Assembly: GCA_017450645.1 (NCBI GenBank)
Contig: JAFSTE010000013.1
Location: 1 to 59,784 of the forward strand
Direction of reading: 5' to 3'
Source: Eubacterium sp.
Lineage (GTDB): Bacteria; Bacillota; Clostridia; Oscillospirales; Acutalibacteraceae
Length of the DNA stretch: 59,784 bases
A program made the translations under genes and the position numbers. The notes below the pieces were generated by a model. The model was not told where the DNA came from. It saw only the letters and a list, made by a program, of their open reading frames with translations, and ran no database searches. Below, piece by piece: positions 1 through 59,784 of the stretch (position 1 is its first letter; every line of letters starts with the position of its first letter).

Positions 1-79
1 AAAACTAAAGTTTTGCTGACAATCACTTCATATGTTTCTCCTTGTCAAATCAAAATTCGGCTTCGCCTGCTTTTTGATT

Positions 80-105
80 TGTAGGGGCGATTCACGAATC
101 GCCCG
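80..105 (+). repeat. TGTAGGGG..CCCG hairpin repeat, copy 1
   Basis: Short palindrome opening TGTAGGGG and closing GCCCG, with arms GCGATTC/GAATCGC around a 2-base loop. Two further copies with different arm sequences but the same ends lie at 27416-27442 (inverted) and 27463-27490. Sequence upstream of it (1-79) shows no gene. Confidence 0.6.
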
Positions 106-110
106 TTAAA

Positions 111-134
111 TCAGGTGTGGACGGAGTCCACCCT
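111..134 (+). repeat. GTGGAC/GTCCAC hairpin repeat, copy 1
   Basis: A 24-base hairpin module with arms GTGGAC and GTCCAC. Its exact reverse complement occurs at 32999-33022, and a variant with the same arms but a different loop is at 51238-51264. All three sit in the 3' flank of a gene close to a terminator. Confidence 0.7.
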
Positions 135-160
135 CAATTCCGAATTCCGAATCCCGAATT
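131..160. repeat. ATTCCG-type tandem tract next to glnA terminator
   Basis: Two to three near-perfect copies of an AATTCCG/AATCCCG decamer run directly into the A-tract of the glnA terminator. The same tract, also abutting a terminator, occurs at 18150-18182 and 33053-33077. Confidence 0.65.
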
Positions 161-185
161 AAAAAAGCCCTCGCGGGGCTTTTTT
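161..185 (-). terminator. rho-independent terminator of glnA
   Basis: GC-rich stem (AGCCC / GGGCT) around a short loop, flanked by six A on the left and six T on the right, so it can work in both directions. It overlaps the glnA stop codon. Confidence 0.85.
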
Positions 186-1527
186 AATGATTAATCATAT
201 ACCTATCTACTTCCCACTGGGAGATTTGCTTGCGGTATTCGTCCCACTCGCGTTTCTTACCGGCGATGTAGTTATCAAAAACATGGTTGCCGAGAGTTTC
301 TCTAATAAGCGGGTCAGCCTCTGCCTCAATAATAGCTTCTTCAAGCGAAGCGGGAAGGCTGTCTATACCGAGATTTTTAATCTCCTCCTGAGTGAGCGCA
401 TACACATTATCGTCGTGTGCAGGCGGCGGAGTAAGGTTATTCTTAATTCCGTCAAGACCTGCCGCAAGGCAAAGCGCCATCTCGAGATACGGGTTGCAGG
501 TCGGGTCGGGCGAACGAAGCTCTACCCTTGTGCCCTTACCCCTTGAAGCAGGGATACGAACAAGTACGGAACGGTTAGAGGTAGACCATGTAAGATACGA
601 CGGCGCCTCGTAACCGGGTACAAGCCTTTTATAAGAGTTAACGGTCGGGTTAGAAACAACCGCCATGCCCTTAACATGCTTAAGGATACCCGCGATAAAC
701 GAGTGTGCTTCTTTAGAAAGTCCGAGCTCGCCGTTCGGGTCGTCAAATACATTCTTACCCGTCTTAAGGTCGTAAAGGCTCATATTAGTATGCATACCGC
801 TACCGTTGATGCCGTAAATAGGCTTAGGCATAAAGGTCGCGTGAAGCGCGTGCTTGGTAGCGTAGGTTTTAACAACATGCTTAAAGGTCATTACCCTGTC
901 CGCAGTAAGCATAACCTCGCCGAACTGGAAATCAATCTCGTGCTGGCCGTGAGCAACCTCGTGATGCGAAGCCTCGACAGTATAGCCCATATCCTCGAGC
1001 GCAAGACAGATGTCGCGGCGGCAATTCTCGCCGTGGTCGATAGGATTAAGGTCGAAATAGCCTGCCTTATCGCCCGTTTCGATAGTCGGGTGTCCGTCGT
1101 CATCAAGCTTGAAAAGGAAGAACTCAAGCTCGGGGCCTACATTAAAGCCGTAGCCCATCTCGGCAGCCTCGTCCATTACGCGTTGCAAAACATTACGCGG
1201 GTCGCCCTCGAACGGGGTGACATTATCAGCCTTATAAACCGAGCATATAAGACGCGCGGTCTGAGCGTTAAGGTGCTTACGCCACGGGAATATAGCCCAG
1301 GTATCAAAATCGGGGTGAAGGTACATATCGCTCTCGTCTATACGGACAAAGCCGTCGATTGACGAGCCGTCAAACATACAGTCGTTGTTAAGTGCTTTTT
1401 CGAGCTGAGATACGGTGATTGCGACATTCTTCATCTTACCGAAAAGGTCGGTGAACTGAAGGCGTACAAACTCTACGCCGTTTTCTCTCGCCTGTTTGAG
1501 TATTTCTTCTTTGGTTAATTTGCTCAT
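184..1527 (-). CDS. glnA: glutamine synthetase, type I
   Basis: Condenses glutamate and ammonia to glutamine with ATP; cytosolic, dodecameric, the main ammonia-assimilation enzyme. The 447 residues match the GSI-alpha length. An N-terminal beta-grasp ([10 protein letters not shown]) is followed by the catalytic domain with the NGSGMHTN and [13 protein letters not shown] segments and metal-binding GPELEFFLF. No adenylylation-loop NLY-x-LP motif is seen near the C-terminus, as expected for the alpha class, which is feedback inhibited rather than adenylylated. It is a single gene with its own consensus promoter at 1594-1622 and terminator at 161-185. The start has a GGAGGAAAGC ribosome site six bases upstream. 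No GlnR-like operator was recognised. Confidence 0.97.
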
Positions 1528-1593
1528 AAGCTTTCCTCCAACTGCTTAATGATGTATAAATAGCGACAAAGCGCCCTTACACTTACTATGGTT

Positions 1594-1622
1594 ATAATAT
1601 TCTGTATTAATATATATGTCAA
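1594..1622 (-). promoter_or_regulatory. sigma-A promoter of glnA
   Basis: On the minus strand: TTGACA, 17-base spacer, TATTAT (one mismatch from TATAAT). Predicted start near 1587 gives a leader of about 60 bases. Confidence 0.75.
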
Positions 1623-1684
1623 TAAATATAAATAAATTTGTTAATTGTAAGGCGAAGGCGCTAAGGGCATTTAAAGCTTTTTGG

Positions 1685-4666
1685 CTATTTTGTATAAATG
1701 CCCAGTCCGCTGCTCCAGGAGCTGTAATACTTTCTGCCGTTTTTCTTTTTATAAGTTCGTACGGTGAAAAAGTACAGCTTTTTGCGCTTAAGCTTTTTAA
1801 TAGTCCTTTTAAGCGTGGCTGTGCTTGTTACCGTAATGTACTTAGCGTTTTTATACCGCGACGAGGTGGAATACATTATCTGATATCCCGTAGTCTGGGT
1901 GGACTGCTTTTTCCACTTAATAGTAACCTTGCCCTTGCCGGAGGTAATTCCGGTGAGCTTAGTGGGTTTAGGCAGGATTGTATAGTAAACCTTAAATGTG
2001 CCCGAATAACCGTGTCTGAGCTTAATCGTAGCGCAGCCCTTACCGACATTAGTATAATTCGAGTAGCTAACGGTGTAGTAAAAGGTGCTGACCGCCTTAC
2101 CCTTTGCGTTTTTAAACGAGATTTTGGGCTTATGCGCCTTACCCGTATAAACGAACTGATTACTCGACGCGCTGATAGTGTTACCCGATTTTGAAGGCTC
2201 TACAAAATTAGCGGGCTTATTTATATAGAACTTAAGCGAAGCGCTGCCCGTACAGCCGCCTATGCCCTGAATTTTTACATACGCGTAGCCGATTTCGACA
2301 TTATTGTAGTAGGACACGATTTTATAGTCCTTGCCGCGCACAAGCGTTTTATCAAGAACATCAAAGGTGGTGGGCTTAATCTCCTTACCCGTATAGTAGA
2401 GCTTATTAGTTGTATTAGTGTCCGCTACGGTGCCGTCAAGGTAAGTAATGCTGTACTTCTGGTCAACGGTATAGGCTATGCTCTTCTTGCTGCCGGCAAT
2501 AACATTACCGGCAGAAAGTCCTTTAATAGTTACCGTACCTTTGTTGCCGTACTCAACGCCGCCGCTCGAGGACACGGAGTAATCCTTGCCGACCTTAAGG
2601 GTTAAGTCGCCTACCTTAATACCGTTAGGCGTACCGTGATTATAGTAGTCAACGGGCGTGAGGAGCGACTCCTTTTGCCTTATAGAAAGCGGATAATACT
2701 TAAACGACAGGCTCTTTGTGCTTAGATATTCGAACTTGATTTTATCAACAACGAAGTCTATCGGGAAGTTGCCGCAGTAGTTGCCGATATAGTTAATGAC
2801 TACTTTGTAGTCGCCGATGTCTTTAATTTCATTTACGGTTTTTCCGCCTTTAACATAGCTTAGCGTATAGTCCCTGCCCATTACAAGGTCGTTTTTGTAC
2901 GGGTCGGTTATGCTGACGCTCGGGATAATCGCGTTACCGTTATAATTTGCATAAGTGTCGGCGGAAACCACCGATTTACCGTCGATAGCAGCGCTTGACA
3001 TATCGCGCTTTTCAATCTCGAACAAAATCGTAAGAGAGGTGTTATTAGCGCCCTCAATTTCGAGGCTGTACTCGCCGCTGTCTTTTACGGTCTGGAACCT
3101 GTATCCCGTATCTGTATCGGTAACATAAAGCGGCGAAACATACTCGCCCTCGGCGTATCTGTCCTCTTCGGTTATATTGATACGGTTTACGATATACGGG
3201 AGCAGCACCTCAAAGCGCGAAGCCATACCGTTATAGATAAAGCCGTCCGTATGCGCAAGGTACACGCCCTCCTCGGTGATTTCGACGAGTTTCATACCCT
3301 CGCTGTTACATAGGATAAAGCCGTAATAATCGGTGTCGTCGTCGCTGTGGTGAGTAGTACGCTTAAGGATATAGCCCTGATTGAGCTTATCCTGATATAG
3401 ATTAACCCTCGAGAAGCGGTAGTCCTTGGCAAACGGCTTATTACCCTCCTCGTACCAGTCGTAGAGCTGTGCGAGGATACCGAATCCCCTGTTTGCATAC
3501 GCTTCCTGATGGTTTTTATAGCCGAAGTAAACGCTTTCATATCCGCCGAGGAAGTAGTCGTAGTCGTTAAGGTCAATCTGCTTATACGACTTTTGAGATG
3601 CGAAGGTACAGTCAACCTGGTACCACTGCCAGCCGTCGCCGTGACCGTCGTCAAGATAAACATAGTTCCACTCGTGCGGGTCGCTTGCGTGTCCTGACTC
3701 CTCTACATAGTTACCGTCTACGATACGGCACCTCACGCCGTTTGAAACGCACATATAATAGAACAGCATCGAATAGCCCTCGCACACTGCAAGTCCGTTG
3801 TCATAGCTTTCGACAACCGGCTGACCTGTTACAGACTCCTTGTGGGCGAAAAGCTCGTCAAAATTAACGTCAGCCGACGTAAACAGCTCGGGTTTGTTGC
3901 CGAACAGCGCGCCGTACGCCGAGTGAGAAGTAATATATCTTTCGGAAGTGGGGCTGTAGGTGCCCTGTTTATCGTTATAAAGGTCGAAATCGTATGTACA
4001 GTTTCTTACGATAAAGTCGTAAATCGTCTTTACCTTTTCGTACTCGGTCATACCGTCAAGGATATAGTTCGAGTTAAACCAGCGCACAAACTGAGCAATC
4101 ATTCTGTCCTGATACTCGGTAGTATCGTAAGTTATACCGGTGATTGAGATATCAAAGGTAAAGTACCTCTCTGCACCCGGCGCAGGGTCGTCGTTTACGG
4201 ACGCATAAATGCCGGGTGAAATGTCGCCGAGACTATAGCCCGTTTCGTCGATAGTGGCGTTTATGTTTTTAAACAGATAATCGCCGCCGTTCGCTTCGCC
4301 CGCTTCGGTATCGTGGACGCCGAAAACTTCGTCAAGAATAGAGTTAACCAGTGAGAAAGCGACATCCTGGGCGCTATGAATCTGGTCAGCCTCGTAGTAG
4401 TAATACTCCCATCTTGTGTCGGTTGTGGCGAACTTGTATTCAAGCTCGGTTTCGCGGTTTAAAAGTCCCTGCTTGAAGTAGCTAACCATATCGTCGTAAT
4501 CGGTATTAAACTCGACTATTCTGCCGTTTGAATACCTGTTATAGATTATCTTTCCGTAGTTATCGGTATAGGTGTAGGGGTACGAAGCGCCGAAAACAGA
4601 CTCGCCGGTATTAAGCGCGCAAATCAGCATAATAACTGCCAGAAAGCACGATAAAGCTTTTTTCAT
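1685..4666 (-). CDS. secreted transglutaminase-like protein with Ig-like modules and C-terminal FN3
   Basis: About 993 residues. A Sec signal peptide (KKALSCFLAVIMLICALNTG) is followed by a transglutaminase-like cysteine-peptidase fold: the Cys in AVCEGYSMLFYYMC, the His in DPHEWNYVYLDD and the Asp in WYQVDCTF form the expected triad. Then come three to four Ig-like modules of the pattern YNG..P.V......L..G.DYT.SY.....G...V.I.G...Y.G, and a very lysine-rich FN3-like end (KPTKLTGITSGKGKVTIKWK). It probably acts at the cell surface on peptides or proteins; the substrate is unknown. I placed the start at ATG 4666, eight bases after GGAGG; a GTG at 4675 lies too close to that site. No LPXTG motif is present, so retention may depend on the basic tail. 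Confidence 0.85.
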   Translation of the reverse strand: MKKALSCFLAVIMLICALNTGESVFGASYPYTYTDNYGKIIYNRYSNGRIVEFNTDYDDMVSYFKQGLLNRETELEYKFATTDTRWEYYYYEADQIHSAQDVAFSLVNSILDEVFGVHDTEAGEANGGDYLFKNINATIDETGYSLGDISPGIYASVNDDPAPGAERYFTFDISITGITYDTTEYQDRMIAQFVRWFNSNYILDGMTEYEKVKTIYDFIVRNCTYDFDLYNDKQGTYSPTSERYITSHSAYGALFGNKPELFTSADVNFDELFAHKESVTGQPVVESYDNGLAVCEGYSMLFYYMCVSNGVRCRIVDGNYVEESGHASDPHEWNYVYLDDGHGDGWQWYQVDCTFASQKSYKQIDLNDYDYFLGGYESVYFGYKNHQEAYANRGFGILAQLYDWYEEGNKPFAKDYRFSRVNLYQDKLNQGYILKRTTHHSDDDTDYYGFILCNSEGMKLVEITEEGVYLAHTDGFIYNGMASRFEVLLPYIVNRINITEEDRYAEGEYVSPLYVTDTDTGYRFQTVKDSGEYSLEIEGANNTSLTILFEIEKRDMSSAAIDGKSVVSADTYANYNGNAIIPSVSITDPYKNDLVMGRDYTLSYVKGGKTVNEIKDIGDYKVVINYIGNYCGNFPIDFVVDKIKFEYLSTKSLSFKYYPLSIRQKESLLTPVDYYNHGTPNGIKVGDLTLKVGKDYSVSSSGGVEYGNKGTVTIKGLSAGNVIAGSKKSIAYTVDQKYSITYLDGTVADTNTTNKLYYTGKEIKPTTFDVLDKTLVRGKDYKIVSYYNNVEIGYAYVKIQGIGGCTGSASLKFYINKPANFVEPSKSGNTISASSNQFVYTGKAHKPKISFKNAKGKAVSTFYYTVSYSNYTNVGKGCATIKLRHGYSGTFKVYYTILPKPTKLTGITSGKGKVTIKWKKQSTQTTGYQIMYSTSSRYKNAKYITVTSTATLKRTIKKLKRKKLYFFTVRTYKKKNGRKYYSSWSSGLGIYTK

Positions 4667-4699
4667 ACTCCTCACCTCCGATTAAAATATTCCAATATA

Positions 4700-4728
4700 A
4701 TTATAGCACATTTTAAAATAATAAACAA
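4700..4728 (-). promoter_or_regulatory. sigma-A promoter for the transglutaminase-like gene
   Basis: Minus strand: TTGTTT, 17-base spacer, perfect TATAAT. It lies between the terminator at 4752-4796 and the start at 4666. Confidence 0.7.
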
Positions 4729-4751
4729 GAAACAGTTTAAAAATAAAAAAT

Positions 4752-4796
4752 GGCTCATGGGACGCCCCGCATAAGCAGGGTCAGCCCCAAAGAGCC
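4752..4796 (-). terminator. terminator of the RR-HK-PepSY operon
   Basis: Long imperfect hairpin closed by GGCTC/GAGCC with an inner GC-rich stem, followed on the minus strand by ATTTTTTATTTTT. It lies just after the stop at 4809. Confidence 0.75.
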
Positions 4797-4808
4797 GTTT
4801 AATGCTAT

Positions 4809-5306
4809 TTAATAGAAATCCTTTTCCCACTCAATAACCTTGCCGGTTTTACCGTGTACATGCGCCTTGCCCTTGTACTTTGGCGTGGTAAATCTAACCT
4901 TATACACCTTGCAGCCGTCGTCGGTTGCTTTTTTGGTGCTTTTTATTGTAACGTTTTTAAAATACTTTTTAACAATGCTTTGTGCCTTTTTCTTTGAGAT
5001 TTTGTAGGTCTTGGTTTTCTTGACGTGGCGCACTTCCATATCAGCTTCCTTAACCTTACCCGAGGTGCCGTTAACCTTAACATCATAGTCGCGCTTTTTG
5101 TCTTTAGTTACAAACTCAAAATCCCACTCGTTGTCTTCTTTGTCCCACTCGTAATCAACAACCTTACTGCCTGATGGAACGCATTTTCTTGCAGCCTTAA
5201 GCGCTGCGTCATAATCTATCTTGCCGGCAGCCTGTGCGCTGAAAGCACAAAGCATCATTACAACTGCTAAGCAAATTGAAAATATTTTAGTAAAAGTTTT
5301 TTTCAT
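4809..5306 (-). CDS. secreted PepSY-domain protein
   Basis: 165 residues with a signal peptide (IFSICLAVVMMLCAFSAQAAG) followed by two PepSY-like units. Each has an amphipathic helix (YDAALKAARKCV; SKKKAQSIVKKYF) and a beta-hairpin ending in a G-K-V-x-E/I pattern (GTSGKVKEADMEV; GKTGKVIEWEKDF). PepSY domains are extracytoplasmic ligand- or protease-inhibiting modules; the ligand here is unknown. It is the last gene of a response regulator - histidine kinase - PepSY - PepSY operon, 16 bases after the preceding stop, and the operon terminator follows. It may buffer or present the signal read by the kinase, which is an inference from context. Confidence 0.8.
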   Translation of the reverse strand: MKKTFTKIFSICLAVVMMLCAFSAQAAGKIDYDAALKAARKCVPSGSKVVDYEWDKEDNEWDFEFVTKDKKRDYDVKVNGTSGKVKEADMEVRHVKKTKTYKISKKKAQSIVKKYFKNVTIKSTKKATDDGCKVYKVRFTTPKYKGKAHVHGKTGKVIEWEKDFY

Positions 5307-5322
5307 AATAAATCCTCCCTAT

Positions 5323-6030
5323 TTAATCGTCGTAATCATCATAATCGTCGTCATCATCATAATCATCGTCGTCGTAATCGTCGTCATCGTCGTACCTTGA
5401 TGAATGTGAATCAGACGGTTTACTTTCTTTATCAAATTCAATAATTTCACCGTCATTAGCCCTTATCTCTACTTCAAACTCCGCAGAATTGCTGTAAAAC
5501 TCAATATCATAAACAGCAAATCCGTCGTCGTAATCAAGCTTTGCTTTTGTAAACTTAACGTCGCTTGACGATACCCCTGCCCTTTTAAGTGCAATTCTTT
5601 TTGCCTTTTCGAGCGTTATATGACCTGACGGTGTTTCCTGCTTATTTGACGTTGTAGTTGTTACGTCGGACTGAGCAGTTGTTGTTGAACTATCCTCAGA
5701 CTTAGTTGTATTCAGAGCTTCACGGTCCTTTTCGTCAATCTCGCGCTTAAGAATTTTGCCGTTTTGAGCGTCAATATGATATTCATACTTTTCGCCGTCA
5801 ACTTCAAATTCAATATCAAAAATATATACTCCATCGTCTTTTTCAAACACGGACTTAGCATTTTTGATTTCGTTTTGACCGACTCCGGCGTCATTTACCG
5901 CAATGCTCAAAGCTGCGGTAGCGCCAATGCTCTGGCTCTCGGTCATTTTTGCTGAGCTTACGGCTGTGCCGAAAATGACGGCTATTGCTAAAACCGTTAC
6001 CCCTAAAATTATTAATATTCTTTTTTTCAT
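5323..6030 (-). CDS. membrane-anchored double PepSY protein with poly-Asp tail
   Basis: 235 residues. One N-terminal membrane segment (ILIILGVTVLAIAVIFGTA), then PepSY unit 1 (ATAALSIAVND...NGKILKREID), a Ser/Thr-rich spacer (TTKSEDSSTTTAQS), PepSY unit 2 (TLEKAKRIALKRAG...DGEIIEFDKES), and a C-terminal tail of about 24 residues almost entirely Asp and Tyr. The tail is encoded by repeated GAC/GAT triplets, so its length may vary by slippage, and it could bind Ca2+ or cationic peptides. It lies 59 bases after the histidine kinase. Two-component systems with PepSY partners are known in Firmicutes, but the ligand here is unknown. Confidence 0.82.
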   Translation of the reverse strand: MKKRILIILGVTVLAIAVIFGTAVSSAKMTESQSIGATAALSIAVNDAGVGQNEIKNAKSVFEKDDGVYIFDIEFEVDGEKYEYHIDAQNGKILKREIDEKDREALNTTKSEDSSTTTAQSDVTTTTSNKQETPSGHITLEKAKRIALKRAGVSSSDVKFTKAKLDYDDGFAVYDIEFYSNSAEFEVEIRANDGEIIEFDKESKPSDSHSSRYDDDDDYDDDDYDDDDDYDDYDD

Positions 6031-6089
6031 TTATTTCCTCCTTTGTATTCATTTCACTTGCAGTATAGCATGCAAAAATTAGAGAAACA

Positions 6090-7493
6090 TTAGAAAAGCT
6101 TATTTTTAAAAATTTTTTGTTTGTAGATAAATTCGCTACCCACACCTTCTGTGCTGATAACTTCTATAGTGCCGCCGTGAATTGCAGCAATCTTTTTAAC
6201 AAATGATAATCCAAGACCGAAGCCGGGCTCGTTGCGCGAAGTATCACTACGATAAAACATATTAAAAATCTTTTCTATATCCTTTTTGCTTATACCTATA
6301 CCGTCGTCCTTAACGCTTAGCTCACATATACCATTATTATTTTTTAGCGAAACGCTTATACTGCCGTTTTGTTTGGTGTATTTAAATGCATTTGTAATAA
6401 GATTTGAAACCAGACGCGAAATAAGCTCCCTGTCTGCAAAAACAAACACGTCGTCTTGTATATCACATAAAAGCTTAATGCTTTTTGTATCTGTAAGCTC
6501 TATGTCTTTTGCCAAAGCACTAACGAGGCTTGAAAAATCAATACCTTCAAAGCATAGATTTTGAGTGTCAAGGCGTGAATATTCGAGCATACTGTTAATC
6601 ATTTTGCTCATTTTATTGCCCTGGCGCAGAATAATCTCCATACTTTCCTTATACTGCTGTAAATCATCCTCCTGAGAGGCAAGCTCGCCTGCTGTTAAGA
6701 TAACGCTCAGCGGGGTTCTGAGCTCGTGACTTACATCGGAATTAAACCGCCTTTCGCGCTCAAACGACGTTTCAAGGCGTTCGAGCATACCGTTAAACGA
6801 GTCTGTAAGTATGGTAATTTCCCGTGTGTTGCCGCTTTGCTCAATACGTTTTGATAAATCGTTACCGTGGCGTATCTCCTGTGCGGATTCGCTTATTTTT
6901 TCTATAGGATTAAGCGAGCGCGACGAAAGTAAAATTGCGCCTAAAACTGCAATCAACACGATTAGCGGAACAAAAAGAACAAAGCTTTGAAGTGCTGAAA
7001 TGGTTTGAGAAAAGCCGATGTCCTTTTGTATCGTTCCTCTGAGCCACAGATTTTCGGCGCCCTCAGTGTTTATGGGCTTGTCGTAAACGAAATACTGTTT
7101 ATCATCAACCACAAACTCTTTAATGCCGCTGTCTGAATACGGATGCTCCTGAGCGCTGACAAGATTTTCGCCATAGACAACATCGTTATCATCGTAAAGT
7201 GAAATGTTAACGTTGTTAACCTCTTTAATAAAATCATCGTCAATGACTATATACTTGTTATTACTTTTAACAAAAATATCAAATTCATCATCAAGATGCA
7301 AAGTTTTTTTGTTGTCAAATATTTCTATTTCGTTGATATTTGACTCTACTGCAGAAATTAAATTTCTTTTAATAACACCCTGGGTGATATTATTGCTAAA
7401 GTACAACACAGACAGAGCTGACAAAAACGAAATAATTATTACTAAAACGCTTACCCAAAGCGTTATTTTTGTTTTTAACGAATAGCTCTTCAT
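6090..7493 (-). CDS. HAMP-containing sensor histidine kinase
   Basis: 467 residues. TM1 at about 10-32, an extracytoplasmic sensor of about 135 residues, and TM2 at about 170-192. Then HAMP, the HisKA box with phospho-acceptor His256 (FNSDVSHELRTPL), and the HATPase_c N, G1 (DDGIGIS), F (FYRSD) and G2 (GFGLGLSFVKK) boxes. It autophosphorylates and passes phosphate to the response regulator encoded three bases upstream. The two downstream PepSY genes are probably part of its signal path or its regulon. The sensor region is acidic and matches no sensor family I can name. All catalytic boxes are intact. Confidence 0.95.
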   Translation of the reverse strand: MKSYSLKTKITLWVSVLVIIISFLSALSVLYFSNNITQGVIKRNLISAVESNINEIEIFDNKKTLHLDDEFDIFVKSNNKYIVIDDDFIKEVNNVNISLYDDNDVVYGENLVSAQEHPYSDSGIKEFVVDDKQYFVYDKPINTEGAENLWLRGTIQKDIGFSQTISALQSFVLFVPLIVLIAVLGAILLSSRSLNPIEKISESAQEIRHGNDLSKRIEQSGNTREITILTDSFNGMLERLETSFERERRFNSDVSHELRTPLSVILTAGELASQEDDLQQYKESMEIILRQGNKMSKMINSMLEYSRLDTQNLCFEGIDFSSLVSALAKDIELTDTKSIKLLCDIQDDVFVFADRELISRLVSNLITNAFKYTKQNGSISVSLKNNNGICELSVKDDGIGISKKDIEKIFNMFYRSDTSRNEPGFGLGLSFVKKIAAIHGGTIEVISTEGVGSEFIYKQKIFKNKLF

Positions 7494-7496
7494 TAA

Positions 7497-8162
7497 TCAT
7501 TCCCCTATTTTATAGCCTACGCCGCGAACGGTTTTAATCAGCTTTTTGTCAAAGCCCTCGTCAATTTTTTGCCTTAAGTATCTGATATATACGTCAACAA
7601 CGTTTGTGCCGCCCTCGTAATCAAAATTCCATATATGATTTTCGATATTATCCCTTGACAGTACAACGCCTTCATTTTTCATAAGATACTTCAAAAGCTG
7701 GTATTCCTTTGCGGAAAGACTAATCTCCCTGCCTGCTCTGATAACGCGGTGCTTTGCGGTATCAAGAGTAAGGTCGCAAACCTTGTAAACGCTTGTTTGA
7801 TTGGTATTTTGCCTGGTGTTTGCCCTTATTCTTGCAAGAAGCTCATCAAAGGAAAACGGTTTTACAATATAATCGTTAGCGCCGCTGTCAAGTCCTGTAA
7901 TTTTATCCTCAACAGTATCTTTTGCGGTAAGGAATATAACCGGTGAGGTGACGCCTTTGTTTCTTATTCTGCTCAGCACCTCCAAACCGTCATAGACAGG
8001 CATCATAATATCAAGCAGGATACAGTCGTAATCCGCCATTTCCAGATAATCCACAGCCTCCCCGCCGTCAAAAACGCAGTCAACGCTGTAGCCTTCCCTT
8101 TTTAGTTTTTTTGAAATAAGAAGTGCTAAATCCTTTTCGTCCTCAGCAACAAGTACGCGCAT
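7497..8162 (-). CDS. OmpR/PhoB-family response regulator
   Basis: 221 residues, the normal family length. The receiver domain has acidic pocket AEDEKD, phospho-acceptor Asp51 (CILLDIMMPVYDG), switch Thr (IFLTAKD) and Lys (DYIVKPFSFDELLARI). The C-terminal winged helix carries the recognition segment NVVDVYIRYLRQKID and ends in TVRGVGYKIGE. It is the first gene of the operon, three bases before the kinase. The approximately 155 bases upstream are AT rich and presumably hold the promoter, but no clear consensus was seen. It probably autoregulates the operon, as is common for such pairs. Confidence 0.96.
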   Translation of the reverse strand: MRVLVAEDEKDLALLISKKLKREGYSVDCVFDGGEAVDYLEMADYDCILLDIMMPVYDGLEVLSRIRNKGVTSPVIFLTAKDTVEDKITGLDSGANDYIVKPFSFDELLARIRANTRQNTNQTSVYKVCDLTLDTAKHRVIRAGREISLSAKEYQLLKYLMKNEGVVLSRDNIENHIWNFDYEGGTNVVDVYIRYLRQKIDEGFDKKLIKTVRGVGYKIGE

Positions 8163-8278
8163 AAAATCACCTCAGAATAATAATAAATAAAAAATATTAA
8201 AATATCATTAGAGTTCTGTTATATGATACCTTATTTTTTGTACCGGTTCAACTGCTTTACAAAAAAATGCAACAAAAT

Positions 8279-8306
8279 CCGCCCGAATACACAAGTATCC
8301 GGGCGG
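8279..8306 (-). terminator. terminator of the GH3-lipase unit
   Basis: Twelve-base stem (CCGCCCGAATAC / GTATCCGGGCGG, one mismatch) with a 4-base loop. On the minus strand an ATTTTGTTGCATTTTTTTG tract follows. It lies 15 bases past the lipase stop. Confidence 0.85.
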
Positions 8307-8320
8307 TGAGCTATTTTATA

Positions 8321-9808
8321 TTATTTTACGTTATATAACTTTCTGTCGGTTTCTTTAAGGAACTGACCGTATTTGTACTTTTTCTTTACTGCTTTAAGGT
8401 TAGCCTTAACCTTGCCGCAAGCAAGCCTTGCAACAAGCTTGGTAGCGCTTGAATTGTAGTAGAAGCGCATATGCTGAACGTCCTTGATAAACCATGTGTT
8501 ATCCGGAAGCACGCAGGTTTTAGCATTAATAACCTTATCAGCGGATACGTACTTGCCCTTAGCCTTAAGCTTGTGACCGAATTTGGCAACTGTAGCGCCT
8601 GCGGAAGCGTGCTTAGTATCGATAAGTGCGTCGGTCTGATTATTCGCCTTAGAAGTAAGCGGAATACCCATTGTGCCGTAGCTTGCGATAATCGCAACCT
8701 GAACACCCTGCTTTTTAACAGCCTTGATATTCTTCTTAAATCTGCCCTGAACGCCGTGATACTTCTTAATCTTCTTATAAACGCCGCTCTTCTTGTCAAG
8801 GAAGCCTATCTTGCTCATTTCCTTAACGGCCTTGTCGTAGCTTGAATAAGGTACGCACTCCCAGAGTGACGGAATATTACCAATCCAAGGCTTAAGAACC
8901 TTCTTGTAAAGCGCCTTGATATTGCTCTTTTTCTTTACGAACTTTGAAAGGTAGTCTGCTGCGTAGCCGATACGCTTTTCGCCGAGAACTCCGAGGAGTC
9001 TGAAAAGAACCTTTGAGTTACCGCCGTCAAAAGAGGTTTCCATAGACTTGATGTACTTAAGTACAGTCTTTTTGCTAATCTTGATGTCGAGCGCATAAGC
9101 TCTTGCAACATCAACGCCGCCGATTGCAGGATTTACAAAAACAGCAGCCTTAATGTCCTTTTTGTTTTTATAAGCGTCAAAGTAAGCCGAAAGAACTGCG
9201 CCGCCGAGCGAGCAGCCAACAAGCGAAACCTTCTTAGCGCCGGTCTTTTTCTTAATAGTCTTGATGTAGCTGTTAAGCTGTTTTGCGGTTGTGCAAACAT
9301 CCTGACGCCAGTCGTAGTTAAAGCAGTACACATTTTTTGCGCCTACTTCTTTACAAAGCTGACGCGCGATTGCGCTCTCCGCAACATCTGCATCCTTCCA
9401 GTAGCTCTTATGCTTTGAAAGCGGGTCGGTCCAGTAGTTAATAACGCCCTGTCCCTTTTTGATGTTACCGTTTTTGGTGCAGTTGATAACATTGTCCTTA
9501 CCTACAAGCTGAGCAAGCTCGTTGATAAGCTTTTTATCGTTAGTCTTGCGCTTGGGGTCAAGCATCTTCATAACCTCGTCGATTACATCGCTGTCCTGAA
9601 GAAGGTCAACGATAAAGTTCTCGAGGCCGAGGTACTTAATTTCGCTTTGGTCGTCCGTTCCGATATTCTTATATACGGGATTTGCGCCGAGACCGTGAAC
9701 AAGGATTACGGGCGTTCTTGTCTCTTTAGCGAATGCGGGAGTCGCGATAGAAACAAGCATAATCACCGTAAGCAAGAAACAGGAAATCTTTTTAAGCATC
9801 GTTTTCAT
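8321..9808 (-). CDS. secreted LCAT-like alpha/beta-hydrolase (lipase/acyltransferase)
   Basis: 495 residues. Signal peptide (ISCFLLTVIMLVSIATPAFA) ending about residue 27. Oxyanion strand VILVHGLGANP; nucleophile elbow VGCSLGG with Ser200; the FNYDWRQD motif typical of lecithin:cholesterol acyltransferase-like hydrolases; probable catalytic His in KDVQHMRFY near the C-terminus. It likely hydrolyses or transacylates lipid esters outside the cell. The protein is unusually rich in lysine, as are the other secreted proteins here. The ATG at 9808 has GGAG seven bases upstream; an in-frame start 63 bases earlier would hide the signal peptide. It lies 28 bases after the GH3 gene, so the two are probably co-transcribed. 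Confidence 0.85.
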   Translation of the reverse strand: MKTMLKKISCFLLTVIMLVSIATPAFAKETRTPVILVHGLGANPVYKNIGTDDQSEIKYLGLENFIVDLLQDSDVIDEVMKMLDPKRKTNDKKLINELAQLVGKDNVINCTKNGNIKKGQGVINYWTDPLSKHKSYWKDADVAESAIARQLCKEVGAKNVYCFNYDWRQDVCTTAKQLNSYIKTIKKKTGAKKVSLVGCSLGGAVLSAYFDAYKNKKDIKAAVFVNPAIGGVDVARAYALDIKISKKTVLKYIKSMETSFDGGNSKVLFRLLGVLGEKRIGYAADYLSKFVKKKSNIKALYKKVLKPWIGNIPSLWECVPYSSYDKAVKEMSKIGFLDKKSGVYKKIKKYHGVQGRFKKNIKAVKKQGVQVAIIASYGTMGIPLTSKANNQTDALIDTKHASAGATVAKFGHKLKAKGKYVSADKVINAKTCVLPDNTWFIKDVQHMRFYYNSSATKLVARLACGKVKANLKAVKKKYKYGQFLKETDRKLYNVK

Positions 9809-9836
9809 ATTTTTCTCCTTTTCTTTGATTACAAAG

Positions 9837-12290
9837 TTAGATTGACTTAAGCAGATGCGGAAGCTTAGCAATAGTTGCGCCGAGACGCCAGAAGATTGCG
9901 TTAAAACCTACGAATGTGGACTCGTCGTCGTTAAGAATCTTAAGCAGTCCGCGAGCCTGTGCCGGCGAGAATGCGCCCATCGACATAGCGATAAAGTTAC
10001 GCATCGGAATCTGAGTTGCCATTGCGGCAAGCATCTTGCCGTCGCCGTTTTCTGCAGAGCCCATCTTGGACATAATCTTTTCGATAAGTCTGCAAATCTT
10101 GCCGCCCCACTTAGTGTGTCTTGCGTCGTTAAGGCAGCAGTAAAGGTCAATCTTTTTATTCGGGTCAATATCGGGTGACGGAAGCTCGCCGTAAATTACA
10201 GCAAAGTCCTCGCGGGTGATACCCGCAACATTGTTGTAGTAATTAGGAGCAGTTTCTCTGTAATCGGGGATTTCAGCCTCAACGGTACCCTCAACATATA
10301 CCTGAGCGGCAATGCGGATATCCCTTGACGAAGCGCCTACGCCGATTAAGAAGTCCCCGCTTTCAACAAACCAATCGTTTGTGTTGATGTTAAAGAACGC
10401 GAACGCTCTCTTATCGAGAGTGAACTCAACCTCAGCGGTTTCGCCCGCCTTGATAAATACCTTCTTAAATGCACGAAGCTCTTTTTCGGGGCGGAAAATA
10501 GTGCTCTCTTTATCAGCTACATAAAGCTGAGCAACCTCAGCGCCGTCCCTGTCGCCTGTGTTTTTAATCTTAAAGCTTACGGTAAGCTCGTCAGTATCCT
10601 TAATTCTGCTTGCCGAAGTCTTAATATCGCTGTACTCAAAGGTTGTGTACGAAAGACCGAAGCCAAACGGGAATACGATATCCTTATCGGTTCTGTCATA
10701 ATACTTATAGCCGATAAATACGCTCTCTCTGTGTTCCGAGGTAACGGGTCCGCCCGGATAGTTACCGAAGGTCGGGTTATCCTCGAAAGCAGCGGGATAG
10801 GTTTCGGTAGTCTTACCCGACGGGTTAACCTCGCCGGTAAGAATTCTTGCAACTGCGATACCGCTTGCCTGTCCGCCGAGACCCGAATTAAGAAGTCCCT
10901 TAACCTTATCAAGCCAGGGCATAAGAACTACCGAGCCGCCCGCAAGAACAACAGCGGTGTTTTCGTTAGCCTCTGCAATCTTTTCTACAAGAGCGTTGTG
11001 CGACGACGGCATATCAATAGACAATCTGTCGTAACCCTCGCCCTCGAACTCCTCGGTAAGACCTACGAATACAAGCGCAACGTCAGCAGCCTTTGCTGCT
11101 TCAACAGCTTCGTTAAAGAGCTCGTCGTTAACCTCGTCCTTGCTCTTTTCGTATCCTCTTGCGTATGTAACATCCACGCCGAGCGCCTTAAGATTATCGA
11201 GCGCGTTATCAAGCTTAGTCGGATTGATAACCGATGAGCCTGCGCCCTGGAAGCGCGGCGACTCAGCCATTTCGCCGATAACGGCAACCTTAGCGCCTGC
11301 CTTAAGAGGAAGAATATTGTCGTCGTTTTTAAGGAGCTGCATCGAGCCCTCTGCAATCCTTGCAGCGATTTCGTGATGCTCGTTAATATCGAAGTTATAC
11401 TCTTTTTCGAGAGCGGGCTTGGACTTAAGGATAAGGTCAACAACGGTGTCAACACGCTCGTTAAGTACAGCCTCGTCAAGCTCGCCGCTCTGAACGGCAG
11501 CAACAATCTTTTTAGTGTTAAGCGGACCTGAGGTCGGCATCTCAAGGTCGGTGCCGTTAATAAGTCCGGGAATTCTGTCAACAGATGAACCCCAGTCTGT
11601 TACGAAAAGGCCTTCAAAGCCCCACTCGCCCCTAGCAATCTCCTGCTGGGTGTGACCGTTTTGAGAAGCGTAAACGCCGTTAATCCTGTTATAAGAGTTC
11701 ATAACGGTCCAGGGCTGAGCCTCTTTAATAGCGATTTCAAAAGCGGGAAGATAGGTCTCGCGAAGGGTACGCTCGTCGATAATCTCGTCGATTACCATTC
11801 TGAACGCTTCCTGAGAGTTAGCGCAAAAATGCTTAAGCGAAGTACCTACGCCCATTGACTGAATACCGTTAATTACAGCGGCTGAGCACTTACCTGCAAG
11901 ATACGGGTCCTCGCTGAAATACTCGAAGTTACGGCCGCAAACGGGTGAACGCTTAATGTTAGTACCGGGGCCGAGAATAACGGATACCTTTTCGTTAAGG
12001 CACTCCTTACCCATAGCCTCGCCTGCCTTAAACAAAAGTTCAGGGTCCCAGGAGCAGCTCGAAGTAGCTGCGGGCGGGAAGCAGGTAGCAGGAACCGAGT
12101 TACCGAGACCGATACCGTTAGAGGTCTTTTTGTCGGTGTTCTGCTTACGCAGACCGTGAGGTCCGTCAGTTACCATGATTTTCGGGAGTCCGAGCTCGGG
12201 TGCTTCCTCAAGATGCCAGTAGTCATAACCTGACACAAAAGCAGCTTTCTGCTCAAGACTCATTTTCTCCACAATTTCAGAATGCTTCAT
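9837..12290 (-). CDS. glycoside hydrolase family 3 beta-glucosidase
   Basis: 817 residues, no signal peptide, so cytosolic. GH3 TIM-barrel with catalytic nucleophile Asp232 in FVTDWGSS and the substrate-binding KHFCANSQE and NGTDLEMP segments. The alpha/beta sandwich includes KVAVIGEMAESPRFQGAGSS, and a fibronectin-III-like domain follows (GDRDGAEVAQLYV). A C-terminal helical extension of roughly 110 residues (from about 705) is found in many clostridial members. It releases glucose or other beta-linked sugars from imported oligosaccharides. The start is supported by GGAG six bases upstream. It is first in a two-gene unit with the secreted lipase, an odd functional pairing. Confidence 0.93.
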   Translation of the reverse strand: MKHSEIVEKMSLEQKAAFVSGYDYWHLEEAPELGLPKIMVTDGPHGLRKQNTDKKTSNGIGLGNSVPATCFPPAATSSCSWDPELLFKAGEAMGKECLNEKVSVILGPGTNIKRSPVCGRNFEYFSEDPYLAGKCSAAVINGIQSMGVGTSLKHFCANSQEAFRMVIDEIIDERTLRETYLPAFEIAIKEAQPWTVMNSYNRINGVYASQNGHTQQEIARGEWGFEGLFVTDWGSSVDRIPGLINGTDLEMPTSGPLNTKKIVAAVQSGELDEAVLNERVDTVVDLILKSKPALEKEYNFDINEHHEIAARIAEGSMQLLKNDDNILPLKAGAKVAVIGEMAESPRFQGAGSSVINPTKLDNALDNLKALGVDVTYARGYEKSKDEVNDELFNEAVEAAKAADVALVFVGLTEEFEGEGYDRLSIDMPSSHNALVEKIAEANENTAVVLAGGSVVLMPWLDKVKGLLNSGLGGQASGIAVARILTGEVNPSGKTTETYPAAFEDNPTFGNYPGGPVTSEHRESVFIGYKYYDRTDKDIVFPFGFGLSYTTFEYSDIKTSASRIKDTDELTVSFKIKNTGDRDGAEVAQLYVADKESTIFRPEKELRAFKKVFIKAGETAEVEFTLDKRAFAFFNINTNDWFVESGDFLIGVGASSRDIRIAAQVYVEGTVEAEIPDYRETAPNYYNNVAGITREDFAVIYGELPSPDIDPNKKIDLYCCLNDARHTKWGGKICRLIEKIMSKMGSAENGDGKMLAAMATQIPMRNFIAMSMGAFSPAQARGLLKILNDDESTFVGFNAIFWRLGATIAKLPHLLKSI

Positions 12291-12442
12291 TTTTTACTCC
12301 TTTCAAAGTAAGATAAATTAATACGAGTAATATTATACAATACAAAAATCAATTTGTCACTATTTTTTGTTAAAAAATATAGAATTTAAATTTTTATTGT
12401 GTTAATATACGCTTATAGATAAGAAATTGCGGGGCTAATGTT

Positions 12443-13042
12443 ATGAAAAAAGAGTTAAATCATTTTTATATCGGCTCGTCCTACGGCGGAAATCAGGAAT
12501 GGTTTTCTACCTTTTTTATGCGCCTTGGCGGCTGCGCTGCCGAAACAGCGTGCGATATGTGTATATATCTCGATAAATACAAAAGCACCTCGCTATACCC
12601 TTTTGACAAGGATAATGTAACGAGGGCTGACTATGTTCGTTTTTCAAATATTATGAAGCCGTACCTTCACCCGCGTATGTCGGGCATCGACAGGCTCGGC
12701 ATCTACATTGACGGCTTTGGCGAATACCTTAAAAGCGCCGGCGCTAGAATTACGCTAAGCGGTGTCGAGGGCAGCGAGGACAGCCAAAAAGCCAAGGCGG
12801 ATTTAAGGGCTCAGCTTGACAGTGACATACCCGTCCCCTTTTTATGCCTTTTGCACGAAAACAGCAGGTATAAGGAGTACGAGTGGCACTGGTTTTTAAT
12901 AAACGGATACGAAAACGCGGGCGACAAAATGCGCGTAAAAGCCGTTACCTACAGCGAGTGGGAGTGGCTCGATTTTGACGAGCTATGGAACACGAACAGA
13001 GCTAAAAAAGGCGGATTTATAGTATTAAATCTTAACACCTAA
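12443..13042 (+). CDS. papain-like (C39-like) cysteine-peptidase fold protein, role unknown
   Basis: 199 residues without signal peptide or membrane segment. It opens with GGNQEWF, which could place Gln18 as oxyanion residue, followed by GGCAAETACDMC with Cys31 as candidate nucleophile. The segment YEWHWFLINGYE supplies His149 with the beta-strand context usual for papain-like folds, and Asn/Asp candidates follow (NGY, WLDFDELWN). I recognise the fold pattern, not a named family. It is monocistronic and divergent from the GH3 gene. Its stop codon overlaps the convergent lipoprotein gene by four bases. Ribosome site weak (GGGGC). Alternative: a non-catalytic relative. Confidence 0.6.
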   Translation: MKKELNHFYIGSSYGGNQEWFSTFFMRLGGCAAETACDMCIYLDKYKSTSLYPFDKDNVTRADYVRFSNIMKPYLHPRMSGIDRLGIYIDGFGEYLKSAGARITLSGVEGSEDSQKAKADLRAQLDSDIPVPFLCLLHENSRYKEYEWHWFLINGYENAGDKMRVKAVTYSEWEWLDFDELWNTNRAKKGGFIVLNLNT

Positions 13043-13473
13043 ACCCTTGTTATTACTATATCCGAGAGCTTAATGGTTTTTATTTCGTCCTCCGAATATG
13101 TAATGTCAAACGCGCCAAGCGAGGTCCGGCTTTTGCCGTTTTCAAGCGCGGTAAAGACCTCGTACAAAAGCAGTGCGGGATTAGTTTTATCTATGCTGTC
13201 TGTCGGCATTTCTTTAATCATACTGTCCTTAGAAAAGGTGACTGTTTTGCCGTCGCAGCTAATCGTAAGACCGCGCGCGTTAGTGGAATTAACGGTTATA
13301 AAAGCTACACTGTTTTTCCACTTTATACTGCAATCAAACGAAAAATCCCCCGTCGTATAAATCGCATTAAAAGAGTATGTGCGATTTTTGGCAGGGGGTT
13401 TATTTTGTTCTGTACAAGCGGTGAGCGAAAAGAACACTGCCGCTGCACAGATAAGTGCTATTATTTTTTTCAA
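13039..13473 (-). CDS. small lipoprotein, function unknown
   Basis: 144 residues. A lipoprotein signal (IIALICAAAVFFSLTAC) with lipobox LTAC places Cys19 as the lipidated residue. The remainder is a beta-rich domain of about 120 residues (FSFDCSIKWKNSVAFITVNS...GLTISCDGKTVTFS). No family recognised. It is the last gene of the four-gene unit with the NAD(P)HX repair enzyme, 13 bases after it, and ends tail to tail with the papain-like gene with a four-base overlap of stop codons, leaving no room for a separate terminator. Confidence 0.75.
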   Translation of the reverse strand: MKKIIALICAAAVFFSLTACTEQNKPPAKNRTYSFNAIYTTGDFSFDCSIKWKNSVAFITVNSTNARGLTISCDGKTVTFSKDSMIKEMPTDSIDKTNPALLLYEVFTALENGKSRTSLGAFDITYSEDEIKTIKLSDIVITRV

Positions 13474-13486
13474 TATGTATCAACGC

Positions 13487-14995
13487 CTACTCAAAATTAG
13501 ACATTAAAACACCGAGAAGTTCCGTCATATCAGAAACGGTCATTCCCCGTTGGCTGACACATTTTGCCGCCTCGTCGCCGCAAAGTCCGTGCAGGTAAAC
13601 ACCTGCCGCTGCGGCGTCAAGCGGGGACGCGCCCTGCGCGATAAACGACGCAATCATACCCGAAAGCATATCGCCCGTACCGCCCATAGCCATACCCGGG
13701 TTGCCGGTAATATTTACAAACACTTTTTCTCCGTCCGTTACCACTGTGTTTGCTCCCTTTAATACAAGAACAACCTTATTCTCCTTTGCAAAATTCTTTG
13801 CAATATTTATTCTGTCCTTTTGTATCTCGGCTACCGTTTTTGATACCAGCCTTGCCATCTCGCCGGGATGAGGCGTGAGAACTGTCGGCGCTTTAATATC
13901 CTTAATAATATTTATGCACCGACTAAGGCAATTTATACCATCAGCGTCAAGAACAACGGGACATTTTGCATTTTTTAAAACATAGTCGCAGATAATTCGC
14001 GTATCGTCGTTATCGCCGACGCCGCAGCCGAAAAGTATAGCGGACGTCCAGTCAAATTCGGATTTTAGCGAATAGGTAATATCAGCCGAAAAAGTACCGT
14101 CAAGCGTTTGTGCAACGGGTTTAAAAATCGGCTGGGTTAAATGCGACGCAGCGAGCGGATAAGCGCTCTCGGGGATAACGAGCTTTAAGAGCCCCACCCC
14201 GCTTCTTATCGCGGATTCAGCGGAGATTACAGCCGCGCCGAACATCGAATAGCTGCCGCAGATATTGAGCTGATGGCCGAAAGTGCCCTTGTTTGAATTT
14301 TTGTCGCGCTTAGCAAAAATCGAGCTTACATATTCGGGCGTGATAGTAGTTATATACTCGTCCTCGTAGCAGTCCTCGGGTATGCCGATATTCACCGTTT
14401 CGACCTCGCCGCAAAACGCGTTTGCAGGCGGCAGAACGTGAGCAAATTTAAGCGTGGAAATAGCTATAGTATAGTCCGCTTTAATACAGTTTTTGCACGC
14501 GGCGCCGCTCTCGGAGTCAGTACCGCTCGGCGTATCTACGGATATAACGGTAGTACCGCTGTTATTCACTGCTTCAAAGATTTTGTCAAACGGCTCACGC
14601 GCCTCGCCGTGAAATCCGATACCGAACATACAGTCAACGACAAAGCCGCAGTTAAGCGAGTCGGCGCAAAAATCCTCAACGGGAACGCCGCTTCTTTTTG
14701 CTTGCTCAAAGTACATTTTGGGTTCTGCGATTGTAGGCTCGCCCTTACAGAGAACTATCTTAACATCAACGCCCCACGCGTACAAAAGCCTTGCGATTAC
14801 AAAGCCGTCGCCTGCGTTTTTGCCCGCGCCGCAAAGGACGGACACGCTCTCTTTTTTCATTTCTTCGCCATAGCGGCTGAACATATTCTCAGCGCAGGCA
14901 GTGCCCGCCTTAAGCATTAATTCCGCCTCGGTGGAATAGCGCTCAAAGCATAAATTCTCTACTTTTCTAATCTGACTCGCAGTTAAAATTCTCAT
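13487..14995 (-). CDS. nnr: bifunctional NAD(P)H-hydrate epimerase / ADP-dependent NAD(P)HX dehydratase
   Basis: 502 residues. The N-terminal YjeF_N epimerase (about 1-215: VLCGAGKNAGDGFVIARLL, FGIGFHGEAREPF, SVDTPSGTDSESG) is fused to a C-terminal ribokinase-like dehydratase (about 225-500: GTFGHQLNICGSYSMFGAA, LTPHPGEMARL, ITGNPGMAMGGTGDMLSG). It repairs damaged, hydrated NAD(P)H in the cytosol. I place the start at ATG 14995; an in-frame extension of 76 codons overlaps the upstream coding region and has no family resemblance. It sits four bases after the DUF4430 gene and 13 before the lipoprotein, so it is co-transcribed with secreted proteins of unknown role. Confidence 0.94.
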   Translation of the reverse strand: MRILTASQIRKVENLCFERYSTEAELMLKAGTACAENMFSRYGEEMKKESVSVLCGAGKNAGDGFVIARLLYAWGVDVKIVLCKGEPTIAEPKMYFEQAKRSGVPVEDFCADSLNCGFVVDCMFGIGFHGEAREPFDKIFEAVNNSGTTVISVDTPSGTDSESGAACKNCIKADYTIAISTLKFAHVLPPANAFCGEVETVNIGIPEDCYEDEYITTITPEYVSSIFAKRDKNSNKGTFGHQLNICGSYSMFGAAVISAESAIRSGVGLLKLVIPESAYPLAASHLTQPIFKPVAQTLDGTFSADITYSLKSEFDWTSAILFGCGVGDNDDTRIICDYVLKNAKCPVVLDADGINCLSRCINIIKDIKAPTVLTPHPGEMARLVSKTVAEIQKDRINIAKNFAKENKVVLVLKGANTVVTDGEKVFVNITGNPGMAMGGTGDMLSGMIASFIAQGASPLDAAAAGVYLHGLCGDEAAKCVSQRGMTVSDMTELLGVLMSNFE

Positions 14996-14999
14996 AATA

Positions 15000-15812
15000 T
15001 CACAACCTGTCGTTATAGCTTGTAACATACTTAAAATGTATTTCCTCGCCACCCTCAAGGGTGTATTTATCAATGGGCTTAAGCGGGAAGCTGCCGTTAA
15101 CATAGTAGGTCCAGCCGCTCTGCTTAGTACAGTCGCCCTCGTCGATATTATTAATGCCGACGATATAAACGCTGCTGCCTGCAGGCCTTTGGTTAATAGG
15201 AATATTTTTCTCGCTGCAGGCACGCTTTAAAATGTCGTAGACCGTATCGCCTTTTTTTAATTTAACGCTGTAATTCTTTAGGATATAGCCGTTTTTTGGC
15301 ACATATTTTTCGTGACCTTCGGGGAGCTTATCCATCTTGTCAAGAAGCGTGATGCACTCTATAGTCAAGCCGCACTGTGTCTTATCGGGTACCTTATCGG
15401 TAGTAGTATGCGTGCTTTTTTCGGTAGTAGCGGAGTCGGGCTTTTTAGTGGTAGAGGCAGGCTTTTTGGTGCTGCTCTCTTTTTTAGTTTTGCTCTCTTT
15501 TTCGGACTTATCCTCTTTTGAGGGCTCAGTGCTTTTATCCTCTTTTTTATCGGCAGAGGACTCTTTTTCGGTTTTATCCTTATCTGTTTTATCCGTAGAT
15601 TCGGTCTTATCGGACGACTTTTTTGAGGTGGATTTTTCCGCCTTTTTTTGCGCCTTATCGGTGGTGCTTTGTCCGGCGGTGCTTTCTTCCTCATAAGTCT
15701 CGGCAAAAGTTATGCTCTCGCCCTGTGCGCTTTTGTGCGCGTGAACATAGTCGATACCGACAAGCGCCGCAAGTATACAGATAATTACAATTATAGTGAC
15801 AGTTTTTTTCAT
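15000..15812 (-). CDS. secreted DUF4430 protein with Ser/Thr/Lys wall-spanning linker
   Basis: 270 residues. An N-terminal membrane segment (TVTIIVIICILAALVGID) is followed by a linker of about 110 residues made almost only of Lys, Glu, Ser, Thr and Asp. The C-terminal DUF4430 domain (about 150-270: CGLTIECITLLD, GDTVYDILKRACSEKN, GWTYYVNGSFPLKPIDKY, EGGEEIHFKYVTSY) resembles the beta domain of cobalamin-binding intrinsic-factor-type proteins and occurs near B12 or ECF transport genes in other Firmicutes. Here its neighbours are an HPr-kinase-like gene, overlapping by one base (TAATG), and nnr. Ligand unknown. The low-complexity linker shows strong strand and frame shadows. Confidence 0.82.
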   Translation of the reverse strand: MKKTVTIIVIICILAALVGIDYVHAHKSAQGESITFAETYEEESTAGQSTTDKAQKKAEKSTSKKSSDKTESTDKTDKDKTEKESSADKKEDKSTEPSKEDKSEKESKTKKESSTKKPASTTKKPDSATTEKSTHTTTDKVPDKTQCGLTIECITLLDKMDKLPEGHEKYVPKNGYILKNYSVKLKKGDTVYDILKRACSEKNIPINQRPAGSSVYIVGINNIDEGDCTKQSGWTYYVNGSFPLKPIDKYTLEGGEEIHFKYVTSYNDRL

Positions 15813-16513
15813 TATTTTTCCTTTATAAGTTCGTTATACGCGACCTCGAACGCCTCGTCGCTCATATCGCAAAACAGGTTGTAAAAGGTGATATTTTTAA
15901 ACATTTCGTCAAGCACATCAAACAGCTTTTCCATCCCCTGCTCGCCGAGTTTGCGTATAGTCTGCGAAAAGATTTTAAACACCGCGCTTTGCGTGTCGGC
16001 AACCTCTATTCTGTTTTCCTTTGCGCGCTCGATAAAGCAGATTGAGTCAAGCGGTACAATTTCGGGGCGCGATATGTCGTCCCTGCCGCTCCACGGCGTT
16101 CCGCAGGCGCAGAGTCTTCCGTCGATTACGCGGATTGCGGGCTTGTCGTCGTTAAGGATATACGCGCCATCGAGGTGCTTAAGCCAAAGCTTGGTGTGCG
16201 TGGTTTTGCCCACTCCGCTTGACGCAGAAAAGGCGTACGCCCTGCCGTTATACACTACGCACGAAGCGTGCAGCATAATACCGTTAAAGTTCAGGAGCTG
16301 TCTGTAAAAATCGTCGCCCGTTATCATATACTCCCAGTCGGAGTAGTTAAGCTCGAGATGCTCGGCTACAGCCTTATTAACGCGGTTTTCATCAACGGTT
16401 ATAACGATATCCGCCGTACCGTCCTTACAAAGATAAGGCTGAGCCTGAGTGACAATCCTGCCCTTAGCATTTTCAATTTTCACCGTAAGATTTGCGATAC
16501 TGTAAAGCGGCAT
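15812..16513 (-). CDS. orphan HPr-kinase/PEPCK-like P-loop protein
   Basis: 233 residues. Walker A SASSGVGKTTH preceded by a conserved His (GIMLHASCVV), a Walker-B-like ILNDDKP, and the PW-SG signature CGTPWSGRDDI. This is the HPr kinase/phosphoenolpyruvate-carboxykinase-like fold, in the subgroup usually found beside PqqD-like and radical-SAM genes in peptide-modification clusters. No PqqD, radical-SAM or precursor peptide gene is in view. It is the first gene of the unit, with its own promoter at 16544-16572 and an AAGGAC ribosome site. It could phosphorylate a small molecule or protein; the target is unknown. It lacks the N-terminal domain of true HPr kinase, so it should not be called HprK. 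Confidence 0.75.
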   Translation of the reverse strand: MPLYSIANLTVKIENAKGRIVTQAQPYLCKDGTADIVITVDENRVNKAVAEHLELNYSDWEYMITGDDFYRQLLNFNGIMLHASCVVYNGRAYAFSASSGVGKTTHTKLWLKHLDGAYILNDDKPAIRVIDGRLCACGTPWSGRDDISRPEIVPLDSICFIERAKENRIEVADTQSAVFKIFSQTIRKLGEQGMEKLFDVLDEMFKNITFYNLFCDMSDEAFEVAYNELIKEK

Positions 16514-16543
16514 AAATTTCGTCCTTAAATAAAATGTAAGTTA

Positions 16544-16572
16544 ATTATAAAATATACTTTTGTACAAGTCAA
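16544..16572 (-). promoter_or_regulatory. sigma-A promoter for the HPrK-like/DUF4430/nnr/lipoprotein unit
   Basis: Minus strand: TTGACT, 17-base spacer, perfect TATAAT. The predicted start lies about 25 bases before the ATG at 16513. Confidence 0.75.
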
Positions 16573-16581
16573 ATATAAAAG

Positions 16582-16609
16582 TTGATTTTTTGTTTTTTTA
16601 TGGTAAAAT
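16582..16609 (+). promoter_or_regulatory. promoter for GNAT-mltG with leaderless arrangement
   Basis: Plus strand: TTGATT, 16-base spacer, TAAAAT, with only six bases between the -10 box and the ATG at 16616. Transcription would begin at or next to the start codon. No Shine-Dalgarno sequence is present. Confidence 0.6.
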
Positions 16610-16615
16610 AGCCTT

Positions 16616-17050
16616 ATGAAAACTGTATTTATTAATTGTAACGACAACGCGTTTGAGGAAGTCAGGCGTATTCGCACCGAGGTTTTTACGCTCGAGCAGG
16701 GCGCTGACAAAAAAGAGTTTGACGAATACGACAGCGACGGCAGCACCGTATTTTTGCTTTTGTATGAAGATAAAAAGCCGCTCGCTACGGGCAGGCTCGC
16801 AAAAACGCAAACGGGCTTTAAGCTCGGCAGGATAGCTGTTTTAAAAAGCGAACGCGGCAAGGGCTTAGGCAAGGTACTTGTCACCGCACTTTGCGATAAG
16901 GCGGAGTCGCTCGGCGCGCCGTTTGTACTCGTTGACGCTCAGCTGCACGCGGTTGAATTTTACAAAAAGCTCGGTTTTACAGAAACCGGCGAGGATAATA
17001 TCACCGACAGAGGCATTACACATATGCCGATGAGAAAGGATTTAATATGA
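16616..17050 (+). CDS. GNAT-family N-acetyltransferase (ElaA-like)
   Basis: 144 residues. GNAT fold with the acetyl-CoA loop in RIAVLKSERGKGLGKVLVTALCD (R/Q-x-x-G-x-G/A pattern) and the late segment AVEFYKKLGFTETGED. An N-terminal RTEVFTLEQG places it in the ElaA/YjcF-like subgroup. Acceptor substrate unknown. Its stop overlaps the mltG start as ATGA, so the two are translationally coupled. The gene has no visible ribosome binding site and a -10 box only six bases upstream, suggesting a leaderless transcript. Confidence 0.9.
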   Translation: MKTVFINCNDNAFEEVRRIRTEVFTLEQGADKKEFDEYDSDGSTVFLLLYEDKKPLATGRLAKTQTGFKLGRIAVLKSERGKGLGKVLVTALCDKAESLGAPFVLVDAQLHAVEFYKKLGFTETGEDNITDRGITHMPMRKDLI

Positions 17051-18114
17051 GTAAAGGTAAGAAAAAAGGCAAGAGCACGGGAATTATAGTATTTTTACTT
17101 ATTGTGCTTATCGCGATTGTCGGCGTTATCGCTTACTTCGGTTACAGCGCGGTACAAAACGACATTAACGGCAACAAGCAAGCCGACATCCCCTATACGC
17201 TCGAAATTAAAAAGAGCGACTTTGAGTACGAAATAGGTAAAAAGCTCTACGACAACAAGATTGTACTTTTTGACTCGCTTTGGACGGGCTGGATGGACAA
17301 GCACTATCCCGACTTTAAGTTCATAAACGGCGAGTATGTGCTAAACGCAAATATGTCGTACGAGGAGATTGCACAAAAGCTGCAAAACCCCGATGTTTCG
17401 CACGAGGGAATTAAGGTAGCAATCCCCGAAGGATACAATGTAATGCAGATTGCGGATACTCTCGAGGAAAACGGCATATGCAAAGCCGACGAGTTCCTCG
17501 AAGTGTGCAAGAGCACAAACGATTTTGAGTACGGATTTTTAAAGGAAGTACCCGACAACGAGCTGATTGCGTACAAGCTCGAGGGCTTCTTGTTCCCCGC
17601 TACATACGATTTTGCAAAAAACAGCGACCCCAAGGATGTGGCAAACGAGATGCTCAAAACCTTCGAGAGTCATATTACTGACGATATGACGAAATACTGC
17701 GAGGACAATTATATGTCGATGTTTGAGCTGATTACCCTCGCGTCCGTCGTTCAGGAGGAGGCGTTCGGTCCGAGCTCCGCTAAGAACATCGCGTCGGTAT
17801 TTATTAACAGACTTAACAAGGGCTCTAAGCTCCAGTCGGATGTAACATATTTTTACGCTCGCGATTTGCGCGACAAGCAGGGCTTTTCGCAGGAGGTGTA
17901 CGACGCGTACTACACCTACCGCTGCGAAGGACTGCCGGCAGGACCTATCACTAACTCGGGCGACGACATCGTTGACGCAGTTGTTAACCACCCCGACACC
18001 GACTATGTTTACTTCTTCTCGGATTTAAATAAGGAATTCCACTTCGCTTCGGACTACGACGAGTTTATGGAGCTTCAGGAGAAATTCCCATGGAAAGAGG
18101 AAACGACGAAGTAG
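17047..18114 (+). CDS. mltG: endolytic murein transglycosylase MltG
   Basis: 355 residues. A short basic cytoplasmic tail (SKGKKKGKS), one membrane segment (IIVFLLIVLIAIVGVIAYFGY), a LysM-like region with VAIPEGYNVMQIADTLEENG, and the catalytic YceG domain: ITLASVVQEEA holds the catalytic Glu, followed by NIASVFINRLNKGSKLQSDVT and the GLPAGPITNSG signature. It cleaves nascent glycan strands and sets their length at the membrane. The canonical YNTY motif is replaced by YYTY. It is translationally coupled to the GNAT gene and ends in the shared terminator at 18183-18217. Confidence 0.95.
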   Translation: MSKGKKKGKSTGIIVFLLIVLIAIVGVIAYFGYSAVQNDINGNKQADIPYTLEIKKSDFEYEIGKKLYDNKIVLFDSLWTGWMDKHYPDFKFINGEYVLNANMSYEEIAQKLQNPDVSHEGIKVAIPEGYNVMQIADTLEENGICKADEFLEVCKSTNDFEYGFLKEVPDNELIAYKLEGFLFPATYDFAKNSDPKDVANEMLKTFESHITDDMTKYCEDNYMSMFELITLASVVQEEAFGPSSAKNIASVFINRLNKGSKLQSDVTYFYARDLRDKQGFSQEVYDAYYTYRCEGLPAGPITNSGDDIVDAVVNHPDTDYVYFFSDLNKEFHFASDYDEFMELQEKFPWKEETTK

Positions 18115-18130
18115 CTTTAAGTATTAAGGC

Positions 18131-18182
18131 TGAGGGCGAAGCCCTCCCATAATTCCGAATTCCGCATTCCGAATTCCGCATT
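18131..18182 (+). repeat. GGGC-GAA-GCCC hairpin plus ATTCCG tract
   Basis: Hairpin GAGGGC/GCCCTC, then CCCAT, then four copies of an AATTCCG/CATTCCG decamer running directly into the terminator A-tract. The same two-part module is at 33033-33077. Confidence 0.7.
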
Positions 18183-18217
18183 AAAAAACGCTTCGACATA
18201 AGTCGAAGCGTTTTTTT
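18183..18217. terminator. bidirectional terminator between mltG and the 4-TM gene
   Basis: AAAAAACGCTTCGAC / GTCGAAGCGTTTTTTT: an eleven-base stem flanked by A and T runs, serving convergent genes on both strands. Confidence 0.9.
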
Positions 18218-19151
18218 AGAAGTCTACATCTATAACCTCGCGTTCGCCGTGGGCGTTTTCCTTTTGAGGATTGAGGTTGTTATACTCTTCATTATATTTA
18301 CTTTTCATACTTTCGTGGATTTCGTTCTCGCGCCGCGCCTTACTGTTTTTCTTAGCAAAGTATCTGTAGTTTACAGCAAGCATAATCACGCCCGCTACAA
18401 CAAGCACTAAGCCGAAAATAACCTGCAGTTGCATAATGCCGAGCACTGCGGAATAAAGCCCTTGGTTAAACGGCGCATAGCCGCAAAAATCCTCTTTTTC
18501 AACAAAGCCCAGCCTGCACACAATAACGGGTATTACCGCCTCGATATAGCCCGCGGTGGTAAGTCCCATACCGATATAACTGTTCTTTCTGTGCCTACCC
18601 TTGTTGAGAAAATCGAGCATAAGCACACAGAATACGGCAAACACCGCAAGCACAACCGAAATTATAAAAATCGCAGTGCTCTGAGCGTATTTAAACAGCT
18701 TTGTGTTTTGGGTATCGGCTTTTGAAAGGCAGGTGTTTACGCAGTCAACAGCGAGCGAGCAGAGCTTTGAAATCTCCTTGGAGTCGGCGTTAAGTGCGTT
18801 CTCCTTTGAATACTCCTCGCACGACCTGAACATAGAGTTATAAAGCTCGTCATAGCCCGAAAAATCGTTAGGATTAGATACTATAAAGTTGTTTGCGGAC
18901 TCGGCAATAATGTTTTCAAGCTCCGCGTCTACGGCTGCGAAAACAACCTCGTCGGGAATATCGCTTACAAAGTCCCTTTCGTTAAACTCGTTAATAATAT
19001 CCTCTTTAATTACCGACCGATACTCGCCGAGCCTTGCCGCAACGAGGTCGGTATTTTTAAGCGTAATAATCGCCGTAAAGTTAAAAAGCGTTAGCGACAG
19101 CGACAGCGCAAGACCTAAAGAGAGGAGAAAATAAGTAAATCTTTTATTCAT
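18216..19151 (-). CDS. four-TM membrane protein, partner of sortase-like gene
   Basis: 311 residues, no named family. TM1 at about 5-30, a non-cytoplasmic helical domain of about 125 residues rich in Glu/Asp/Asn (LGEYRSVIKEDIINEF... NTCLSKADT), then three TM segments (STAIFIISVVLAVFAVFCVLML; GLTTAGYIEAVIPVIVCRLGF; LQVIFGLVLVVAGVIMLAV) and a charged cytoplasmic tail ending in EREVIDVDF. It lies 12 bases after the sortase-like gene and is surely co-transcribed with it. The layout suggests an envelope pair, but function is unknown. Confidence 0.75.
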   Translation of the reverse strand: MNKRFTYFLLSLGLALSLSLTLFNFTAIITLKNTDLVAARLGEYRSVIKEDIINEFNERDFVSDIPDEVVFAAVDAELENIIAESANNFIVSNPNDFSGYDELYNSMFRSCEEYSKENALNADSKEISKLCSLAVDCVNTCLSKADTQNTKLFKYAQSTAIFIISVVLAVFAVFCVLMLDFLNKGRHRKNSYIGMGLTTAGYIEAVIPVIVCRLGFVEKEDFCGYAPFNQGLYSAVLGIMQLQVIFGLVLVVAGVIMLAVNYRYFAKKNSKARRENEIHESMKSKYNEEYNNLNPQKENAHGEREVIDVDF

Positions 19152-19163
19152 ATTCCACCTCCG

Positions 19164-19727
19164 TCAGACGCGCTCAGCGGTATAAACCGCGTATAGATAC
19201 GAGTTAGAAAGATTAGAAAAATCGTTATACGCTCTGCAAAGCACGAGCGAGTTTTCGCCCCCGCTTTCGAGAAGCTCGTCGAGCGTCATACAGCTGTTAA
19301 TATCGGTGATTTTGTACTCCGTCTTTTCCTTAGAGTACATATCGAAATACACTGTATCGCCCACCTTAAGCTCGTTTAAAACTGCGAGCTGCGACTTAGT
19401 GCTGTTACCCGTTACATAAAGGCTGCCGCCCTTCCAGGGCTCCTTAGACTCCTTTAGCATAACAAGCGCGTTTGAAATACTCTCGCTATAAGTTACGGGC
19501 GCGATAAATTTCTTATCCTTAATTTCAAGCTCGCCCACAAAACAGCCCGTCTTAAGCTCCTTAAAGCTATCGAACGAAAATGTTTCAAATTCATTACTGT
19601 AATCGGGCTGCTCGCTCTCGCCGCCAAGCTTTGGCGCAGCGAACGAAAACGCGACTACTAACGCCACAACCACAACTACCACAATAAGCGGAATTGCAAT
19701 CGCCCTTTTAACAAAGTTTTTAAACAT
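19164..19727 (-). CDS. degenerate sortase-fold membrane protein (pseudo-sortase)
   Basis: 187 residues, the length of a class B/D-type sortase. N-terminal membrane anchor (IPLIVVVVVVALVVAFSFA), then a sortase-like order of strands: the segment ahead of LAVLNELKVGDTVYFDM, then TEYKITDI, LDELLESGGENSLVLCRAY with Cys164 where the TLxTC cysteine belongs, and a final YLYAVYTAERV strand. The position of the catalytic His reads VTGNS rather than a GH-containing loop, and the position of the catalytic Arg reads Tyr. Two of three catalytic residues therefore seem lost, so I call it sortase-like, probably inactive. First gene of a two-gene unit. This is a pattern-level assignment. Confidence 0.6.
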   Translation of the reverse strand: MFKNFVKRAIAIPLIVVVVVVALVVAFSFAAPKLGGESEQPDYSNEFETFSFDSFKELKTGCFVGELEIKDKKFIAPVTYSESISNALVMLKESKEPWKGGSLYVTGNSTKSQLAVLNELKVGDTVYFDMYSKEKTEYKITDINSCMTLDELLESGGENSLVLCRAYNDFSNLSNSYLYAVYTAERV

Positions 19728-19755
19728 ATCGGTTTATACTCCAATCACTAAATAA

Positions 19756-19777
19756 CCGACGAGAAACCTCCCGTCGG
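19756..19777 (-). promoter_or_regulatory. hairpin in leader of the sortase-like gene
   Basis: CCGACG...CGTCGG stem with an inner GAG/CTC stack, about 30 bases upstream of the start codon and followed on the minus strand by TTATTT. It could be an attenuator or an upstream-read-through terminator. Confidence 0.4.
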
Positions 19778-19842
19778 CAACATTAATATTATATCATAAG
19801 CCGAAATAAATTACAATACTTTTATTATTTTTGTAACAGCGC

Positions 19843-19874
19843 TATAATATTAGTAAGGATAGGATATTCTATCC
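19843..19874 (+). promoter_or_regulatory. hpf -10 box and 5'-terminal hairpin
   Basis: TATAAT at 19843-19848 without a clear -35. The predicted transcript starts almost at a perfect GGATAG/CTATCC hairpin (19857-19874, 6-base loop), which may protect the 5' end. An AAGGAGGTAA ribosome site follows. Confidence 0.5.
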
Positions 19875-19896
19875 ATTTTTCCAAGGAGGTAATACT

Positions 19897-20445
19897 ATGA
19901 TTAATATTACTGCAAGAGGCTTTGAATTAAAGCAGGGCGCAAAGGACGGCATACAGTCCGAGCTGAAAAGGATTGAAAAAATGCTGCCAAAGGACGCCGC
20001 ATTCGATGTAACGCTTAAAAAGCTTAAGGAGGGCTACCAGTGCGACATTACGGTTAAGCACTTCGGCTCATTTATAAGGGGTGAAGCTCAGGCAAGAAAA
20101 ATCGAGCCCGCTATAGACGCGGCGGTTGACGACCTTAAAAGAAAGCTTAGAAAGCTTAAGACCTACTTTGTAGATAAAAAGCGCAAGGGCGCTATAGACG
20201 AAATCGCTTTTGCTATCGACGAGCTCGGCGACGAGGTTACGATGGACAATTTCGACGAGGCGTACTACGAAAGCGTTGACGTTACAAGAACAAAGACCAT
20301 AACGCCTAATATGATGACCGACGACGAGGCAATAGTACAGATGGAAATGCTCGGACACAGCTTTTTCGTATATCTGGGCATCGACGGTGAAACCAAGATT
20401 GTTTACAAGCGCAAACACGGCTACGGCATATTAATTTGCGAATAA
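19897..20445 (+). CDS. hpf: ribosome hibernation promoting factor, long form
   Basis: 182 residues. The N-terminal S30AE/YfiA domain (about 1-98: INITARGFELKQGAKDGIQSELKRIEKM) binds the 30S decoding site. An acidic linker follows, and a C-terminal dimerisation domain (about 128-182: TKTITPNMMTDDEAIVQMEMLGHSFFVYL) drives 100S ribosome formation. The long form is the usual Firmicutes type. Excellent ribosome site AAGGAGG. Monocistronic, with terminator at 20457-20490. The interdomain linker is more acidic than usual (FDEAYYESVD). Confidence 0.95.
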   Translation: MINITARGFELKQGAKDGIQSELKRIEKMLPKDAAFDVTLKKLKEGYQCDITVKHFGSFIRGEAQARKIEPAIDAAVDDLKRKLRKLKTYFVDKKRKGAIDEIAFAIDELGDEVTMDNFDEAYYESVDVTRTKTITPNMMTDDEAIVQMEMLGHSFFVYLGIDGETKIVYKRKHGYGILICE

Positions 20446-20456
20446 AAGTAATTTTT

Positions 20457-20490
20457 AAGGCTGGCTCATTACGAGTCGGCCTTATTATTT
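20457..20490. terminator. terminator of hpf overlapping the 3' end of the ABC gene
   Basis: AAGGC...GCCTT stem with an inner GCTC/GAGT pairing, followed on the plus strand by ATTATTTTTG. It overlaps the last codons of the convergent ABC transporter gene. Confidence 0.7.
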
Positions 20491-22280
20491 TTGTATTTTT
20501 CGGACTGGAGATTGAACATATAGGCATATGTGCCGCCGAGCGCCATAAGCTCCTCGTGGCTGCCCTGTTCGATAATCTCGCCCTTTTCCATAACATAAAT
20601 CCTGTCAGCGCTTACCGTAGTCGACAGTCGGTGCGAGATAAACACAACCGTCTTATCCTGCGCCGCCTCAATCATAGACTGGTTGAGATTGTACTCGGCA
20701 ACGGGGTCGAGGTTTGCCGACGGCTCGTCGAGGATAACATACGGGCAATTCTTGTAAAACGCACGCGAAATAGCGACCTTCTGGCTTTCGCCGCCCGACA
20801 TAATGACGCCCTCGTCGTCAAATTCGCGCAGCAGGCGCGTATCAAGTCCGTCGGGGAACTTCTTTTTAAATCCGCTGTGGCGCAACGCCTCTTTTGCACG
20901 CTCTCTGTCTATATCCGTATCGAGCGCAACATTTTCGCCAAGTGACGCCGAGAACAGCTGAAAGTCCTGGAACACCGCCGAAAATCTGTCCCGATGCGAC
21001 TGCAGGGTAACATCCCTTATGTCCGTACCGTCAACCTTTATCTCGCCCTCGGTTACATCGTAGAGCCTTAGCAAAAGGTTAGTAAGCGTGGTTTTGCCCG
21101 CGCCGTTATAGCCTACAAGGGCTATTTTTTCTTTTGGGCGGATGGTCATATTAATATTCTTAAGCGTTGGGTGGTCATTACCGGGATAGGTAAAGCTGAC
21201 ATTTTTAATTTCAATCGTCTTAGCTTCGCCGCACTCGGCAACCTTTTCGCCGTCGTTAATCTTTTTGTCGCGCTTAAGGAATTCTCTGTACTTTTCGATA
21301 AGTCTTGCGCTTTCGGAGAACCTTCTTACAACGCCGACGGTGAGGAACGAGAACGAGCCCGCTATCTGAAACGCGCCGTTAAAGGTAGCGACAAAATCGC
21401 CCGCCGAGAGCGTATGCGTTTTAAGCACGCAGTAACCGAGATAGAGGGGCAAAAGCAGCATAAAGCCGAGTATCTGCACGCCCGTCTCCTGGAAAAAGTA
21501 GATTAAATCAATCTTTCTTACATACTTAACCTGGTTGTCGATAACATCCTGCGCCGCCTCGTTATACCTTTCGAGAAGGAGGGGCTTGATGTCGTTCATA
21601 CGAACCTCTTTACAGTAGTCCTGAAGGTAGAACACTCTCGCAAAGTAGTCCGCTCTTCTGTGCAGGCGGTTATTATCAATCTGTCTTAACGCCTGCAGAT
21701 TACCTATTTTACGGCTTACGGGTGTAAAGATAAGCACGACGCCGAGGATAATCAAAAGGCATTTAGGGTCGATTGTGGCAAGAATAGAGCCGATTGTTAT
21801 TAGCGACACAATCTCACCTATGTACTGCTGTACAAGTCCGAGCACCATAGTAACCCTTGTGCCCGAGGACTCGATAACAAGTATAAAGTTATTATAAAAA
21901 TCGGGGTCGTCATAGCTTTCGAGGTCTAAATCCTTAGCCTTTTTATAAAGCATTTCGGACAGCCCCTGACTGATTTTTTCAAGCTGAATGGTAAAGAAGA
22001 ATTCGCGATATACGGCGTTTAGCACCTCGGTGACTATAAGCACGACGGCGATTACGATAACCGCGTACACGATTTTCATCTTATCCTCGCCGTTTGTGAT
22101 TACATCGATAACATACTTTACGCCGAGCACCGACACAATTCGGGTGGGAAGGCGCATCAATACGCCCCAGAAGCACTCGCCGATTACAAGCCACGGCGAG
22201 ATTTTAAACATCAGCTTAAGGAAAAACAGTACATTAGACAGGGTTGAATGGGTGGGTTTATCCGCTCTGAAATCAGCCAA
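20469..22280 (-). CDS. ABC exporter half-transporter (permease-ATPase fusion), subunit B
   Basis: 603 residues. Six-TM type-1 exporter domain (about 20-320) fused to a nucleotide-binding domain: Walker A GYNGAGKTTL, signature MSGGESQKVAISRAF, Walker B YVILDEPSANLDP, H-loop VVFISHRLST. It forms a heterodimer with the gene immediately upstream, overlapping by eight bases. The start is a TTG preceded by GGAGG and GGAG; the next in-frame ATG would delete part of the first membrane-proximal region. The substrate is not evident: no peptidase domain, bacteriocin or resistance gene is nearby. Confidence 0.92.
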   Translation of the reverse strand: MADFRADKPTHSTLSNVLFFLKLMFKISPWLVIGECFWGVLMRLPTRIVSVLGVKYVIDVITNGEDKMKIVYAVIVIAVVLIVTEVLNAVYREFFFTIQLEKISQGLSEMLYKKAKDLDLESYDDPDFYNNFILVIESSGTRVTMVLGLVQQYIGEIVSLITIGSILATIDPKCLLIILGVVLIFTPVSRKIGNLQALRQIDNNRLHRRADYFARVFYLQDYCKEVRMNDIKPLLLERYNEAAQDVIDNQVKYVRKIDLIYFFQETGVQILGFMLLLPLYLGYCVLKTHTLSAGDFVATFNGAFQIAGSFSFLTVGVVRRFSESARLIEKYREFLKRDKKINDGEKVAECGEAKTIEIKNVSFTYPGNDHPTLKNINMTIRPKEKIALVGYNGAGKTTLTNLLLRLYDVTEGEIKVDGTDIRDVTLQSHRDRFSAVFQDFQLFSASLGENVALDTDIDRERAKEALRHSGFKKKFPDGLDTRLLREFDDEGVIMSGGESQKVAISRAFYKNCPYVILDEPSANLDPVAEYNLNQSMIEAAQDKTVVFISHRLSTTVSADRIYVMEKGEIIEQGSHEELMALGGTYAYMFNLQSEKYKNNKADS

Positions 22281-24099
22281 CGTTCTCCACCTCCTCGCCT
22301 GTATATCTCGAAGCCTGCAGGGTGAACATTACGCTGTATTCGCCCCCGCTTTGCATAAGCTCGTTGTGCGTGCCGCATTCGGCAACAACGCCCTTATCGA
22401 GCACGATAATGTTGTCGCTGAGCACCGCGGACGAGAGCCTGTGTGAGATATAGATAACCGTTTTGTTTTTAGTAATATCAATTAAGTTTTCGTACATTTT
22501 GTACTCTGCAATCGGGTCGAGCGCCGAGGAGGGCTCGTCGAGAATTGCTATATCAAACTGCCTTGCAAAAAGTCTTGCAACGGTAGTTTTTTGAGCCTCG
22601 CCGCCCGAAAGACCCGCGCCCTTTTCGTCAAACTCGCGGGTTAAGACGGTGTCAGCGCCGTTCGGCAGGGTGCTCACCTTATCCCACACGCCGCTTTGGA
22701 TAAGCGCCGTTTTTGCAAGCTCCTTCTCCTCCTCGGTTCCCTCGTGGCAAAGCACATTTTCGTTAACGGACAGGGCAAAGGTTTTGTAGTCCTGGAACAC
22801 CGTTGCAAAACGCTCTCTGAGCGAATTCACATCGTAGTCCTTAACATTTCTTCCGTTATAGAGTATCTCGCCGCTCGTCGCGTCGTAAAAGCGCAGCATA
22901 AGCTTAACTACTGTCGTTTTACCTGCGCCGTTAACGCCGACGAGAGCAACCGTTTCGCCCTTGTTAATCTTAAAGCTTACGCCGTTTAACGAGTATTTTT
23001 TCGCGGAGGGATATTTGAAATACACATCCCTGAATTCAAGGCTTTCAAACTCCCCTGCTTCAAGCTCTGTTGAATTAATTTTTGAGTCGTACTCGAAGAA
23101 ATCGCGCAAATTCTGGAAGTACAAAGCGACATTAGAAAGCTCGCTTATTGAGTCGGCGATAGTCGTTGAGGTCTGACGAACGGAGTTGATTGACGAAAGC
23201 ACAACCGAAAAGCCCGAAATATCGAGCCCGCTGTCGTTAATAAACTGGTACGAAGCGTAGGAGTATGTGCCGACAATCGGCAGCAGCTCGCCGAAAAATG
23301 AGCCTATCATATGGTAGAAAAACAGCTTAACACCGTACTTTTTGATAATTCTTATATTATCGCTGACCGCCCTGTTAAAACGGTTAAGGATAACGTAAAA
23401 GATGTTCGAGGTACGCATATCCTTAGAAAAATCCTTAAGAAATACGGTACGCTCTGTGTATGACTTAATACGGTTATTAGTAGTAGTTTCAAGGTCGCGC
23501 TTATAAAAAAGCTTACTCCTTAAAATCTGCACCGGGAACACTACAAGCACCGGCGCGAGGAATATAAGATACTCCACATCAATAGTAGTAACAACGCCGA
23601 TAACGAGAATAAGCGCGGCAAGGTTACCGAGAAGGTTGGTTATATCCACTACAAACGCCATAAAGTAACCGCGCGTGAGTATATCCGTAGCGCGCTTATA
23701 TGCGTCGTAAAAAGCGGGGTCCTCATAGCAGCTGACGTCAAGCTCAGCCGCCTTTTGAAAAATGAGGTTGTTAAGCCCTTTATACACCTTTTTCCACGCG
23801 ACATTCTGCATATAGTCGCACCATATAATAATAACTTCGTATACTACGCCGACGCCGAAAAAGATAAGCAGCACCTTTAAAAAGTACTCAAAGGTCGCCT
23901 GCCCTTCGATAATGGTAAGCAGCACCTTTAAAAACAGCACGCCCTGAAAAAACAGCGTAAACACCGCCGTACTGAGCTGCGACAAAAACGCAAACGGCAT
24001 TACGGTCTTTTCCGCCTTATTAAGTATCTTAAAAGCGTAAATGATGTTTTTTACAACAGGTACCTTTTCACCCTCGTGCGGCGGAACCCATCTTGGCAT
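22273..24099 (-). CDS. ABC exporter half-transporter (permease-ATPase fusion), subunit A
   Basis: 608 residues. An N-terminal cytoplasmic segment (PRWVPPHEGEKVPVVKNIIYAF), six TM helices, and a nucleotide-binding domain with Walker A GVNGAGKTTV, signature LSGGEAQKTTVARLF, Walker B IAILDEPSSALDP and H-loop VIYISHRLSS. Both subunits keep the catalytic Glu after Walker B, so both ATP sites may hydrolyse. First of a two-gene operon, with a strong GGGAGGTGAGG ribosome site. Divergent from the oxidoreductase gene. Substrate unknown. Confidence 0.92.
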   Translation of the reverse strand: MPRWVPPHEGEKVPVVKNIIYAFKILNKAEKTVMPFAFLSQLSTAVFTLFFQGVLFLKVLLTIIEGQATFEYFLKVLLIFFGVGVVYEVIIIWCDYMQNVAWKKVYKGLNNLIFQKAAELDVSCYEDPAFYDAYKRATDILTRGYFMAFVVDITNLLGNLAALILVIGVVTTIDVEYLIFLAPVLVVFPVQILRSKLFYKRDLETTTNNRIKSYTERTVFLKDFSKDMRTSNIFYVILNRFNRAVSDNIRIIKKYGVKLFFYHMIGSFFGELLPIVGTYSYASYQFINDSGLDISGFSVVLSSINSVRQTSTTIADSISELSNVALYFQNLRDFFEYDSKINSTELEAGEFESLEFRDVYFKYPSAKKYSLNGVSFKINKGETVALVGVNGAGKTTVVKLMLRFYDATSGEILYNGRNVKDYDVNSLRERFATVFQDYKTFALSVNENVLCHEGTEEEKELAKTALIQSGVWDKVSTLPNGADTVLTREFDEKGAGLSGGEAQKTTVARLFARQFDIAILDEPSSALDPIAEYKMYENLIDITKNKTVIYISHRLSSAVLSDNIIVLDKGVVAECGTHNELMQSGGEYSVMFTLQASRYTGEEVENVG

Positions 24100-24233
24100 A
24101 ACCTCACCTCCCGGTCGGTTTAGAATTCATCTTACTCTGTCTATCTCTTTATTTTTATATAATATCATAATATTGTCAAAATACAATAGTTTTTTAAGTA
24201 TTTATTTAATTAAAAAAGCAATATACAAATAAG

Positions 24234-24261
24234 TTGCAATTTTAATATTATATGTTATAAT
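24234..24261 (+). promoter_or_regulatory. promoter of the Gfo/Idh/MocA gene
   Basis: Plus strand: TTGCAA, 16-base spacer, perfect TATAAT, with about 30 bases to the start codon and a GAGGT ribosome site. Confidence 0.65.
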
Positions 24262-24292
24262 AGCTTTGAATTAAATTATGTGAGGTAAACTT

Positions 24293-25603
24293 ATGGAGAA
24301 TAAACCGATTACCGCGATTATTGTCGGCGCGGGACACAGAGCTTTTGTTTACAGTGAGCTTGCAAAGACAAAACCCGATATGCTTAAAATCGTAGGCGTT
24401 GCCGACCCGAACCCCATCAGACGCAAAAAGGCTATGGAGTACTTCGGATTCGGCGAGGATATGTGCTTTGAGAGCGCGCAGGAGCTCGCTAAACACGGTA
24501 AGCTTGCGGACACCGTAATTAACGGAACTATGGACGAGCAGCACCTTGAAACAGCTGTTCCGCTTCTTGACGCAGGATACGATATGCTGCTTGAAAAGCC
24601 CTTCGCTGTAAGCGAGGACGAGATGTGGCAGATAGTTAACTGCGCTAAGAAAAACAACTCTAAGGTTATGATTTGCCATGTGCTCAGGTACACTCCGTTT
24701 TACTACTCGATTAAGGAGCGTATTGCTAACGGCGACATCGGCGATGTAATTAATATTCAGACCTCCGAGCATGTTTCGTACCACCACCTTTCTACATCAT
24801 ATGTAAGAGGTAAGTGGGCTAATTCTAAAAAATGTCACACAACTATGCTGCTTGCTAAATGCTGTCACGACCTCGATATTATGATGTGGATGATGGCAGA
24901 GACGAAGCCCTGCAGCATCAGCTCCTTCGGAAGCAAGTATCAGTTTAAGCCCGAGAACGCACCCGAGGGCGCAGGCACTATTTGTATGAAGGACTGTCCG
25001 CATGTTGACACCTGCGACTTCTCTACAAAGAGGCTGTACATCGACCATCCCGACCGCTGGGCGTTTTATGTTTGGGATGCGCTTGAGGGTATGGACAACC
25101 CGACTATCGAGGACAAGATTGCGCTTATGAAGAGCGACAATCCGTACGCAAGATGTATTTACAAGTGCGACAACGACATCGTTGACCACCAGAGCGTGCT
25201 TGTTAATTTTGAAAGCGGCGCTACGGGTACACACAATATGGTCGGCGGCTCTGCTGAGCCGAGGAGAGAGATACATATCGTAGGCACAAAGGGCGAGATT
25301 TTCGGTAACTTTGAGGAGAGCAAGTACACCGTTCTTAAGATTAACCCCTCCCCCGACGCTCACCACGAGGAGTGCGATGTTGAGGAAGTTGACCTTAATG
25401 TACAGGGCGATATGGTAGGCGCTTACGGCGGTCACGGCGGCGGCGACGAAAGACTCGCAGAGGACTTTGTTATGTTTATCCGCGGTGAAAAGCCATCGCT
25501 TGCATGCACCTCGATATTTGACTCGGTTGCAGGTCACCTTTCGGTTTATCTTGCAGATAAGTCGAGAGAAAACGGCGGTCAACCGCAGAATATCAGTTTA
25601 TAA
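24293..25603 (+). CDS. Gfo/Idh/MocA-family NAD(P)-dependent oxidoreductase with Cys-rich insert
   Basis: 436 residues. Rossmann start ITAIIVGAGHRAFVYSELA, the EKP motif LLEKPFAVSEDE, and the substrate-side KCCHDLDIMMW segment with the conserved Lys-x-x-x-His-Asp-like residues. After about residue 225 an insert carries CMKDCPHVDTCDF and later CIYKCDND, a cysteine-rich patch that occurs in one clostridial subgroup and may bind a metal or stabilise the dimer. It probably oxidises or epimerises a sugar or polyol. Convergent with an SLC45/GPH-type transporter gene that may supply substrate, which is inference. Confidence 0.9.
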   Translation: MENKPITAIIVGAGHRAFVYSELAKTKPDMLKIVGVADPNPIRRKKAMEYFGFGEDMCFESAQELAKHGKLADTVINGTMDEQHLETAVPLLDAGYDMLLEKPFAVSEDEMWQIVNCAKKNNSKVMICHVLRYTPFYYSIKERIANGDIGDVINIQTSEHVSYHHLSTSYVRGKWANSKKCHTTMLLAKCCHDLDIMMWMMAETKPCSISSFGSKYQFKPENAPEGAGTICMKDCPHVDTCDFSTKRLYIDHPDRWAFYVWDALEGMDNPTIEDKIALMKSDNPYARCIYKCDNDIVDHQSVLVNFESGATGTHNMVGGSAEPRREIHIVGTKGEIFGNFEESKYTVLKINPSPDAHHEECDVEEVDLNVQGDMVGAYGGHGGGDERLAEDFVMFIRGEKPSLACTSIFDSVAGHLSVYLADKSRENGGQPQNISL

Positions 25604-25611
25604 ATAAGATT

Positions 25612-25641
25612 AAAAAAAGGCTGTTTAAAACAGCCTTTTTT
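25612..25641. terminator. bidirectional terminator
   Basis: AAAAAAAGGCTGTTT / AACAGCCTTTTTTA between the convergent oxidoreductase and transporter genes. Confidence 0.9.
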
Positions 25642-25643
25642 AT

Positions 25644-27266
25644 TTAGTCTTCCGCGGCTTCTACCGCTTCTTTAATCCATTCCTCGTCCTCGGGTGAGGA
25701 TTCGCCGTGCTTAACCTGCGTAATTACCGCAAGTCCTATCGCGAAGAATATAGAGCAGAACAGGAACATAAAGTTGTAATCGTCGCCGAACGCGCCTATA
25801 AGCGCGCCGCAGAGAATCGGTCCGGTAATTGCCGCCGAGAAGGTAGCGGTGTAGTAGTATCCAGTAAAGGTGCCCACATACTCCCTGCCGCCGATTGCAA
25901 GCACAAGCGGGAGCGTATTGATATTAATACATCCTACCGCCGCGCCGCCGACGACGAGCGCAATCCACAGCACTATCCACACGAACAGCCTGCTTGTTGC
26001 AAACACCTGAGAAACGAGCATATAAACCGCGAACATCAGCACGATTACCGCAAGTCCGATTATAATAGTTTTTTTGCGTCCGAGCTTTCTTCCCATAGCG
26101 CCGGCGGGTATGCCGAACACTGCAAGCGACACCGCAAATACAGCCATCATAAGCGTTGAATAAATCGGCTTAACATTGAGCGTGTCGAGCGCAAAGTTAG
26201 TAAAGTTCGGGACGATAGCCTCGGTTGCGTTGTTGATTAAAAACAGCGCCGCAAGCATAGTAATTAAGCTCTTGCGTTCCTCTTTAGTAATAGGCAATTC
26301 CTTGATTTTAACCTTTTTATCAGCGCCGCCCTCGGACTCTATAACAACATCCTTAGATAAGTCGTTTTGCTTATTTTTCTTATAGAAAACGGCGAGAACC
26401 GCAAGGCAAAGGATAGTGATAATCGCTGCCACAACAAACACCGGCGTGTAGTTAACGTATGTAGGCTCGCCCTGCTCGTTTAGCGCAACGACCTTTTCGG
26501 CAACCTTTTGTCCGTTGACATAAAGCGTATCTCTGCCGGACGCGATAAAGTTATTAAGCGTTTCGCTGTCGATACTGCTTTTGTCCGCAAGGTAGTTAAT
26601 CGAGACGCTGCCGTCAGCTTCGGTCGCGAGCACCTGACCGAGGGTGTTAGTCTTAGCCTTAAGCGCGTCGTGAAGCGCGGTAAAACCGAGCAGCCCCACA
26701 AGCGCAGTAGCGATACTGCCGATTACAAAGCCGAGCATCTGTCCAACGCCACCCATAATGTTTATAACGGCGTTTGCGTCACTCTGCAAAGGCGACGGCG
26801 TAAAGTCGGGCATTAGCGACACAACGGGTGAGCGCCACACCGACATTGTAAAGTTAAAGAATATAATTACCGTCATCATCAGCGCAACGCTTAAAGCGCC
26901 AGCCTTAACGGTTGCAGCGACGGGAATAAGGCTGAAAAATACAGCACAAATCGGAAGGCAAACAATAATATAGGGCATACGCTTACCCCATTTGGTATGC
27001 GTTTTATCGCTCTTTTTACCGAAATACGGCTGAAAAATAACGCCGAAAATATTATCGATAGTCATTATCGCGTTAACGAGAAGCGCAACCGACAAAAACG
27101 CGGGCAGCTTACTGCCGCCGTCCGTAAGCTCGGTGAGCTTAGCCCTGAAAATTACGGGAACATAGGAGTTATAAACCGACCATAGCAGCATACACGCCAT
27201 AAAGCCGAAGCCGATTAAAAAGGTCTGCTTATAATTAAGCCCGTTCCCTTTTTTAGTTTTTTTCAT
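25644..27266 (-). CDS. MFS transporter, SLC45/GPH-like sugar carrier
   Basis: 540 residues, 12 predicted TM segments. The loop between TM2 and TM3 (FGKKSDKTHTKWGKRMPYI) matches the GPH/SLC45 D-x-T-x-x-K-W-G-K-x-x-P signature. A loop of about 75 residues near 195-270 (TEADGSVSINYLADKS...NEQGEPTYVNY) interrupts the middle of the protein and is unusual for the family. It probably imports a glycoside by cation symport. Monocistronic; the approximately 330 bases upstream are a repeat-rich intergenic stretch. The C-terminus is acidic (SSPEDEEWIKEAVEAAED). Confidence 0.87.
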   Translation of the reverse strand: MKKTKKGNGLNYKQTFLIGFGFMACMLLWSVYNSYVPVIFRAKLTELTDGGSKLPAFLSVALLVNAIMTIDNIFGVIFQPYFGKKSDKTHTKWGKRMPYIIVCLPICAVFFSLIPVAATVKAGALSVALMMTVIIFFNFTMSVWRSPVVSLMPDFTPSPLQSDANAVINIMGGVGQMLGFVIGSIATALVGLLGFTALHDALKAKTNTLGQVLATEADGSVSINYLADKSSIDSETLNNFIASGRDTLYVNGQKVAEKVVALNEQGEPTYVNYTPVFVVAAIITILCLAVLAVFYKKNKQNDLSKDVVIESEGGADKKVKIKELPITKEERKSLITMLAALFLINNATEAIVPNFTNFALDTLNVKPIYSTLMMAVFAVSLAVFGIPAGAMGRKLGRKKTIIIGLAVIVLMFAVYMLVSQVFATSRLFVWIVLWIALVVGGAAVGCININTLPLVLAIGGREYVGTFTGYYYTATFSAAITGPILCGALIGAFGDDYNFMFLFCSIFFAIGLAVITQVKHGESSPEDEEWIKEAVEAAED

Positions 27267-27415
27267 AAACTCTCTCCAATCATTAGTTATATAATTATAT
27301 TAACATAAATAAAAGCTAAAAACAAATTAATTATTTATTACATTTTATACGCACAAGTCTAAGACCAAAGGGCAAAGGCCAAAGGTTGCACGCACCGACA
27401 CAATACGATACTTAC

Positions 27416-27442
27416 GGGAGGGCACTCAGACCCTCCCCTACA
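27416..27442 (-). repeat. TGTAGGGG..CCCG hairpin repeat, copy 2
   Basis: On the minus strand it reads TGTAGGGG, arm AGGG, loop, arm CCCT, CCCG. Same ends as the copy at 80-105 but different self-complementary arms. Confidence 0.6.
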
Positions 27443-27462
27443 CGTTTGATATTAAGAACTAC

Positions 27463-27490
27463 TGTAGGGGCAGGTCTCTGCGCCTGCCCG
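27463..27490 (+). repeat. TGTAGGGG..CCCG hairpin repeat, copy 3
   Basis: TGTAGGGG, arm CAGG, loop, arm CCTG, CCCG, inverted relative to the copy 21 bases upstream, so the pair can also form one large cruciform. Confidence 0.6.
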
Positions 27491-27560
27491 TTGTCACTCG
27501 TTTTCCGTTTGATGCCTAGGTCGTCATCACCTAAGAATTCTTGCAGTCGCAAGCGCACAT

Positions 27561-27587
27561 AAAAAAGCACCGCTTTCGCGGTGCTTT
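27561..27587 (-). terminator. terminator of rpsB-tsf
   Basis: AGCACCGC / GCGGTGCT stem with a TTTC loop and six A on the left, giving U6 on the minus strand transcript. Confidence 0.9.
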
Positions 27588-27597
27588 GGTGCTTATA

Positions 27598-28539
27598 TTA
27601 GCCGTTAATCTGCTTTGCGATTTCCTCAGCGAAGTTCTCTTCTCTCTTCTCAAGGCCGTCGCCCTTCATCATTCTGATAAAGCCGTTAACCTTAATGTCT
27701 GTGCCGAGCTCCTTAGCTACTGAATCAACATAGCCCTTAACGCTGCCCTGGAAAATGTCTGAGCGAACGAACTCCTGCTCAACAAGGCAGTTCTCTTTAT
27801 AATACTTGCCCATCTTGCCCTCTGCAATCTTTGCGAGAACCTGCTCGGGCTTTGAAGCCATCTTCGGGTCTTCCTTCATCTGAGCAGCAAGGATACCCTT
27901 CTCGTGCTCAACAACCTCTGCAGGAACAGAAGCCTGGTCGAGATATGCAGGGCTCATAGCAGCAATCTGCATAGCAACATTCTTACCCATAGCCTCGAAC
28001 TCAGCTGTGTCAGCCTTAGCCTCGTCAGCTACATCAAAGCCAACCATAACGCCTACGCTACCGCCTGCGTGGATATAAGTTGAAACGATACCTTCCATTC
28101 TCTCGAAACGGCGAACCTTCATATTCTCGCCGATTGCAAGTACAAGGTCGTTAAGTGTTTCCGTAACGGTTCTGTCTGTGCCGTCGAACTTCTCGTCCTT
28201 AAGAACCTCAACATCAGCAGGGTCTGTAGCAAGGATAGTCTTAGCAACGCCCTCAACGAAGTTCATAAACTTCTCGTTCTTAGCAACGAAGTCAGTCTCG
28301 GAGTTAACCTCAACTACTACGCCCTTCTTAGTAGCCTTATCATAGTAAGGAAGTACAACACCCTCAGCGGCAATTCTTGTAGCCTTTTTCTGAGCTGCTG
28401 CAAGACCTCTTTCACGAAGAAAGTCGATAGCCTTGTCCATATCGCCGTCAGCTTCAACAAGTGCCTTTTTGCACTCCATCATACCAACGCCTGTTTTTTC
28501 ACGAAGTTCTTTAACATCTTTAGCCGAAATATTAGCCAT
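27598..28539 (-). CDS. tsf: translation elongation factor Ts
   Basis: 313 residues. An N-terminal UBA-like domain (ISAKDVKELREKTGVGMMECKKALVEADGDMDKAIDFLRERG) and the nucleotide-exchange core with the TDFVAKN and VEVNSE motifs. It regenerates EF-Tu-GTP from EF-Tu-GDP in the cytosol. It follows rpsB by 73 bases that contain a hairpin, the standard rpsB-tsf arrangement. Good AGGAGG ribosome site. Confidence 0.98.
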   Translation of the reverse strand: MANISAKDVKELREKTGVGMMECKKALVEADGDMDKAIDFLRERGLAAAQKKATRIAAEGVVLPYYDKATKKGVVVEVNSETDFVAKNEKFMNFVEGVAKTILATDPADVEVLKDEKFDGTDRTVTETLNDLVLAIGENMKVRRFERMEGIVSTYIHAGGSVGVMVGFDVADEAKADTAEFEAMGKNVAMQIAAMSPAYLDQASVPAEVVEHEKGILAAQMKEDPKMASKPEQVLAKIAEGKMGKYYKENCLVEQEFVRSDIFQGSVKGYVDSVAKELGTDIKVNGFIRMMKGDGLEKREENFAEEIAKQING

Positions 28540-28576
28540 TTTTAAATCCTCCTGTTTATGCCTTTTTATTGATATT

Positions 28577-28599
28577 AGGCACGACTGTTAATCGTGCCT
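28577..28599 (-). promoter_or_regulatory. rpsB-tsf intercistronic hairpin
   Basis: Perfect eight-base stem AGGCACGA / TCGTGCCT with a 7-base loop, not followed by a U-tract. It may be an RNA processing site or a partial terminator tuning the S2:EF-Ts ratio. Confidence 0.5.
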
Positions 28600-28612
28600 T
28601 AAATAATTACAA

Positions 28613-29374
28613 TTATTCTGCGTTTTCCTCAGCAGGAGCTTCCTCAGCAGCTTCCTCTGTTTCCTCAACAGTAGCCTGGATAGCGTCCTCGCCGTCTCTA
28701 CCCTCAATAACTGCGTTAGCCATAGCGCCTGCGATAAGCTTAACTGCGCGGATAGCGTCGTCGTTACCCGGGATTACATAGTCAATCTCGTCAGGGTCGC
28801 AGTTTGTATCAACGATAGCAACGATGGGAAGACCGAGCTTAAGCGCTTCCTGTACAGCGATTCTCTCTTTGCGAGGGTCAACGATGAACATTGCGTCCGG
28901 TACCTTCTTCATCTCTGTGATACCGCCGAGGTACTTTTCGAGCTTTTCGATTTCGAGCTCAAGACCTGCAACCTCTTTCTTCGGGAGAAGGTCAAATGTG
29001 CCGTCTTCCTGCATCTTCTTAAGCTGTGCAAGACGAGCAACTCTACCGCGGATGGTCTTAAAGTTAGTGAGCATACCGCCGAGCCATCTTGCGTTTACGA
29101 AAGGCATACCGCAACGTGTTGCCTCTTCCTTAACTGACTCCTGAGCCTGCTTTTTAGTACCAACGAAGATGATTGAGCCGCCCTCTGCAGCGAGGTCGCG
29201 TACGAACAAATAAGCCTCGTCGAGCTTCTTAACTGTCTTCTGAAGGTCGATGATGTAAATGCCGTTACGCTCTGTGAAGATGTACTCAGCCATTTTGGGG
29301 TTCCATCTTCTTGTCTGGTGTCCGAAGTGAACACCTGCTTCTAAAAGCTGTTTCATTGAAACTACATTTGCCAT
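28613..29374 (-). CDS. rpsB: 30S ribosomal protein S2
   Basis: 253 residues. Signatures [25 protein letters not shown] and [19 protein letters not shown] are typical of S2. The start is ATG 29374 with an AAAGGAGGAAATT ribosome site; a longer in-frame reading runs through the structured leader and is not coding. The acidic Glu/Ala-rich C-terminal tail ([17 protein letters not shown]) is common in Firmicutes. Transcribed from 29494-29522 through a leader with a three-helix structure, likely autoregulated. Confidence 0.98.
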
Positions 29375-29403
29375 AATAATTTCCTCCTTTAAGGTTAATC
29401 CTC

Positions 29404-29457
29404 CACGCGCGGTGTGGCACCAGCCATGTCTGTAACCTTTGGCTGCACCGCCTCGTG
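29404..29457 (-). promoter_or_regulatory. structured rpsB leader, possible S2 autoregulatory element
   Basis: Within the roughly 110-base 5' untranslated region, three coaxial helices can form: CACG/CGTG, CGGTG/CACCG and CAGCC/GGCTG, with a GTGCCA bulge on one side and a 15-base apical loop. It ends about 30 bases before the start codon. No terminator-like U-run follows, so control would be translational. In gamma-proteobacteria S2 autoregulates through its own leader; equivalence here is inference. Confidence 0.5.
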
Positions 29458-29493
29458 TGTGTATTCGCATACTATTTGTACGAATGCTTAGAC

Positions 29494-29522
29494 ATTATAA
29501 CAGATTATATTATAAAAATCAA
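29494..29522 (-). promoter_or_regulatory. sigma-A promoter of rpsB-tsf
   Basis: Minus strand: TTGATT, 17-base spacer, perfect TATAAT. Confidence 0.8.
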
Positions 29523-29533
29523 GAACTTTTTTA

Positions 29534-30625
29534 TCACTTAATTCCCATTACCGCTTTGTTGAGCTTTGATTTGAGAAATGCCCTCATCAGCGCGTCGCCC
29601 GCGTACTGACAAATTAGCGAAAAAACAACGTCAATCACAAGCACAAGCGCTACGGCTGCCGCCTGCGGAACCGAGCCGAAGCACGCCTTCACAATCTTGA
29701 TAGCGGCAATCTGATTGAGGTACAGCGGCAGGCTGAATTTACCGAGGAACATAACGAATTTTGACTGCATAAAGTTGCCGTCGGTGGACGCGAAGGTCAT
29801 TGTGAGCATAAGCGCAATTGTCATTACAAAAACGTTGATAACCTCGTACTGCTTGTCGGTGTAAACAAAGGCGTAAACCACCGAAATCACCCACAGAACA
29901 ACCGAACTTACACGCGCAAAGGTGACTTCTTTTTTTGTAAAATCAATCTTTTTCATCTGCGATACAGCCCAGAAAACGAACGCGCCGAGATTAAGCCCCG
30001 CAATAGCGCGCCAGAAACAGCGGTAGCCAACGGGAGTCCACTCCGTCGTGCCGGAAATAGTGCCGAATTCGTGCACAAGCCAGCCGTAAATCAACAGCGC
30101 GGAAAGCGGCGCAAGGACTTTAAAATAAACATCCTTAAACTTCACCGCAACGGGCAAAATAAACGCCATAGCGATAAGCATAGCGGATATGTACCACTCG
30201 ACGCCGTTGAGGTTGTAAAAACTGATACCCGAGCGCTGAATCAGGAAAAATCCGGGTATAACATTGAGTAATTTTGTAAGCGAAACGCCCGCCTCAATTA
30301 TGCAGTCGACCACAAGCACAAACGCAAACGCAACCATATGATACGGAAAGACGGATATGTATTTTTTCCACAAAAAGCGGAAATAGTTTGTGCCCTTTGA
30401 AACGGTGTTTTCGGGCGAAATCATCTTGTAAATGCTTGCCGCCATAAAGTAGCCCGAAAGCAGAAAAAAGAACTCAACGCCGATATAACCCCTCGGCGCC
30501 CAGCCGAATGTGAAAGCGGGACCGCGAAGGCTCTCAAAAATCTTTTGTGAGCAGTGAAAAATTATAACCGCGACACAAAAAATAAACCTTAAAAATTCAA
30601 TCTGGCCAACTCTTTTGGATTTCAT
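29534..30625 (-). CDS. acyltransferase family 3 (OafA-like) membrane protein
   Basis: 363 residues with about ten TM segments. The N-terminal motif RVGQIEFLRFIFCVAVIIFHCSQ carries the catalytic His expected in this family, followed by GYIGVEFFFLLSGYFMA. Members O-acylate cell-surface sugars or peptidoglycan using acyl-CoA. The start at ATG 30625 has GGGGAG eight bases upstream; a longer in-frame start adds only hydrophilic sequence. Single gene, with no polysaccharide cluster near. No clear terminator lies between its stop and the rpsB promoter, so read-through into rpsB is possible. Confidence 0.87.
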   Translation of the reverse strand: MKSKRVGQIEFLRFIFCVAVIIFHCSQKIFESLRGPAFTFGWAPRGYIGVEFFFLLSGYFMAASIYKMISPENTVSKGTNYFRFLWKKYISVFPYHMVAFAFVLVVDCIIEAGVSLTKLLNVIPGFFLIQRSGISFYNLNGVEWYISAMLIAMAFILPVAVKFKDVYFKVLAPLSALLIYGWLVHEFGTISGTTEWTPVGYRCFWRAIAGLNLGAFVFWAVSQMKKIDFTKKEVTFARVSSVVLWVISVVYAFVYTDKQYEVINVFVMTIALMLTMTFASTDGNFMQSKFVMFLGKFSLPLYLNQIAAIKIVKACFGSVPQAAAVALVLVIDVVFSLICQYAGDALMRAFLKSKLNKAVMGIK

Positions 30626-30691
30626 AAAACTCTCCCCTTTTGCTTTATGAATACATTGTAACATAAAACGGAAAATTTTTAAATATATTTC

Positions 30692-30720
30692 TTGACAAAA
30701 CGAAAATTATAGTATAGAAT
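30692..30720 (+). promoter_or_regulatory. strong sigma-A promoter of the tRNA-Pro locus
   Basis: TTGACA, 17-base spacer, TAGAAT. Predicted transcript start near 30727, upstream of both the truncated tRNA copy and the intact tRNA. Confidence 0.8.
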
Positions 30721-30743
30721 AGCTAAGCAATTAAAAAGCGCAT

Positions 30744-30772
30744 CGAGGTGTAACTCAGTTTGGCTAGAGTGC
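30744..30772 (+). pseudogene. truncated tRNA-Pro, 5' part only
   Basis: 29 bases identical to the first 29 bases of the tRNA-Pro at 30821 (acceptor 5' strand and the D arm), offset by exactly 77 bases. After GTGC the sequence diverges. It lies inside the transcribed leader of the intact tRNA gene. Confidence 0.85.
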
Positions 30773-30820
30773 GGACAAAGCAAAAAGTGAGCAACGCTTT
30801 TAATGCGCGAAATTCAATAT

Positions 30821-30898
30821 CGAGGTGTAACTCAGTTTGGCTAGAGTGCCTGCTTTGGGAGCAGGATGCCGCAGGTTCAAGTCCTGTCACCTCGACCA
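30821..30898 (+). tRNA. tRNA-Pro (anticodon UGG), CCA encoded
   Basis: Acceptor stem CGAGGTG / CACCTCG, D arm with CTCAGTTTGGCTAGAG, anticodon stem CCTGC/GCAGG with loop TTTGGGA giving anticodon TGG, T arm GCAGG-TTCAAGT-CCTGT, discriminator A and encoded CCA. All stems pair. Starts with C1, paired to G72. It decodes all or most proline codons. The 3' end is the left boundary of two tandem 215-base units, consistent with use as an integration site. Confidence 0.96.
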
Positions 30899-31105
30899 CA
30901 GGCAGACGATTTATCGTCTGCCATTTTCGTGGTCGGGGTGACAGGCTTGAACCGTAGGGCACGATGCGGAGAACGCGGCGTCTTGCCGCCGCGGCTCGAC
31001 AGAGAAACAGTCCGGCGGACTGTTTCGAGCAGCGTAGGCTCTTTGTGTCGTTGTTCATATAACATAGTCACAAGTGGTAACTTCTTATTAATCCGTTATG
31101 AACAA
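30891..31105 (+). repeat. 215-bp tandem unit A at the tRNA-Pro 3' end
   Basis: It begins with CTCGACCA (the last eight bases of the tRNA), followed by terminator hairpin 30901-30922; an inverted, slightly altered copy of the tRNA T-arm and acceptor 3' segment at about 30930-30953; hairpin GCGGCG/CGCCGC (30975-30992); a ten-base hairpin GAAACAGTCC/GGACTGTTTC (31004-31026); and an inverted repeat TTGTTCATA/TATGAACAA near the right end. No coding sequence is credible; open frames here are antisense tRNA shadows. Confidence 0.85.
30901..30928 (+). terminator. tRNA-Pro terminator, unit A
   Basis: Ten-base perfect stem GGCAGACGAT / ATCGTCTGCC with a 2-base loop, then ATTTTC. The equivalent in unit B (31116-31142) has a better CTTTTTC run. 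Confidence 0.8.
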
Positions 31106-31320
31106 CTCGACCACAGGCAGACGATTTATCGTCTGCCTTTTTCGTGGTCGGGGTGACAGGCTTGAACCGTAGGGCACGATGCGGAGAACTCGGCGCTTTA
31201 CCGCCGAGGCTCGACGGAGAAACAGTCCGGGGGACTGTTTCGAGCAGCGTAGGCTCTTTGTGTCGTTGTTCATATAACATAGTCACAAGTGGTAACTTCT
31301 TATTAATCCGTTATGAACAC
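31106..31320 (+). repeat. 215-bp tandem unit B
   Basis: The same length as unit A, with fewer than ten differences. The GCGGCG/CGCCGC stem becomes TCGGCG/CGCCGA (31190-31207), a compensatory G:C to T:A change. The ten-base hairpin keeps its arms and changes only its loop from GGC to GGG (31219-31241). It is followed at 31321 by a third CTCGACCAC and a different terminator hairpin. Confidence 0.85.
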
Positions 31321-31331
31321 CTCGACCACGG

Positions 31332-31353
31332 GGGCTGGTTTTTCAACCAGCCC
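31332..31353 (+). terminator. terminator after third tRNA-end copy
   Basis: GGGCTGGTT / AACCAGCCC, 4-base loop, followed by TTATATT, directly after the third CTCGACCAC at 31321-31329. Confidence 0.7.
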
Positions 31354-31366
31354 TTATATTATGCTA

Positions 31367-31407
31367 AAATCCCCCAAAGTCGCTTAAACAGGCGCTTTGA
31401 GGGATTT
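31367..31407 (+). terminator. second terminator-like hairpin
   Basis: AAATCCC..AAAG.CGC pairing with GCG.CTTTGAGGGATTT, followed by CTATTTTTTATTT. It may mark the right boundary of the tRNA-associated repeats. Confidence 0.6.
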
Positions 31408-31488
31408 CTATTTTTTATTTGAGATAACTTGAGATCACTAAAGATTCGTTGAATTGCAGTGTAGTTGCAACATAGTTGCAGTACCAAT

Positions 31489-31935
31489 TTACAATGAAAT
31501 AATACTTATGTTTTGCTTTTTAGCATATTTATATGTGTTATATGCTCCGCCGTGGTCTCTGCGTATATAAGTGATTATGTATTTGGAATTATCAACCATC
31601 CACCTGTTACGAACGGTTATCATTGCTTTATAGTGCGCCGTATCTGATTCGGCAGGGATGAGTATTTCATCATACATATCCAAATAGTATTCCTTGTTAT
31701 TTTCAATTGTGTTGCTCATTTTCGGCACAACAAGAATCAGGCGAACACCTTTATGGTTTTGCTTAACGGCTCTGACAGCACTTGCACTTAACGCATCAAA
31801 CCTTCCGTGATTGCCAACATAGAAAGTTGTTACACCCTGATTCTCAATCAAGTCCGTAACAGCTGCTATCAATTCATTTTTCAGCGTATCAGGTGCAGTA
31901 CTGTGCCCTGCAAAAGTGCAACTCTTATTACTCAT
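31489..31935 (-). CDS. SLOG-family (DUF1273-like) protein
   Basis: 148 residues. It opens with SCTFAGHSTAPDTLKNEL, continues LIENQGVTTFYVGNHGRFDALSASAVRAVKQ and ends GGAYNTYKYAKKQNISIISL. This is the pattern of small SLOG/DprA-like Rossmann proteins carried by clostridial mobile elements; they are thought to bind a nucleotide-derived ligand. The start has a poor ribosome site, and a terminator-like hairpin (31955-31975) lies immediately upstream, so expression may be low or attenuated. It sits between the tRNA-Pro repeats and an excisionase-like gene, in AT-richer DNA than its surroundings. Confidence 0.75.
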   Translation of the reverse strand: MSNKSCTFAGHSTAPDTLKNELIAAVTDLIENQGVTTFYVGNHGRFDALSASAVRAVKQNHKGVRLILVVPKMSNTIENNKEYYLDMYDEILIPAESDTAHYKAMITVRNRWMVDNSKYIITYIRRDHGGAYNTYKYAKKQNISIISL

Positions 31936-31998
31936 TAATCATCTCAACAAATAAAAAAGGCGCAGCCGGAGCCACGCCAAAAAACGCTTAACTCACTG

Positions 31999-32119
31999 GC
32001 GACCAAACCAATTTAACAACCGCACTACGAATGCAAGCTATTAAGGAGTAAGCATTTTTATCAAGTTGATAAAAATAGCATTACCCGCAGTGCAAACATT
32101 ATTAAATTGGTTTGGTCGC
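31999..32119. repeat. 121-bp element with perfect 18-bp terminal inverted repeats
   Basis: The arms at 31999-32016 and 32102-32119 (GCGACCAAACCAATTTAA and its complement) are perfect 18-mers. An inner palindrome ATTTTTATCAA/TTGATAAAAAT lies near the centre. It could be a miniature element, a recombination site or a stable RNA structure; no flanking duplication was identified. Confidence 0.65.
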
Positions 32120-32162
32120 TATTATTTTACCAAATATAAGGAGTGTAGTCAATAATAAAAGA

Positions 32163-32180
32163 ACACAGATTGCTCTGTGT
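32163..32180 (-). terminator. terminator of the HTH gene
   Basis: ACACAG / CTGTGT stem with a 6-base loop, followed on the minus strand by TCTTTTATTATT. Confidence 0.7.
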
Positions 32181-32206
32181 CCTTCGTACTATTAATAAAC
32201 ATTCTT

Positions 32207-32407
32207 CTAACTGCACCACTGGATGAAAGCAGATTTCATTACTTTAAAGTTCTTGCCGACCTTGATTGTCGGGAAGTCTTCACGGTAAAACAATTCTCTT
32301 GCTGCCTGAACGGAGCAGCCGATGATTTTTGCAACATCCATCGGCGTTAAAAAAACAATTTCTTCTTCCTTTTTGGTTGCGGTTTCTTCTTTAATAATTT
32401 CTTCCAT
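32207..32407 (-). CDS. excisionase/MerR-like helix-turn-helix protein
   Basis: 66 residues. After a charged N-terminus (EEIIKEETATKKEEE) comes a winged HTH: FLTPMDVAKIIGCSVQAARELFYREDFPTIKVGK, ending KVMKSAFIQWC. This is the HTH_17 excisionase-type fold common beside tyrosine integrases in integrative elements. No integrase gene is in the window. Ribosome site AAAGGAG. It probably directed excision or acted as an element regulator and now seems to be a remnant. Confidence 0.82.
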   Translation of the reverse strand: MEEIIKEETATKKEEEIVFLTPMDVAKIIGCSVQAARELFYREDFPTIKVGKNFKVMKSAFIQWCS

Positions 32408-32519
32408 AGTTATCTCCTTTACATAAATAATCCCTGTTCGCGCTCTTGCTCATACGGCATATTGTACGAGATTTTTTGTTGAGCTCTGCCTTTGAAATTC
32501 TGATTCCGTGAGCACGCAT
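32391..32519 (-). CDS. possible small protein upstream of the HTH gene
   Basis: A 42-codon frame (begins MRAHGIRISKAELNKKSRT) whose end overlaps the HTH gene start by 17 bases and contains that gene's ribosome site, so it could be translationally coupled. It is basic (many Lys/Arg). No family recognised, and no strong ribosome site of its own. It may be a degraded end of a mobile-element gene. Confidence 0.3.
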   Translation of the reverse strand: MRAHGIRISKAELNKKSRTICRMSKSANRDYLCKGDNYGRNY

Positions 32520-32694
32520 TTTTAAAACTAAAATGTCGAGGTCTTTGTCTACATTTTATTTGTTTTCTCTATTACTAATTAATGTAGTAAAACATAATTT
32601 TTGTTGTCTTGGCGCACGTTGTAATGATATTGCGAATTCTTTAATATATTGCAAAAATGTAAAAAGCGTGCTATTCTAATATGTGGGTGATGAT

Positions 32695-32976
32695 ATGAGT
32701 AAAAGACGGGCTACAAGCCTCGGCGACTTTATTTACGGGATGTTTATAACGCTGTTTTTCAGGGTAACATCGTGGCTGTGCTCGGTGCCGATGTGGGTTA
32801 CGCTGATACTGCATTTTATAATCGGACTTAGCATAAAATGGTTCTGGGCAACGCTTGTGATATGGCTGATTGCGGGCATACTGCGCTACTGTATGATAGT
32901 ATTCGGCAGGTGGGGCGCGGCGGCACCCGAGCCGAAAAAAGAGAACAAAAACCCGTATTCAAAAAAGGATATTTAA
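32695..32976 (+). CDS. small two-TM membrane protein, unknown function
   Basis: About 93 residues. Two hydrophobic segments (WVTLILHFIIGLSI; FWATLVIWLIAGILRYCMIVF) between a basic N-terminus and a polar C-terminus (EPKKENKNPYSKKDI). No family recognised. The ATG at 32695 has GGTGAT just upstream; a GTG twelve bases earlier lacks a ribosome site. Single gene after the accessory region, ending in repeat modules and the shared terminator at 33078-33115. Confidence 0.6.
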   Translation: MSKRRATSLGDFIYGMFITLFFRVTSWLCSVPMWVTLILHFIIGLSIKWFWATLVIWLIAGILRYCMIVFGRWGAAAPEPKKENKNPYSKKDI

Positions 32977-32998
32977 CAAGCTACAGGCTACAGACTTT

Positions 32999-33022
32999 AG
33001 GGTGGACTCCGTCCACACCTGA
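32999..33022 (-). repeat. GTGGAC/GTCCAC hairpin repeat, copy 2 (inverted)
   Basis: Exact 24-base reverse complement of 111-134. Confidence 0.75.
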
Positions 33023-33032
33023 TTATAATGGG

Positions 33033-33077
33033 TGCGGGCTGCGCCCGCCCATAATTCCGAATTCCGCATTCCGCATT
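33033..33077 (+). repeat. GGGC-GCCC hairpin plus ATTCCG tract, copy 2
   Basis: Hairpin GCGGGC/GCCCGC, then CCAT, then three AATTCCG/CATTCCG decamers reaching the terminator A-tract; the same architecture as 18131-18182 with different but complementary hairpin arms. Confidence 0.7.
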
Positions 33078-33115
33078 AAAAAGGCTATCTCAAACGAGAT
33101 AGCCTTTTGTTTTTG
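33078..33115. terminator. bidirectional terminator
   Basis: AAAAAGGCTATCTC / GAGATAGCCTTTTGTTTTT, shared by the convergent small membrane protein and Ig-module protein genes. Confidence 0.88.
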
Positions 33116-33118
33116 TTA

Positions 33119-34777
33119 TTAGTACGGTCTTACTGTTTTAACCTTACTCCAAGGTCCTACTTCGAGGTTGCCCTGGCGGTTATAGATAAACCTTCTTGTA
33201 CGGATATAGTACTTTGTGCCGGACTGCCAGCCGTAGAAATAGAACGCCTCGCCGTTTACTGTAAATGTGCGAGCACCGTTAAATTTCTTATCGGTAGCCA
33301 ACTGAATTTCGTGGTAAGTATTCATAGTAAAGGTTACCGTAAAGTCACCGAAACCGGGTCTGGTAATCTTGAAAGAATCTTTAGACGGTTTTAAGTAATC
33401 AAGATAGTAGCAAGGCATTTTAGAAACATAGTTCTTACCTTTAACCGTCTTATAAGCAACAACATAAATTGCTACATCTGTATCTTTTGCAGACTTTCTC
33501 GGAACATTAAGGCTCGTTCCCTTTACCTTCTTATAGAAAGAATAACCGAGAATCTGGTTATTATATCTGTAAACTCTGTAGCCCTGAGCGCCCTTAACCT
33601 TAGTCCACTTAAACTTAACAGCGGTCTTAGTTCTCTTAAGAGTTCTTATGCTCTTAACATTCCTGGGAATAATCTTAAACTTTCTTGTAAGAGTGCCGGT
33701 GTAGTTACCCTTAAACTTAATCTTACAGGTGTAAGTACCGATATTTTTATGATTACCCTTGATGGTCATCTTGTAATCTCTGCCCCTCTTATAGGTGCAT
33801 TCTTTTTTATCGGTATAGTATGTGTCGTAGTAGCTGTCGTAATACTTTACATACTTATAATAGTGAACGGACGGAGTCTTAACCTTGCCGTTATATGTGT
33901 AAGTATTAAGGAAGCAGCTCTTAACCTTTTTAGCCTTAATCTTAAACTTAATAGTTCTCTTACCCTTATAGTTACCCTTTGCGGTAACGGTAGCGGTAGC
34001 AGTACCCTTATTAAGATTGTTCTTATAGCTTACGGTATAGTCAGTACCCTTTTTAAGCGTTCTGTTACCCGATTTAAGGATAACGGTGGGCTTTTTCCTC
34101 TTACCGTTATAGGTATAGGTGCTTTTCTTAAGCTTAAGGCTTGCCTTTGCAATAGACCTGCGGTTAATTGTGTAATACCTGTGAGCAGTACCCGTATACT
34201 TGCCTCTACCTGTGATGTTTACGGTAGCTCTGCCCGCGCTCTTACAGTGCGAGTAAGTAACGCCGTAGTCGTCGCCCTCATAAAGAGTCTTACCGCCGTA
34301 CTTAACAGTTACAACGGGCTTTTTGTAAGTTCCGTCGTAGGTGTAAGAGGTTTTGCTGAGCGTGATTGATGCGTTTGAAATATCCTTTGGCGGCGAGTAC
34401 ACATAGAGTTTATAAGAGCCGGAATTTCCGTAGTAGTCCTTAACCTCTACATAATAAGTACCTGCTTCAAGATATTCGCTTATTTTGAAGTTACCGTCCT
34501 CTCCGCCGTAGTCAGCAGCTGTTACGTAATCACGGTTACCATCGTAGAGAGTACCGTAGGTGTCTAATGAGGATGTAGTATAGATGCTATAAGTACCGGC
34601 ATTAAATACGGTAAACACATAATACTCATGCTCATTGTAGTCGAGATAGCTTGAATACGAGCTGTCAACAGGAATTTTAGTAGCTGTATCGAAGCTGTTA
34701 CCCGCGTAGGCAATAATAGTTGTAGCCATTATCGCAGCAACGAGGGTGATAAAAAATGTAATGACTTTCTTTTTCAT
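33119..34777 (-). CDS. secreted PPC/Ig-module/FN3 repeat protein
   Basis: About 552 residues. Signal peptide (VITFFITLVAAIMATTIIAYA), a pre-peptidase C-like beta domain (about 25-130: EHEYYVFTVFNAGTYSIYTT...SGSYKLYVYSPP), three Ig-like modules with the core L..GTDYTVSYKNN...G.ATVTAKGNYKG, and two FN3-like domains (TAVKFKWTKVKGAQGYRVYRYN; TKYYIRTRRF). Extremely rich in Lys, Tyr and Thr, no LPXTG. It is probably a wall-associated or secreted adhesive protein. The modules closely resemble those of the transglutaminase-like protein at 1685-4666. The start at ATG 34777 has GGGGGA upstream, under a perfect promoter. Confidence 0.82.
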   Translation of the reverse strand: MKKKVITFFITLVAAIMATTIIAYAGNSFDTATKIPVDSSYSSYLDYNEHEYYVFTVFNAGTYSIYTTSSLDTYGTLYDGNRDYVTAADYGGEDGNFKISEYLEAGTYYVEVKDYYGNSGSYKLYVYSPPKDISNASITLSKTSYTYDGTYKKPVVTVKYGGKTLYEGDDYGVTYSHCKSAGRATVNITGRGKYTGTAHRYYTINRRSIAKASLKLKKSTYTYNGKRKKPTVILKSGNRTLKKGTDYTVSYKNNLNKGTATATVTAKGNYKGKRTIKFKIKAKKVKSCFLNTYTYNGKVKTPSVHYYKYVKYYDSYYDTYYTDKKECTYKRGRDYKMTIKGNHKNIGTYTCKIKFKGNYTGTLTRKFKIIPRNVKSIRTLKRTKTAVKFKWTKVKGAQGYRVYRYNNQILGYSFYKKVKGTSLNVPRKSAKDTDVAIYVVAYKTVKGKNYVSKMPCYYLDYLKPSKDSFKITRPGFGDFTVTFTMNTYHEIQLATDKKFNGARTFTVNGEAFYFYGWQSGTKYYIRTRRFIYNRQGNLEVGPWSKVKTVRPY

Positions 34778-34808
34778 ACTTATTCCCCCAAAAAATTTAG
34801 TCATAAAT

Positions 34809-34837
34809 ATTATAATATACAATTAAACCCCTGTCAA
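34809..34837 (-). promoter_or_regulatory. perfect consensus sigma-A promoter
   Basis: Minus strand: TTGACA, 17-base spacer, TATAAT, all twelve positions consensus. The -35 box lies inside the hairpin that ends the upstream CDF gene. Confidence 0.88.
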
Positions 34838-34850
34838 TTATTTAACAGGG
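34828..34850. terminator. CDF-gene terminator overlapping a promoter
   Basis: CCCTGT / ACAGGG stem with an 11-base loop. The minus side continues GGTTTAATTG and the plus side ATTTTTG. Weak as a minus-strand terminator. Confidence 0.5.
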
Positions 34851-34877
34851 ATTTTTGTTTACATTGTTGTAATATTT

Positions 34878-36038
34878 TTAGATATATGAGTGCTCGATAT
34901 TGATTTCCGGCGTGACCTCGGGGCAGGCTTCGTCGAGCTTTGCAATAAGCTCGCTTTCAATCTCGCCCTGCCTGCCCTCGTCCTCAAACGGAATAACAAG
35001 GTCAAAATCGAGGTACAAAACGCCCTCCCTCTCTACCACGCGCAAATCGTGGAAGGTGTAGGCGGGGTTAACGCTTTTAACAACGCGTCTTGCCTTTTTT
35101 ACATAGGCGCGCGTGCGGCTGTCGCCGATTGATACGGGGTCCATATGGATACACATAACAACGCCGTACTGCTCAAAAATCTTACGCTCCGCGTCGTCAA
35201 TAACATTATGGATAGTAAAAATATCCTCGTCTGAGTCAACCTCCGCGTGGGCGGAAGCGATAATCTTATCCGCGCCGTAGCTGTGGACAATCAAATCGTG
35301 TACGCCGAGCACAATCTCACTTTCGAGCATAATACTTTCTATACCTCGGGTAAGCTCCCTCGGCGGCGCCTCACCGAGCAGCGGCGAGATAATATCCTTA
35401 AGCACCTGAACGCCCGAAACGAAAATGAACACCGACACAAAAACGCCGATAATTCCGTCGGCTCTGCTAAAGCCGAGATAGTGCGAAACGAGCACCGCCG
35501 CAACGGTCGAAAGCGTTGCGATACAGTCGTTTAAGCTGTCCTGGCGCACCGCCTTAAGATTAAGGTTAGATGTGATTTTATAAAGCTTATCGTAAAAATA
35601 AGCCATATACAGCTTAACGAGCACCGTAACAAGCAGCACCGCTATATACCACGGGCTGAATTTAATCTCGGCAGGGGTAATGATTTTATCAACCGAGCTT
35701 TTAAAAAGCTCAAAGCTTACTACAAAAATCGACACCGCGACTATCAGCGCGGAGACATATTCCATCCTGCCGTGGCCGAAGGGGTGTTCCTTATCGACGG
35801 GCTTATTCGACAGTCTTGTACCCGTTACCGCTACAAGATTATTAGCCGAGTCGGCAAAATTATTTACGGCGTCCGCAGTTACCGAAACGGACGCAGTAAG
35901 CGCGCCGACAGCAAGCTTAGTAACGAACAAAATCAGATTACAGATAATTCCGAAAACTCCGCTTAAATCCGAATATGCGCGTTTCAGCTCGCTATCGTCC
36001 TTATTCTTTTTTACAAGATTTATTAAAAAATCTGACAC
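34878..36038 (-). CDS. cation diffusion facilitator family metal exporter
   Basis: 386 residues. Six-TM CDF domain with the metal-site motifs SVTADAVNNFADSANN (TM2) and HPFGHGRMEY, a TM5 NDC segment (SLNDCIATLSTVAAVL), and a cytoplasmic ferredoxin-like domain with VLGVHDLIVHSYGADKIIASAHAEVD. It exports divalent metal, probably Mn2+, Zn2+ or Fe2+, by proton antiport. A C-terminal extension of about 90 residues follows. Placed nine bases after the FeoAB gene in one operon, suggesting iron or manganese balance. Confidence 0.93.
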   Translation of the reverse strand: MSDFLINLVKKNKDDSELKRAYSDLSGVFGIICNLILFVTKLAVGALTASVSVTADAVNNFADSANNLVAVTGTRLSNKPVDKEHPFGHGRMEYVSALIVAVSIFVVSFELFKSSVDKIITPAEIKFSPWYIAVLLVTVLVKLYMAYFYDKLYKITSNLNLKAVRQDSLNDCIATLSTVAAVLVSHYLGFSRADGIIGVFVSVFIFVSGVQVLKDIISPLLGEAPPRELTRGIESIMLESEIVLGVHDLIVHSYGADKIIASAHAEVDSDEDIFTIHNVIDDAERKIFEQYGVVMCIHMDPVSIGDSRTRAYVKKARRVVKSVNPAYTFHDLRVVEREGVLYLDFDLVIPFEDEGRQGEIESELIAKLDEACPEVTPEINIEHSYI

Positions 36039-36047
36039 ATAATCACC

Positions 36048-38393
36048 TTATTTGATAAACAGTGCGCTTAGCATATACACAGCGCCCGAGCACAGCCAAG
36101 CAACGCCGCACTGAAGCACAACGACGCCGAGCGCCCATTTGCGTCCGAGCTCGCGCTTAACCGCTGCAATAGTCGCAACGCAGGGCGTGTACAGCAGACA
36201 GAATACCAGCAGCGACGCCGCCGAACGAGCGGTTAAAACCGTAGTAAGCGCGCTCGTAGTACCGAACAATACGGAGAGGGTCGAAACAACGCTTTCTTTA
36301 GCCATAAAGCCGGTAATAAGCGAGGTGGTAATCCTCCAGTCGCCGAAGCCAAGCGGCGCAAACGCAGGCGCAATCCAGCCCGCAACTGTTGCGAGAATGC
36401 TGTCCTTTGAATTCTCTGCGATGTCAAGGCGCAGCGTGAATTTGGTAAAGAACCAAATAACAATGCTCGCGATAAAAATTACGGTAAACGCCCTTGTGAG
36501 AAAGTCCTTAGCCTTATCCCAGAGCAGGCGGATAATGTTCTTAAAGCTCGGCATACGGTAGTTAGGCAGCTCCATTACAAACGGCACCGCCTCGCCCTTA
36601 AACGATGTGTTTTTAGATACAAGGGCGGTAAGTATACCGACAACTATTCCCAAAAGGTACAGCACTATCATAACGAGCGCCGAATGCTCAGGGAAGAACA
36701 GCGCCGAAAACAGCGCATACACCGGCAGCTTAGCCGAACAGCTCATAAATGGTATGAGCATTATTGTCATTTTACGGTCGCGCTCTGAGGGCAGGGTTCT
36801 GCAGCTCATAACGCCCGGTACCGAGCAGCCGAAGCCTATCAGCATAGGCACGATACTTCTGCCCGAAAGACCGATACGCCTAAGTATTTTATCCATTACA
36901 AACGCAACGCGCGCCATATATCCCGTATCCTCGAGAAGCGACAGGAAGAAGAACAGCGTTACGATAATCGGCAGGAACACAACTACGCTGCCGACGCCGT
37001 TTAAAACACCGTCGGTTATCAGCGAATGGACTACCTCGTTAGCGTTCATCGCGGTTAGCGCGCTGTCCGCGGCTGAGGTGATAAAGTCAACTCCCGCTTC
37101 GAGCAGCTCCTGCAGATACTTACCTATCACGCCGAAGGTAAGCCAGAAAATCATAGCCATTATGATTACAAAAGAAGGGATTGCGGTGAAGCGACCTGTA
37201 AGGATGCTGTCAATCTTTCTGCTGCGCTCGCGCTCCTTGCTTTCGTGCGGTTTAACAACGCACCGGCTTACAAGCTTCATAATAAACGAAAAACGCATAT
37301 CCGCGATTGCCGCTGCTCTGTCAAGCCCTCTCTCCTGCTCCATTTGCACAATGATGTGCTCGATAAACTCTTTTTCGTTTTTGTCAAGATTAAGCGCCTT
37401 TTCTATTATTTTATCGCCTTCAACAAGCTTGGTTGCGGCAAAGCGCACGGGGATTTGCGCGTCCTTTGCGTGGTCCTCAATAAGGTGCATAATGCCGTGC
37501 AGGCAACGGTGAACGGCTGCGCCCTCGCCGTTTTCGTCGCAAAAATCGGTGCGTGCAGGCTTTTCCTGATATTTTGCAATATGTACGGCGTGGCTTACAA
37601 GCTCGTCAACGCCCTCGTTTTTAGAAGCGGAAATAGGCACAACGGGTATGCCCAGCAACTCCTCCATAGCATTAATATATATAGCGCCGCCGTTGCCCTT
37701 AACCTCGTCCATCATATTAAGCGCAAGCACCATAGGCGTTTCAAGCTCCATAAGCTGCATAGTAAGATAAAGGCTGCGCTCAATGCTCGTAGCGTCAATA
37801 ATATTGATTATGCCCGTAGGCTTTTCGCCGATAATATAGCGGCGTGACACAATCTCTTCGTTAGTGTAGGGAGAGAGTGAGTAGATACCGGGCAGGTCTA
37901 CAACCTCGGTGAACGGCTGATTGCGGATTGAGCCGCTTTTTCTGTCTACCGTAACGCCCGGGAAGTTGCCCACATGCTGGTTAGAGCCTGTAAGCTGATT
38001 AAACAAAGTCGTCTTACCGCAGTTCTGGTTACCCGCAAGCGCAAAGGTAAGCACTGTGTCGTCGGGCAGCGGATTTTCGCTCTTTTTTTCGTGATATTTA
38101 CCGCCCTCGCCAAGACCGGGGTGCTCGATTACGGGCAGGCGCTCGTCCTTATGTAAGGGCTCGGTTTTTTTAGTTTTTTCGACGGTAATCCTTTCGGCGT
38201 CGGCGTTGCGAAGCGTAAGCTCGTAGCCGTGAATTCTGTACTCCGCGGGGTCGCCCATAGGCGCGTACTTAACGAGCGTAATTTCCGCACCCGGAATTAC
38301 ACCCATATCAAGAAAGTGCTGTCTTAACGCACCCTCTCCGCCTACTTCTGAGATTTTACCTGTCTGTGATATTTCAAGCTCTTTTAGTTTCAT
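36048..38393 (-). CDS. feoB: ferrous iron transporter, FeoA-FeoB fusion
   Basis: 781 residues. An N-terminal FeoA SH3-like domain (about 1-73: MKLKELEISQTGKISEVGG, FLDMGVIPGAEITLVKYAP) is fused through a linker of about 40 residues to FeoB: G-domain with G1 NQNCGKTTLFNQL, G3 DLPGIYSL and G4 NMMD, then the helical GDI region and eleven or so TM segments with the two Gate motifs (MLIGFGCSVPGVMSCRTLP; LCLLYTPCVATIAAVKRELG region). It imports Fe2+ using GTP. Operon: MFS, phosphoesterase, feoAB, CDF. No separate feoC and no obvious Fur or DtxR box was found. Confidence 0.95.
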   Translation of the reverse strand: MKLKELEISQTGKISEVGGEGALRQHFLDMGVIPGAEITLVKYAPMGDPAEYRIHGYELTLRNADAERITVEKTKKTEPLHKDERLPVIEHPGLGEGGKYHEKKSENPLPDDTVLTFALAGNQNCGKTTLFNQLTGSNQHVGNFPGVTVDRKSGSIRNQPFTEVVDLPGIYSLSPYTNEEIVSRRYIIGEKPTGIINIIDATSIERSLYLTMQLMELETPMVLALNMMDEVKGNGGAIYINAMEELLGIPVVPISASKNEGVDELVSHAVHIAKYQEKPARTDFCDENGEGAAVHRCLHGIMHLIEDHAKDAQIPVRFAATKLVEGDKIIEKALNLDKNEKEFIEHIIVQMEQERGLDRAAAIADMRFSFIMKLVSRCVVKPHESKERERSRKIDSILTGRFTAIPSFVIIMAMIFWLTFGVIGKYLQELLEAGVDFITSAADSALTAMNANEVVHSLITDGVLNGVGSVVVFLPIIVTLFFFLSLLEDTGYMARVAFVMDKILRRIGLSGRSIVPMLIGFGCSVPGVMSCRTLPSERDRKMTIMLIPFMSCSAKLPVYALFSALFFPEHSALVMIVLYLLGIVVGILTALVSKNTSFKGEAVPFVMELPNYRMPSFKNIIRLLWDKAKDFLTRAFTVIFIASIVIWFFTKFTLRLDIAENSKDSILATVAGWIAPAFAPLGFGDWRITTSLITGFMAKESVVSTLSVLFGTTSALTTVLTARSAASLLVFCLLYTPCVATIAAVKRELGRKWALGVVVLQCGVAWLCSGAVYMLSALFIK

Positions 38394-38414
38394 ACCGATA
38401 ACCTTTGCCGAGAA

Positions 38415-39506
38415 TTATAAAAACATAGTGATAATAAGCATTATTACAGCCGCTGCCGCTACGCAAACGCAAAACTTGGTAAGTCGCATCATAGCGTCGA
38501 ACATATTTGTCGGGCACATCTGCATAACAGCGTACTTAACGGGGTTATTCACGCTCTTTCCGACAAGGTTGCGGTAACGCAAATCCTTAGTTTCAAGATG
38601 ACCGTCAGTGAAAAGGTCGATAACCCTTACTCCCCTGTCAAGCCCGGGACCGTAAACATTAAAGCCCGCGCCCTGCGTGTAGCCGACATCAATTCCGTCG
38701 ATGTCGCCGTGAAACGAGCAGTTGTGGTCGTGGCCGAAGTAAACGCCCCGTACCTCGCCCTTTTCCTTAAAAGCGTCGAACTCGCCGCTGTTTTCCTGAG
38801 GGTCGGCGGGGCTCTCTTTCATAAAGCCGTCCTCGTTTACTCTGTCGCGGTTCAGCACGAAGTACTCGCCGTCGTGCGTACGAAATCCCCTTACCGCACC
38901 GCGCTTAGTCCTTTTAACCTGAGTTAAAAGCTCGAACACCTCGCAAATCGGAATGTGCTGAATTACAACGCTCGGCACGGGTGCGCCCGTCTTGCGTTCG
39001 TAATCGTCGCGCGTATTTCTGTACCAGTCAATCTGGTTTTGATGCACATTGTCGTAGCCTATCTTAAGGTTAGAGTGGCTGTCTATAGTGTAAAGCAGGA
39101 ACTTAACCTCGTCGCCGTCCTTAATCTCGAAGCAGTGGTTGCCCACGCCGTCAATATCGGGCTCGCTTTCGCCGATAAAGCCGTCGAACTTTTTATAAAT
39201 TTCAAACTGCTCCTCGTTTGAAACGCCGGTCTGTCTGTCGTGATTACCGAAGCAAACGGCAAAGGGTATTCCCCTGTCTGTCACGGGCTCGGTGAGCGTT
39301 CTCAGTGCCTTTTCGACCTTATTCTTATCGCCCTTAAAGTTAGTCTTACCCCAAATCTGGTCGCCCGAAAAAACGACCATATCGGGCTCGGCTCTGTCGA
39401 GCGCGGCGTTAATCAGCGCAAGCGTATCCGAGCTGATTTTAGCGCCCTCCTGAGTGTCGGCAATCATAAGTATCCTGAATTTTGAGTCCTTGAATTTAAG
39501 CGTCAT
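38415..39506 (-). CDS. membrane-tailed calcineurin-like metallophosphoesterase
   Basis: 363 residues. Metal-site motifs in order: MIADTQEG (D-x-Q variant of D-x-H), FSGDQIWG, CFGNHDRQ, VIQHIPI and GHDHNCSF. A C-terminal TM helix (FCVCVAAAAVIMLIITMF) anchors it. It probably hydrolyses phosphoesters of an unknown substrate; purple-acid-type. The start ATG 39506 overlaps the end of the upstream MFS gene by 11 bases; the longer in-frame start has no ribosome site. It lies 21 bases before feoAB. Confidence 0.88.
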   Translation of the reverse strand: MTLKFKDSKFRILMIADTQEGAKISSDTLALINAALDRAEPDMVVFSGDQIWGKTNFKGDKNKVEKALRTLTEPVTDRGIPFAVCFGNHDRQTGVSNEEQFEIYKKFDGFIGESEPDIDGVGNHCFEIKDGDEVKFLLYTIDSHSNLKIGYDNVHQNQIDWYRNTRDDYERKTGAPVPSVVIQHIPICEVFELLTQVKRTKRGAVRGFRTHDGEYFVLNRDRVNEDGFMKESPADPQENSGEFDAFKEKGEVRGVYFGHDHNCSFHGDIDGIDVGYTQGAGFNVYGPGLDRGVRVIDLFTDGHLETKDLRYRNLVGKSVNNPVKYAVMQMCPTNMFDAMMRLTKFCVCVAAAAVIMLIITMFL

Positions 39507-41010
39507 TGTTCTGTGTTTCCTTTTCAGCGTGGCGTTTAACAAGCTCAGCGAGCATTTTTTCGTGCGCCTCGGTAGTTATTTCGTACTTAAGGGTAGGTAT
39601 TACCGCTATTGCGATACCGACAGCGGGCGGAACGGTGAGTATAAACCACATAGCCTTTGCGTACTGCGGATAGTCGCGCGCAAAGCTTGCACCGTTTTCG
39701 AGCGCCTTATTCATCTTTTCGATATTTACATCGGTATAGCCCACATACGCATAAACATATGACGAAATTATCGAAGCTATACCCGCCGTAAGCTTAGTAA
39801 TAAAGCTCTGACCCGAGAAGAAAATGCCGTCGGGTCTGTAGCCCGTATTGTACTCCTCGTAGTCGATACAGTCCGAAATCATAATCGACTGACACACATT
39901 AATTGCGCCGAAGCCGATACCCGAAATTACAAAGCCGATACCATCGATAATAACCCACTTCATCTGGTTAAGGTCGTACGGCGCGATAAGGTATGTAACG
40001 AATATCAGCGCGGTCGGGATAGCGGTAATTGCGGTGAGGTTGTACATCGCCTTTACGCTGATTTTTTTCATAAGCACGGGGCAGAGTATCATAGCCGCAA
40101 ACTGACCGACAAAATATCCGCCGCCCATAATTATAAGAATTATCAGTATAGCAGGGTCGGTAAACGCTCTCTCGAGCTTACCGTCGCAGAAATAGTAAGT
40201 AAACAGCGTTAAGATTACAATCATCATAAGCTGAAGGGGTGAGCGCAAAATACCGCTTATAAGTATTCTGCGAAACGGTACGCACTTCCACATAAGCGCG
40301 ATACTGTCCTTCATAGACTTCTTTTCTTCCGAAGCGGGAACGCGCTCCTTAACGCCGAGTCCCGCGATTTCAAATAGTATCGAGGCAACAACCGTCATAA
40401 GTATGCCCACTACTATAAAGCCCTTTTGCGCGTTAGTGGACTCGCCGAAAAGCTCGTTAGCCTTTTGAGAGACAGCGACTATAGAGACTACTACAACCGC
40501 AGCGCCGACAGACGCCACAATTCTTGCGGCGGAGATGAGCTTAGCCCTGTCCTTTTCGACCTCGCTCATACGGCTTATAACGCCCCACAGCGGGATGTCG
40601 CCGATAGTGTAGCTCATACCCCAGAGTATGTACGAAAGCGCAGCCCAGCCGACTATAAGCACCATAGCGCCCGTTCTGCCTTCGGTTTTTGCGGTGGCGT
40701 AATTTCCGTTAAAAAACGTGGCGCAGGTAATAAGACAGATTAGCGGCGGCGAGAACATAAGATACGGCTTGCACTTGCCCCACTTAGTCTTAGTCTTGTC
40801 AACAATAGCGCCCATCATTGGGTCGTTAATGCCGTCCCACACGCGGGCGATTGCGAATATCCAGCCCAGCGCAACTGCGGGCAGGCAGATTACATTCTGG
40901 AGATAAAAATACAGCCCCGTCGCGATAACATTATAAATCATATTCTGACCGAACATACCCGTAAGGTACATCGCGGCTTCGGGCTTGGTATAGGTTTTAG
41001 CCGTTGGCAT
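39496..41010 (-). CDS. GPH-family MFS sugar transporter
   Basis: 504 residues, 12 TM segments. The loop after TM2 (GAIVDKTKTKWGKCKPYLMFSPP) is the glycoside-pentoside-hexuronide signature, and the following GVISRMSEVEKDRAKLISAARI is also typical. It probably imports a glycoside with a cation. The start at 41010 is supported by GAAAGGAAG eight bases upstream, two in-frame Met codons being too close to that site. First gene of the operon with the phosphoesterase, feoAB and the CDF exporter. Lacks the long loop of the other MFS protein at 25644-27266. Confidence 0.9.
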   Translation of the reverse strand: MPTAKTYTKPEAAMYLTGMFGQNMIYNVIATGLYFYLQNVICLPAVALGWIFAIARVWDGINDPMMGAIVDKTKTKWGKCKPYLMFSPPLICLITCATFFNGNYATAKTEGRTGAMVLIVGWAALSYILWGMSYTIGDIPLWGVISRMSEVEKDRAKLISAARIVASVGAAVVVVSIVAVSQKANELFGESTNAQKGFIVVGILMTVVASILFEIAGLGVKERVPASEEKKSMKDSIALMWKCVPFRRILISGILRSPLQLMMIVILTLFTYYFCDGKLERAFTDPAILIILIIMGGGYFVGQFAAMILCPVLMKKISVKAMYNLTAITAIPTALIFVTYLIAPYDLNQMKWVIIDGIGFVISGIGFGAINVCQSIMISDCIDYEEYNTGYRPDGIFFSGQSFITKLTAGIASIISSYVYAYVGYTDVNIEKMNKALENGASFARDYPQYAKAMWFILTVPPAVGIAIAVIPTLKYEITTEAHEKMLAELVKRHAEKETQNNDA

Positions 41011-41314
41011 ACGCACACTTCCTTTCATATAAAATATATTATACAAAATAAGAAATATTAAGTCAATAATTGTAATTTTAATATTAGCAGCATAGGGCGG
41101 TAAATCTTTAACTACCCCTTTATCTTTTACTATATCAAAATCAACATCATTATCTTAGTCTGTATCTATATCTTTTTCTTTATCTATATCTATATCGGCA
41201 TCTTTCGCATTTTTTAAAATGCGAAACTATGCGTTCGCATACTTAACAGACTGTTTAGCCGCATTTTGTCTATCAAAACAAAAACCGCAGGTTGCCCTGC
41301 GGTGAATTTGTTTA
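41011..41314. other. intergenic stretch with TATCTA low-complexity tract
   Basis: 304 bases without a gene. At 41128-41206 a pyrimidine-biased TATCTA/TTTCTT tract, read on the minus strand, would encode alternating Asp-Ile/Asp-Lys with one stop codon, like a decayed low-complexity protein tail. A CGCATTTT/AAAATGCG hairpin (41207-41224) and the terminator of the M28 gene follow. Confidence 0.6.
41276..41302 (-). terminator. terminator of the ECF/M28 cluster
   Basis: ACCGCAG / CTGCGGT stem with a 6-base loop, then TTTTTGTTTTG on the minus strand. Confidence 0.85.
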
Positions 41315-42598
41315 TTACTCCTCGTCGAACTTGAGGATTGTTGAAAGAAGCACCTTATAGCCCGCCTCGATAGCTTCGGGGTTAAGGCGGTCAGCGCTGT
41401 CGCGTCTGTTATGGTAATAGTCAGCAGGTGCAGGGTCCATAGCAGCAAGTGCCGTAGCCTTGATACCTGCCTTAGAGAATGCAGCCGCGTCGGACGCTCC
41501 CATAAATACCGAGCCGAGCTTCATATCCTCGTAGCCCGCTTCCTTACCTGCCTCGATAACGAGGTTGCTAAGGTCCGCGTCGTTTTTAACAAGGGAGTTC
41601 ATATCCCTGCTGTAAACATTTAAGTATTCTAAATCGCAAAGCGTATCAACACAGATTGCTGCGGTTTCAACGCCCTCGTTTTCGTACTCGTCCTTATGAG
41701 CCTTAGCCCAGGCCTTTGTACCCTTGAGTCCTGCTTCCTCACCGTCTGTAACCATAGCAACAATCTCGGTGTTTTCAAGCTCTACGCCCGCCATATCGAG
41801 CATACGGATTGCACATACTGCAGCGTAAGTACCCGTAAGGTTATCGTTAGCGCCGGGTGAAATAGTCGAAAAGTCAACAAAGTAGAACAGCGTGCACATA
41901 CCGAGCACCATAATAATATGAAGGTAGAAGCCCCAGTTTACCATAAAGTTACCGAAGCCGCCCATATCGGTGCAGGAAGCGATAACCGCAAGCACTGCCA
42001 CAACGATTGACACGATAACGCCGCAAATTGTAAGTCCCATAAGCGGGAACATAAGGTGTACCTTTTTGCTGTAAAGCAGGTGACGCCACTCGTACGCAGC
42101 GTCAACATGGCCCGAAATTATAAGTCTTTTCTTAACCTCGCCCTTAGGCTTACGAACTGCGTAGAAGTTGTGCGCCGGCTTTTTCTTATAAAAGATATCG
42201 CAAAAGTCAGCGTAGACGCCGAGCTGCAAAAATGCGATGCACGCGCTGATTGCCGCACACGCGCCCACGATAATGTTAGGTACGAAAAAGTCGTTTTTGC
42301 CCACGCCCTCGAATACGCCGAGGTAAACTAAAAGGAGCGTTACCGCAAATGCAAGGATAGAGAGCAGCGACACTACCTTAGTGAAGAACAAAAAGGCTTT
42401 AGGCGCCATCTGATACTCTTCAAATCCTGTTTCGTCGCAGAAGGTATCCATCTCTTTTTTAAGATGCTTTTGTGTTGCGTAGCAGTTATCGTTACCCGAC
42501 TCACGCGGACCGTAACGCTTAATTACATTAGTTATTTCCTTAACGGAGTATTTTACATTCTCTTTAACTACCGCCTGAGGAAAATCGGAATATTTCAT
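41315..42598 (-). CDS. M28-family metallopeptidase with internal membrane segments
   Basis: 427 residues. Zinc-site motifs of M28 aminopeptidases appear in order: ISGHVDAAYEW, SPGANDNLTGTYAA, VTDGEEAGLKG, CVDTLCD and YYHNRRDSADRL. Two TM segments lie before the first ligand (about 70-135), and two more (GLTICGVIVSIVVAVLAVIAS; FYLHIIMVLGMCTLFYFV) lie between the first His and the Asp ligand, so the active site would be assembled around a membrane hairpin. It probably trims peptides at the membrane. The start is ATG 42598 with GGAGG upstream. It follows ecfS by 66 bases. Confidence 0.85.
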   Translation of the reverse strand: MKYSDFPQAVVKENVKYSVKEITNVIKRYGPRESGNDNCYATQKHLKKEMDTFCDETGFEEYQMAPKAFLFFTKVVSLLSILAFAVTLLLVYLGVFEGVGKNDFFVPNIIVGACAAISACIAFLQLGVYADFCDIFYKKKPAHNFYAVRKPKGEVKKRLIISGHVDAAYEWRHLLYSKKVHLMFPLMGLTICGVIVSIVVAVLAVIASCTDMGGFGNFMVNWGFYLHIIMVLGMCTLFYFVDFSTISPGANDNLTGTYAAVCAIRMLDMAGVELENTEIVAMVTDGEEAGLKGTKAWAKAHKDEYENEGVETAAICVDTLCDLEYLNVYSRDMNSLVKNDADLSNLVIEAGKEAGYEDMKLGSVFMGASDAAAFSKAGIKATALAAMDPAPADYYHNRRDSADRLNPEAIEAGYKVLLSTILKFDEE

Positions 42599-42664
42599 AC
42601 TCGTTGCCTCCAATAATTTTCTGCCAAAGATTATAGCAGATATATTATATAATGTCAATTTTAA

Positions 42665-43351
42665 TTAGCTAATTATTCCGTATTTTGTATTAAGTCTGTC
42701 GATTTTTTTAATGAACGCCTCGCCGAAAAGCAGTAAAAATACCGCCGTTGACGCGCCGAAGGTGATGTTAAACGGTATGCCCGCCGCGTACACGCCAAGC
42801 ACGCCCGAAAGGGTGATATTATTACCGTACATAACTAAAATCGTCGATAAATCCACAATCAGCCCGTACAGCACTCCGCACAGCAAAAAGCCTGCTATTG
42901 CAAGGGGTACGCGTTTTTTAGGAACCTTTTTAAACAGCAGCCCCGCCGCAAATCCGACAAGCCCGAGCGCCACCATCTGAAACGGGGTCCATATCCCCTG
43001 ACCGAAAATGAAATTCGAGATAAACGCCGAAAACGCACCGACGAGGTAGCCCCTCTCTGCGCCGAGACAGACCGCCGAAACTATCACCACCGCGCCGATG
43101 GGCTTAACCTGCGGAAGCAGGTAGAACGCCGCGCGCGACACTACGGCGAGCGCCGTAAGCGTTGCAAGCAGTGTTATTTCGCGCTCGGAGCTTTTTTTAA
43201 CCTCGAACACCGCAAAAAACGGCAGCATAGATAGTATCAGCACCGCGGTGCATACGATGTAGAGGTTTACACGCTCGCTAAGCAGCAGCTGATACACTAC
43301 GGCAAGCGCCAGCGCTAGCGCTACGCTAAGCGGAAAAAGCAGTTTTTTCAT
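42665..43351 (-). CDS. ECF transporter substrate-binding S component
   Basis: 228 residues, six to seven TM segments. Features of S components: LLATLTALAVVSRAAFYLLPQVKPIGAVVIVSAVCLG and the late GIWTPFQMVALGLVGFAAG segment. It pairs with the dedicated T and fused ATPase genes upstream, so this is a group I ECF importer for a vitamin or cofactor. The substrate is not fixed by sequence; the layout with a two-domain ATPase resembles predicted cobalamin/corrinoid (CbrTUV-type) systems. No B12 riboswitch was recognised. Its start overlaps the ATPase gene by four bases. Confidence 0.85.
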   Translation of the reverse strand: MKKLLFPLSVALALALAVVYQLLLSERVNLYIVCTAVLILSMLPFFAVFEVKKSSEREITLLATLTALAVVSRAAFYLLPQVKPIGAVVIVSAVCLGAERGYLVGAFSAFISNFIFGQGIWTPFQMVALGLVGFAAGLLFKKVPKKRVPLAIAGFLLCGVLYGLIVDLSTILVMYGNNITLSGVLGVYAAGIPFNITFGASTAVFLLLFGEAFIKKIDRLNTKYGIIS

Positions 43352-44778
43352 ACGCTCTCCCCCACTTCAAAGTCCGCGATAACTTCGCCGTCAGTAAGGC
43401 GCGACAGCGGGGTTGTGTAAAGGGTGAGTCGCCTGAAAAGGTCGCCCGTTTTCATAGTGGACACGATTTTTCCGCCCGACAAAAACGAGGTGTAATCCGC
43501 AAAATTGCCCGCAAATTCAAGGTCGTGAGTGACGAGAATAACCGTCTTTCCCTGCGTGCATAGGTCTTTTAAAAGCTCGCCGAGCTTCTTTTTCATAACA
43601 CAGTCGAGCCCCGTTGTAGGCTCGTCAAGAAGTATAATATCTGCACCTGTAGCGAGCACCTTAGAGAGCGCGAGTCGCTGCGCCTGACCGCCCGAAATAT
43701 CGTAAGGGTGAAAGTCCTTAATATCGCTAATTTCGAGGTAATCCGTAAGGTCACCGAACTGCGCTTCCTCGCCGCAGGTGTCCTTAGTAAAAGTGTTATA
43801 GACATTCTGCGTTAGCATACTGATTTTACCGCTTGATTTAACGCTGCCGCGGTATGCCGACTTAACGCCGCAAAGCACCTTTAAAAGCGTGGTTTTACCG
43901 CCCGCGTTGCAACCGATAATCGCGTTAATTTTATTTTTATACGCCTTAAAATTAAGCGCGTTTAGCACATCCGCGCCCTTTTCGTAGGCAAAGCAGATAT
44001 TCTTAGCTTTTATAGCAACCGTAGGCTCGCTATCGTCAACCGGCAGCTCTTTTTTATTGATTTTACCGTACCTCACCCTTGCAGGAAGCGCAAAGAGAAG
44101 CGGATTATTCTGCTCCTTAAGATAGTTTACAACAACATTTTTTTCGTCTTTAATAAGGAGCTTAGAGTCGTCGAGCACCGCGATAGTGTCCGCTATATCA
44201 AACACATTTTCCGCATTATGGGTAGCGAGAACAATCGTGGTGTTAAAGTCCTTGTGCATACTGCGAAGGATATCGAAAAACTCAGCCTTAACAACAGGGT
44301 CAAGCTGAGAAGCAGGCTCGTCAAGGATAAGAATATCGGGCTTCATAATCATAACAGAGGCGAGCGCCAAAATCTGTTTTTTACCGCCCGAAAGTGCCGA
44401 TATATCAGCGTTTAAGCTCTTTTCAAGGTTAAAGTACGCCGCACATTCGGCTACAAGAAGCTGTATTTCATCCGCGGATAATCCTGCGTTTGCAGGCGCA
44501 AATTCGAGCTCAGAGAGGACGGAATTAGTAACCATTCCCTCCTCGAAATTTTGCATTACAAATCCGACAGAGCCGTTAATTTTTATTTCGCCGTCGAGCG
44601 TTCCGAACGGCGCAAGCTCGTCCTTTAAGAGTCTTAAAAGTGTTGATTTTCCGCTTGCGGACTTGCCGATAACGGCGCAAAACTCGCCCTGACTTACGCT
44701 TAAGGTGATGTCGCTGAGGGCGCAATTTGTCCTTTCGGGATATTTAAAGCTTACGCCTTTAAGGTTGATTTTTTCCAC
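43348..44778 (-). CDS. fused double-ATPase ECF transporter subunit
   Basis: 476 residues, two ABC ATPase domains in one chain. Domain 1: Walker A GKSASGKSTLLRLL, signature LSGGKKQILALA, Walker B DILILDEPASQLDP. Domain 2: Walker A CNAGGKTTLLKVL, signature ISGGQAQRLALSKV, Walker B DIILLDEPTTGLD. It powers the S/T module. The start is GTG 44778, with GGGAGG seven bases upstream; an upstream TTG is inside that site. It overlaps ecfT by 28 bases and ecfS by four, so the three are coupled. Confidence 0.92.
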   Translation of the reverse strand: MEKINLKGVSFKYPERTNCALSDITLSVSQGEFCAVIGKSASGKSTLLRLLKDELAPFGTLDGEIKINGSVGFVMQNFEEGMVTNSVLSELEFAPANAGLSADEIQLLVAECAAYFNLEKSLNADISALSGGKKQILALASVMIMKPDILILDEPASQLDPVVKAEFFDILRSMHKDFNTTIVLATHNAENVFDIADTIAVLDDSKLLIKDEKNVVVNYLKEQNNPLLFALPARVRYGKINKKELPVDDSEPTVAIKAKNICFAYEKGADVLNALNFKAYKNKINAIIGCNAGGKTTLLKVLCGVKSAYRGSVKSSGKISMLTQNVYNTFTKDTCGEEAQFGDLTDYLEISDIKDFHPYDISGGQAQRLALSKVLATGADIILLDEPTTGLDCVMKKKLGELLKDLCTQGKTVILVTHDLEFAGNFADYTSFLSGGKIVSTMKTGDLFRRLTLYTTPLSRLTDGEVIADFEVGESV

Positions 44779-45614
44779 AAGAACACCTCCCAAAGCTCAA
44801 TAAAAGCGGGCATTAATATTAGCGCCGAGAACGCAAGAACGGGTATAATGCTAAAGCTCTCAAAATAGATTTCAGGCTCAAAAATAAAGAGCATTTTTTT
44901 ACTGATTTTAAAATACAAAACGGTTGCAAAAAGCGCCGTATTTACAAGGATTATACACACCTCGCGCAGAGTAAGCGGGTAGTTTTTCATAGTCCTTTTC
45001 CCCTGCGTATAGCCGCGCGCCTTCATAGAGTCGGCGGTCACGATACTGCTCTCGAGCGAGTAGGTTACAAGGGCGGACAGGTTAGAAACAGCGGCTTTCA
45101 GCTTATCCTTTTTCGTTCTCTCTTCGTAGCCGTAAAGCGCCTTTTGCGCATCGCGGATGTCGGCGAGCTTGCGCTCAAAGCGCGGAATAAAGCCCAGCAC
45201 CATAGAAAAGAGCAGCGCGAATTTAGGCGCGAAGGACAGCAGATACATCACGCCCGAAGCGTTAGAATTATTCGACAGAATTTTAAAAAGTATTATCACG
45301 CTGCTTAAAATCACGCCCTGATTTACGCCGTAGAACAGCGCTTCAAGTGTAAAGTTAACACCCTTTACAGCAAAGAGTATAGTCATACCGTAGTGCGAGA
45401 ACAGCGAATTCATTATTCCGACCGCGACAGTCACAACCAGCGCGAGCTTTAAATCAGCAAAAAACGCCCTGCGGCTGCAAGCCGCCTGATATAGCAGCAC
45501 ACCGCAAAGCGAAATGATTGAAATTAACGGATTTGACGCAGTGAGTATAAGCAAAAAAGCGGTGCAAAAATACACCGCCTTTGTAACGGGATGAAGCTTT
45601 GACAAAGCGTTCAT
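44751..45614 (-). CDS. ecfT: ECF transporter T component
   Basis: 287 residues. Hydrophobic N-terminal core (AVYFCTAFLLILTASNPLISIISLCGVLL), cytoplasmic coupling helices with the A-R-x-like motifs (SIVTADSMKARGYTQGKRT), and further TM segments. It links the two ATPase domains to the S component. It lies ten bases after the mreB-like gene and overlaps the ATPase gene. Ribosome site GAGGAG. Strongly basic between TM segments, as expected for the coupling domain. Confidence 0.9.
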   Translation of the reverse strand: MNALSKLHPVTKAVYFCTAFLLILTASNPLISIISLCGVLLYQAACSRRAFFADLKLALVVTVAVGIMNSLFSHYGMTILFAVKGVNFTLEALFYGVNQGVILSSVIILFKILSNNSNASGVMYLLSFAPKFALLFSMVLGFIPRFERKLADIRDAQKALYGYEERTKKDKLKAAVSNLSALVTYSLESSIVTADSMKARGYTQGKRTMKNYPLTLREVCIILVNTALFATVLYFKISKKMLFIFEPEIYFESFSIIPVLAFSALILMPAFIELWEVFLWKKSTLKA

Positions 45615-45624
45615 AAATACTCCT

Positions 45625-46653
45625 CTATCTAATCCTTACATCGTCCTTGTTACGGAAGCGATAGCCGTAGTTGTCGAGAATATGCATCTTAGACAGAGCT
45701 ACAACAGCACCCTTTGCGGCGCAGAGGTTAGGCTGCGGAACAATTCTGACCTCAAGTCCGAGAGCCTCGGCAAAGAGCTTATCAAGTCCGTAAAGCTCCG
45801 CAGAGCCGCCCGTAAGCAGCACCTCGCCCGAAGTAATATCGGCAACGAGCTGCGGCGTTGTACGCTCAAACATAACCTGAGCAGCGGCGCAAAGCTCGTT
45901 TAAAAGCGGGGTCAGACAGTGGCAAATCTCGTTAGAACTTACCTCTACGACCAGGGGCGTGCCGCTTTCGACCGACCTGCCCTTAGCCACCATTTTAATC
46001 TCTTCCTCACGCGGAATAGCGCAACCTATAGCCTTTTTAATCTCCTCCGCCATTCTTACGCCGATAAGGACATTATACTTTTCTTTCATAAAGCGGATTA
46101 TCGCATTATCAAAATCGTTGCCCGCGATTTTAACCGTTTCGGTCTGGCTCATAGAGCCCTGCGACACAACAGCCATATCGGTAGTTCCGCCGCCGACATC
46201 TATAACGAACACGCCCGACGGGTGAATCGGGTCAATTCCCGCACCGAAAGCAGCGCAAAGCGGCTCCTCTACAAGACAAACCGAGCGCGCGCCCGACGAA
46301 ATTATAACCGAAATAAGCGTACGCTTTTCTACATCCGTAGCAAGAGCAGGTACGCTGGCAACAACGCGGGGACGGAAAATACTCTTTTTAAGCACTCTGT
46401 CAACAAAGTACTTAACCATCTGCTGAGTCAGTGAATAGTTACTGATAGCGCCGTCTTTAATAGGCTGCTCAACAGCAACGCCCTTAGGCTCCCTGCCCTG
46501 CAGATAGTACGCTCTTCTGCCTGCGTAAAGGATTTTTTCTGTTTCTTTATCATAGGCAACATAACAAGGCTCGTTTATAACCACGCCCTTGTCGGGGACG
46601 GCTATTACAATCGAGCTTGTGCCTAAATCTATTCCTAAGTCATATCCAAACAT
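45625..46653 (-). CDS. mreB: MreB/Mbl-family actin-like rod-shape protein
   Basis: 342 residues, full length for MreB. Phosphate 1 GIDLGTSSIVIAV, connect 1 VVASVPALATDVEKR, phosphate 2 FVIDVGGGTTDMAV, adenosine LTGGSAELYGLDKLF. It forms membrane-associated filaments that direct lateral wall synthesis. The usual mreC/mreD neighbours are missing; instead it heads an ECF vitamin-transporter cluster. It may be a second paralogue (Mbl or MreBH type). A MITE occupies its upstream region. Confidence 0.93.
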   Translation of the reverse strand: MFGYDLGIDLGTSSIVIAVPDKGVVINEPCYVAYDKETEKILYAGRRAYYLQGREPKGVAVEQPIKDGAISNYSLTQQMVKYFVDRVLKKSIFRPRVVASVPALATDVEKRTLISVIISSGARSVCLVEEPLCAAFGAGIDPIHPSGVFVIDVGGGTTDMAVVSQGSMSQTETVKIAGNDFDNAIIRFMKEKYNVLIGVRMAEEIKKAIGCAIPREEEIKMVAKGRSVESGTPLVVEVSSNEICHCLTPLLNELCAAAQVMFERTTPQLVADITSGEVLLTGGSAELYGLDKLFAEALGLEVRIVPQPNLCAAKGAVVALSKMHILDNYGYRFRNKDDVRIR

Positions 46654-46678
46654 AAATACAAATCTCCAAACCTTATTG

Positions 46679-46803
46679 CTCCCCTTGTCAAAGGGGAGAT
46701 GTCACGAAGTGACAGAGGGGATGGTCGCTATGGTTATAGACTATGTTTAAGGCGACGACCATCCCTCCACCGCAAGCGGTCCCCCTCCCTTTAGCAAGGG
46801 AGG
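46679..46803. mobile_element. MITE with double-hairpin ends
   Basis: About 125 bases. The left half has hairpins CTCCCC/GGGGAG and GTCAC/GTGAC, then GGATGGTCG; the right half is the reverse complement with variation: CGACCATCC, CCGC/GCGG, CTCCCT/AGGGAG. The two ends form near-complementary 50-base inverted repeats. Gut Firmicutes carry many such elements. No transposase. It lies between recD2 and mreB. Confidence 0.8.
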
Positions 46804-46822
46804 TAAGTATGTTTATATTATA

Positions 46823-49036
46823 TTATACTTCCACTCCGTTTTCAATAAAGAATTTAAGCGCGCTGAAGCGGCGGGACTTTTTGTCGTTATCGACCATCGC
46901 CTTAACTTCCTCTTCGGTGCCGACAATTATGAGCAGCTTCTTTGCGCGGGTGAGCGCGGTATAAAACAGGTTGCGGAAAGTCAGCTTTTTAGGTACTGCG
47001 AGGACGGGTAGCACAACCGCGTCAAACTCGCTTCCCTGGCTCTTATGCACCGTCATAGCGTAGGCGAGCTCAAGCTCTTTAACGCAGTCGAGCGGATAGG
47101 TCGCCTCCTTGTCAAAAAAGCGGACATTAACGATACCGTTTTTTCTGTCAATGCTTGCCAGCACGCCGATGTCGCCGTTAAACACGCCGAGCCCCTGCTC
47201 GCCCGATTTAAACCACGGAACATCGTAGTTATTCTTATTTTGCATTACTCTGTCGCCCTCGCGCAGGGTGTAGCCGAGCGACTTAATTTCCTGCTTTAAT
47301 TGCGACGGCGGATTGAGCCTTGCCTGCAAAAGATTATTTATGTTCTGGCTGCCGGTTTCGCCCATTCTGCTCGGGCAAAGCACCTGGATATCGCTCATAG
47401 GCTCAAAGCCGTAAGACGCAGGCAGCCTGACCGTCACGAGGTCAACAATCTTTTTTTGCGCCTGATATTTATTGCTCTCGCGAAGCAGGAAGAAATCCGA
47501 CTCGTGCGAGTTGTCAAACTCGGGCATTTCGCCCTTTACAACGCGGTGCGCGTTAGTGACGATTTTGCTCTTCATCGCCTGGCGGAACACCTTATCGAGC
47601 GTTACAACATCTATGTATCCGCACTCTATCAAATCGCGCAGGACATTACCTGCGCCGACGGGCGGAAGCTGGTCCTTGTCGCCGACCATAATGAGCCTGC
47701 AGTGAAGCGGCAGGGCGTCAATAAGCGCGCTGAAAACGGTAATATCAACCATTGACAGCTCGTCCACGATAACCGCGTCAAAATCGAGCGGGTTGCGTAT
47801 GTTATGAACAAAGCTTCTTACGCCCTCGGTATCGGAATACTCGACCTCTAAAAGTCGGTGGATAGTCTTAGCTTCGTAGCCGCAAAGCTCCTCCATACGC
47901 TGCGCCGCCCTGCCCGTAGGCGCGGTTAGCGCAACCTTCAGCCCTCTGTTTTTCATAAGGGAGATTATACCCTTTACGGTTGTTGTTTTACCCGTACCGG
48001 GTCCGCCGGTGAGGATAAGCAGCCCCTTATTGACCGCTATTTCTATAGCGTGACGCTGAAGCTCGTCGAACTCGATATTATTCGCCTTTTCAAAGGTCAG
48101 AATTTCGGAAGTAAATATCTCGCTTTGCTGCGGCGGAAACTTTTGCATAACCTGAATACGCTCGGCTATCGAGGTTTCGGCAGCGTAAATGTCGGGCAGG
48201 AACAAAAAGTCGCGCCCGTCCATTTCGACCTGAACGACGGTGTTATTCTCTATATCCGAGTCGATTGCGATTTCGGCGTAGTCCTCCTCGCAGCCGATAA
48301 ACTCGCACGCGGGTTTGATAATTTTGTCTCGCGGGATACAGGTGTGTCCGTTAGATAAATTGTGCCTGATAATATGCACTATCGCCGCCTGCGCCCTTAG
48401 CGAATACGGCGGCTTTTCGTCAAGATTATCGTAAATTTCGTCAGCCTTGTCAAAGGTAATGCCGTTAACCTCGCTTACAAGTGTATAGGGGTTTGCCTTT
48501 ACAACATCGAGCGACTCGTTTTTGTAAAGCTTGTAGATATTAAACGCCTGCTTGTGCGAAAGTCCGAGCGCACCGAGTGCAATAATCGTTTCGCGCGAGG
48601 CGTGCTGATTTTTGAAATCCCTGCTGATTTCCCTTGCTTTTTTGCGGCTGATGCCCTTAATCTCGGCAAGGCGCTCCGGCTCGTTTTCGATAACGTCAAA
48701 GGTTTTTTCGCCAAAGGCTTCGACAATCTTTTCAGCCGTTGACTGCCGCACTCCGCGGATAATTCCCGACGAGAGATAGCGCAGAATACCGCCGGCGGTT
48801 TCGGGCAGGGTCTGGCGAATTGTTTCAGCCTTGAACTGCCTGCCGAACGAGGGGTGAAAATCCCACACGCCCTCGCATTCGACCTCGCTGCCCTCAGCGA
48901 TTAGACCGACAGCGCCGACAACCGTTACGCCCTCGTCGCCTGTGTTAATTTGGGCAACACAAAAACCGGTATCCTCATTATAAAAGGATACCTCCTCAAC
49001 CATTCCGCATATTCTGTCTAGTACTTTGTTTTCCAT
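46823..49036 (-). CDS. recD2: RecD2-type DNA helicase
   Basis: 737 residues. N-terminal OB-like part (VLDRICGMVEEVSFYNEDTGFCV), helix-hairpin-helix repeats (IVEAFGEKTFDVIENEPERLAEIKGI), and an SF1B motor with Walker A LTGGPGTGKTTTVKG, motif II VIVDELSMVD, motif III MVGDKDQLPPVGAG, motif V/VI LAYAMTVHKSQGSEFD and FYTALTRAK. A 5'-3' helicase for repair or replication stress, independent of RecBC. Single gene. Its -10 box ends seven bases before the ATG and no ribosome site is seen, so the mRNA may be leaderless. Confidence 0.96.
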   Translation of the reverse strand: MENKVLDRICGMVEEVSFYNEDTGFCVAQINTGDEGVTVVGAVGLIAEGSEVECEGVWDFHPSFGRQFKAETIRQTLPETAGGILRYLSSGIIRGVRQSTAEKIVEAFGEKTFDVIENEPERLAEIKGISRKKAREISRDFKNQHASRETIIALGALGLSHKQAFNIYKLYKNESLDVVKANPYTLVSEVNGITFDKADEIYDNLDEKPPYSLRAQAAIVHIIRHNLSNGHTCIPRDKIIKPACEFIGCEEDYAEIAIDSDIENNTVVQVEMDGRDFLFLPDIYAAETSIAERIQVMQKFPPQQSEIFTSEILTFEKANNIEFDELQRHAIEIAVNKGLLILTGGPGTGKTTTVKGIISLMKNRGLKVALTAPTGRAAQRMEELCGYEAKTIHRLLEVEYSDTEGVRSFVHNIRNPLDFDAVIVDELSMVDITVFSALIDALPLHCRLIMVGDKDQLPPVGAGNVLRDLIECGYIDVVTLDKVFRQAMKSKIVTNAHRVVKGEMPEFDNSHESDFFLLRESNKYQAQKKIVDLVTVRLPASYGFEPMSDIQVLCPSRMGETGSQNINNLLQARLNPPSQLKQEIKSLGYTLREGDRVMQNKNNYDVPWFKSGEQGLGVFNGDIGVLASIDRKNGIVNVRFFDKEATYPLDCVKELELAYAMTVHKSQGSEFDAVVLPVLAVPKKLTFRNLFYTALTRAKKLLIIVGTEEEVKAMVDNDKKSRRFSALKFFIENGVEV

Positions 49037-49043
49037 AGACTTT

Positions 49044-49071
49044 ATTATAACATAAATATTAGAATAATCAA
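49044..49071 (-). promoter_or_regulatory. recD2 promoter with leaderless arrangement
   Basis: Minus strand: TTGATT, 16-base spacer, perfect TATAAT, then seven bases to the ATG at 49036. Confidence 0.65.
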
Positions 49072-49112
49072 TAATTCAAATTAGTTTTAAGTTTTAAGCT
49101 TTAAGTTTTAAG

Positions 49113-49136
49113 CGGCGCGATGAGGGGATCGCGCCG
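49113..49136. repeat. GC-rich hairpin in recD2/LRR intergenic DNA
   Basis: CGGCGCGAT / ATCGCGCCG around GAGGGG, preceded by TTTTAAG-type short direct repeats (49084-49112). Confidence 0.5.
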
Positions 49137-49148
49137 TCAAACTTATTG

Positions 49149-49168
49149 TCTGAGCGAAGCGAGTAACC
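49149..49168 (+). repeat. TCTGAGCGAAGCGAGTAACC repeat, copy 1
   Basis: A 20-base sequence repeated exactly at 51267-51286. Both copies lie just upstream, on the plus strand, of the terminator of a minus-strand gene. It contains a GCGAAGC mini-hairpin. Confidence 0.75.
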
Positions 49169-49189
49169 TAAAGTTCATAGCAAAACAAC

Positions 49190-49213
49190 AAAAGCACCCT
49201 TTCGGGTGCTTTT
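49190..49213 (-). terminator. terminator of the LRR protein gene
   Basis: AAAAGCACCC / GGGTGCTTTTT with a short loop. Confidence 0.88.
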
Positions 49214-49218
49214 TGATA

Positions 49219-51108
49219 TTACTTAGTCTTTACCGCCTTTTTTGCTGACCAATCGGAATATTTTGTTTTGCCGTTAATCTTTTTATAAGCGCGGATGCGT
49301 ACAAAGTACTTTTTGCCACTCTTAAGATTGCTTACAGTTTTCTTAAAGGTCTTGTTGCCCTTAATCTTAACCTTTTTAGCGTTTTTCATATTCTTGTAAA
49401 CAGAATACTGAAGCTGGTAACCGCCGATATTTTCTACCTTTTCCCATTTAGCGGTAAAGGCTTTCTTGCCCTTTGTGAGCTTGCTGATTGACGGTTTGCC
49501 AAGCTTTGGCAGGGTTATGGTAACCTTTTCCTTACACTTTGAGCACTTATATACCTTTTTGCCTGTTGATTTAAAGGTTGGCTGCTTAGTTACTTTTGCC
49601 TTGCTTTCGTAGCAAACGTGGTCATTATAAATCAGACCGTTTTTACAAAATATTTTGATTTTATAGTTTGCATCATTACCTACATATTCACTGCGCGAAA
49701 CATAGCCGTCACCGTAATCACTTCCGTAGATTCCGATTTTATTCCAATCAGCAATCTTGCCTTTGTAGCGTATTTTTTTGATATACGGCTCACTACCGGA
49801 GGTAAATGCACATTCTTTTATAGTTTTAACACTATTTGGAATTGTCAAATTTGCAAGATATTGGCTGCCATCAAATGCATAAGCATCAATTATTTTAACG
49901 CCTTTGGGCAAGGTGTATGACCTGGCAGTTTTTGCAGAGGGATAACGAACAATCTTTGTTTTCTTTTTATTAAACAGTACGCCCTTTGATGAAGTATATT
50001 TTTTGTTCTTTGAATTTACAGTAAACTTTTTAATATTTGTGCAGCCATCAAAAGCATTTATGTTTTTGGTAACAACTATCTTTGTTACACTGCTTGGGAT
50101 ACTTACGGTTTTAATACTCTCTACATTAGCAAAGCTGTTTCCTTTAATTGTTTTAACACCGCTCGGTATCTTTAAATCCTTTATAAGCTTACCATTAAGG
50201 TATATTTTGTGGAAGTTGTAAATCCTGTATGAATTCAAATTACACCAAGCTTTTAAGCTTTTAATGTTTATTCTTGTTACTGTTGCATTATAATTAATTC
50301 GTTCTAATACCTTTAAGCTCTTTGGTATTGTAAGTGTATTTATGTTATGGCAATAGTAAAAAGAACCACCTTTTACAGTTTCTACACCTTCAGAAAAAGT
50401 AACTGATTTAATACACTCTGCATATTGCAAATTATCGTTAACCGTTTTAACGCTGCCCGGTATAACCAAATCCTCTACGAGTTCATTGTTAACATACAGA
50501 TTGTGTGCATAATACATTGGGTTAGCAGTATCCCAATAATTAAAATTAATACCATACCAAGCTTCAAGGCTATTGATATATACATTTTCTAAGCTTGTAC
50601 ATCCTGCAAACGCTCCAGGTTTGCATTCGGTAAGACTATCCGGTATGGTAACGCTTGTAGCATTAGAACAAGAAGCATAAGCATCATCTTCAAGCTTTGT
50701 AACGCCCTCGGGAACATCAATGCTTGTTAAGCCAGTGCAGCCATAAAAAGCGTGTTTACAAATTGTATTAACGCTTGATGCAGCAGTTACTTCAGTTATT
50801 CCATGACAGCCTCCAAATAAATAATCGCCAATATTTGTAACGCCGTTTTTAATTACCACGCTTTTAATATCGTCAGATTCATGAAACGGTGAGGGGTCCG
50901 GGTCTGAACTAGTAAGCTTTACCCAGCTATAATCGTATGTGTCACCCGTACCGCTAATGGTAAGCGTGCCTGAATTGATGTCAAAGACATATGTTACGTT
51001 GTCACCGATTTGACCTGTCGAGTCAAACGCGTACGCCGAAAAGTCGAGCCCTGCGGTAAGCGACAGCAACATAACCGCTGTTAAAAATACGGATAATACC
51101 TTTTTCAT
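49219..51108 (-). CDS. secreted BspA-like leucine-rich-repeat protein with FN3 tail
   Basis: 629 residues. Signal peptide (VLSVFLTAVMLLSLTAGLDFSAYA), then about ten LRR_5/BspA-type repeats of the form L..I.IP.SV..I...AF..C..L..V.I (for example GLTSIDVPEGVTKLEDDAYASC), a Cys-pair linker (YKCSKCKEKVTITLPK), and a lysine-rich FN3-like domain (KKAFTAKWEKVENIGGYQLQY). Its end is close to that of the transglutaminase-like protein. It probably mediates adhesion. The start at ATG 51108 has AGGGAG upstream and a promoter at 51146-51174; the 65-codon in-frame extension lies in promoter DNA and is rejected. Confidence 0.85.
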   Translation of the reverse strand: MKKVLSVFLTAVMLLSLTAGLDFSAYAFDSTGQIGDNVTYVFDINSGTLTISGTGDTYDYSWVKLTSSDPDPSPFHESDDIKSVVIKNGVTNIGDYLFGGCHGITEVTAASSVNTICKHAFYGCTGLTSIDVPEGVTKLEDDAYASCSNATSVTIPDSLTECKPGAFAGCTSLENVYINSLEAWYGINFNYWDTANPMYYAHNLYVNNELVEDLVIPGSVKTVNDNLQYAECIKSVTFSEGVETVKGGSFYYCHNINTLTIPKSLKVLERINYNATVTRINIKSLKAWCNLNSYRIYNFHKIYLNGKLIKDLKIPSGVKTIKGNSFANVESIKTVSIPSSVTKIVVTKNINAFDGCTNIKKFTVNSKNKKYTSSKGVLFNKKKTKIVRYPSAKTARSYTLPKGVKIIDAYAFDGSQYLANLTIPNSVKTIKECAFTSGSEPYIKKIRYKGKIADWNKIGIYGSDYGDGYVSRSEYVGNDANYKIKIFCKNGLIYNDHVCYESKAKVTKQPTFKSTGKKVYKCSKCKEKVTITLPKLGKPSISKLTKGKKAFTAKWEKVENIGGYQLQYSVYKNMKNAKKVKIKGNKTFKKTVSNLKSGKKYFVRIRAYKKINGKTKYSDWSAKKAVKTK

Positions 51109-51145
51109 TAAAAAACTCCCTTTCAAAATAAAATATTTCATCTTA

Positions 51146-51174
51146 AATATACAACAAAATGCGTAGTTTGTCAA
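51146..51174 (-). promoter_or_regulatory. sigma-A promoter of the LRR gene
   Basis: Minus strand: TTGACA, 17-base spacer, TATATT. Confidence 0.78.
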
Positions 51175-51237
51175 GAAAACGGAGATTTGTAATCTTGGTT
51201 TGGTTTTGAGTTTTAAGTGTTGAGTGTTGAGCCTTAT

Positions 51238-51264
51238 GGTGGACGTTGTCCACACCTGATTATA
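51238..51264 (-). repeat. GTGGAC/GTCCAC hairpin repeat, copy 3
   Basis: Same arms and right flank (ACACCTGATTATA) as 33001-33027, but the three-base loop reads GTT rather than TCC. Confidence 0.7.
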
Positions 51265-51266
51265 AA

Positions 51267-51286
51267 TCTGAGCGAAGCGAGTAACC
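51267..51286 (+). repeat. TCTGAGCGAAGCGAGTAACC repeat, copy 2
   Basis: Exact 20-base match to 49149-49168, followed by AGCTCAA-type short direct repeats (51288-51320). Confidence 0.75.
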
Positions 51287-51330
51287 ACAAGCTCAAAGCT
51301 CAAAGCTCTAAGCTTAAAGCCTGAAATAAC

Positions 51331-51354
51331 AAAAGCACCCTTACGGGTGCTTTT
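51331..51354 (-). terminator. terminator of the spc/alpha operon
   Basis: AAAAGCACCC-TTAC-GGGTGCTTTT just after the rplQ stop. Confidence 0.9.
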
Positions 51355-51363
51355 AGTTATTTG

Positions 51364-51705
51364 TTAAACAAGCTCGATAATGCACATCTCGGCTGCGTCG
51401 CCGCGACGGGGGCCTGTTTTAATTATACGAGTGTAACCACCGTTTCTGTCCTCATATTTAGGAGCGATTTCATCAAAAAGTTTTTTAACAGTGTCTTCCT
51501 TTGTAACATAAGCAAGCACCTGTCTTCTTGAATGAAGGGTATCGTTTTTGCCGAGGGTAATCATTCTCTCGGTAATTGCACGAACTTCCTTTGCTCTTGT
51601 AACGGTTGTTTCAATCTTGCCGTTTTCTAAAAGAAAAGTAACTAATCCTCTGAGCATTGCCTTTCTCTGGTCTGTAGGTCTGCCCAGTTTTCTGCTACCT
51701 GGCAT
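51364..51705 (-). CDS. rplQ: 50S ribosomal protein L17
   Basis: 113 residues. Signature [38 protein letters not shown] at the N-terminus and [25 protein letters not shown] at the end; the compact bacterial form. Surrounds the exit tunnel of the 50S subunit. It is the last gene of the alpha operon, 23 bases after rpoA, with a good AGGAGG ribosome site, and is followed by the operon terminator. Confidence 0.98.
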
Positions 51706-51728
51706 AGAAAATTCCCTCCTTTAAGAAC

Positions 51729-52685
51729 TTAGTCTTCTTCTTTGCTAAGCTTGAAACCAAGGGATGCGAGCTTGCCGACAACTTCGTCAAGCGACTTTCT
51801 GCCGAGGTTTCTAACTTTCATCATATCTTCTTCGGATTTTCCGATTAAATCTTCGACTGTGTTAATACCTGCTCTCTTGAGGCAGTTGAAGGAACGAACG
51901 GAGAGGTCAAGCTCTTCGATAGTCATCTCGAGTGCCTTTTCCTTAGCGTCGTCGTCCTTTTCAACCATAATCTCAGCGTTGCCCATCTCTTCGGAGAGGT
52001 CAACAAAGAGGTTAAGATGCTCGTTGAGAATCTTAGCAGCGAGTGAAGCCGCTTCGTCTGCAGGGATTGTACCGTCTGTTTCTACATCGAGAATAAGTTT
52101 ATCTAAATCGGTCTGCTGTCCGACACGGGTATTCTCAACAGTGTAGTTAACCTTGAGTACAGGGGTATAGATTGAGTCGATAGCGATAGTGCCAATCGGC
52201 AAATCCATAAGCTGTTTATTTCTGTCGCAGGGAACATATCCTCTGCCGTTATCTGCAGTAAGTTCCATAACAACATTTGCACCATCGTCGAGATATGCAA
52301 TATGAAGCTCAGGGTTAAGTATCTCTACATCAGAGCCGTGCTTAATGTCGCCGGCGGTAATTTCGCCCTCGCCATTAGCCTCGATATAGAGGGTTTTAGG
52401 TTCCTCGTCGTGAATTTTAAGGATGACATCCTTGAGATTAAGAACAATCTCGGTAACATCCTCTTTAACGTGAGGAATTGTTGAAAATTCGTGTAAAACA
52501 CCGTCAATCTTTACGGAAGTGATAGCATAACCCGGAAGTGAGGAGAGAAGAACTCTTCTCATTGAGTTACCGAGTGTTGTGCCGAAGCCTCTTTCGAGAG
52601 GTTCAACAACAAACTTGCCGATGCTTCTGCTTCCCTGAGTAGATAAATCTACTATTTCGATATTAGGCTTATCAATTTCTATCAT
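51729..52685 (-). CDS. rpoA: RNA polymerase alpha subunit
   Basis: 318 residues. The N-terminal assembly domain (about 1-230) includes [34 protein letters not shown] and the VETDGTI segment; the acidic linker is [10 protein letters not shown]; the C-terminal domain (about 250-318) has [44 protein letters not shown] for UP-element and activator contacts. It nucleates polymerase assembly. Usual place between rpsD and rplQ. Confidence 0.99.
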
Positions 52686-52741
52686 GTAAAAGCCTCCTAA
52701 AAATTTGTTTTGTTAACTTCAAAAGTATATAGTTTATGCTA

Positions 52742-53341
52742 TTACTTGGAGTAGAACTCAACAATAAGATTGTATTGTAATTCAAAATCAAGGTCTTCGC
52801 TATTCGGGAGTGCAAGCACTTTACCGCAAAGCTCTTCCTGATTCATCTCAAGCCACTTGGGTACTAACTGGGTAGGACCTTCTTCTTTAACTGACTTGAA
52901 GATGTCGATATCCTTGCTCTTTTCACGAACAGAAATTACATCGCCAACCTTAACTCTGTATGAAGGGATATTAACCTTCTTGCCGTTTACGAGGAAGTGA
53001 GCGTGTGATACACACTGACGAGCCTGCTTTCTTGTCTTACAAAGACCAAGACGGTAAACAACATTATCAAGGCGAGTTTCAAGGAGCATAATCATATTCT
53101 CACCAGTTACGCCCGGAAGTCTTTCAGCTTCCTCATATACGCGGCGTGACTGCTTTTCGAGAATACCGTAGATGAACTTCATCTTCTGCTTCTCGTTTAA
53201 CTGAAGACTATACTCCGATGCCTTCTTTCTGCGGTTATTTTTTGAATTTCTCCATGTGTCCTTGTTAGAATAACCTAAAACAGAAGGAGAAATATCATAT
53301 TTCTTACATCTTCTTGCAACCGGCTGTTTATTAATTGCCAT
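52742..53341 (-). CDS. rpsD: 30S ribosomal protein S4, zinc-free type
   Basis: 199 residues. The N-terminus (AINKQPVARRCKKYDISPSVLGYSNK) lacks the Cys pairs of the zinc-binding form and matches the C-minus S4 variant common in Clostridia. The S4 RNA-binding domain is intact (LLETRLDNVVYRLGLCKTRKQARQCVSHAHFLVNGKKVNIPSYRVKVGDVI). It initiates 16S folding and in other bacteria represses the alpha operon. The gap of about 55 bases to rpoA shows no clear structure. Confidence 0.97.
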   Translation of the reverse strand: MAINKQPVARRCKKYDISPSVLGYSNKDTWRNSKNNRRKKASEYSLQLNEKQKMKFIYGILEKQSRRVYEEAERLPGVTGENMIMLLETRLDNVVYRLGLCKTRKQARQCVSHAHFLVNGKKVNIPSYRVKVGDVISVREKSKDIDIFKSVKEEGPTQLVPKWLEMNQEELCGKVLALPNSEDLDFELQYNLIVEFYSK

Positions 53342-53363
53342 AATACTTTCCTCCTATTCTAAA

Positions 53364-53759
53364 TTATACACGGCGTCTCTTTGGCGGACGACAACCGTTG
53401 TGTGGGATAGGAGTAACATCCTTGATGAGTGTTACATCAAGACCTGCTGTCTGAAGGGCTCTGATAGCAGCCTCACGGCCTGCGCCCGGACCCTTTACAT
53501 AAACCTCAACAGTTTTCATACCGTGGTCTGTTGCAATCTTTGCAGCAGTTTCAGCAGCGGTCTGTGCAGCGTATGGAGTAGATTTCTTAGAGCCGCGGAA
53601 GCCCATTTCACCTGCTGAAGCCCATGATACTGCATTACCCTGTGTATCTGTAATTGTTACGATAGTATTGTTGAAGGTTGACTGAATATGAGCAGTACCA
53701 CGCTCAATATTCTTCTTCTCTCTTCTTTTACGAGTAGAAGTTTGCTTTTTTGCTGCCAT
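53364..53759 (-). CDS. rpsK: 30S ribosomal protein S11
   Basis: 131 residues. Core [44 protein letters not shown] and the C-terminal [17 protein letters not shown] signature. It sits on the 30S platform and helps select mRNA. Operon order rpsM-rpsK-rpsD is conserved. Good AGGAGG ribosome site. Confidence 0.98.
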
Positions 53760-53777
53760 AAATGTTTACCTCCTACC

Positions 53778-54146
53778 TTACTTTTTCTTGTTAGCTATAG
53801 TCTTCTTAGGACCTTTACGGGTTCTTGCATTGTTCTTCGAGGTCTGTCCTCTTACAGGAAGTCCCTTTCTGTGACGAATGCCTCTATAGCAACCAATCTC
53901 AATAAGTCTCTTGATGTCAAATGCGGTGTTTCTGCGAAGGTCACCCTCAACGGTGAGGTTGTGAGTGATATAATCGCTGAGCGCCTTAACATCTTCTTCT
54001 GATAAATCTCTGCAGCGAGTATCGGGATTGATACCTGTTGCTTCGATAATCTTTGTAGCAGTTGTGCGGCCGATACCGTAGATATAGGTAAGACCGATTT
54101 CAACTCTTTTGTCATTAGGTAAATCAACACCTGAAATACGTGCCAT
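53778..54146 (-). CDS. rpsM: 30S ribosomal protein S13
   Basis: 122 residues. [25 protein letters not shown] at the N-terminus, helix-two-turn-helix core, and the basic [34 protein letters not shown] tail that contacts P-site tRNA. Lies 30 bases after rpmJ. Length and termini are normal. Confidence 0.98.
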
Positions 54147-54176
54147 TATACTACCTCCGTTAATAATCCGCCGGGA

Positions 54177-54290
54177 TTAGCCCTGACGCTGTTTGTGCTT
54201 CGGATTTTCACAGATTACCATTACTTTTCCGTTGCGCTTAATTACTTTGCACTTTTCGCAAATTTTCTTTACAGAAGGTCTGACTTTCAT
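54177..54290 (-). CDS. rpmJ: 50S ribosomal protein L36
   Basis: 37 residues: [17 protein letters not shown] at the start, the zinc ribbon with Cys11, Cys14, Cys27 and His32, and ending HKQRQG. The zinc-binding C+ form, in contrast to the zinc-free S4 in the same operon. It lies between infA and rpsM, its canonical place, with an AGGA-type ribosome site 20 bases after infA. Confidence 0.97.
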
Positions 54291-54310
54291 TACTTAGTCC
54301 TCCTTTAAAT

Positions 54311-54529
54311 TTACTTGGAACGCCAAATGATACGACCCTTTGTAAGGTCATAAGGCGACATTTCCATTGTTACTTTATCACCCGGTAAGATACGGATATT
54401 GTTCATCCTGAGCTTACCGCTGATGTGAGCTGTAATAATGTGACCGTTTTGAAGTTCTACCTTAAATGTTGTGTTAGGGAGCACCTCAATCACAGTACCT
54501 TCAACTTCAATCATATCTGACTTAGACAT
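54311..54529 (-). CDS. infA: translation initiation factor IF-1
   Basis: 72 residues. S1-like OB fold: [64 protein letters not shown]. It blocks the A site during initiation. I choose ATG 54529, with GAGGT upstream, over an in-frame start four codons earlier. About 100 bases separate it from map; no L14e-like KOW gene is present there. Confidence 0.97.
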
Positions 54530-54627
54530 CTTATACCTCAACTAAATATTACTAATGAGTGTGTCATTCTATTAACTGGAATCACATTAAGGTTTAAGCA
54601 TACGCTCAACCGACTGCAATTGCAATT

Positions 54628-55377
54628 TTATGCTCTCGTAAGAATTACGGGGCCGTTATTAGTGATAGCAATCGTGTTCTCAAAGTGAGCCGACGCCTTG
54701 CCGTCCGCCGTTTTAACGGTCCATCCGTCCGAAAGCTGTTTAACCTTATAGGTTCCCAGATTAATCATCGGTTCAATTGCCAATGTCATTCCGGGTAATA
54801 GTCGGATACCGCGTCCAGCGTGTCCGAAGTTCGGTACGCTCGGTTCTTCGTGAAGTTTTGTACCCACGCCGTGACCTACATAATCTCTTACGACCGAGAA
54901 GCCGCGCTCCTCGCAGTAGGTCTGCACTGCGTTACCGATGTCGCCGATTCTGCCGCCGGGTACAGCCGCCTCGATGCCCAAGAACATCGCCTCGCGGGTT
55001 GTATCCACCAGCCGCTTTACCTCGGGAGAGCAAGTCCCGCAGATAAATGTTGCAGCATTGTCGCCGTTGTAACCGTTTTTCACAGCGCCCAAATCGATAG
55101 AAACTATATCGCCTTCTTTAACGATACGCTTCTTGCTGGGGATGCCGTGGATTACTTCATCATTTATAGATATACATGCGGTAGCAGGAAAACCGCCGTA
55201 GCCGAGAAAGTTTGGCTCTGCCCCATGTTTTTTGATGTAATCATACGCGATTTTATCAATCTCGTATGTAGAAACGCCGGGCTTAACAGCCTCACCTGCC
55301 ACCATTAGCGCCCCCGCAGAAATCTCGCAAGCCTCTTTCATAATTTCAAGCTCACGGCTGCTTTTAAGCACTATCAT
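54628..55377 (-). CDS. map: methionine aminopeptidase, type I
   Basis: 249 residues. Pita-bread fold with metal ligands in SIDLGAVKNGYNGDNAATF (two Asp), VGHGVGTKLHEEP (His), MTLAIEPM (Glu) and AHFENTIAI (Glu). It removes the initiator Met from nascent proteins. It lacks the N-terminal zinc or SH3-binding extension. Lies one base after adk, thus tightly coupled. Confidence 0.98.
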   Translation of the reverse strand: MIVLKSSRELEIMKEACEISAGALMVAGEAVKPGVSTYEIDKIAYDYIKKHGAEPNFLGYGGFPATACISINDEVIHGIPSKKRIVKEGDIVSIDLGAVKNGYNGDNAATFICGTCSPEVKRLVDTTREAMFLGIEAAVPGGRIGDIGNAVQTYCEERGFSVVRDYVGHGVGTKLHEEPSVPNFGHAGRGIRLLPGMTLAIEPMINLGTYKVKQLSDGWTVKTADGKASAHFENTIAITNNGPVILTRA

Positions 55378-55378
55378 G

Positions 55379-56011
55379 TTAATCCTCCAATGCCTTAAAG
55401 ACGAGTGCAGTAGTATCCTCTACCGCTTCCTGTCCCTCAACGATTACAAGCTTGCCGAGCTTCTGATAGAAATCCTTAAGCGGCTCGGTCATCTCGTGGT
55501 ATTCCACAAGGCGCTTTTGAACTGTTTCGGGAGCGTCGTCCTTACGCTGTACAAGCTTGCCGCCGCAAGCGTCACAAATACCCTCAACCTTGGGGAATTT
55601 GTAAATCATATGGTAAGAGTTAGCGCACTTTTCGCAAACTCTGCGGCCTGACAGTCTTGCAGTAATTGTTTCGTCGGGTACTTCGATATCGACAACCTTG
55701 TCGATACGAATGCCCATATCCTCAAGAGCCTGAGCCTGAGGAATTGTTCTCGGAAAGCCGTCGAGAATGAAGCCTTCCTTACAGTCGTCCTCCTTAAGAC
55801 GCTCCTTGATAATTCCGATTACAACCTCGTCGGGAACAAGCTGACCGGCTTCCATATAAGCCTTAGCCTTAAGTCCCATCTCCGTGCCGTTCTTAAGAGC
55901 GGCACGAATGATGTTACCGGTTGAGATTGCAGGAATATTATACTTGTCACAAATCTTTTCAGCCTGAGTGCCTTTGCCGGCGCCCGGTGCGCCGAGAAGT
56001 ATGAGATTCAT
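55379..56011 (-). CDS. adk: adenylate kinase with zinc-binding LID
   Basis: 210 residues. P-loop LLGAPGAGKGTQAEKIC, the NMP-binding YNIPAISTGNIIRAA and DGFPRTIPQAQAL, and a long LID with four cysteines (CEKCANSYHMIYKF...CDACGGK) that bind a structural zinc, typical of Gram-positive enzymes. It interconverts ATP + AMP with 2 ADP. Follows secY by 17 bases. Confidence 0.98.
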   Translation of the reverse strand: MNLILLGAPGAGKGTQAEKICDKYNIPAISTGNIIRAALKNGTEMGLKAKAYMEAGQLVPDEVVIGIIKERLKEDDCKEGFILDGFPRTIPQAQALEDMGIRIDKVVDIEVPDETITARLSGRRVCEKCANSYHMIYKFPKVEGICDACGGKLVQRKDDAPETVQKRLVEYHEMTEPLKDFYQKLGKLVIVEGQEAVEDTTALVFKALED

Positions 56012-56028
56012 ATTATATCCCCTTTCAA

Positions 56029-57375
56029 TTAGTCAAGGAAGCCCTTATAGTGACGCATCATCATCTGAGATTCGAGCTGACGAACGGTTTCAAGTGCTAC
56101 ACCAACCAAGATGATAAGCGATGTACCGCCGAGGCTGATTGACATACCGCCGTCGTCGCCGCCCTCTGTGAGCGGTGGGATTGCAGCGTCGCAGATGAGT
56201 GAGTAAACTATCGGGAACAGTGCTACTACCGAAATCATAAGCGCACCGATAAGTGTGAGCCTTGAAAGTATCTTCATGATGTAGTCCGAGGTCGGACGAC
56301 CAGGTCTGATACCCGGAATAGTACCGTTATTCTTACGAAGGTTGTTTGCCATTTCAATCGGGTTGTACTGGATTGTACTGTAGAAATAAGCAAAGAATAT
56401 GATGAGAAGGAAGTACATACCTGCGTACCACCAGCTGTCACCCTGGAACGCGTTAAAGAACTTGCCCCAGAAGGTATCCTCGGCAGGCTGGTTCTTAATG
56501 AACATCTGCACGGTACCCGGAAGTGAAAGGATAGACGATGCGAAGATAATCGGAAGTACGCCGCTCATATTAATCTTAATAGGCATATAGCTGTTCTGAC
56601 CGCCGTACATCTTTCTGCCGACTACGCGCTTAGCGTACTGAATCGGCAGCCTTCTCTCTGCGTTATCAAGCAAAACGATATATGCAATCATAAGGAAGAA
56701 GATTACAATAACTACAGGTACTAATACCTTATAAACTGTTCTGCCTGTTCTGAGATACTGGAAGAGCTGTGCGATAATGGTCGGGAATCTCGATACGATA
56801 CCTGCAAAAAGGATAATTGAAATACCGTTTCCGATACCGTCGATAGTAATCTGCTCACCGAGCCACATAATTACGGCTGTACCCGCTGTCAGCACAGCGA
56901 TAATAACCACTGCCTGGAATACCTGCTCGAAGGTAGTGTATTCGCCTGACTCGGGAGTCATAAGATAGCCGTTTGCACGAACAAAGAAGAAATAAGCAAC
57001 TGACTGAGCAATACCAAGTGCTACAGTAACAAATCTTGTGATTGTGTTAATCTTTTTTCTTCCCTCTTCACCCTCCTTCTGAAGCTTTTCCAGAGCAGGA
57101 ATAGCAACAGCAAGGAGCTGCATAATAATGGATGCGTTGATGTAAGGTGTGATTGACATAGCGAAAATAGTACCGTATGTGAACGCACTACCTGTCATCA
57201 AGCTGAGATAAGTTAAAATTGAGTTACCTTTACCAACATCAATCTCGTCTACTACATCAAGAAACGGAACAGGAATTACCGAGCCGATTCTGAATATAAG
57301 AATGATAAATGCGGTAAATAAAAGCTTTTTTCTGATTTCGGGGATTTTGAATGCGTTAATGATAGTTTTAATCAT
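56029..57375 (-). CDS. secY: preprotein translocase subunit SecY
   Basis: 448 residues, ten TM helices. N-terminal KIPEIRKKLLFTAFIILIFRIGSVIPVPFLD, plug region, TM2 MTGSAFTYGTIFAMSITPYINASIIMQLL, and the C-terminal loop PTSDYIMKILSRLTLIGALM that contacts SecA and the ribosome. It is the protein-conducting channel used by the many secreted proteins in this window. The start codon directly follows the rplO stop with no gap, and its ribosome site GGAGG lies inside the rplO end. Confidence 0.99.
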   Translation of the reverse strand: MIKTIINAFKIPEIRKKLLFTAFIILIFRIGSVIPVPFLDVVDEIDVGKGNSILTYLSLMTGSAFTYGTIFAMSITPYINASIIMQLLAVAIPALEKLQKEGEEGRKKINTITRFVTVALGIAQSVAYFFFVRANGYLMTPESGEYTTFEQVFQAVVIIAVLTAGTAVIMWLGEQITIDGIGNGISIILFAGIVSRFPTIIAQLFQYLRTGRTVYKVLVPVVIVIFFLMIAYIVLLDNAERRLPIQYAKRVVGRKMYGGQNSYMPIKINMSGVLPIIFASSILSLPGTVQMFIKNQPAEDTFWGKFFNAFQGDSWWYAGMYFLLIIFFAYFYSTIQYNPIEMANNLRKNNGTIPGIRPGRPTSDYIMKILSRLTLIGALMISVVALFPIVYSLICDAAIPPLTEGGDDGGMSISLGGTSLIILVGVALETVRQLESQMMMRHYKGFLD

Positions 57376-57819
57376 TTATAGCACCTCCACCGTACCACCA
57401 GCAGCCTCAATTTTAGCCTTTGCGCTTTCGCTTACTTTGGCAACCTTAACGGTGAGCTTCTTATCGAGCTCGCCTCTGCCGAGAACCTTAACGCCGTCAA
57501 GTGTCTTCTTAAGAAGACCGCAGTCGATAAGGCTCTGTGCATCAACAGTTGCACCGTCTTCAAATCTGTCGTTGAGGTCGCAAACATTTACGGTTGCATA
57601 CTCTGTTGCAAAAATGTTGTTGAAACCTCTCTTAGGAAGTCTTCTTTGAAGTGGCATCTGACCGCCTTCAAAGCCCGGCCTTCTGCTGTAGCCTGAACGT
57701 GACTTTTGACCCTTCTGGCCCTTACCTGCAGTCTTACCCTGGCCTGAAGCGGGGCCTCTGCCGATTCTCTTGACTGCTTTTTTAGAGCCTGCTGCGGGAG
57801 AAAGTTCATGTAATTTCAT
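57376..57819 (-). CDS. rplO: 50S ribosomal protein L15
   Basis: 147 residues. N-terminal [40 protein letters not shown], then [17 protein letters not shown], then the C-terminal globular domain. The start is ATG 57819 (GGGGAGG upstream); a 15-codon extension overlaps the rpmD stop region and is not family-like. It is coupled to secY downstream. Confidence 0.98.
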
Positions 57820-57833
57820 AAAAGTACCTCCCC

Positions 57834-58013
57834 TTATTCTTCTACGATAGTAACAAGGTGGCAAATCTTTTTGATTTTACCCTGAGTCTGAGCATTGTCA
57901 GGCTGAACTGTTACATTACCGATTTTTCTAAGACCAAGTGAGTGGGCTGTAGCAATCTGGTCTTTCTTACAGCCGATTAAGCTTTTTGTAAGCTTTACTT
58001 TAATATCTGCCAT
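57834..58013 (-). CDS. rpmD: 50S ribosomal protein L30
   Basis: 59 residues: [31 protein letters not shown], then [22 protein letters not shown] and a short acidic end. It binds 23S rRNA domain II. It lies between rpsE and rplO, its canonical place, with gaps of 12 and 14 bases and a GGAGG ribosome site. Confidence 0.97.
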
Positions 58014-58025
58014 AATAGCCCCTCC

Positions 58026-58532
58026 TTAACCTACTATTTCTTTAACATTCTTGCCTCTGATAGCAGCAACCTCCTCAGCAGTACGAAGCTGGCTGAGACC
58101 GTTGATTGTTGCTCTTACAACATTGCAAGGATTGTTTGAACGGATTGCCTTAGTACGGATATCCTTAATACCTACAGTCTCAACAACTGCACGAACGGGT
58201 CCGCCGGCAATAACTCCGGTACCCTTTGGAGCGGGCATAAGGAGAACCTCGCCTGCGCCAAACTTACCTTTAATCTCATGAGGAATTGTTGTACCTCTGA
58301 GTGATACTTTAATAATATTCTTTTTAGCGTCTTCAATGCCCTTGCGGATAGCGTCCGGAACCTCGCCTGATTTGCCGATACCGAAGCCTACAAGTCCGTT
58401 GCCGTCACCTACAACTACGAGAGCTGAGAATTTGAAAATTCTACCACCCTTTACAGTCTTAGATACACGGTTGATAGCAACAACTCTTTCTTCAAGTTCC
58501 ATCGAAGATACATCAATCTTATTGTTTACCAT
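58026..58532 (-). CDS. rpsE: 30S ribosomal protein S5
   Basis: 168 residues. dsRNA-binding-like N-terminal domain ([39 protein letters not shown]) and C-terminal domain with [41 protein letters not shown]. It contributes to decoding accuracy. Operon position between rplR and rpmD. Confidence 0.98.
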
Positions 58533-58550
58533 AAAAATTTTCTCCCTTCT

Positions 58551-58910
58551 TTAGAACTCAAGTCCGCCCTCGCGGGCACCGTCTGCAAGTGCAGCAACTC
58601 TGCCGTGATATACATAGCCGCCTCTGTCAAATACGCACTCTTTGATGCCCTTTGCAGTAGCTCTCTCTGCTAATGTTTTACCAACAGCCTTAGCTGCCTC
58701 TACATTACCGCCATACTCAGTAAAGCTCTTCTCAACCGTTGATGCCTGAGCGAGAGTTTCGCCCTTAACATCGTCAATAAGCTGAGCATAGATATTGCTG
58801 AGGGAGCGATATACATTAAGTCTTGGACACTCAGCAGTACCGCTGATTTTACCGCGAACGCGGGTATGACGCTTCTGTCTTGCTTTGTTAGAATCCTGTC
58901 TTGAAACCAT
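58551..58910 (-). CDS. rplR: 50S ribosomal protein L18
   Basis: 119 residues. R-rich N-terminus ([45 protein letters not shown]) and the conserved C-terminal [26 protein letters not shown]. It carries 5S rRNA into the 50S subunit. Spaced 18 bases from rplF and rpsE. Confidence 0.98.
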
Positions 58911-58928
58911 TGTAATTCACTCCTTCCC

Positions 58929-59471
58929 TTATTTCTTACCTGCTTTACCTTCCTTACGGCGGATATGCTCGTCGGAATACTTAATACCCTTGCCCTTATA
59001 TGGCTCAGGTGGTCTTTTTTCGCGAATCTGCGCTGCGAACTGGCCAACAGCCTGCTTGCTTGCGCCGCTTACTACGATTGAGTTAGCGCTCGGGCATTCT
59101 ACCTTTACGCCTTCAGGCGCGTCCATAATTACCTGATGTGAGAAACCGAGGTTCATTGTGAGCTTGCTGCCCTGTGCCTGAACTCTGTAACCTACACCGT
59201 TAACCTCAAGAGTCTTCTTGAAGCCGTCTGTAACGCCTGTTACCATATTTGCGATAAGAGCTCTGTATAAGCCGTGCATAGCTCTGTGCTCTTTATCGTC
59301 TGATGGTCTTGAGAGTGTAATCTCGCTGCCTTCAATGTTTACCGTGATGTCCTTATTAACATCCTGAGTAAGAGTTCCGTTCGGTCCCTTAACGGTAACA
59401 GTGTTTGCGTCGTCCTTTTTAACCTCGACGCCGGCAGGAATTACGATAGGTTTTAAACCGATACGTGACAT
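58929..59471 (-). CDS. rplF: 50S ribosomal protein L6
   Basis: 180 residues. Two L6 domains: SRIGLKPIVIPAGVEVKKDDANTVTVKGPNGTL at the start, and the second ending RPPEPYKGKGIKYSDEHIRRKEGKAGKK, the typical L6 C-terminal signature. It lies near the factor-binding site. Good AGGAGG ribosome site. Confidence 0.98.
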   Translation of the reverse strand: MSRIGLKPIVIPAGVEVKKDDANTVTVKGPNGTLTQDVNKDITVNIEGSEITLSRPSDDKEHRAMHGLYRALIANMVTGVTDGFKKTLEVNGVGYRVQAQGSKLTMNLGFSHQVIMDAPEGVKVECPSANSIVVSGASKQAVGQFAAQIREKRPPEPYKGKGIKYSDEHIRRKEGKAGKK

Positions 59472-59486
59472 CCTAACTGCACCTCC

Positions 59487-59784
59487 TTACCAAACGAATG
59501 CTAATACTTCGCCGCCTACATTAAGCTTGCGAGCTTCTCTGTCTGTCATTATACCTTTTGAAGTGGAAACGATAGCGATGCCGAGACCCTTCATAACCTT
59601 AGGCATATCCTCAACGCTTGAGTAAATTCTAAGACCGGGCTTAGATACTCTTCTCAGACCTGTGATAACCTGGCTCTTGTTCTCGCCATACTTAAGTGTT
59701 ACGCGAATAACACACTGCTTGTCGTCTTCAATTACTTTATATGATGCGATATAACCTTCATCAAGAAGTATCTGAGCGATTGCC
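59487..59784 (-). CDS. rpsH: 30S ribosomal protein S8 (partial, N-terminus beyond window)
   Basis: About 99 C-terminal codons are present. The end reads [21 protein letters not shown], and the segment before it [25 protein letters not shown] is the S8 signature. The gene runs off the right edge of the window. S8 binds the central domain of 16S rRNA and in other bacteria represses the spc operon. Spaced 15 bases from rplF. Confidence 0.97.

Follow-up and report, generated by a model that had tools for sequence, protein, structure and literature searches.

Tandem 215-bp gene-free units at the 3' end of a tRNA-Pro gene in Eubacterium sp., candidate members of a family of non-autonomous integrative elements

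The window, i.e. the whole stretch of DNA that was analysed, comprises 59,784 nucleotides of Eubacterium sp. contig JAFSTE010000013.1 (assembly GCA_017450645.1). It contains a tRNA-Pro(TGG) gene followed by two tandem 215-bp units and a displaced remnant of the original tRNA 3' end (Table 1). The tRNA-Pro end had been reported in the initial annotation at 30891, 31106 and 31321, in steps of 215 bases, and this spacing was reproduced. Tandem Repeats Finder assigned a period of 215 and a score of 815 to positions 30891-31329, and the direct 215-nt copies 30888-31102 and 31103-31317 are 96% identical. Unit 1 comprises, in order, the tRNA 3' end, a terminator-like hairpin, an antisense copy of the tRNA 3' end, a structured core and a distal inverted repeat. 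The antisense copy, present in each unit, was absent from the initial annotation; in unit 1, residues 30929-30945 (17 nt) are 94% complementary to 30883-30899, and the stretch up to 30953 was added by eye. By the insertion model, the terminal bases of tRNA-Pro(TGG) would belong to unit 1.

Table 1 Features of the tRNA-Pro(TGG) array, with positions in the window.
Feature	Positions	Strand	Basis
tRNA-Pro(TGG), target gene	30821..30898	+	ARAGORN; Rfam tRNA
Unit 1, 215 bp	30891..31105	+	direct repeat, Tandem Repeats Finder, fold
Terminator-like hairpin of unit 1	30901..30922	+	inverted repeat
Antisense tRNA-Pro 3' end of unit 1 (acceptor arm, T-stem, T-loop)	30929..30953	-	
P2 hairpin of unit 1, type D core	30974..30993	+	predicted fold
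P3 hairpin of unit 1, the dispersed palindrome GAAACAGTCC-loop-GGACTGTTTC	31004..31026	+	
Distal inverted repeat of unit 1, core to next tRNA end	31050..31106	+	10-nt arms, 100% complementary
Unit 2, 215 bp	31106..31320	+	direct repeat, Tandem Repeats Finder
Terminator-like hairpin of unit 2	31115..31138	+	inverted repeat
Antisense tRNA-Pro 3' end of unit 2	31144..31168	-	
P2 hairpin of unit 2	31189..31208	+	predicted fold
P3 hairpin of unit 2	31219..31241	+	inverted repeat
Displaced remnant of the original tRNA 3' end (CTCGACCAC) with its own terminator-like hairpin	31321..31353	+	

The description of the repeat as structured and nearly intact held as well. In the register 30891-31105 / 31106-31320 the two units are identical in 206 of 215 columns and differ in nine. 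Seven of the nine differences fall in columns that are unpaired in the predicted fold of unit 1, as judged by comparing the two outputs by eye. The remaining two, in columns 85 and 102, pair with each other in a stem and constitute a compensated change in the P2 hairpin, from G-C in unit 1 to T-A in unit 2. The unit folds with an energy of -89 kcal/mol, whereas 200 shuffled sequences average -65.8 kcal/mol (sd 4.5), which corresponds to z = -5.1. At the gathering score, Rfam matched the tRNA alone in the window and no unit.

The tRNA-Pro loci of congeners were then compared, and the distance from the tRNA CCA to the downstream flank was measured in the five loci where that flank is common. The distance is 41 bp in three loci that contain no unit (G011, G069 and G034), 258 bp in a locus with one unit (G013), and 471 bp in this genome, with two. 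Judged by this sequence comparison, the 215-bp units at tRNA-Pro are insertions. The congeners with no unit carry, directly 3' of the tRNA, a hairpin related to that of the 31321..31353 remnant, which indicates that an inserted unit comes with a 3' end and a hairpin of its own and that those already present are displaced. At tmRNA, a palindrome unit occurs within 1.5 kb in 14 of 64 congener loci; truncated units are seen in L196 and L209 and variants lacking the palindrome in L224 and L235, and the remaining loci show none. Filled and empty tmRNA loci with a common sequence after the CCA are represented by L184 and L185, and nearly so by L217 and L213, part of this common sequence being the end of a larger element. 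The units share ~21 nt with the tmRNA gene end, and unit spacings or occupancy steps elsewhere range from 137 to 217 bp. Variation in copy number and the existence of empty sites, both envisaged in the initial annotation, were therefore encountered, the former as 0, 1 and 2 units across the five tRNA-Pro loci and the latter at tRNA-Pro and tmRNA alike. For the tRNA copies, neither fixation of the same two units nor scatter without a tie to tRNA ends was found.

In this genome, which is 87% complete, eight palindromes were found, and each of them is located at the 3' end of a tRNA or tmRNA gene, as had been suggested for copies beyond this locus; two are at tRNA-Pro and the others at tRNA-Val (two loci), tRNA-Thr, tRNA-Ser(GCT), tRNA-Ser(GGA) and tmRNA. 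The layout common to the family is a new gene 3' end, a terminator, the antisense 3' end of the gene itself, a hairpin core and the displaced original 3' end, with many units keeping just the T-arm part in the antisense copy. The correspondence between arms and target was evaluated at 68 distinct tRNA-adjacent sites that represent 27 tRNA kinds by anticodon and tmRNA, the tRNA-Phe in L144 being doubtful. The antisense copy attained a mean score of 25.4 with its own gene and 13.9 with other genes, and the right-hand sense copy 31.8 and 13.4, respectively; none of 2000 permutations reached either mean. The own gene was the single best match for 36 of the 68 sites on the antisense side and 48 on the sense side, for 30 on both sides and for 14 on neither.

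Protein genes serve as targets too. Among 32 loci picked by eye, 18 protein-gene sites were found, and in eight of them both copies match their own gene best, namely gyrB (five sites), argJ, malic enzyme and rubrerythrin. These four genes were named by Pfam from one member each, chaperonin and GMP synthase likewise by Pfam, and rpsI, rpsM, gyrA and a relaxase-like ORF were named by eye. Clear arm copies were not found at the chaperonin and GMP synthase sites.

The 160 core records fall into eight types, 67 of the records adjoining a tRNA or tmRNA; cores that could not be classed were skipped, and a site present in two loci or on both strands may be counted twice. Type A cores occur at 11 tRNA or tmRNA targets as well as at gyrB, type H at 10, types B and C at six each, and type D at five. 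The cores at tRNA-Arg and tRNA-Met of one genome are 95.5% identical over 67 nt, and those at tRNA-Leu and tRNA-Pro reach 97% identity across genomes. Within types, over 69 sites, cores at one and the same target in different genomes have a mean identity of 0.83, cores at different targets within a genome 0.81, and cores that share neither target nor genome 0.77; descent at a target and a switch of target are thus both in evidence. Tandem neighbours at one target can be of different core types (L019 and L108). Type C cores lack an adjacent tRNA in 40 of 50 cases, and some of them lie in dispersed intergenic repeats (L041, L043, L126 at 2150-2200, L140 and L143) with no visible gene-end copy, which suggests that the core also spreads in another way. 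The tie to tRNA ends proposed in the initial annotation thus does not extend to this part of one core type.

Within the genus, the palindrome is present in 49 of 80 genomes and a unit match in 39 of 80. A scan of named genomes yielded at least 114 stretches; among the matches listed, five are alphaproteobacterial with no tRNA near, and the others belong to Clostridia and relatives, many from rumen or gut. Across loci L037-L180, many of which end at contig ends, 73 of 161 palindrome records have a tRNA or tmRNA no more than 700 nt upstream. With a pattern two bases longer than that used for the genus count, 6 of 394 genomes in a sample of the order matched, three of them congeners, and a wide host spread of the palindrome was rejected, as outside the genus it occurs in 3 of 390 other genomes of the order. 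At tmRNA in other genera of the order, the same layout was recognized in 3 of 23 loci; two of these (L327 and L345) have other cores and the third (L337) a compensated palindrome. The mirrored arms in these tmRNA units show that the layout is wider than the exact palindrome. No viral contig contained the exact core pattern, and a phage-borne element was rejected on this ground. In three Sphingobium records and one Parasphingopyxis record the palindrome stands directly after rpsM, a gene named by eye (e.g. L086:1773-1791), with no tRNA within 700 nt, and there it is probably a terminator. If the assignment of the units is right, a large, patchy family of tiny gene-free inserts is hosted mainly by one genus of gut and rumen bacteria.

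The two arms of type A units pair in 21 of 22 sites through target-specific sequence, several with one mismatch or wobble. At the gyrB site L048 there is no pairing with the right-hand side, which breaks the pairing rule; L048, its right arm being unpaired, was left out of the type A consensus fold and counts against the hairpin model. RNAalifold predicts 23 pairs for the 21 type A sites, 13 of them with at least two Watson-Crick types, and the cells of this fold comprise 446 Watson-Crick, 11 G-T, 6 A-C and 20 other combinations. In the gene-sense fold, G-T exceeds A-C by 38 to 4 in type B (counted without duplicate rows) and by 28 to 1 in type C; in the opposite fold, A-C exceeds G-T by 8 to 2 and 8 to 1, respectively. 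For type A, the G-T and A-C counts are 11 and 6 in the top fold and 21 and 13 in the bottom fold, which gives no clear strand bias. The consensus folds include an outer stem in types A and B and none in type C, and the forked fold of types A and B rebuilds half of the T-arm, not all of it. The P3 loop is 3 nt in all 176 distinct contexts with exact arms, and in a genome of another family of the order (G103, L337) P3 reads GAAACAGTTC-GGG-GAACTGTTTC, a compensated change. The paired arms, the wobble bias, the constant P3 loop and the compensated change in P3 suggest that a single strand folds, be it of DNA or of RNA; a sense-strand fold suits RNA equally well as DNA.

Recombinase genes of this genome and larger elements at the same genes were also inspected. 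The phage integrase family PF00589 gave five matches in four ORFs, one of just 89 aa, in this 87% complete genome; three of the four were tested in NCBIfam and none scored above the integron-integrase cut-off. A XerC/D-like protein of this genome is encoded in L251. In L252, also of this genome, an integrase ORF of 394 aa precedes a copy of the tRNA-Leu 3' end (starting with TTCAAGTCCC; the tRNA was named by its match to L034 and L098), behind which stands a type A unit; this arrangement indicates that the same T-loop serves larger elements, too. A 10-kb element at tmRNA in genome G002 (L247:100-10300) begins with a sequence of the AAAGATAAAAATCC type and carries a relaxase-like ORF, recognized by eye, and a large-serine-recombinase-like ORF ending in the attachment site CTCCACCA. 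The C-terminal part of an ORF of the same type lies directly beside a type H unit in L145 (1-1047), its zinc-ribbon domain scoring above the cut-off and its Recombinase domain below. A large serine recombinase was rejected as the mover, the G002 element sharing only CTCCACCA with the gene end, as judged by eye, where the units share ~21 nt. A larger parent element (ICE or IME) carrying the unit core was not found. In one case, L038, two type B sites at tRNA-Ser flank a single 306-aa ORF (4950-5867) that matches the PADLOC candidate defence family PDC-S02 (1.8e-30) and has no match in Pfam or NCBIfam.

On balance, each 215-bp unit is probably a gene-free, non-autonomous integrative element that is mobilised in trans through recombination of a folded strand. 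Locus comparison shows that insertion takes place in the T-loop/T-stem part of the target gene 3' end, that the element supplies its own copy of this end together with a terminator-like hairpin, the old end and hairpin staying downstream, and that two or more elements can stand in tandem. Because the element comes with its own 3' end and hairpin, the tRNA remains whole. Between the two 3' ends are an antisense copy of the gene end and a structured core that recurs nearly unchanged at different targets. A recombinase acting in trans, most likely a tyrosine recombinase, would recognise the element in the form of a single, folded strand; in the outer stem of this strand, the antisense copy would pair with the next sense copy and rebuild half of the target T-arm. 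The recombinase would join the folded strand to a double-stranded target, in the manner of integron integrases acting on attC and of XerC/D acting on the CTXphi attP(+). New arms would be gained when the element changes target, an acquisition suggested by the near-identical cores at different targets. The initial annotation had considered a miniature, non-autonomous, tRNA-targeting element mobilised in trans; insertion at tRNA ends is borne out, whereas the restriction to tRNA is not, since protein genes are targeted too, and mobilisation in trans would be the presumed means of movement. A more far-reaching version of this model, which we consider unlikely, is that a mobile DNA core of ~70-100 nt would recapture the end of the gene that it enters as sense and antisense arms, with one hairpin-reading recombinase serving dozens of unrelated genes. 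The self-copied arms, not a preference of the recombinase, would choose the target, and a single gene, e.g. for defence, would occasionally be carried as cargo.

A different origin is conceivable, although we judge it to fall well short of probable: the units may be microCIMEs in the strict sense, i.e. decayed remnants of larger integrative elements that keep only double-stranded att sites and accrete by means of whichever integrase acts at the gene, fold and antisense copy being by-products. In PMC7563491, the microCIMEs of Streptococcus salivarius are described as cis-mobilizable, gene-free, 130-220 bp long, in tandem with larger integrative elements at the 3' ends of rpmG, rpsI, fda and rplL, and always the most distant element from the target gene. 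The window units resemble them in their 215-bp size, the absence of genes, the att copies and the tandem accretion at a gene 3' end, and the opinion that no described family has this layout thus has to be withdrawn, microCIMEs matching both size and layout (PMC7563491). The use of the same place by larger elements, as in L252, agrees with this origin, as do the units of L095, L130 and L142, which are found past an incomplete gene end and may stand on the distal side of a larger element. However, had decay been independent, one would not expect the same structured core at 11 targets, combined with arms that vary according to the target, and four integrase-family ORFs, including that of 89 aa, face at least seven target genes in this genome. 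In contrast to microCIMEs as described in PMC7563491, the units here have a structured core common to many targets and an antisense copy of the target end, and their targets include tRNAs, tmRNA and several protein genes. Position differs as well: in the window the units immediately adjoin the tRNA, with the old 3' end and the flank behind them, and units are next to the gene at the 68 tRNA sites too, whereas PMC7563491 places microCIMEs farthest from it. Elsewhere the position is mixed: in L095, L130, L142 and L252, a unit is found past an incomplete gene end or adjacent to an integrase. In the open-access literature searched, no description of the layout was found besides the microCIMEs of PMC7563491, and the term microCIME occurs in no relevant paper beyond it.

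A reading of the unit as a structured RNA produced together with the gene, as a 3' trailer or a regulator, and duplicated in place, with mobility secondary, is improbable. The strong fold, the wobble bias toward the sense strand in two of three types and the compensated change between the two window copies would all suit such an RNA. Nonetheless, the terminator-like hairpin precedes the core, the presence of units is patchy, with empty sites and unrelated genes hit, no unit reaches the Rfam gathering score, and the P3 loop is constantly 3 nt, a small size for a hairpin loop in RNA. Across five loci that contain units, the nearest Rfam match was a partial one to permuted tmRNA, at 27.7 of 47 bits. 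A known RNA family was rejected, the loci searched giving just sub-threshold matches (E up to 5 and 1) besides tRNAs and tmRNA.

A slippage tandem duplication beside a REP-like terminator palindrome, for which the tandem arrangement and the similar palindrome after rpsM in four alphaproteobacterial records might speak, is very improbable, as filled and empty loci differ by whole units, with a hairpin unlike that of the empty site, single-unit loci carry a foreign terminator-like hairpin, and tandem neighbours differ in core type with arms that match the target gene; plain tandem duplication or a REP palindrome was rejected on the empty sites with a different hairpin and the mixed core types. 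A MITE was rejected because the ends are target-gene sequence that varies between targets and not constant terminal inverted repeats. A primer site for reverse transcription was rejected too: although the antisense copy of the window units begins with TGG, many units contain the T-arm only and protein genes are used.

The probable integrative elements share features with several known systems. Islands that use tyrosine or serine recombinases at tRNA and tmRNA genes restore the gene 3' end. They occupy the same attachment genes as the units (e.g. L252 and L247), whereas the units have neither a recombinase nor any other gene. The predicted hairpins of types A and B comprise an outer stem, a bulge, an inner stem and terminal hairpins like the integron attC, whereas the type C consensus lacks the outer stem and the gyrB site L048 does not pair. 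As with integron cassettes, units stand in tandem, and in L038 a single gene lies between a pair of sites. Unlike in integrons, the arms are copied from a host gene, and no integron platform was seen. According to PMC4792948, attC acts mainly through its bottom strand, in contrast to the wobble bias toward the gene-sense strand in types B and C. The attP(+) of CTXphi, as described in PMC3089051, has two inverted arms ~90 bp apart that form a forked hairpin in one strand, and its integration leaves one working site and non-functional copies. The inverted att-like arms of type A and B units, in their predicted forked hairpin, may be comparable to this site of the phages that use XerC/D; on the other hand, the targets here are tRNA, tmRNA and protein genes, many of them unrelated, rather than dif, and there is no phage genome. 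By analogy, the likeness to CTXphi and attC is a close parallel and not membership, because integration is not at dif, an integron integrase was not found and the gyrB site breaks the pairing rule.

Were the folded-strand account right, a patchy family of mini-elements would exist at tRNA, tmRNA and some protein genes (e.g. gyrB), its core moving and its arms tracking the target, and the manner in which site-specific elements gain new attachment sites would become testable. MicroCIMEs, so far described as decay products, would be tied to folded-strand recombination, and a small structure might place DNA at gene ends without breaking genes.

The surroundings of the array have further features. 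To its right, a 148-aa ORF on the minus strand (31489-31935) has a sub-threshold match to the YpsA/SLOG family, and short repeats at ~31418-31485 resemble integrase arm sites; the ORF and the arm-site-like repeats are possibly the remainder of a lost integrated element. A flank similar to that on the right of the array is also seen in L268, L299 and L304. On the other side, a 31-nt copy of the tRNA-Pro 5' end (30742-30772) precedes the tRNA at a distance of 77 bp. A mirror-image set of units lies upstream of tRNA-Pro in seven congeners (G069, G047, G048, G013, G042, G034 and G001), L317 giving a run of false matches to the tRNA 5' half. Each mirror-image unit consists of the tRNA 5' half and a core that begins with TGACGAAAGCGACCGCTGCC or a similar sequence, and in G069, G047 and G048 these units are in tandem.
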